Shown in pieces: positions 1 through 24,027 of a stretch of DNA of 24,027 nucleotides. Origin of the DNA: a virus. Location: positions 1 through 24,027 of the IMG/VR virus record IMGVR_UViG_3300020034_000069; one strand, given 5' to 3'. The notes under the pieces are model-generated. The model was not told where the DNA came from. It saw nothing but the letters and a program-made list of their open reading frames with translations, and made no database searches. Within the stretch, counting starts at the first letter, position 1. Each line of letters starts with the position of its first letter. The position numbers and the translations under genes were made by a program.

Positions 1-94
1 CCAGCTGCAACGGCAGCTCCAGGCCGCGCAGGGTGCCCCGGTGCTGAACACCCCGCCGGCACCCTGCGCGGCCTGGAGCTGCCGTTGCAGCTGG
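1..94. repeat. Perfect 37-bp inverted repeat at window edge
   Basis: Bases 1-37 are the exact reverse complement of bases 58-94, with a 20-base loop (38-57). On the minus strand the inner arm (94-58) encodes sensible protein (QLQRQLQAAQGA), whereas the outer arm reads as unlikely sequence in the same frame. A perfect repeat with one coding arm placed exactly at a contig end is typical of a fold-back chimera rather than a biological hairpin. Confidence 0.9.
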
Positions 95-666
95 GCGTTT
101 TGCCAGTCGATATTAAAATTCCCCATCGTGCCGCCTTCGACACCGGCACCGTAGGGCGAGCTGTTGAGCCCACGCGCGGCGAGTGCGGCCCGAGACTGCT
201 GGCTGACCTGCCCGGCAGTCCGGTCGTACAGCGCGTTCTGTGGGTCGAACCCGGTCTGTAGGAGTTGGTTGCCCCACGGCATGAACGATTGTCCGGCGTT
301 GATTAACCCACCGCCGACACCGTAAGCGTTCGCCGCTGCGCCTGCACCGTATTGCGCGCCCTGCTGTGCGCCCTGCATCCACTGCGGCAGCCCGGGGTTG
401 TTTACCCCCATGCCCGAGACAGCACCCTGCGCCTGCGGCAAGAGCTGCGGCCACTGGTTATATTGCGAGAGCCCGGGGATGCCCGAGACGAAGCTGCCGG
501 CAGCGTTGACGCCGCCTTGGCCGTTGACATAGGGCGCGTCCCACGGGTTTTGCGCGGGCTGCACGCTGCTGGCGGTGGGCGCGGTGTTGCCACTGCCCCC
601 GAAGAGGCTGGAGAGTGACCCAACGGCGCCGACGCCTGCGCTTACCAGCCCGAGCGTGCCGCCCAT
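1..666 (-). CDS. Gly/Ala/Gln-rich virion protein, N-terminal part, runs off left edge
   Basis: Open frame of 222 codons without a stop, starting at ATG 666 (MGGTLGLVSAGVGAVGSLSS), seven bases after the TGA of the acetyltransferase-like gene and preceded by the SD-like GGGTGA. The start has a hydrophobic glycine-rich segment (about residues 1-24). The body is low-complexity and rich in Gly, Ala, Gln and Asn. A more ordered part follows near residues 155-200, with DRTAGQVSQQSRAALAARG followed by NSSPYGAGVEGG. I know this style from internal virion or DNA-ejection proteins of short-tailed phages, but no domain is certain. The last roughly 12 codons (bases 1-37) are an inverted copy of bases 58-94 and translate to Cys/Trp-rich nonsense, so the reliable coding part ends between bases 58 and 38. 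The C-terminus lies outside the window. Confidence 0.75.
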   Translation of the reverse strand, partial: MGGTLGLVSAGVGAVGSLSSLFGGSGNTAPTASSVQPAQNPWDAPYVNGQGGVNAAGSFVSGIPGLSQYNQWPQLLPQAQGAVSGMGVNNPGLPQWMQGAQQGAQYGAGAAANAYGVGGGLINAGQSFMPWGNQLLQTGFDPQNALYDRTAGQVSQQSRAALAARGLNSSPYGAGVEGGTMGNFNIDWQNAQLQRQLQAAQGAGGVFSTGAPCAAWSCRCSW

Positions 667-670
667 GATG

Positions 671-1195
671 TCACCCTAGATGCTTGGCCCAAACTATGTC
701 TTGAACTTCGTAGCGTAACCGCTTGAAGATAACACCGATCCCACCCCTGTCGCGAGCAAAATGTTGCTTCTCGCTGATGAACAGGCGGGACACCTTAAGC
801 TCCCGGCAGTAGCGCTCCGTCTCCGTCATCAGCTTCACCCCGAGCCAGCCAGCCCGATAGAGCGGGTCGAGCCAGTACATGTCCACCTGGGCCTGCAGCG
901 TGCCGGCGTAGTGAAGCCCGGGACCGACAATGAGGAAGAGATACCCGACGAGCATGCCGTTGTCGCGCACCGTGAGGATGCGCAGATTGCCGTCGAAGTC
1001 TAGGGCGGAGTATTTTTCCCAATCGGGATCGAGCGCGATGCGATCCTTGTGCGTCGCAAGCTCGTCGTAATGCTTTTTGAAAAGTGGTGGGAGTTCCTTG
1101 GCTAAAGACCAAAGGCGCTCCCACTGTAGCTCAGGCGTTCCGAGGTCCGATAGATTTGACGGAGGGTCCGTTGGACCCTGATCGGGTAGGCTCAT
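671..1195 (-). CDS. GNAT-like acyltransferase-fold phage protein
   Basis: 174 aa. ATG at 1195 is preceded by GGGAG with 8-base spacing. Residues about 65-165 have the order of a GNAT fold: DGNLRILTVRDNGMLVGYLF (strand pair), then QAQVDMYWLDPLYRAGWLG followed by VKLMTETERYCRELKVSRL (central strand, the usual acyl-CoA loop position and helix), then FISEKQ and a C-terminal FKRLRYEVQDIVWAK strand. The canonical Q/RxxGxG/A pyrophosphate loop is replaced by YRAGWLGVK, so CoA binding is uncertain. Similar acyltransferase-fold proteins occur among virion-associated genes of podoviruses. Its place between an acidic hypothetical gene and a virion protein fits that. Catalytic activity and substrate are unknown. 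Confidence 0.65.
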   Translation of the reverse strand: MSLPDQGPTDPPSNLSDLGTPELQWERLWSLAKELPPLFKKHYDELATHKDRIALDPDWEKYSALDFDGNLRILTVRDNGMLVGYLFLIVGPGLHYAGTLQAQVDMYWLDPLYRAGWLGVKLMTETERYCRELKVSRLFISEKQHFARDRGGIGVIFKRLRYEVQDIVWAKHLG

Positions 1196-1269
1196 CGTTC
1201 ACGCTCCCGGCGTTTGATGGCACTTTCGTGCTCGCATCAGACGCCGAAGCGGAACGATCCGTCAAGCCT

Positions 1270-1929
1270 TCAAGCAGGTTGGTTGACTTTACCTTGGTTG
1301 ACACGAGCGTTCTCCGCGGTTTGCTGCGCACTCATTGACGCGGTCGTGTTTACCACATCCCCGGTCTTGGGTTCAAACCCGGATGGCCGCTGCGCGTCGC
1401 CGGTGTCGCCCGGAGGCTGCCCGCGGCGCGGGTCGTCTTCCGGCTTACCCTCATCGGGGCGCATCGGGCCATCCGAGAGCCGGGCACCACCAAACGGGTT
1501 GGGCTTGGTAGGCTCGCGGTCGGAGTTGTCTTCCGGCACGTCCATGCGCGCGAGGGTCTTGGTAAGCTCATCGGGCTCGCGCGGGGCGTTCTCGGGATCG
1601 CCCTGGTAGCTGTGGCGCTCGTCTTCCCAGGCAGCCACATCCTCTTTGGCCTTCTGGATGCGCTCGATATCGCGAGCGTTGCGGGCTTCGTTCTCGGACC
1701 CATCGGAAGCCTCGGGCTGCGGCCGGTACTCAGTTGAGAGTAGCGCACCGCCGCGCTGAAAGGTCAGCACGACATCGTCGGCGCCATCCTTGCCGATCAG
1801 GATCAGCTGGGCGCGGGACGTGTCGGCTTCGAGCACGTTGAAGAAAAGGTCCACAGTCGGCGCGTCGTCGTCATCCGTGGTCTTGATACGGACGGTCTGC
1901 TGGGCGATCGAAAAGGGGAGCTTGGACAT
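1270..1929 (-). CDS. Acidic proline-rich hypothetical phage protein
   Basis: 219 aa. ATG at 1929 (MSKLPFSIAQQTVRIKTTDD) is preceded by AGGAG with about 10-base spacing. Residues 1-70 alternate hydrophobic and polar residues like a small beta domain (VDLFFNVLEADTS, AQLILIGKDGADDVVLTFQ). Residues 75-219 are charged, rich in Pro, Asp, Glu and Arg, and probably disordered. I recognise no family. It is the first gene after the terminator at 1948-1979 and precedes the GNAT-like gene by 74 nt, in which I see no further gene. An accessory virion or assembly protein is possible from context only. Confidence 0.7.
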   Translation of the reverse strand: MSKLPFSIAQQTVRIKTTDDDDAPTVDLFFNVLEADTSRAQLILIGKDGADDVVLTFQRGGALLSTEYRPQPEASDGSENEARNARDIERIQKAKEDVAAWEDERHSYQGDPENAPREPDELTKTLARMDVPEDNSDREPTKPNPFGGARLSDGPMRPDEGKPEDDPRRGQPPGDTGDAQRPSGFEPKTGDVVNTTASMSAQQTAENARVNQGKVNQPA

Positions 1930-1947
1930 GGCCTCAGTCTCCTGTGG

Positions 1948-1979
1948 AAAAACCCCGGGTGTCTATAAGACGCCCGGGG
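1948..1979 (-). terminator. Rho-independent terminator
   Basis: Read on the minus strand, CCCCGGG (1979-1973) pairs with CCCGGGG (1959-1953). One mismatch and a further GTC/GAC pairing follow, the loop is TTATA, and five T residues (1952-1948) come directly after the stem. It lies 20 nt after the stop of the exported 192-aa protein and just before the SD of the next gene. It probably ends most of the tail-gene message, with partial read-through into the three last genes or a separate promoter beyond it. Confidence 0.85.
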
Positions 1980-1999
1980 CTTTCGAAAGTTCCAGCGCC

Positions 2000-2578
2000 T
2001 TATTTTAGTGCTTCGACAACCATGCCGTTCGCGGTGACTTCGTTCGCCGCACCGCCGGCCGACTGGCCAGTGCACTTGACCAGCACCGCTGCAGTCAGCG
2101 TCTCGGCAGCGTCGGCACCGATCGTGGTGGGCGTCGCGTTGTAGATGCCGAACCCGGTGTAGCCCTGCGTGGTTGCGGTCTTGCGGGTCACCACCTGCGT
2201 GAGCTGCCAATAGCCGCCGGCCGAAGCCGATGCAGTCACGACAGTGGCGCCGAAGTAGAGCCGAGCAGTCTTGACACCCGAGCCTGCACCAGCGCCCCAG
2301 CAGGTAACCCGGAGGCTGTCGCCACCAGCTGCAAGGAGGTTGGGCGCGACGGTGTACTGTTGGAGGGTCACTTCGGCGGTAGTCGCCGTGGTGCCCGCGG
2401 TCAGAGTGGAAGCGCTGATCTTGCCGGTGGCGCCGTTGAACGCCGTGATCAGCTGGTTAAGGAAGGCCTGGACATCCGCGGCCGGCACAGGGCCGACGAT
2501 CAGAGGAACGTTGGCGCCGAACGCGATAGCGCCAGCGCAAACCACCGCGGCGAGAGAAGCTGCAAGTCGCTTAAACAT
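2000..2578 (-). CDS. Small exported fibre-like protein with signal peptide
   Basis: 192 aa. ATG at 2578 has AGGAG seven bases upstream. The N-terminus is a classical Sec signal: basic MFKR, hydrophobic LAASLAAVVCAGAIAF, and a likely cut near GA/NV (residue 22). Residues 31-50 (VPAADVQAFLNQLITAFNGA) resemble the short helical module found at the N-terminus of many phage tail proteins. The rest is Thr/Ala/Gly-rich and looks like a beta sandwich, with two cysteines (93 and 169) that could pair after export. It follows the collar-domain gene by 65 nt and ends at a terminator. Fibre, decoration or cell-surface role is inferred; no enzyme motif is visible. Confidence 0.75.
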   Translation of the reverse strand: MFKRLAASLAAVVCAGAIAFGANVPLIVGPVPAADVQAFLNQLITAFNGATGKISASTLTAGTTATTAEVTLQQYTVAPNLLAAGGDSLRVTCWGAGAGSGVKTARLYFGATVVTASASAGGYWQLTQVVTRKTATTQGYTGFGIYNATPTTIGADAAETLTAAVLVKCTGQSAGGAANEVTANGMVVEALK

Positions 2579-2643
2579 GGTGATCTCCTAGCTGGGCTAT
2601 GTTCGTAGCCGGGTTGAAGGATAGGGCCTAGTTCCTTGTTCGT

Positions 2644-3714
2644 CTAGAGCTTTATCATTTTGATCACGAGGATGGCAGGCGTGAACAGCAGAAAGGCTGC
2701 GTCCGAGCCCCCGGAGGTCACCGAGCCCGTAATCGAGATGCTTGCGAACCCCACAGACGTGTTGAGGGGCTGCCCGGGCGTGCCAAACGACGCGCCCGAG
2801 CCAATAATGGGCGCCCCTGAAATCCCCGCACTGCTATCGTGCGTGTGGCCGGCGTCAGTCGCCCCGAGGGTGTTTGGCAGCGTGTAGCTCGGCATGTTGG
2901 CCTGCACGAGCGTGACGCTCTGCTGGCCGCACACCCCGCCGAGCGCCCCAGCACCGCAGGCGCTGCTACGGCCTGTCGCACTGTCGATCGCCGTGGTGTT
3001 GCGGCCGCGGAGGTCGGGGATGCCGAATGTGTTCGTCCCATCCCCCACACCGTAATAGGTGCCGTAGATGCTAAACAGCGCAGAGTAAGCCACGCGCGGC
3101 AGGGTCGTGCCGTCAGCAATCACGTAGCCCGGAGGGACCGCCGTGCCGGTGTAATCGACCACCTGCCCAACAAGGTCGAACCTGTTCTGAATAATCCAGC
3201 GGGTGCCGTCGTACTGGACAGTGACCAGATTGCTGATCGTAAGCTCACCGCCCACAGCCGGCGCTAAGCCAGCTTGTGTATTGCGGTAGACGGCGACCGC
3301 CCCGCTGCCATCTACATTGAGCGTCACCGCTGTGAGGTTCGTCACGCTCGGCTTGAACGTGACCGTCCGCCCGGCCGAGAGCGTGAAGCCTGTTGGCGTG
3401 AGCGACGTCACACTCTGCGAGGCTGCGCTGCCCCCGCCAGTGCCGTTGTAGCTCGCCGAGCCGCCCTGTGACGGGCTGATCGGTGTCGTCAGCCCCAACA
3501 GCGCCGTGATGTCGTTGTTCACCCCCGCGGCAGCTGCCTGCGTGAAGCAAGTCACCAGCGCGTTGTAGTTCGCCATGACTTGCGTAGCGTCAGCTGTGGT
3601 GTTGTTCTGCAGCTGGAACGGCAGCGTGCAGGTGATACCCGCGTTGACAATCCGCACCCCATAGGCACCTGCGAGAAGCGCGGCAGCTGCGAGGCAGGCT
3701 AGAAATTTCTTCAT
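2644..3714 (-). CDS. Tail-collar-domain fibre protein with signal peptide
   Basis: 356 aa. I start at ATG 3714 (MKKFLACLAAAALLAGAYG) because it overlaps the tail-hub stop as ATGA and opens a good Sec signal peptide; the longer upstream frame is arginine/cysteine-rich read-through of the hub gene. After the signal (cut near NA/GI, residue 25), residues 30-82 hold a common phage tail N-terminal module (LPFQLQNNTTADATQVMANY, then NDITALLGLTTPI). Residues 182-240 match the phage tail collar domain (GQVVDYTGTAVPPGYVIADG, then GTNTFGIPDLRGR). The C-terminal third is Gly/Ser-rich and ends in the hydrophobic FLLFTPAILVIKMIKL. Four cysteines lie in the mature part. Likely a host-contacting fibre; the signal peptide is odd for a virion protein assembled in the cytoplasm. 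Confidence 0.85.
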   Translation of the reverse strand: MKKFLACLAAAALLAGAYGVRIVNAGITCTLPFQLQNNTTADATQVMANYNALVTCFTQAAAAGVNNDITALLGLTTPISPSQGGSASYNGTGGGSAASQSVTSLTPTGFTLSAGRTVTFKPSVTNLTAVTLNVDGSGAVAVYRNTQAGLAPAVGGELTISNLVTVQYDGTRWIIQNRFDLVGQVVDYTGTAVPPGYVIADGTTLPRVAYSALFSIYGTYYGVGDGTNTFGIPDLRGRNTTAIDSATGRSSACGAGALGGVCGQQSVTLVQANMPSYTLPNTLGATDAGHTHDSSAGISGAPIIGSGASFGTPGQPLNTSVGFASISITGSVTSGGSDAAFLLFTPAILVIKMIKL

Positions 3715-5387
3715 GCTGTCACCGGATAAGGTAGGAGGTAGCCGAGCATCTCGTAGCGGAAGTGGACGCGCCCCACACGGATGCCCTGCCCGCATTGGCC
3801 GACTGCAACAAACGCCATGCGCTGAAAGACAATCGGCTGTGTCCAAAACATCTGCCGCGGCTGTAGCGCGCTTGCAGCGCCAAGCCAAGAGGCTTGACCC
3901 CACTGGAAGTTACCCCACAGCGTCGCCGCGCCCGGCTGTGGGATCGTGACTTGGTCGAGCACGAGCCCGTCTTGGTCCTGCACGAGACAGCTCACCGCCC
4001 CGGCCGCGGCCGTGAGCGCGGTGTAGAACGTCGTCTCAATCATCGCGTTCTGACACATCTGATCGGTGTCAGGCAGCATCGCAGTTTGAAAGCGCCACGT
4101 CAGCTGCACGTCGTTCTCGACGTAGGTGCTGGTCGACACCTGCGCGGCATCGGACTGCCACAGCGACGCCAGCACGCCAATCGGCGTCTTAATGAACGTG
4201 TTATTGTAGGGCTGGATCAGCGACGCCGCGAAGGTGTGCGGGCCGGTCCAAATTCCTCGAGCGAAGTTGTAGAAATATTCTTCCTGCGGCGTGCCCGGGG
4301 CGAACCCGTTCTGCACGCTCGCGCGCATCGTGTTGCCGCCGGCGGTCGCGCACGCGCGTGTAGGCTCGACGGCATAGCTGAACGGCATGGTCACGCCAGT
4401 GCCAGCAATGCCGATCGGGTCGGACACGTGGCCGCTGGTGTCGATCAGCCGGAAGCCCTCGGGGGACATGAACATCATGCCCTGCGGCACCGAGCACACC
4501 GTCAGCGGAGCGAACGTGCCCGTAGTGACGTTCAGCGCGTTGCGCGTGAGCGGGTTGTTCGCCAGCGCGGGATCGCCTGCGAGCTGATAGATATTCGACA
4601 CGCCCTTGAACACATAGAGCGCCTGCACGATGCCGCCGAGCTGGTTATTCAGCCCCATCTTGCCAAACGCAGTGAGTGCTACGCGGTCATCGAACGTAAT
4701 CACGTTGTTTACGATAAGCGTCGATACCGTGAAGTTCGTCGGGTCCAGAATATCACTGAACATAACCGCCGGCTGGTCACCGTTTGGTGGGACAATCATC
4801 CAGTAGGCGCGATCACCAAACGAGGCCACACTGATCGGCGCCGCATTAAATTCATCAGTAACAAGGGGCGGTGCAGGATCAGCCTGCGGTGTAGTCAGCG
4901 TCATACTCTGCGCAGTCCACACGGGTATGGCGGGGTCGCTGATATCGAGGAAGCCCGCTAGGTTACCTACCGTCTGATAGCCCGCATGCGCGAACAGCAC
5001 GAAGGCTCCAACTGTGTCAATGATCGGCGGCTGCCACAGCCCCGTCACCGGCGGACTAAGCGGCAGCGTCGTCGCGTCTAGCGTGCCCGTGATCGTCACG
5101 AAGGCGTCCGCTGCGATGTCGTAGCAAAACGGCTCGTCGCGCCCGAGTTCTGTCGTGGAGGCAACCATGCCATAGACGCGATTACCGACGACCTTCATGC
5201 ATGAAATGAAGCCCGCTCCAGGGATCCCACCAAAACCTGGTCGACACTGGAAAGGATTGCGCGTCGTGGGGTCGGGGATCAGGTTCGTAAGCGCCGCCAT
5301 CGAACCCGCACCGAGGTCGGTGCTATCGAGCGCGTCGCAGACTGTCGACGGGGAGAAGCCGAGTGGCTTTGAGTTACGGAGCGCCAC
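3711..5387 (-). CDS. P22 gp10-like tail hub / DNA-stabilisation protein
   Basis: 558 aa. GTG start at 5387, three bases after the adaptor stop, with GGTGGTGA upstream. The N-terminus (LGFSPSTVCDALDS, then LTNLIPDPTTRNPFQCRPGF) followed by repeated beta blades (GDRAYWMIVPP, QALYVFKGVSNIYQLAGDP, MMFMSPEGFRLIDTSGHVSD, EEYFYNFARGIWTGPHTF) resembles P22 gp10-type head-closure and tail-hub proteins, which follow the gp4-like adaptor and plug the portal. P22 gp10 is about 470 aa, so this one is longer. Gene order adaptor, hub, fibre supports the call. It overlaps the fibre gene by ATGA, so the two are probably translationally coupled. Nine cysteines and no signal peptide. Confidence 0.75.
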   Translation of the reverse strand: MALRNSKPLGFSPSTVCDALDSTDLGAGSMAALTNLIPDPTTRNPFQCRPGFGGIPGAGFISCMKVVGNRVYGMVASTTELGRDEPFCYDIAADAFVTITGTLDATTLPLSPPVTGLWQPPIIDTVGAFVLFAHAGYQTVGNLAGFLDISDPAIPVWTAQSMTLTTPQADPAPPLVTDEFNAAPISVASFGDRAYWMIVPPNGDQPAVMFSDILDPTNFTVSTLIVNNVITFDDRVALTAFGKMGLNNQLGGIVQALYVFKGVSNIYQLAGDPALANNPLTRNALNVTTGTFAPLTVCSVPQGMMFMSPEGFRLIDTSGHVSDPIGIAGTGVTMPFSYAVEPTRACATAGGNTMRASVQNGFAPGTPQEEYFYNFARGIWTGPHTFAASLIQPYNNTFIKTPIGVLASLWQSDAAQVSTSTYVENDVQLTWRFQTAMLPDTDQMCQNAMIETTFYTALTAAAGAVSCLVQDQDGLVLDQVTIPQPGAATLWGNFQWGQASWLGAASALQPRQMFWTQPIVFQRMAFVAVGQCGQGIRVGRVHFRYEMLGYLLPYPVTA

Positions 5388-5390
5388 GGG

Positions 5391-6098
5391 TCACCACCCG
5401 ATTTGCTTCGTGTTCTTAAGCGCCGCGGTGTTCTGTCCGAAGAACTTCCGATCGAGCAACACGCGCTTGGGCGCGGTCTCGGGATCGTCCTTCATGTTCA
5501 AGTAGCCCTTGAGCTGGGCAAGCGCCTTGGCCTGGAAGCTGTCCGCGCGATCGTCACCAGCGAACGGCATCATCTCGGCAGCAAGCCGAGTGATCAGGTA
5601 GGACGAAGCCGGCATCCACGGCGTCGCGCTCGTGTCGGTGATGTCGGGCTGGCGCGAGTTGTAGCGGATGGTGCAGGGATAGGCACCCGACGCCGGTGGC
5701 CACACATACAGCCCCGGGTCTTGGTCTGCGACCGCGGTCACGTCGACATAGGCGAGATAGGGGTAGGACTGCAGGCCTGCCTGCTGCACGAACGTATCGA
5801 ATTCTTCCTGCTTCACGCCGATCAGCGTGTAGGGGACATTCGAGATATAATAGAACGAACCGTTACGGTGCAGCCGGATGAAATCGTCCGGCATGACGTT
5901 CGGGCCGCTCGCAACGGAGTAGCCGTTGCCTACAGCGCTCGTGTTGAAATTGAAATAGGCCGATTTGCGGATGACTTCGAAGTCGTAGTTCTGTGACAGC
6001 TCCAACAAGATCGTGTTCAGCATGACTAGTGCCTGGGCTGTGTACCCAGGCACTTTCGCAATCTGACACGCCATCTGGATGATTTGGGCAGCGGTCAC
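5391..6098 (-). CDS. Head-to-tail adaptor (P22 gp4-like)
   Basis: 235 aa. GTG start at 6098 sits in a GTGA overlap with the stop of the preceding gene and has AGGAG just upstream. The N-terminal helices (MTAAQIIQMACQIAKVPGYT, then ALVMLNTILLELSQNYDFEV), a central beta part (PDDFIRLHRNGSFYYISN, YTLIGVKQEEFD, GLYVWPPASGAYPCTIRYNS) and C-terminal helices (LITRLAAEMMPFAGDD, AQLKGYLNMKDDPE) are the layout of the gp4-like adaptor family, which binds under the portal after DNA packaging. Usual length for the family is about 150-240 aa. The neighbouring gp10-like hub supports this. Confidence 0.75.
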   Translation of the reverse strand: MTAAQIIQMACQIAKVPGYTAQALVMLNTILLELSQNYDFEVIRKSAYFNFNTSAVGNGYSVASGPNVMPDDFIRLHRNGSFYYISNVPYTLIGVKQEEFDTFVQQAGLQSYPYLAYVDVTAVADQDPGLYVWPPASGAYPCTIRYNSRQPDITDTSATPWMPASSYLITRLAAEMMPFAGDDRADSFQAKALAQLKGYLNMKDDPETAPKRVLLDRKFFGQNTAALKNTKQIGW

Positions 6099-6559
6099 TT
6101 TTTCTCCTGTAACTCCGCAGGCAGTGGCAGCCCGGCCTTCCCGTACGCCTTCTTTAAGTCGTCCTTGGCCATCTGCGCGCGCCGCTTGGCCTCTTCGGCA
6201 TTCGCAACTGCCTGTGCGCGCTGCGTCTGTTCCTGCGCGGACAAAGTCACTTCACCGCGCTTGCCCTTGTTCTGCCAATCGAGAGCCTTGTTCTGCTCTA
6301 CGATGTGCATCCGGTTGTGATGGTCGATCGCGATGCGCTCCTGCTGTTCGGCTTCGCGCGTCATAACGTCAATCATCTGGAACCAGTATTGACGCTCGCC
6401 AACCGCCCGGATTTTATCAACGATCGTGTCGATAGCCTCCTGCGTGTCCGTCTGCGCCACGTGGGTCTGAAACGTCAGGCCCTTCTTCCCCGGCAGCTCC
6501 AACTGGTAGGTGATACCGATTGCCGGGATTTCTTCCGCCACCACAGAAGTCTCTTTCAT
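6095..6559 (-). CDS. Hypothetical head-region protein, coiled-coil
   Basis: 154 aa. ATG at 6559 overlaps the preceding stop by one base (TAATG). Residues 1-40 look like a small beta domain (IPAIGITYQLELPGKKGLTF). Residues 45-154 are strongly helical and charged (TQEAIDTIVDKIRAVGERQY, EEAKRRAQMAKDDLKKAYGK), ending in basic EKK. It couples to the adaptor gene by GTGA. I do not recognise the family. Position between capsid and adaptor genes suggests a head-assembly or internal role, inferred from context only. Confidence 0.75.
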   Translation of the reverse strand: MKETSVVAEEIPAIGITYQLELPGKKGLTFQTHVAQTDTQEAIDTIVDKIRAVGERQYWFQMIDVMTREAEQQERIAIDHHNRMHIVEQNKALDWQNKGKRGEVTLSAQEQTQRAQAVANAEEAKRRAQMAKDDLKKAYGKAGLPLPAELQEKK

Positions 6560-7011
6560 TACTGCCTCACAAGGTCTTCCGCAGGGGTGCTCACGTCATG
6601 AGCGTTAAGGGTCATATTCCGAGGACGCCTGCGATCGTGCTCGGATTTTCCGTTGATCTCGCGTTCGTGCTTGAACGTCTGCTGCATCATGTGCATCACG
6701 ACGATCGCCTGCGACGCGGGGAAGGTGTACGTCATGCCCTGCTGATACACAACGCCATCGATCCTGATCTCGTTGGCGAACTCGGCAAGGTCGATCGTGA
6801 CCGTCACCTGGGGCTCGGCAAGACCAAGCTCGCGAGCCTTTTTGAGCGCCAGCGCGGCCTTGTATTCGATCTTGGCCAGCGCCTTGCGCTCGGCAAGCGC
6901 ATCAGCTTCGACTTCAAGCTCAATTGCTGCCTTCTCGTCAGCAGTCAGCAGCGCATCATAGTCGAGCTTGGGATCGTACTTCGCCGGTCCCTTCGGAGTG
7001 GTCTTAGCCAT
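6559..7011 (-). CDS. Hypothetical head-region protein
   Basis: 150 aa. I choose ATG 7011 (MAKTTPKGPAKYDPKLDYDA) because GGTGAG lies seven bases upstream; an upstream TTG at 7026 would overlap that SD. The first half is a charged helix rich in Ala, Glu and Lys (TADEKAAIELEVEADALAER, KALAKIEYKAALALKKAREL). Residues 85-120 form a likely beta hairpin (VTVTIDLAEFANEIRIDGVV, YTFPASQAIVVMHMM). No family is recognised. It overlaps the next gene as TAATG. Confidence 0.75.
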   Translation of the reverse strand: MAKTTPKGPAKYDPKLDYDALLTADEKAAIELEVEADALAERKALAKIEYKAALALKKARELGLAEPQVTVTIDLAEFANEIRIDGVVYQQGMTYTFPASQAIVVMHMMQQTFKHEREINGKSEHDRRRPRNMTLNAHDVSTPAEDLVRQ

Positions 7012-7070
7012 TGTGTTTCTCACCAATTGTTAGAGTTCTTCAAAGCCGCGCTCCGATATCTACGCAAACA

Positions 7071-7364
7071 TCAACTGTGCGTCCAACCTCCACCGTTAGC
7101 AATCGAATAAGCGGAAACGACAACCGGCCAGCCCACGCCATCGAAAGCGACATAGTCGCCCGGCTGAACCAGAATAAACCCGCGACGCCCGGGAAACTGC
7201 AGGCGCCCGTTTTGCGCGAACGCGCCAGGGATGCGCATGCCCACGGCGTTCTGTATTTTGATGTTGTTGTTGATCTGCGCGATGTCTGCCGCAGCTGATG
7301 CCGGGTTCCATGCAAGCGCGTTGAGCGTGGTGGTCGCGTTCGTGCCGAGCGTAACAAGAGCCAT
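7071..7364 (-). CDS. Small hypothetical protein downstream of capsid gene
   Basis: 97 aa. Two adjacent ATGs (7367 and 7364) follow GGGAGG; the second gives the better spacing (5 bases). The sequence begins MALVTLGTNATTTLNALAWN, followed by PASAAADIAQINNNIKIQNA. A beta-type part follows (RLQFPGRRGFILVQPGDYVA, VGWPVVVSAYSIANGGG). The compact size, the beta C-terminus and the position directly after the major capsid gene would suit a capsid decoration or stabilising protein, but no family match is visible, so this remains a guess. A GC-rich hairpin separates it from the capsid gene. Confidence 0.7.
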   Translation of the reverse strand: MALVTLGTNATTTLNALAWNPASAAADIAQINNNIKIQNAVGMRIPGAFAQNGRLQFPGRRGFILVQPGDYVAFDGVGWPVVVSAYSIANGGGWTHS

Positions 7365-7381
7365 CATTGCCTCCCGAATGG

Positions 7382-7404
7382 CCCCCGGGGAGTATCCCCG
7401 GGGG
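7382..7404 (-). terminator. Perfect 9-bp GC hairpin after capsid gene, no T-tract
   Basis: CCCCCGGGG (7382-7390) pairs perfectly with CCCCGGGGG (7396-7404) around a five-base loop (AGTAT). It lies between the capsid stop (7422) and the SD of the next gene. No run of T follows on either strand, so it is not a standard intrinsic terminator. It may protect the 3' end of the capsid message or cause pausing or partial termination. Confidence 0.55.
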
Positions 7405-7421
7405 AAGGCTGATCAAAGCGA

Positions 7422-8771
7422 TTAGCCGAAGGTCGAGCTAAATGCGCTGGTGCTTTCGACGCGCATGAAGAACTGGTTATTTTCGATCAGGGTGCCGTAG
7501 AAGCATTTCCAACCGACGATGCGCAGCTGGTTCAGCGGATCGGACTTGTCGGCGTCCGTCAGGTAAGTAAACTCGGCGTCCGACAGCATGACCTGACCGT
7601 AGGCGCCGCGCCCGAAGATATAGTTCGGGTAAACGGTAATGCCCGTGGTCGGAGCTGCCGGCGGCTGCTGCGCGGTGCCAAGCCCGGTGATCACAACGGT
7701 GGCTCCCGGGGCGATCTGGACTGCCTGACCTTGCAGCGGACCAGTGGTCGGACCGGAAGTCGAGAGCCCAAGGCTGGACCCAACCATCGAAGCCGAGGTC
7801 GATACGTAGACGTTGTAGGTGAAGCCAGTCGTCACCGGAACGGTGACTTGGATCGAGCCGTTCGGGCCGGTCACGCTGATCGAGTTGCTGATCTGCAAGA
7901 CTTGGCTTTCGAACTGGTTCTGCGTGTCGGAGCCGGTGACCTGAATGAAGTACGACGCGGTCGCAAGCGCGCCGGCCGAACCCGCGGTACCCTGTACAGC
8001 CGCAACACCAGTCCAGCTCGGGACCATGTTCGACTGCACGAAGCGAATGCCGTTCCACTCGCCTGCCTCAAAGTTATAGAGGCGGTTGATGTCCGAGTAG
8101 GACCACGCGGTCTGCACCGTGCTGTTCTGTCGGAAGTCGGCCATCGGGAACGGATGCATCACACTGACGTAGTGAGGCATGGCCCGTGGGTTGCTCGACG
8201 CCTTGGCGCCACCGGCGTCGGCTTCGAGCTTCATATCGGTCATCTCGTCGCCGTTATAGCGCGGTGCCCCGAGCGTGTAGAGCTGCGCGTAGGCGCGGGT
8301 GATCTCGAAGGGGTTGATGACGTCACCCGCCTGCAGGGCAGCGCGGGAGCCTCGGGAGTTCACGTAGTTGATCTGCGTGCCCGAGTTCAGAGTGTTGAAG
8401 GTGTTGCGTTCGAGCGTCTCGCCGATCTGCAGGCCGATCAGCTCAATCGCCTTCTGAAAGAGCGGATGGTAGATGGTCAGCTCGGCGACGTCAGTGATCG
8501 TGATCTTGTCGCCCCACTGTTGGACGACAGCCGAGACCTGCTGGATCGACATCGTCTCGCCGATCGGCGGGACGCCTTCGGAGAGCGGTGCGAACGGGAG
8601 CGGGACACGCAGGTAGCGGGTCGCGGTGTAGGTGGTGCCGCGGCCCTTGGGGAGCCGAAGTGGGTCACCGAAGCGGTAGACGACAAGCTGGCGTCGAGCT
8701 AACGGAAGCGTCTCTTCCGCGATGTAATTTACGATGTCGGCGGTAAAGCCGGACGCCAGATTGGTCGCCAT
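7422..8771 (-). CDS. Major capsid protein (N4 gp56-like family) with inserted Ig-like domain
   Basis: 449 aa. ATG at 8771 with AGGAG eight bases upstream. The N-terminal MATNLASGFTADIVNYIAEE with TLPLARRQLVVYRFGDPLRL, followed by GTTYTATRYLRVPLPFAPLS and EGVPPIGETMSIQQVSAVVQ, and the C-terminal YIFGRGAYGQVMLSD, are features I associate with N4 gp56-type HK97-fold capsid proteins. Residues about 254-379 do not belong to that fold: they are Thr/Ser/Gly-rich with alternating strands (SYFIQVTGSDTQ, SIQVTVPVTTGFTYNVYVST, QAVQIAPGATVVITGLG) like a fibronectin/Ig-type beta sandwich, bounded by MVPSW and VYPNYIFG. It follows the scaffold gene directly. Capsid identity is well supported by scaffold neighbour and size; the exact family is less sure. 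Confidence 0.87.
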   Translation of the reverse strand: MATNLASGFTADIVNYIAEETLPLARRQLVVYRFGDPLRLPKGRGTTYTATRYLRVPLPFAPLSEGVPPIGETMSIQQVSAVVQQWGDKITITDVAELTIYHPLFQKAIELIGLQIGETLERNTFNTLNSGTQINYVNSRGSRAALQAGDVINPFEITRAYAQLYTLGAPRYNGDEMTDMKLEADAGGAKASSNPRAMPHYVSVMHPFPMADFRQNSTVQTAWSYSDINRLYNFEAGEWNGIRFVQSNMVPSWTGVAAVQGTAGSAGALATASYFIQVTGSDTQNQFESQVLQISNSISVTGPNGSIQVTVPVTTGFTYNVYVSTSASMVGSSLGLSTSGPTTGPLQGQAVQIAPGATVVITGLGTAQQPPAAPTTGITVYPNYIFGRGAYGQVMLSDAEFTYLTDADKSDPLNQLRIVGWKCFYGTLIENNQFFMRVESTSAFSSTFG

Positions 8772-8791
8772 GTAGCCCTCTCCTGTGCTAA

Positions 8792-8811
8792 GATCGGACT
8801 ACAGCCCGATC
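8792..8811 (-). other. Weak hairpin at scaffold stop / capsid leader
   Basis: GATCGG (8792-8797) pairs with CCGATC (8806-8811) around an 8-base loop, overlapping the scaffold stop codon and lying just before the strong capsid SD. A six-base stem could be chance. If real it may set the ratio of capsid to scaffold translation. Confidence 0.3.
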
Positions 8812-9613
8812 AGAAAGTCAGTTTCTCCAAGCGCTTTCGGCGAGCTTCGCTTTCGTTGACTTGCCGGCCGCGCTGGTTCGTCACGGCGCCGCGGCCATTA
8901 GCCGGGCGGGTACTCTCGCGCTCGACGCGCTCTTGACCTTCCTTACGGAGCTTGCCGCCGCGCTTTTCCGCGTCTGCCAGCATCCGCTCGCCGAGCTTAT
9001 ATTTCATGATGGTCTCCCTATCGGCTGGCGTTCCTGCCTGCAGCAAGCGCTGAAACTCCGCTTCTACGACTGGCTGCATCTTCCGGTACACCGGGTTGAC
9101 CGCAGCCTTGGCATTGAAGCTCGCAGCATCTTGGCTAACCGCAATCTCGCGCCGTAGGTTGGCCTCCCTTGCCTGTGCGATCCGCTCCGACTTGTGGAGC
9201 TTGTAATCCATCCGTTCTTCGGGGGACATGAGCTGCAACCGTGCAGTCTCCTGTTCCTCCGTCAGCTGCTGGTTCCGCTGCATGTCTGCGGTGCGGAACC
9301 GCTGTAATTCTGCCTCTAGTGCGTCGGCCCGGGCCTTGTGCTCGGCGCGCTCGGTAGCGAGCCGCTGAACCCGGTTCTCACGCCGGCTTGGCTGGCGGCG
9401 CTCTTGCTCGCCGTCATCATCACCAGCGTCGACATCTAGCTCGCCTTGTTCCCCATCCCCTTCTTCCCCGCCAAGCTGCTCGGTGTCGCCTGAAAGGTCT
9501 GTCTCCCCTTCGTCGCCATCCTCCTCCCCGCCGGCGTCGTCGTTTTGCCCGGGGTCGTTCGCGGTCTGGCGTTTACGGAGTTCTTCCTGGTCATCTGCGA
9601 TTTCCTTCGGCAT
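8810..9613 (-). CDS. Scaffolding protein
   Basis: 267 aa. I start at ATG 9613 (MPKEIADDQEELRKRQTAND), which has GGAGAG nine bases upstream; the longer frame starts inside the untranslated leader. Residues 22-75 are extremely acidic (GEEDGDEGETDLSGDTEQLG). Residues 80-165 are coiled coil (ERAEHKARADALEAELQRFR, NQQLTEEQETARLQLMSPEE). The C-terminus is basic (SEARRKRLEKLTF), the usual capsid-binding tail. Acidic helical proteins with a basic tail just before the major capsid gene are typical phage scaffolds that are removed from the head during maturation. No protease gene is visible nearby. Confidence 0.85.
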   Translation of the reverse strand: MPKEIADDQEELRKRQTANDPGQNDDAGGEEDGDEGETDLSGDTEQLGGEEGDGEQGELDVDAGDDDGEQERRQPSRRENRVQRLATERAEHKARADALEAELQRFRTADMQRNQQLTEEQETARLQLMSPEERMDYKLHKSERIAQAREANLRREIAVSQDAASFNAKAAVNPVYRKMQPVVEAEFQRLLQAGTPADRETIMKYKLGERMLADAEKRGGKLRKEGQERVERESTRPANGRGAVTNQRGRQVNESEARRKRLEKLTF

Positions 9614-9814
9614 GTTCACTCTCTCCAGCAGATTACGTCTGCAAAACGAGCAACGCCTTCCGGGCGTCAATCGGGTCAGTGACTTACGGCCACCAGTCGA
9701 TAGCGCACTTTAAGCGGGAGCCGTGGCCAATGTCAATTAGCCACGGTTCCGATAGAACGGGCCACTAAACGTAGCATCGTCAAGCTCCGCGGTCGTAAGA
9801 TCGCGGTGCCCTCT
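9614..9814. other. Non-coding gap between lysis and head genes
   Basis: 201 nt with no convincing gene on either strand. It holds the candidate promoter and the inverted repeat 9721-9746. A short GC inverted match (CCGCG/CGCGG) lies just after the endolysin stop, with no T-tract, so I see no clear terminator for the lysis genes. Confidence 0.6.
9707..9736 (-). promoter_or_regulatory. Candidate sigma70-type promoter for head genes
   Basis: On the minus strand a perfect -35 TTGACA (9736-9731) is followed after 18 bases by TAAAGT (9712-9707), which matches four of six -10 bases. It lies in the 201-nt non-coding gap between endolysin and scaffold, the second-largest gap in the window, giving a leader of about 90 nt. 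The -35 lies in the loop of an inverted repeat (CCGTGGC 9721-9727 with GCCACGG 9740-9746), which could be an operator or chance. Confidence 0.45.
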
Positions 9815-10825
9815 TCAAGCCTTCTGCGCCTTAAGCGCCGCACCAGCAGCTTGTAGTTGATCGCCGATATCGTGCATGTGGCCGGCAATCACAGTCAGCG
9901 CGTTGGCTGCAGTGACCTTGCCTTGCGCAATTTCGCCTGCGAACTCCACAAGTTCTTTTGCGATCGGCACGAACGGCTGGATCATGCGCGCCTGCGGGAC
10001 GAACGCCGAAATCATGTTGAGAACGTTCGAGCCGATGTCAATGAAACCATTGATCTTCTGCACGTCGATCTGAAAGCCGGGCGCGGCGGGTACCGGCACG
10101 GGCGTCGGGGTCGGTTGAGTAGACACGGGGGGCTCCTGGGGTTGCGCCGGCACATTGACCGGCGTTGGGACTACGGGCGGCGTGGGCTGCACAGGCGTCG
10201 GCGCCTTCGGCTCGTCGGCCACGCCTTCAGGCGTCTCGCGCTCGATTTGAATGCTGGGGTCTAGGTCCATCAGCGCGGCAAGCACGGCGGCGCAGCCTAG
10301 CTGTCTGTCCACCGCCGAGCCGCTCCATACGCCATCGGCGACATACTTGCCCCCGGGTCCGGCCGGCGGGTCGTAAGTATTGGTACCCGCCCACACGTAG
10401 GCAGAGGGACGGCCATGGTTGTAATAGCCCCAGCCGTTGAAGCTCTCCCACCAGTACAGCGCCTTCTCAAGTCGCCAGTCGACAACCTTGTTCAGCTTGT
10501 GATCTTCAAGCGCGACGATCGCCGCGCGCTCCCAAGCATCGTCACCGTAGTAAGGGCCTTGGCCCTTCGGGACGTTGGTGCTTACGCGGTTGAGCGGGTC
10601 GCCCTGCGCGAGCTGTGTCGAGAAGTCAGCGTCGCTCTCGCGGTTATGCGTGCAGGCGATCCACCACCACGGCACGCCCGTCTTGGCCTCAACAGACTGA
10701 TACTGCGCCTTGTGCGCCAGCAGCTTCTTAGCCGCAGCAGCAGCTTCGGCAGGACGCGTGAATTTGATGCTATCGAGTTCTTGCGAGTAGGTTGGCCAGA
10801 TTGATTTGTATGTCGGCGCGCTCAT
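9815..10825 (-). CDS. Endolysin, COG5526-type lysozyme with Pro-rich linker
   Basis: 336 aa. ATG 10825 overlaps the holin stop as ATGA, so I reject the longer frame that starts inside the holin gene. Residues about 35-190 form the catalytic domain: VPWWWIACTHNRESDADFST (51-70) holds the conserved H..E, with Glu63 the probable catalytic acid. QLAQGDPLNRVSTNVPKGQG (71-90), AWERAAIVAL and YWWESFNGWGYYNHGRPSAY are also signatures of phage lysozyme-family (COG5526-like) muramidases that cut peptidoglycan. Residues 208-250 are a Pro/Thr/Val linker. Residues 251-336 are an extra helical domain with hydrophobic stretches (NVLNMISAFVPQARMIQPFV). There is no signal peptide, so it depends on the holin for release. 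Confidence 0.88.
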   Translation of the reverse strand: MSAPTYKSIWPTYSQELDSIKFTRPAEAAAAAKKLLAHKAQYQSVEAKTGVPWWWIACTHNRESDADFSTQLAQGDPLNRVSTNVPKGQGPYYGDDAWERAAIVALEDHKLNKVVDWRLEKALYWWESFNGWGYYNHGRPSAYVWAGTNTYDPPAGPGGKYVADGVWSGSAVDRQLGCAAVLAALMDLDPSIQIERETPEGVADEPKAPTPVQPTPPVVPTPVNVPAQPQEPPVSTQPTPTPVPVPAAPGFQIDVQKINGFIDIGSNVLNMISAFVPQARMIQPFVPIAKELVEFAGEIAQGKVTAANALTVIAGHMHDIGDQLQAAGAALKAQKA

Positions 10826-11199
10826 GATGCACCTATAGCTTCTTGGGCGGTGGGAGTGTCCATGACTTTTTCGTTTGTGGCGAGGGCGCCACTGTTGGCG
10901 ACTGCCTGCGTCGTCACAATCGCCTTCACTTCGGGCTGCGAAGCTGCGGCGCTGATTATATTCGTCTTGTTGTGACTGAACAGACCCTTCACCAAGGTAG
11001 CCACCGACGACACTGCGCCAAACGCCGCGATCCAGAAATCCGGCCGCGTCGCTAAATCCATGAGCTGCTTCACCTGATCGTCCGTCAAGCGCAAGCGTGC
11101 AACAAAGTAGCCCAACAATCCAGCGCCACCGAAGTTGAACAACCAACGGAACGCACCTGCGGTTTGTTGCGGGGTAACCTCAAACCCGGAGATTTTCAT
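10822..11199 (-). CDS. Putative holin, two transmembrane segments
   Basis: 125 aa. ATG at 11199 (MKISGFEVTPQQTAGAFRWL) overlaps the fibre stop as ATGA. Two membrane segments are visible: about residues 15-36 (FRWLFNFGGAGLLGYFVARL) and 52-73 (DFWIAAFGAVSSVATLVKGL). The tail (NIISAAASQPEVKAIVTTQA) is the conserved C-terminal feature of the Pam3 gp28-like putative holins, which share the motif of small residues followed by PEV and VTT. It overlaps the endolysin gene by ATGA, the classic holin-lysin order. It would form lesions in the inner membrane to release the endolysin. No spanin genes are seen next to it. Confidence 0.8.
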   Translation of the reverse strand: MKISGFEVTPQQTAGAFRWLFNFGGAGLLGYFVARLRLTDDQVKQLMDLATRPDFWIAAFGAVSSVATLVKGLFSHNKTNIISAAASQPEVKAIVTTQAVANSGALATNEKVMDTPTAQEAIGAS

Positions 11200-13454
11200 C
11201 GCATGATTTCCTGTATCCGCAGGGACGTCTGTACTGAGTTCGGGTTCCACTTCACTGACGTCAGCGTGGGGGTCTTGACCGCAACTGCGTAAGTCGTGAG
11301 CGACGTTGTGTTAGGGAAATCCTGCGCCATCATCGTGACGGGCGCGTAGATGTCCACCCCGTCTACTGTGCCCGTCTTGCCCAGCGCAAAGATGAACGGC
11401 GCCGAGCCGATCGCCGTAGCGCCCCGCAGGATCGACGCGTCGATTTGAGACGTGGCCCCGGAGGCGCTACCCACCGTCCCGTTGTACATGTGCCCGCTGG
11501 CTTCGACCACGACAACGTTCGCGGCGCTGCTGACAATGATCCCCTGCGACAAGCCTGTGGTTGCGTAGGTGTTGATCGCGACTGTCGTGGGCGAGCTGTC
11601 AACCTTGTAGTAACTGCGCACCTGATCGCCCGGCCGATGCACGCCAGGGCTCAACATCTGCGTCGTGATGTAGTTCGATGTCGTCCACGTGCCGGCAGTG
11701 ACGCCCGAGGAATTCCATTCGAGGTAGCCAAGAATAATCAGCGCCTTGTTCGTGGTCGCTGTGCCCGTGTAGACAACGCCAGCAGTATCGGCACCGCCAG
11801 CACCGCCTTCGGCCGTGGTCGCTGCAATGATCCCTTCGTTCAGCGGGAACAAATTGGCGGTGTCCCAAAGATTGACGACACCGACGCGGAACGTGCCTGC
11901 GTCATTGATGCCAACCACCCACAGCCGAATGGCATTGGCCGACACGACGCCCAACGTCGAGCCCGACGACACCACCAGCGAATTCGCCGCAGTCAAGCTC
12001 AAGACGGTAGCAGTGCCAGTCGTCCCGGTCACATCGCGGAACACCGCCGTGACAGGGTCGCCCGCGCTCGGGTCAGCCCCGGCGTTGGTCTTAACTGCAA
12101 TCGTCAGCGCACCGCCCGCAGCCGACACTGCAAGAGCACCGTTGATAAAAACCGGGTTCTGCCCATAGACCGGCGACACGCCCGCGGCCGTGGTCCACGT
12201 CAGCGCACTGCCGTTGCCGTTGCTCGTGAGGAACTGCCCCGAGGTGCCCGGCGTGCTCGGCAGGATCATCTGCCAATTGCCGGCGGCGGCTTGCGGCCGC
12301 ATCGTCACCGCGCCCGACGTGTTACCGTTGAACAGGAGCTGCCCGGCGATCGAGCCCGAGGCGCCGAGCGACAGCGACGCCGACGCCGTGCTGCCCGAGA
12401 ACTGCCCGAGCTGCAGCGCGCCGTCCGTGCCGCCTTGGATGTTGACGCGCGCCCCGCCGGAGCCCGCCCCCGAGGTCGGACGAAGCGCGAGCGTCGAGCC
12501 TACCGCCGAGCCGCCATAGACGATCGGCGAGGTCGTAGACGTAGCGAACGTGCCAACCGGCGCCACCACCGACGTGCTTGCCGTCATCGTGGTGTTCGAG
12601 TTGACACCACCAGTCGCGAACAGCGTCCCAGTGGTAATCGTGGGGACCGTCAGCGAGCCTGCGATCGACGGGGTCGACGTGAAGGTTGGGACACCGCCGG
12701 GCGAGGCCAGGATCATTCCGGTTGAGCCGGTCTTGGTCGTGATCGGGCTCGTGCCTGCACCGACAACAACGCCGTTGCTCGTGATCGTCGCAACGCCCGT
12801 GCCCCCATGCGCGACGTCAACGACGCCCGTAAGCGCGAGGGTCGTCGGCGTGCCGTAGCTCAACGCGAGCGGCGCCGTCGCCGTCAGGTTGGCCGACGTG
12901 ATCGGACAAACCGCATAGGCCGGCGGGGTGCTCGGGCCAGTGCTGACCAAGCACAGCCCCGCGGTGCCCGGCGTCGCGGTGGTTGGGTTGAACGCCCAAG
13001 TAAGATCGTTCCCAACCCCGTTCGACTGCAGCACATAGCCGCTAGGCCCAGGCTGCAGCACCTGCCACGAGCCGTTGAGGCCGAAGGATGCCTTCATCGG
13101 AATGCCGCCGATTACAGGCGGGCGCACGATGTCAAAACCGAGCGTGTCAAGGAACTGCGACTGCGTGATTGGCGTCGGGTTGGCACTGCCACCAGTGACG
13201 TTGCCAAGCACCGTGTTCGTCGTCATGAACGGCAGCTTGAACTGCGACACCGACGACAGGTCGAACGTCCAGCTAGGCTGCGCGGTCGGGCCTTGCGACT
13301 GCAGGAGCTGCCCCACCTGCCCTCCCGGCACCGGAGCCCACCCGGACGGTCCACGATAGATCATGTCGCCGGGACTGGCGGCGAAGAACGTATTCTGCGC
13401 AGCGACTTCGAGCGGCGCGAGCGCCAACAATGCGGCGAGTAGAAATCGCTTCAT
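11196..13454 (-). CDS. Long tail fibre-like protein with Sec signal peptide
   Basis: 752 aa. ATG 13454 overlaps the preceding stop as ATGA. Residues 1-20 (MKRFLLAALLALAPLEVAAQ) are a textbook signal peptide. The body is Thr/Ser/Gly-rich with fibre repeats: GQLLQSQGPTAQPSW (48-62), GYVLQSNGVGNDLTW (139-153) and, further on, GQFLTSNGNGSALTW share one pattern, and VVDVAHGGTG (211-220) is the GGTG fibre motif. Other fibre-type pieces are TVLGNVTGGSANPTPIT and beta-rich stretches to the end. The C-terminal 250 residues look like a globular beta domain and may bind the receptor. The mature part has two cysteines (168 and 183). Probably the main adsorption fibre. The signal peptide is unexpected, and its use is not known. 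Confidence 0.8.
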   Translation of the reverse strand: MKRFLLAALLALAPLEVAAQNTFFAASPGDMIYRGPSGWAPVPGGQVGQLLQSQGPTAQPSWTFDLSSVSQFKLPFMTTNTVLGNVTGGSANPTPITQSQFLDTLGFDIVRPPVIGGIPMKASFGLNGSWQVLQPGPSGYVLQSNGVGNDLTWAFNPTTATPGTAGLCLVSTGPSTPPAYAVCPITSANLTATAPLALSYGTPTTLALTGVVDVAHGGTGVATITSNGVVVGAGTSPITTKTGSTGMILASPGGVPTFTSTPSIAGSLTVPTITTGTLFATGGVNSNTTMTASTSVVAPVGTFATSTTSPIVYGGSAVGSTLALRPTSGAGSGGARVNIQGGTDGALQLGQFSGSTASASLSLGASGSIAGQLLFNGNTSGAVTMRPQAAAGNWQMILPSTPGTSGQFLTSNGNGSALTWTTAAGVSPVYGQNPVFINGALAVSAAGGALTIAVKTNAGADPSAGDPVTAVFRDVTGTTGTATVLSLTAANSLVVSSGSTLGVVSANAIRLWVVGINDAGTFRVGVVNLWDTANLFPLNEGIIAATTAEGGAGGADTAGVVYTGTATTNKALIILGYLEWNSSGVTAGTWTTSNYITTQMLSPGVHRPGDQVRSYYKVDSSPTTVAINTYATTGLSQGIIVSSAANVVVVEASGHMYNGTVGSASGATSQIDASILRGATAIGSAPFIFALGKTGTVDGVDIYAPVTMMAQDFPNTTSLTTYAVAVKTPTLTSVKWNPNSVQTSLRIQEIMR

Positions 13455-14377
13455 GGCGATGCCCCAATGGCAGTTAGGTAGGTGTTCAGAATGTTGTAGA
13501 ACGCCAGCTCTTTCCCTGTGAGCGAAGCGCCGATGGCCCCCGCTGCCTGCTGACGGATGGAGAAGTCAGCAGTCTGAGCACCCAAGAGACTACCTGTCCC
13601 GCTAGAGAGGGCGGCGGATGTAGATGCGACATCCGCTCCTACTTGAACGCCGTTGCGCCAACCACGCTGAATTGACGAAGAAGGTCGCTGTATTCCAATT
13701 AACCCGGTCCCGTCAGTATTCGCACGAGTGACAGAGGCGCTGCCTTCCACTGTTCCAACGAGATTGTCACTCGCATTGCGCGCAAAAATGCGGTAACCGC
13801 CAGCCGCGTTCCGCCCCATATCCGCGCTTGCGGATTGACCATCCGTGCGCGACCAAAACCACAACGAGCCGTCATTTTGTGTGATCTTTACGCCGTTGGT
13901 GCCCGGTGACCACGCAAAGTTTAAGCGAGACGTGGAACCATCACCCTGATACCCGCGGTCCACTGTAAACGTCGGCACGCCAACAGCGACCAACGTAAAC
14001 GAGCCCGGCGTGATCCAATTGATCAACCCGTTCTGAGCCGCCTCTGCGGCGAGCACCCAAAAAACATCAAGGTCATCCCAAATGGTCGCGGCTTTGAGCG
14101 ACACCACCATGTTGTTGATCAACACCTTGCGCGCTGATGACGGCGCGGGAGACATCGCGTTGAAGATCGCAATCGACGCCGGGTCGAACGAAGGCGTCAC
14201 TCCTGTGGTTTTTAGAAAGCCCGAACTGTTGACTTGAAACGTCGTCGCCTGTCGATTGATCAGTGTTGGTGAAGTGAGGTTGTACAGCCCACCCCACAGC
14301 TCCGCAGGCGTCTGCGCCGGCAGTGAGCCGATCGCAACACCGAGCAGCAGCAAAAACGCGAGAACTGCCCTCTTCAT
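13451..14377 (-). CDS. Exported lectin-like fibre protein, paralogue B
   Basis: 308 aa. ATG 14377 overlaps the preceding stop as ATGA. Residues 1-22 (MKRAVLAFLLLLGVAIGSLP) are a signal peptide, followed by the module GGLYNLTSPTLINRQATTFQ with VNSSGFL. The first 56 residues are almost identical to those of the next gene upstream. The middle (VDRGYQGDGSTSRLNFAWSP, GVKITQNDGSLWFWSRTDG, RGWRNGVQVG) resembles ConA/LamG-type beta-sandwich lectin domains. The C-terminus (IRQQAAGAIGASLTGKELAF) is shared with the paralogue. It has no cysteines in the mature protein, unlike its five exported neighbours. A glycan-binding virion or surface role is inferred. Confidence 0.78.
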   Translation of the reverse strand: MKRAVLAFLLLLGVAIGSLPAQTPAELWGGLYNLTSPTLINRQATTFQVNSSGFLKTTGVTPSFDPASIAIFNAMSPAPSSARKVLINNMVVSLKAATIWDDLDVFWVLAAEAAQNGLINWITPGSFTLVAVGVPTFTVDRGYQGDGSTSRLNFAWSPGTNGVKITQNDGSLWFWSRTDGQSASADMGRNAAGGYRIFARNASDNLVGTVEGSASVTRANTDGTGLIGIQRPSSSIQRGWRNGVQVGADVASTSAALSSGTGSLLGAQTADFSIRQQAAGAIGASLTGKELAFYNILNTYLTAIGASP

Positions 14378-15312
14378 GGTGTGGCCCCAACTGCGAGCAT
14401 GTAGGTGTTCATGATATTGAAGAAAGCCAACTCTTCACCAGTGAGCGCCGCACACCACGCCCCCATGGCTTGCTGTCGTGCTGAAAACTGTGGAGACGCA
14501 ACACCGTTCCCATTTACCCCCAACATCCACGCCGGATTGGTTGCAACCCCGCCGCTGTTGGTGACAACATTAACGCCTAGCTGAACCCCACTGCGCCAAT
14601 ATTTTTTTGTCGCGCTGTCAGGACGCGAGATGCCAAACATCCCCACCGACGTCGCGTTCGCCATAGTGGTGGCATTGCCGTCGTTGAGATTGCCGGAAAA
14701 CACGTTCCCCGCGGTTCGAAGCGATGCGGCGTGTCCCAAAGCTCCATTCACGCCGATCTCGCGATTAGTAGTTGTGCTTTCGGTGCGCGACCACACCCAC
14801 AGCGATGCGCTGTCTTGAACAAACTTCACGCCATTTGTGGAGGCTGTCCAAGTAGTGTCAATCCGTGAATTTACCCCATTACCCGTGTATCCTCGATCAA
14901 CCACAAACGGCGGAGCTAGAGTTGGGACCAACGTAAACGCGCCGGGGCTTTTCCAATTTATCCTGGCATTCTGCGCAGCCTCCGCAGCCGTCACATACAA
15001 AAGATCACAGTCATCCCAAATGGTCGCGGCTTTGAGTGCAACCACCGTGCTGTTGATCAGAATTTTGCGCGCGTCGGAAGGAGCGGGAGAGAACGCATTG
15101 AAGATCGCCGTTGCCGCGGGGTCGAATGCCCCAATCGACGTCGTGCGAAGGAAGCCCGAGCTGTTGACTTGGAACGTCGTCGCCTGTCGATTGATCAGCG
15201 TCGGCGATGTGAGATTGTAGAGACCACCCCAAAGCTCGGCAGGCGTCTGCGCCGGCAGTGAGCCGATCGCGACACCGAGCAGCAGTAGGAATGCAAGAGC
15301 CGATCGCCTCAC
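14374..15312 (-). CDS. Exported lectin-like fibre protein, paralogue A
   Basis: 312 aa. GTG 15312 in a GTGA overlap with the preceding stop. It shares the signal peptide and N-terminal module with paralogue B, both at protein level and nearly at DNA level (15153-15312 against 14218-14377). The central lectin-like domain is colinear but diverged (VDRGYTGNGVNSRIDTTWTA, GVKFVQDSASLWVWSRTEST, KKYWRSGVQLGVNV). The C-terminus (ARQQAMGAWCAALTGEELAF) is again conserved. Two cysteines lie in the mature part. Tandem duplication with a conserved anchor and changed centre is common in receptor-binding proteins, so these two may bind different host glycans. Confidence 0.78.
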   Translation of the reverse strand: MRRSALAFLLLLGVAIGSLPAQTPAELWGGLYNLTSPTLINRQATTFQVNSSGFLRTTSIGAFDPAATAIFNAFSPAPSDARKILINSTVVALKAATIWDDCDLLYVTAAEAAQNARINWKSPGAFTLVPTLAPPFVVDRGYTGNGVNSRIDTTWTASTNGVKFVQDSASLWVWSRTESTTTNREIGVNGALGHAASLRTAGNVFSGNLNDGNATTMANATSVGMFGISRPDSATKKYWRSGVQLGVNVVTNSGGVATNPAWMLGVNGNGVASPQFSARQQAMGAWCAALTGEELAFFNIMNTYMLAVGATP

Positions 15313-15503
15313 GGCGTGGCGACTTTCAGGTTGCCGTTGACGTCACACTGCAGCACCGACTGCTGGCGGTTCACCAGCACGGGCGGCGTCGAGTTGTAGA
15401 TGCAGCCTGGGATCACGTTCGGGCTCGTCTGGTTCTGCCCGATAGCGGAGCCTACTGCAGCTGCAACCAACGCGCCGGCGACCATCCACAAGAACTGTTT
15501 CAT
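15309..15503 (-). CDS. Short exported protein carrying only the shared fibre module
   Basis: 64 aa. ATG 15503 overlaps the preceding stop as ATGA, and its own stop overlaps the next GTG as GTGA. A hydrophobic segment or signal peptide (MKQFLWMVAGALVAAAVGSA) is followed by CIYNSTPPVLVNRQQSVLQC and DVNGNLKVAT. This aligns with GLYNLTSPTLINRQATTFQV and NSSGFLRTT of the two following proteins, so it is a short paralogue consisting of the N-terminal module alone. This pattern is a widespread module in phage tail proteins. Two cysteines (34 and about 53) could form a disulphide. A small cap, anchor or adaptor for the two lectin-like proteins is possible. Confidence 0.75.
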   Translation of the reverse strand: MKQFLWMVAGALVAAAVGSAIGQNQTSPNVIPGCIYNSTPPVLVNRQQSVLQCDVNGNLKVATP

Positions 15504-15826
15504 TGCTGTAGCCCCTCAAGGTGACGTCGAAGATAATAGGAATTCGGGTTCCACGTCAAAGCGTTCTGAACCGATCTTATAGCAGGTTCTCGGGCTTCGG
15601 CTATCCCCAAGCCGGATGCGATGTATATCCACGTGTACGCGGGGAGCTGACGGAAGGCAGTCTTAACGGGGAAAACCGAGGCCGCTTGCTCGTATCCAGC
15701 TATCTTTTCCTCGATCGTTCCGGGCCAATTCACGGCCTTGTAGATTTCCCAATTCGCAAGCGCCCAACCACTCGCGTACAGGACGCCGATCGCGAAGAAG
15801 ACGGCCAGCGGCAAGCCCCGCAACAA
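15500..15826 (-). CDS. C-terminal part of O-antigen ligase/polymerase-like gene, shifted frame
   Basis: About 108 aa if translation starts at TTG 15826 (GGGGA lies six bases upstream); an ATG at 15892 has a poor SD. It opens with a membrane helix (LPLAVFFAIGVLYASGWALA), then NWEIYKAVNWPGTIEEKIAG and a short TPR-like end (SVQNALTWNPNSYYLRRHLE). The frame is offset by one base from the Wzy-like gene. If one G of the GGGG run (15816-15819) is removed, the two frames join as VFVAGLPLAVFFAIGV, giving one protein of 420 aa, a normal length for the family. So it is more likely the broken-off end of that gene, by mutation or sequence error, than a separate gene. It couples to the next gene by ATGA. 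Confidence 0.5.
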   Translation of the reverse strand: MLRGLPLAVFFAIGVLYASGWALANWEIYKAVNWPGTIEEKIAGYEQAASVFPVKTAFRQLPAYTWIYIASGLGIAEAREPAIRSVQNALTWNPNSYYLRRHLEGLQQ

Positions 15827-16763
15827 AGACCGTCCCCGGCATATACAGTGGGAACGCAAAGACGCCCATGCACGCGAAAGCGATAAGCACATAGCTCTCA
15901 GTACGAACAGGCCCAGCAAGACAACAAACGAGAAACCCAACCCACAGAAGCGCGCCAACAACACCAAGCTCGAAGGAGATTTGGAGGTAGTCATCGTGCG
16001 CGTACTCCATGAACGGGTAGGACCAGTCAGTTGATCCTACCCCATGGCCCAACCAGCCCAGGTGTCGGATCATATCGCCCCACAGCTCCATTCGCAGGTT
16101 CGCCGACGGCGCCCGACTTGTAGTCAACACGAACGCGCACAAGAGTAGCACCGCAGCTAGGACAACCATGCAGCCGTAGAACTTTGACCGCGCCCACGTC
16201 CAGCACGCGCCTACTACCGCCAACGCAACCAAGGGCGTGCGTGACAGAGTGTTCCCAGGAAACGCCAGCAGCGTAATCAACATTGGACTGCATGCGATCC
16301 TCCATTTCCAATTGAGCGTGAGCACACCAATGATCGCGAGCGCCGTCACTTCTGCCCCCGCGTTCTTGTTGTAGAACAGCCCAGCCGGCGGGATCGCCTC
16401 AGTGACCGGATGATAGCCAGCAACCTGCAAGGCTACAATCAACCCGTTTAGCGACAGTGCCAGCCCCAATCCTTTGTATATAGATTTCATTTCGCATGTA
16501 GGTAGCCAGCCGATCGAAAAGAACAGAACCAACCCCCACAGCACGAACAAGCCTTGTCCGAGCCCCGGCGTCCACAGCAGAGAACACGACGCCCAACATA
16601 AAAACAGGAGCCCCAGGACATCCCCAATTGTCCAGGGACGTGGGCGTGTCAGCATCAAAATCAAAGGCACTGCTATCGACAATATCGCCCATCGTGTCCC
16701 GGTGCCTCCGTCAGCAAACCAGCTGATGCACGCAATCGCCACCACGAATGCGAGGACTGGCAT
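15663..16763 (-). CDS. Wzy/O-antigen-ligase-like polytopic membrane protein
   Basis: 366 aa as read. ATG 16763 overlaps the portal stop by one base (TAATG). There are about nine or ten membrane segments. Family marks of the Wzy_C / O-antigen ligase group are visible: GLFYNKNAGAEVTALAIIG (128-146), NTLSRTPLVALAVVGA (171-186), then the large loop with LRMELWGDMIRHLGWLGHGV (223-242) and YAHDDYLQISFELGVVGALL (254-273), holding Arg224 and His256 as likely functional residues. Such proteins polymerise or transfer lipid-linked O-antigen in the periplasm. In a phage this would alter the host surface (seroconversion, superinfection exclusion). The last roughly 48 residues are arginine-rich and unlike a membrane protein; a frameshift near 15816-15819 is suspected. 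Base composition is similar to the neighbours. Confidence 0.82.
   Translation of the reverse strand: MPVLAFVVAIACISWFADGGTGTRWAILSIAVPLILMLTRPRPWTIGDVLGLLFLCWASCSLLWTPGLGQGLFVLWGLVLFFSIGWLPTCEMKSIYKGLGLALSLNGLIVALQVAGYHPVTEAIPPAGLFYNKNAGAEVTALAIIGVLTLNWKWRIACSPMLITLLAFPGNTLSRTPLVALAVVGACWTWARSKFYGCMVVLAAVLLLCAFVLTTSRAPSANLRMELWGDMIRHLGWLGHGVGSTDWSYPFMEYAHDDYLQISFELGVVGALLWVGFLVCCLAGPVRTESYVLIAFACMGVFAFPLYMPGTVFVAGLAAGRLLRDRRPVREWLGACELGNLQGRELARNDRGKDSWIRASGLGFPR
15816..15819 (-). other. Suspected frameshift site in the Wzy-like gene
   Basis: A run of four G on the minus strand. Reading three instead of four joins codon 316 of the Wzy-like frame to the hydrophobic frame of the downstream reading frame without a break. 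The shift needed is +1, which does not fit the usual -1 slippery heptamer, so an indel or sequence error is more likely than programmed recoding. Confidence 0.6.
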
Positions 16764-19078
16764 TACACGGCCTTAAGGCGCGGCATCACCCCCGGGTCCG
16801 AGAGCTGGTCGTGGTGGATTGAGCCGGGTGGTCCTTGGCCCCCCGTCGCTTGACCGGGCATGGCTCCCTGCCGAGGCGTTCCCGCAACTCCTGGGCCAGC
16901 CCCTCCAGGCATGCCAGGAGCACCCGGCACCATCCCGGGCTGTCCGCCGGGCGCGCCGTTAGGGGCAGCGCCAGCGCCCGGAGGTCCGCCGGCAGCGCCC
17001 ATAATGGCCTGCTGCTGGGCTTGCATCGCGGCAGCTTCTTTTTGCGCTTTCTGCTGGACGTGCTGCATGATGTGCTGCTGGATTTTCTTCTTGTTCGGGA
17101 TGCCACCTGTCGCTCCTTCTGCTGGTTGGAGTAGCGCCATGTGCGAGGTGATGTGCGCCATGTCGTCGTCCATCGGATGCACCGGCACCTCGAAGCCTTC
17201 GACTAGCAGCTGGTTCTCTTCGAACACCGGCACCGGCGCCATGTCAGCTGGCGACTTGAACACGAGCGGGGCGAGCTGCGGGCCAAACGCGCTCTCGACT
17301 GCGTTCTGAATGACCGGCACGAGGTCGATCTGGTAGCCGCCCATCTGCTGCGGCGGTATCCCACGAAGCACGTTCATCATCGCGATCTGCTGCTGAATTT
17401 GCTGCGCGTTCTTCGCCTGCTCGACACCGCTCCACGTGAACACATAGCGCTTGTCCATCTGGATCGGCGGGATTTCCTGCATGTTCGCACGCTGGCCCAT
17501 CTGCCCGTAGCTGCGAACCGTCAGCTCGCGGTTGCGATACTGGTGGTCGAACTCGAGGAAAAGCGCCAGCAGCGGCGTCAAAATGCTCTCTTCCACGATC
17601 GTGACAGCGTCGGCCGTCGTCAGGATGTCCACCTGCTGCGACTGCGCGACTTCGGCTTGCGTGGGCTTCGCGCCACCAAGACGGCCCTGCTGACCTTGGG
17701 CGATCGCAGCTGGCGACACCGACAGCGTCTGCTGAACTTCGGCCTTACACGCCGACACCATCTCGAACCCGTGCTGCCACAGCTGCGGAAACTCGGCGAA
17801 CTGCGTCGTGCGCGGGTCGCACTCCCACACGGCCGCGAGCGATAGCACCATCGAACCAATCCGCGGGTTCGTGGTGGGGTCGGTCATGATGATTGGCATC
17901 AGAGCGTAGGCCGCGCTGTCCCACGCCTCGTTAACGGCGTCATTAGCAGCGTACTGCATAGTCGCGCAGGGCTTGATCATGCTGACGCCCTTGAACGCGC
18001 CTTGGATTTTGTTCACCGGCGCGCTCAAAATTGGCACCTTGTCGCTCCACAGCGGATTGCGCTGCGCGCCAAGGATGTTCTCTTCGCCACCGTAGAACGC
18101 GCGGATCAGGCGCCACTCGCCGGCGACTTCAATGCGCGTGAAAGTCTCGTACACCTGCGCATAGGTCGGCCCATTGAGGTCCGGCCGCATGATCCCGGCG
18201 TCATCCACCATCTTTGCAGGCTTGTTGACATCCTCGGGGCGCATCGCCGACATGCTCGCGATGCCCCGGAGCAAGTCGCGGCCCATGGATTTCTTAATCC
18301 AACCTTCGCGCATCATCCGGCGCACATCGCCCTTGCCCCAGCGACGGATCAGGGTCACCGAACCGCCCGAGCTGATCGCCTCTTCGAGACTGTCGGACGT
18401 CTGCGGCAGCACCAACAGGTCACTGTCGGCGACCACTTCCACGAGCGGGAAGCCTTCCTTGATTTCCTCTTCGTTGATGGTCTGAACCGGCTCCATCGCC
18501 ATGTTTGGGGCGTCGCCCTCTTCATCCTCGGGCGTCTCTTCCGAGCGCCACACCACGTTGCGCTTAGTCTCCGACCACGAGACGTAGAGGTTGTATTGCC
18601 CCTCGACGTCACCGTTCACCATCAGCGGCGGCATGACCTTGGTGCGCAGCTTCGCCTTGCGAATGTAGTGCTCCAACAGCGCCGTGACCCCGTCCGGCTG
18701 CGTCCCGTCATCCGACGTGACTTCGATGTGCCGGCCCGAGCGCGGGAATATCTGGTTAACGTAGCGGGTTTTGCGCGCGTTGACGGCATTGTGGACGATC
18801 GGCACGTAGATTTGCGACGTGCCCGAATAGAACTGCTGGGACGTGAGATTGCAGTTATAGATGTCCCAATAGTCGAGCTGGTCATTCGAGCGCTTGATCT
18901 GGTCGCGGAAGCCCTGTTCGACGTCGTGGAAGATGTCCAGCAGCTGATCCTTCACGCCTGCGGCGCCGGAGATGTCGGCCTTGCGATCGCTGACCTTCTT
19001 TTCCGATTTCGGGTCAAGCTCGACGTCGTCGTCTTCCTCGTCGTCTTCCTCGCGCTCAGTCGCTGGTTTCTTAGCCAC
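16763..19078 (-). CDS. Portal protein
   Basis: 771 aa. I choose GTG 19078 (codes for AKKPATEREEDDEEDDD after the start Met), with GGGGAG seven bases upstream; the longer frame reads into the homing-endonuclease gene. The N-terminus is very acidic, then helical (KDQLLDIFHDVEQGFRDQIK). The core has IYVPIVHNAVNARKTRYVNQ with IFPRSGRHIEV, the wing-like LVEVVADSDLLVLPQTSDSL, and IQGAFKGVSMIKPCATMQYA with ANDAVNEAWDSA, the long helix region typical of large podovirus portals. The last 80 residues are Pro/Gly/Gln-rich and probably disordered. It forms the dodecameric ring for DNA entry and works with TerL, encoded just upstream. Length near the P22 portal (about 725 aa) supports the call. Confidence 0.87.
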   Translation of the reverse strand: MAKKPATEREEDDEEDDDVELDPKSEKKVSDRKADISGAAGVKDQLLDIFHDVEQGFRDQIKRSNDQLDYWDIYNCNLTSQQFYSGTSQIYVPIVHNAVNARKTRYVNQIFPRSGRHIEVTSDDGTQPDGVTALLEHYIRKAKLRTKVMPPLMVNGDVEGQYNLYVSWSETKRNVVWRSEETPEDEEGDAPNMAMEPVQTINEEEIKEGFPLVEVVADSDLLVLPQTSDSLEEAISSGGSVTLIRRWGKGDVRRMMREGWIKKSMGRDLLRGIASMSAMRPEDVNKPAKMVDDAGIMRPDLNGPTYAQVYETFTRIEVAGEWRLIRAFYGGEENILGAQRNPLWSDKVPILSAPVNKIQGAFKGVSMIKPCATMQYAANDAVNEAWDSAAYALMPIIMTDPTTNPRIGSMVLSLAAVWECDPRTTQFAEFPQLWQHGFEMVSACKAEVQQTLSVSPAAIAQGQQGRLGGAKPTQAEVAQSQQVDILTTADAVTIVEESILTPLLALFLEFDHQYRNRELTVRSYGQMGQRANMQEIPPIQMDKRYVFTWSGVEQAKNAQQIQQQIAMMNVLRGIPPQQMGGYQIDLVPVIQNAVESAFGPQLAPLVFKSPADMAPVPVFEENQLLVEGFEVPVHPMDDDMAHITSHMALLQPAEGATGGIPNKKKIQQHIMQHVQQKAQKEAAAMQAQQQAIMGAAGGPPGAGAAPNGAPGGQPGMVPGAPGMPGGAGPGVAGTPRQGAMPGQATGGQGPPGSIHHDQLSDPGVMPRLKAV

Positions 19079-19541
19079 GTGCAAACTCCCCGTGCAGCCG
19101 TTCAGCAGCTGCGCGACGCGCTGCCACTGCGGCATCCTTGTCAGCAAAGTACCCTAAAAAGTAGCGTTGTCCACGGGCTACCACGATCGCTGACCATTTA
19201 CCATAGTTTGGATACCACGCGACGCCTTTGACACCTGATGAACAGTCGCGCCGCGGCAGACGGTTTTGTCTGTTTTGCGCGTGCGTCGCGGCGCGCAAAT
19301 TCGTCCAAACGTTGTTGCTTTTGCTCAAATCGCGGTGGTCCACTTCGGCCGGCAGGGCGCCAGTCATATAGAACCATGCGAGCCGGTGCGCTTGATACAT
19401 GCGCCCCAACAATTTGATTTCTATGTAGCCCTTATGGTGCAGTGACCCCGCTTGCGTGCCAACCGCCCGGCGATCTAGCCGCACAAAATCGCCACTTTCA
19501 GGATGGTAGTACAGCAACGCTTTCAATTCATCTTGGGTCAT
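19071..19541 (-). CDS. HNH homing endonuclease with AP2 domain, between terL and portal
   Basis: 156 aa. ATG 19541 overlaps the terL stop as ATGA. The N-terminal DELKALLYYHPESGDFVRLD is followed by the HNH core HRLAWFYMTGALPAEVDHRD and then NNVWTNLRAATHAQNRQN, with the D-H, N and N residues of the HNH_3 type. The C-terminal AP2-type DNA-binding part is SGVKGVAWYPNYGKWSAIVV, ending LHGEFARG. Free-standing HNH-AP2 genes of this kind are mobile and spread by cutting alleles that lack them. The last codons (GGG GAG TTT) form the SD of the portal gene, and the two genes overlap by eight bases. Confidence 0.9.
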   Translation of the reverse strand: MTQDELKALLYYHPESGDFVRLDRRAVGTQAGSLHHKGYIEIKLLGRMYQAHRLAWFYMTGALPAEVDHRDLSKSNNVWTNLRAATHAQNRQNRLPRRDCSSGVKGVAWYPNYGKWSAIVVARGQRYFLGYFADKDAAVAARRAAAERLHGEFARG

Positions 19542-21505
19542 CGTGGCCTCTGCACAAGCGCTGAAATATAACGTCTCCCGTCTGCCGTCACCTGATAGTT
19601 GATGCTGTCATCCCGCGCTGCGGACACTGCCTGTAGCATACCTGCAAATTGCTCTAAACCCTCAACCAGCACCCGATATTCGTTTTCGACGGGAAACTCG
19701 GTAACAACCCCGTGCTTGCTGACTTCCTTGCAGAACCCCGCGGCGAACGCGTTCAGCGTCCACTTCGCATCCAGGCTCACACGGAGCGCGGGGTAGCCTT
19801 TGGCGTTGCGCCCAAGGACACCGCGTATTTCCTCGCGCCCGATAAGCTCGGAAGTCCCCTTGCGCAAGTCAACGGGAATACGGCGCGCAGCCGCTCGAAG
19901 TCCGAGAGTGTCATGGTCACGGAAATGGTCTGGTCCAGCGACGACACGAATTTTTCCACCGGCTTCTGCTCCGGCGCTTGCGAGAATGTCTGCAAGGTTG
20001 GCCCCTGCGTCGCCTTCGCGCACCCAATCTCTAAGGACATGCAGGCCTCCATTGATGATTTGAACTAGAACTGCGGTGGTGAAGATGTTGTTCGTGTTGA
20101 CAGCGAGATACACCGGCTCCCTACCCACTCGGTGCAGCTCATCTGCGACGTTGGCGTAAGAGAAATCGTCATAGATAGGGGCGCCAGGGCGTAGCAGCAG
20201 AGCAAAAGCCAGAGCATTAGGCACGTCAATTCGACCAGTCGGAAAACCCAAAAATTGCTCCCTCGCATCCGGCAGGTCTTTCGCGAAAATGACTTCTCGG
20301 GCCTTAAAGAATGGCTGCAGGCCTTTGATGAAGTCAAGTTTCGACTTCGGAGCACGAAGAGGGCGGATGGGTATCGCGTAGGAGCGGCGCAGCTGTTCCT
20401 GTCGTAGCGGCTGCAAGATGAACTCTTCCAACCCATCGCGCTCAACCCCGATCGTGACCGGCCCGAACGCCTCATCCACTCGAAATATGTCGGAAATAAT
20501 CTCGTCGGGCTTCCACATGCCCGCGTAGGCGTCCCACACGATCAGCCGGTTGTTGATCCAGCTCCAAATCGCCACGCCGGTGCTAGCGCTGCCCTTGTTC
20601 ACGGTGCGCGCGGGGTCGTACATCGCATAGACCGCCTCCCACACGCGCACGGTAGGCTCTACGCGAAACATTTCCGCAGTGAACGGCTTCTGCGTCAGGT
20701 CTTCCGCCCGGCACATGAACTCCTGCTCGAAGTTGTCATGCAAGCCCAGGCGCTGATACACGCGCCGTTCTTCTGCGATCCACGCAACGGGGAAGCGCGA
20801 GGGCCACGACGCCACGGGCTCACCAGTCTCTGCGCTGACATGCTCGATCGGATAGGTCTGCACCTGCCAATTCGGCTGCAGCGACAGTTGCTCGATCACG
20901 CTCTTGGGGTGCAGCGGCGTGCCGTTGATGCGCACGGTCGCGCTCGGGTCAAGCGCGGGTATCACCACGCTCATGAGCCAGCGCATGCACTTCGCTATCG
21001 CCTCTTCGGTCGCGACACTCTCTTCGTTTTCGATGTCGTCGCCGAACGCGCGGTCTGGCCTGAAATCCAAATGCTTACTTCCACGTAGGGATTGCCCACG
21101 ACCGAAGGCCTGAATGATGACACCGTTCGCGAGGATGATCTTAGTTTCAGTCCACGTAGACCCAACCATGTTCCCAAAAAGCTGCTCGATAATTGGGTTC
21201 GTCTCGAATTCGTGTTTAATGGCACGTAGACGCTCAATCGCTCTTTCGACAGTCTCGCCAAGAATGATGCCGTTCCGGAATTGTCGAAACAATGCCTGAA
21301 CGCAGATTGCCTCTTCGGCGATCGTGCTCTTGGCCGCGCCGCGGAACGCTTTGATGAGGACACGAGGGTGCTCCGAATGCCATGCTTCAATTATCTTTGC
21401 GTGAAAGGCAGGGCTTTCATTGGGGTGCCGGTGCGCAAACAGAACCTTGTGCGCTACCCACGGATCAGAACCTAGCTCAATGATCGCTTCCTTGACATCG
21501 TTCAT
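19538..21505 (-). CDS. terL: Terminase large subunit (ATPase and nuclease)
   Basis: 655 aa. ATG 21505 (MNDVKEAIIELGSDPWVAHK) overlaps the HNH stop as ATGA, with GGGGAG 11 bases upstream; the longer frame reads into the HNH gene. ATPase: Walker A KAFRGAAKST (52-61), Walker B region AFGDDIEN (153-160), coupling-type RINGTPLHP (192-200). Nuclease of the RNase H fold: MYDPAR (Asp297), VERDG (Asp357) and GRIDVPNALA (Asp427). It drives ATP-dependent DNA packaging through the portal and cuts concatemers. Residues 465-655 are extra and look like a second, degenerate RNase H-like domain (VYLAVNTNNIFTTAVLVQII, GGLHVLRDWVREGD). No small terminase gene is recognised nearby. Confidence 0.92.
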   Translation of the reverse strand: MNDVKEAIIELGSDPWVAHKVLFAHRHPNESPAFHAKIIEAWHSEHPRVLIKAFRGAAKSTIAEEAICVQALFRQFRNGIILGETVERAIERLRAIKHEFETNPIIEQLFGNMVGSTWTETKIILANGVIIQAFGRGQSLRGSKHLDFRPDRAFGDDIENEESVATEEAIAKCMRWLMSVVIPALDPSATVRINGTPLHPKSVIEQLSLQPNWQVQTYPIEHVSAETGEPVASWPSRFPVAWIAEERRVYQRLGLHDNFEQEFMCRAEDLTQKPFTAEMFRVEPTVRVWEAVYAMYDPARTVNKGSASTGVAIWSWINNRLIVWDAYAGMWKPDEIISDIFRVDEAFGPVTIGVERDGLEEFILQPLRQEQLRRSYAIPIRPLRAPKSKLDFIKGLQPFFKAREVIFAKDLPDAREQFLGFPTGRIDVPNALAFALLLRPGAPIYDDFSYANVADELHRVGREPVYLAVNTNNIFTTAVLVQIINGGLHVLRDWVREGDAGANLADILASAGAEAGGKIRVVAGPDHFRDHDTLGLRAAARRIPVDLRKGTSELIGREEIRGVLGRNAKGYPALRVSLDAKWTLNAFAAGFCKEVSKHGVVTEFPVENEYRVLVEGLEQFAGMLQAVSAARDDSINYQVTADGRRYISALVQRPR

Positions 21506-21993
21506 GGGCAATGAAACTCCCCGAACAGCTCGCGCGCCTTCGCACAGTAGACTGCGTGTGCCTCTTCGGGAGTATCGTAAAGGCCCAGGTTCATTTGCTT
21601 GTAATTGTAGCAGATAAGCGCAGCCCATCGATCTTTGTGCGGGTGCACGCCGCGGAAGCCGCTTTTGTTGCGCGCAGGCATGTTGGCAAGCTGCTGCTGC
21701 CGGGTTGCCAATCGCAAATTATTCCAACGACAATTTTGGCGATCACGGTCTTTGTGGTCGACTTCGTGCGGGGGCCACTTCCCTGTCATATAGAACCACG
21801 CCCAGCGTTGCTCAGTCGTGCGCTTTCCTCGCACAGTGAGGTAGCGATACCCGGCGGCTTCGTTCCATGAGCCCGCGCGAGCACCCGCTTCAACCAAGTT
21901 CGAAGGCTTCACAAGCCAAATAAAAATCCCCGTGAGGGGATCGTAGTGCAGCAACTTTTTCAATTCGCTAGTGGACAATTTTGAGGATGGCAT
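21502..21993 (-). CDS. HNH homing endonuclease with AP2 domain, upstream of terL
   Basis: 163 aa. ATG 21993 lies inside the end of the coiled-coil gene (26-base overlap). HNH core: QRWAWFYMTGKWPPHEVDHK then NCRWNNLRLATRQQQLAN. The AP2-like part is SGFRGVHPHKDRWAALICYN, ending LFGEFHCP. It is the same family as the gene on the other side of terL but clearly diverged in sequence, so the two are separate acquisitions or an old duplication. The codons for GEF again give GGGGAG, the SD of terL. Likely mobile and not needed for the phage itself. Confidence 0.9.
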   Translation of the reverse strand: MPSSKLSTSELKKLLHYDPLTGIFIWLVKPSNLVEAGARAGSWNEAAGYRYLTVRGKRTTEQRWAWFYMTGKWPPHEVDHKDRDRQNCRWNNLRLATRQQQLANMPARNKSGFRGVHPHKDRWAALICYNYKQMNLGLYDTPEEAHAVYCAKARELFGEFHCP

Positions 21994-22378
21994 TGACCAA
22001 GAACCCGGCTAAACCGCCCGCGACTGTGAGCGTTGTGTAAAACACTATAGCACCTGCCTGGATGCGGGCAAGCTCTTTCTCAACACGATGGAGGTCCTTC
22101 ATAGCGGTGTCCACCACCTTCCAGAGTTCTTCGCGTTTGCGGTCGGCAGTCTGCACCCCCGACCGCAAGTCTGCCAGCTGTTCTTGCTTCAGGTCGCGGA
22201 TTTCGTTCTCCACAAACCGCCGCTGTTCCTTGATCTGATCTTCGATCCCGAGCTGCCGGGCCTCGATTGCTGCGATCCCCACGATCGTCGCATCGGCCTT
22301 CTGGATCAGCCGTTCGGCCTTGCTGTTGAGGTCTTTGCGCGACGCCGCCGCGTCACGTTCGTACTCGTCAGTCGACAC
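21968..22378 (-). CDS. Coiled-coil protein with C-terminal membrane anchor
   Basis: 136 aa. GTG 22378 with a strong GGGGGAGG SD at seven-base spacing. Residues 5-105 are charged and helical (EIRDLKQEQLADLRSGVQTA, KVVDTAMKDLHRVEKELARI). Residues 107-131 form one membrane helix (AGAIVFYTTLTVAGGLAGFL), so it is probably tail-anchored in the inner membrane with the coiled coil in the cytoplasm. It resembles DUF1515-like small proteins of rhizobial phages in layout, though I cannot confirm this. A role in lysis control or superinfection exclusion is possible; no function is shown. The window has no other gene of this type. Confidence 0.75.
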   Translation of the reverse strand: MSTDEYERDAAASRKDLNSKAERLIQKADATIVGIAAIEARQLGIEDQIKEQRRFVENEIRDLKQEQLADLRSGVQTADRKREELWKVVDTAMKDLHRVEKELARIQAGAIVFYTTLTVAGGLAGFLVNAILKIVH

Positions 22379-22472
22379 AATGCGGCCTCCCCCGATGGGT
22401 TAACGATAGTCGCAACCTATGGGGGTCACCAAGATTTGTCTATAGCCGTCAGAGAGCTACAGCGCGGAGCTG

Positions 22473-22940
22473 CTATTTTGCTTGCTCCAGCACCCGCCGC
22501 ACGATCCACCCGATGCAGTGGCAATAAATCTCGTCGTTGCCCGCGTTGATTGGAATGCCGAGTTGCGAGACGAGAATGAACCGCGTCGCGTGCGCGGCTT
22601 CATGCGCGAGCGCGCCGTGTTCTATCGGGCTCCGCGGTTTGCGCGGCAGCCAGATAATCGGGTTGTAGCCGGTGCGCATCAGCGTGAGCCCAGCAGGCTC
22701 GACAAAGTCGTGCTCGGCATCGGGCCAGTCCAGCATCCAACGCCCGACAGTGAGCAAGTGTTCTCGCGGCCCGATAAGAACCCGCACGTCCCAGCCGAAC
22801 GGCTGCAGCGGGATGTCGATAAGCTGAAAGAGTTTTAGCTCGCGCGGGGGCCTAGAATTGGCCTTTGATATTTTGCGCGAAGAACGAACCGGGCGACGAC
22901 GCTGTTTCGAGCCCTTCGGCGAGCGCTTGCGGGACGCCAT
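22473..22940 (-). CDS. HEAAH zinc-metallopeptidase-like phage protein
   Basis: 155 aa from ATG 22940, which has GGAAGGA about 12 bases upstream; a start at 23015 also exists. Either way the gene overlaps the KTSC gene by 89 bases or more. The N-terminal 30 residues are strongly basic (RKRSPKGSKQRRRPVRSSRK). The core has LKLFQLIDIPLQPFGWDVRV, then ALAHEAAHATRFILVSQLGI with HExxH (His113, Glu114, His117), and NDEIYCHCIGWIVRRVLEQA, where Glu137 could be the third zinc ligand. HExxH followed by a (N)DE segment is a pattern I know from small phage proteins of unknown role. Whether it cuts protein is unproven. A 94-nt gap with no clear gene follows. Confidence 0.72.
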   Translation of the reverse strand: MASRKRSPKGSKQRRRPVRSSRKISKANSRPPRELKLFQLIDIPLQPFGWDVRVLIGPREHLLTVGRWMLDWPDAEHDFVEPAGLTLMRTGYNPIIWLPRKPRSPIEHGALAHEAAHATRFILVSQLGIPINAGNDEIYCHCIGWIVRRVLEQAK

Positions 22941-23061
22941 TGAACGGGTAAGTCCTTCCGGATTTGAACCTGACTTCGAGCACCTGCGTCTCGGGGTCGT
23001 AGCGCATCGCGTCAAGGTTCGAGCTTGAGAGCTGTTGCCAGTTGAGCGGGTCGCCGGCCAT
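22852..23061 (-). CDS. KTSC-domain protein
   Basis: 69 aa. ATG 23061 overlaps the preceding stop by one base (TGATG). Nearly the whole protein is a KTSC domain: SSSNLDAMRYDPETQVLEVR, FKSGRTYPFNGVPQALAEGL, then ASSPGSFFAQNIKGQF. In the usual KTSC motif the conserved C-terminal SxGxFFxxxI(K/R) part is present, as here. The domain is found in phage and bacterial proteins, sometimes fused to lysyl-tRNA synthetase, and its role is not well known. The 3' part overlaps the metallopeptidase-like gene in another frame. Confidence 0.85.
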   Translation of the reverse strand: MAGDPLNWQQLSSSNLDAMRYDPETQVLEVRFKSGRTYPFNGVPQALAEGLETASSPGSFFAQNIKGQF

Positions 23062-23300
23062 CAGCCACCTTGCTCGTGACTATCGAAGGCGGCGGCACGC
23101 ACGGCGGCGTCCTTCGCTTCGAGTAGTTTGCGTAAGGCGACGGTGCGCTCCGCGGATCGCGGCAAGTCCAAGATCACGGCGAGCGCCGTCGCGTGGAATA
23201 GCTTGCTCACGTCCTGCAGCGGGCCGGGCAGGTGCGAGTACGTGAAGTACCGCAGCATGGGCTCGCCGGTAGGTTCGGGCTGGGGAATGTCGTTTGCCAA
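23061..23300 (-). CDS. Conserved phage hypothetical (LRYFTYSHLP type)
   Basis: 79 aa from TTG 23300, chosen because GGAGAG lies six bases upstream; ATG 23258 (MLRYFTYSHLP) is the alternative with a poor SD, and a start at 23369 would run through the terminator-like structure. The core LRYFTYSHLPGPLQDVSKLF and then RTVALRKLLEAKDAAVRAAA is a pattern I recall from many actinobacterial and proteobacterial phages, always of unknown function. It is helical and soluble, with no catalytic motif. It is first in a run with the KTSC and metallopeptidase-like genes. Confidence 0.75.
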   Translation of the reverse strand: MANDIPQPEPTGEPMLRYFTYSHLPGPLQDVSKLFHATALAVILDLPRSAERTVALRKLLEAKDAAVRAAAFDSHEQGG

Positions 23301-23554
23301 AGTTCTCTCCACCAAGAGAAAAAACCAGGAGCTTGCGGCGGTGTCGGGGAGTGTGGTCGGGGGGACCAAAGACGGTGCTGCAAGCTCCTGCTAGTTATCG
23401 GCTGGCCGTCGCCAAGACATACCAACCGAGGGAGGCGCCCAAACAGAGGAACCGAACTAGCAACCGAGTGACTTGTAGTGACCAGAGGACGCTCGATGTC
23501 ACGTTCGTTCCACCATTGGAACGGTCAACAGCCAACCACAGGTCTGCACCGCTG
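23301..23554. other. 254-nt leader without a gene
   Basis: Largest gene-free stretch inside the window. It contains the terminator-like structure 23319-23390 and a small inverted repeat, CGTTCC/GGAACG, near 23508-23525. No convincing frame exists: the plus-strand frame across it is Arg/Pro-rich and lacks an SD. I see no certain promoter. Confidence 0.6.
23319..23390 (-). terminator. Long-stem terminator or attenuator in operon leader
   Basis: On the minus strand CAGGAGCTTGC (23390-23380) pairs perfectly with GCAAGCTCCTG (23336-23326), an 11-bp stem closed by a 43-base arm region that holds a small hairpin (GGTC/GACC). Six T residues (23324-23319) follow one base later. The structure sits only six bases before the SD of the next gene, so it could act as a terminator of the 88-aa gene or as an attenuator for everything downstream. 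Confidence 0.65.
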
Positions 23555-23821
23555 TCAAGCGTCCCACCCGGGATGCCACTCCGGGGGCTCGCACTTGTCG
23601 ACTTGCGACAGCGCGCAGGCGGCTCGATAGAGGTTCAGCGCATTCGCGCTTGTCGCGATTGTCTCGACGCGGCCATCAATCGTCCCGGTCAACGAGTTGA
23701 GCGAGCTGACCACCCGCTGCAGCTCATACGTCGTCCGCTGCACGATCTTGTAGCTGGTCTGCACTGCACCTGCCTGCACGCGCCCCCGCAGCATCTCGTC
23801 AAACGCCGAATTCCCAACCAT
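23555..23821 (-). CDS. Small hypothetical protein
   Basis: 88 aa. I choose ATG 23821 (MVGNSAFDEMLRGRVQAGAV), with GGGAG six bases upstream and a candidate promoter 44-72 bases before it; a start at 23893 would lie on the -35 box. The protein is mostly helical (YKIVQRTTYELQRVVSSLNS, TIATSANALNLYRAACALSQ) and ends CEPPEWHPGWDA. No family recognised. As the first gene after the regulatory region it may be expressed early. Confidence 0.65.
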   Translation of the reverse strand: MVGNSAFDEMLRGRVQAGAVQTSYKIVQRTTYELQRVVSSLNSLTGTIDGRVETIATSANALNLYRAACALSQVDKCEPPEWHPGWDA

Positions 23822-23864
23822 GTGTCTCTCCCGGTACTGCCCAAGCTCTCTCGGCCATCTGTCC

Positions 23865-23893
23865 TGCATAGCTCGCTCGGTTGGGAAAGTCAA
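23865..23893 (-). promoter_or_regulatory. Candidate promoter of leftward operon
   Basis: TTGACT (23893-23888), five of six -35 bases, is followed after exactly 17 bases by TATGCA (23870-23865), a weak -10. It would start RNA near 23858 and give a short leader to ATG 23821. It lies just downstream of the repeated motif at 23936-24004. Confidence 0.4.
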
Positions 23894-23921
23894 ACCGCTG
23901 CGTGTGAGCGCGGGGCGTATG

Positions 23922-24004
23922 GGGTAATAGGTATAAAGGTTAAAGGGTAATGGTGTAGTAGGTTACATGTAATGGTGGGGGGTTATAAGGTTAAAGGGTA
24001 ATGG
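23922..24004. repeat. Direct repeats in AT-rich regulatory region
   Basis: The 18-bp sequence AAGGTTAAAGGGTAATGG occurs at 23936-23953 and again, identical, at 23987-24004, 51 bp apart. Shorter relatives (GGGTAATAGG at 23922-23931, GTAATGGTGG near 23969-23978) lie beside them. The stretch 23911-24020 has no gene and differs in composition from the rest. A protein-binding site array (operator or iteron) is the simplest reading. Confidence 0.7.
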
Positions 24005-24027
24005 AATAAAGCATGCTTTTGGGAAGG

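Follow-up and report, generated by a model that had tools for sequence, protein, structure and literature searches.

The closest described systems are three, and each is considered here as presented in excerpts of the respective report. The late promoter P23 of the S. aureus phage Phi13 carries three perfect 18-bp repeats, the deletion of which abolishes activity, and its activator is Ltr (PMC13123087). The parS/promoter arrays of pSM19035, which are bound by the ribbon-helix-helix (RHH) protein omega, are built of short direct units, seven to ten in a row, which are non-palindromic and have the consensus WATCACW (PMC9499535). Finally, oriL and oriR of phage SPP1 combine direct repeats with an adjoining AT-rich element, one of the two origins being located in a long intergenic region (PMC6316719). 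A literature search on phage tandem repeats, origins and divergent transcription yielded nothing relevant.

The window analyzed here, i.e., the entire stretch of 24,027 nucleotides, is from an unclassified tailed phage. Its right end is a cut end, located inside what appears to be a divergent control region with the minus strand leading toward the window's genes, the structural block of which includes a head-tail adaptor as well as major head and tail proteins. The terminase matches 654 records of the phage collection, each with less than 60% identity; the last 2,028 bases of the window have no blastn match in that collection, a terminase search of genome_contigs returned no relative, and Rfam yielded nothing at gathering score for the window. 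A search with the window's first open frame, confirmed by tblastn, identified a sole close relative, IMGVR_UViG_3300020034_000033 (L002; 44,591 bases; terminase 83% identical), the record of which extends beyond the window's cut end, and two relative searches with window proteins led to this contig and to no other close relative. In the relative, an AT-rich gap of ∼0.85 kb, which holds the array described below, extends from the start of a leftward, divergent gene for a 344-aa DUF932 protein (14023) to the ATG of a leader gene; the G+C content is 44% in kilobase 14001–15000 vs. 55–67% in the other kilobases. DUF932, DNA polymerase, exonuclease and helicase genes are found on the leftward side of the gap, and the leader, small genes, the terminase and the structural block on its rightward side. 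As a separate observation, an HNH endonuclease gene (21502–21993, minus strand) is placed in the window between the terminase gene and its neighbor; it has no match at the corresponding locus of the relative and is thus probably a mobile insertion.

The first-pass annotation had pointed to two identical 18-bp repeats 51 bp apart, and these are indeed present at 23936–23953 and 23987–24004, reading CCATTACCCTTTAACCTT on the minus strand (AAGGTTAAAGGGTAATGG as named for the identical pair). They are the segments that resemble each other most within a tiled array, which is built of short WWACC-type units with a period of ∼7–8 bp, spans positions 23923–24001 (minus strand) and comprises ten ACC cores from 23999 to 23923 at spacings of 8, 8, 7, 13, 9, 6, 8, 8 and 7 bp. 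Eight of the nine spacings are thus between 6 and 9 bp, and the 13-bp interval contains the degenerate unit ATTACA. Since the true period is 7–8 bp, the earlier argument that the helical spacing indicates protein binding on one face of the DNA is weak: it may hold for the pair of 18-mers, but does not for the array as a whole. The composition differs from the coding part, as had been stated, with 43.8% G+C in the last 121 bases (23907–24027) vs. 0.56–0.63 in 300-base windows between 22050 and 23999.

Both the WWACC motif and the range of spacings were picked after inspecting the two sequences, so that the array statistics are descriptive: seven ACC spacings of 6–8 bp are matched by 1 of 2000 shuffles (mean 1.64) and the WWACC count by 33 of 2000, and the bare ACC count, matched by 279 of 2000, is unremarkable. 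An exact repeat of at least 18 bases was obtained in none of 2000 dinucleotide shuffles of the 92-base stretch 23917–24008, and when the whole window was shuffled 100 times in the same manner, no exact repeat exceeded 17. The window's own longest exact repeat (32) must belong to a family within genes at 14214–14385 and 15149–15320; this 172-bp direct repeat (85%), which is shared by two adjacent genes both matching phrog_26223, is likely a tandem gene duplication. With 8 units per 100 bp, the array is the densest WWACC cluster of the window, where at most 3 are found elsewhere. For the background in the other loci examined, a count which leaves out L045 as the locus carrying the relative's own array, 2125 of 2127 windows of 100 bp with 35–50% GC contain at most 3, the two exceptions being L041 with 4 and L034 with 6, the latter in an array of a different kind. 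WWACC density was counted in all 20 loci of a DUF932 search; the relative is one of these, and identity is at most 57% for the next locus. The array of L034 (4867–4987, minus strand), located near a DUF932 gene, is a separate one with seven GAATACC units at spacings of 36, 15, 16, 16, 15 and 16 bp.

In the relative, a shorter array of the same grammar is located at the same place (L002 2917–2975). It has seven ACC cores at spacings of 18, 9, 7, 7, 6 and 7, that is, five of six between 6 and 9 bp, and constitutes the densest WWACC cluster of the 44.6-kb record (5, with at most 3 outside it). It is weaker than the array of the window, since its spacing statistic is reached by 16 of 2000 shuffles and its WWACC count by 232 of 2000, which is not remarkable. 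When window and relative are aligned, 45 of 76 bases are identical in the array and 14 of 24 in the gap. Judging from these comparisons, the array is conserved in kind in one relative, and with one close relative only, the pattern common to both phages partly reflects shared descent. The expectation that further copies or conservation of the repeat would be found is thus borne out for the grammar of the array and not for the literal 18-mer, which, allowing up to 4 mismatches, recurs neither in the rest of the window nor at any place in the relative (best match in the relative: 5 mismatches); this rules out the 18-mer as a dispersed element. Scanning viral_contigs with 16 of its 18 bases yielded four contigs with one copy each, none of which has a WWACC cluster exceeding 4 per 100 bp.

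These figures also bear on the question whether a specific binding array is present at all. The upstream DNA could instead be AT-rich and of low complexity, resembling an UP element or being curved, with the 18-mers having arisen in it by local duplication; the exact duplication is seen in the window only, the relative has a shorter array with some irregularity, and the modest identity of the aligned arrays would be in line with such an origin of the repeats. We nevertheless consider this unlikely, as (i) the ACC cores recur at 6–9 bp in both phages despite changed letters between them, and (ii) the array spacing is seldom reproduced by shuffles. The array is real, and ordinary in its class.

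Downstream of the array on the minus strand, 29 bp from its last unit and 42 bp from the nearest 18-mer, is the hexamer TTGACT (23893–23888), which was proposed to form a promoter with TATGCA (23870–23865) at a distance of 17 bp. These letters are present beside the repeats as described, and TTGACT (five of six bases of the −35 consensus) is kept in the relative. However, TATGCA matches TATAAT at three of six positions only and is replaced by CATGCT at the same spacing in the relative, and the promoter scans reported neither TTGACT-TATGCA nor its counterpart; compared with a sigma-70 promoter having both hexamers near consensus and 16–18 bp apart, the −10 is thus weak and not conserved. What is conserved is a block of 21 nt that includes TTGACT (TTTGACTTTYCCAACCGAGCG; 23874–23894, minus strand), which is identical to the relative at 20 of 21 positions, against 21 of 42 for the bases directly following it. 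Spacers of promoters are normally not conserved, and the block may thus represent a site for a protein that overlaps a −35, and not a promoter of the ordinary kind. When viral_contigs was scanned for exact matches to an 18-nt pattern from the block, one contig was returned, the relative's, and neither the window nor the relative has a second copy with fewer than 5 mismatches. We thereby rule out a family of phage-specific promoters: apart from a single occurrence of a 20-nt version of the block in each of the two sequences, the scan at up to 5 mismatches gave two hits in the window and one in the relative, each of them at exactly 5. The latter hit, at 29010–29040, also gave a weak 31-base match (E 8e-4); it falls in the end of a predicted gene and is devoid of TTGACT. 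The search for a phage RNA polymerase (PF00940) was uninformative, with 0 control genomes giving a match.

The short, direct and non-palindromic units, consecutive and with a period near 7 bp, resemble the omega heptads at what is here a candidate promoter (excerpts of PMC9499535), and one may ask if the array is an operator at which a repressor of the ribbon-helix-helix or helix-turn-helix type turns the promoter off, in the manner of omega on pSM19035. A strand-helix-helix N-terminus (E12–17, H18–30, H35–43) was predicted with low confidence (pLDDT 40) for the different leader protein of two more distant loci, L017 and L020, although this leader has no Pfam match at E 1 and no match in the close relative. 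Moreover, the WWACC-type units are unlike WATCACW, are spaced by 6–9 bp rather than forming contiguous heptads of strictly 7 bp, and lie upstream of the TTGACT block instead of over it, which together renders a repressor array improbable. A search for RHH_1 came up empty in 6 of 6 records, with a positive control in 10 of 14 genomes; diverged RHH proteins can escape such a search, and the window covers a fragment of its genome. Among the proteins of the relative, the sole regulator-like one to turn up was a small HTH_31 protein (L009:10200–10481), which is not tied to the array.

The leader gene itself (23555–23821, minus strand; 88 aa) is preceded by the Shine-Dalgarno-like GGGAGAG at 23826–23832, and from there to the ATG (23831–23819) 13 of 13 bases are identical to the relative, whose leader (L002:3073–3339) is 84% identical. 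Neither Pfam nor PHROG provided a family for the leader protein at E 0.1, and its model is mostly helical at low confidence (pLDDT 56). Further downstream, at 23319–23390 (minus strand), an 11-bp stem (CAGGAGCTTGC/GCAAGCTCCTG) with a long loop is followed by TTTTTT; 2 of 200 shuffles fold as well (z −3.24). The counterpart in the relative (z −3.79, 0 of 200 shuffles) likewise has a U-tract, and its stem letters are partly changed and still paired. The hairpin looks like a terminator between the leader and the structural genes. In the corresponding position, a weaker hairpin is found in L006 (z −1.27, 23 of 200 shuffles as good) and a strong one, folded without shuffle control, with a poor U-tract in L004. 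A small hairpin at 23303–23322 (minus strand) is predicted by folding to cover the ribosome site (GGAGAG) of the next gene downstream of the terminator-like hairpin, as is the case in the relative.

A wider terminase search provided nine loci, one of which is the close relative; two others, L014 and L015, are contigs of L004 and L006. An AT-rich stretch is located upstream of the terminase in L004, L005, L006, L017 and L020, and these five loci amount to three independent cases, since L004 and L005, as well as L017 and L020, look like near-copies. For L019, the 6 kb preceding the terminase reveal no clear AT-rich gap (lowest 200-base window: 46.5% GC), and L016 and L018 do not extend that far. 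In the stretches examined of L004, L005, L006, L017, L019 and L020, no cluster exceeds 3 WWACC per 100 bp, and the gaps of L004 and L006 contain no direct repeats of 12 or more. L006 exhibits a near-consensus TTGACA-16-TATACT toward the structural genes, which speaks for a promoter region at this place, but not for the array. Turning to the leaders of these loci, that of L017 and L020 (L017:668–1000) is ribbon-helix-helix-like by eye and in a low-confidence model, and the gene at the leader position of L004 (6667–7248) matches a formyltransferase domain (PF00551).

The main rival is a replication origin, in which the units would be iterons for a phage initiator, the adjoining AT-rich DNA an unwinding element, and transcription control secondary. 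It holds this rank because the relative's minimum of the GC skew is located here: the cumulative skew is lowest (−188, −170, −186) in kilobases 13001 to 16000, which include the gap, although divergent transcription alone can give the same skew. In excerpts of PMC6316719, the SPP1 origins are likewise direct repeats beside an AT-rich unwinding element, a likeness of layout. Such direct repeats beside AT-rich DNA are found in the relative, the gap of which contains a 22-nt direct repeat (L002 2556–2577 and 2580–2601, 91%), and the window is cut off at this point. On the other hand, no initiator gene was recognized among the relative's scanned proteins, which cover part of its genes and many of which are without a family, and the more distant relatives lack the array. 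In contrast to the SPP1 origins, the array furthermore adjoins a promoter candidate on the late side, being hard against the conserved TTGACT block and the leader gene. We thus regard an origin as possible but on the unlikely side, with the qualification that the probabilities of these explanations overlap, as one site can be both origin and control region.

We favor, with somewhat better than even confidence, that the region is the control region of the structural operon, where an upstream regulator array switches a promoter within or close to the TTGACT block. What is observed is the array with its counterpart in a single relative, the conserved 21-nt block and the gene arrangement; that a promoter is active here, that a protein binds, and in which direction and when control is exerted are inferred. 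The earlier proposal of a control region facing the window's genes is supported by the same-grammar array, the TTGACT block and the divergent genes of the relative, even if its −10 element finds no support in the comparison. On the minus strand, the parts would be arranged as the 7–8 bp WWACC array, a 29-bp gap, the 21-nt block, the leader gene, the terminator-like hairpin, and the packaging and structural genes. A phage- or host-encoded protein would bind the units cooperatively along the DNA, and when positioned on successive units would control transcription of the leader and structural genes by switching the promoter at or near the block; the most likely outcome would be that the structural operon is activated after the replication genes have been expressed.

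The nearest tested case is then Phi13 P23, and by analogy the region would most likely work like the repeat-activated late promoters of staphylococcal phages. As in Phi13 P23/Ltr and the RinA/Ltr families, repeats are located directly upstream of a promoter, here a candidate, for packaging and structural genes, with array and TTGACT block preceding leader, terminase and head genes; 18-bp repeats occur in both, three perfect ones in P23, according to the excerpts of PMC13123087, and two in the window. Unlike in P23, however, the units of the window are 7–8 bp and the −10 is weak. Since the relative's neighbor is the divergent DUF932 gene, there is also no Ltr-like gene directly upstream as in Phi13, and given this difference in the position of the regulator gene we do not assign the array to the Ltr/RinA type.

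It is tempting to speculate, even though we deem it rather improbable, that the region represents a late-operon switch of a new make, in which a cooperative array of ∼7-bp WWACC units bound by an undescribed DNA-binding protein would drive a constrained, non-canonical promoter block, with the leader and a conserved hairpin terminator following. If this were true, the structural genes would need both activation and read-through, since the transcript would first meet the leader and the hairpin. Arrays of repeats are already familiar both from origins and from the DNA preceding late promoters, and the gain is hence local and not conceptual: a likely control region between replication and structural genes has been located in a phage group far from annotated phages, and short, testable cis elements are provided for this group.
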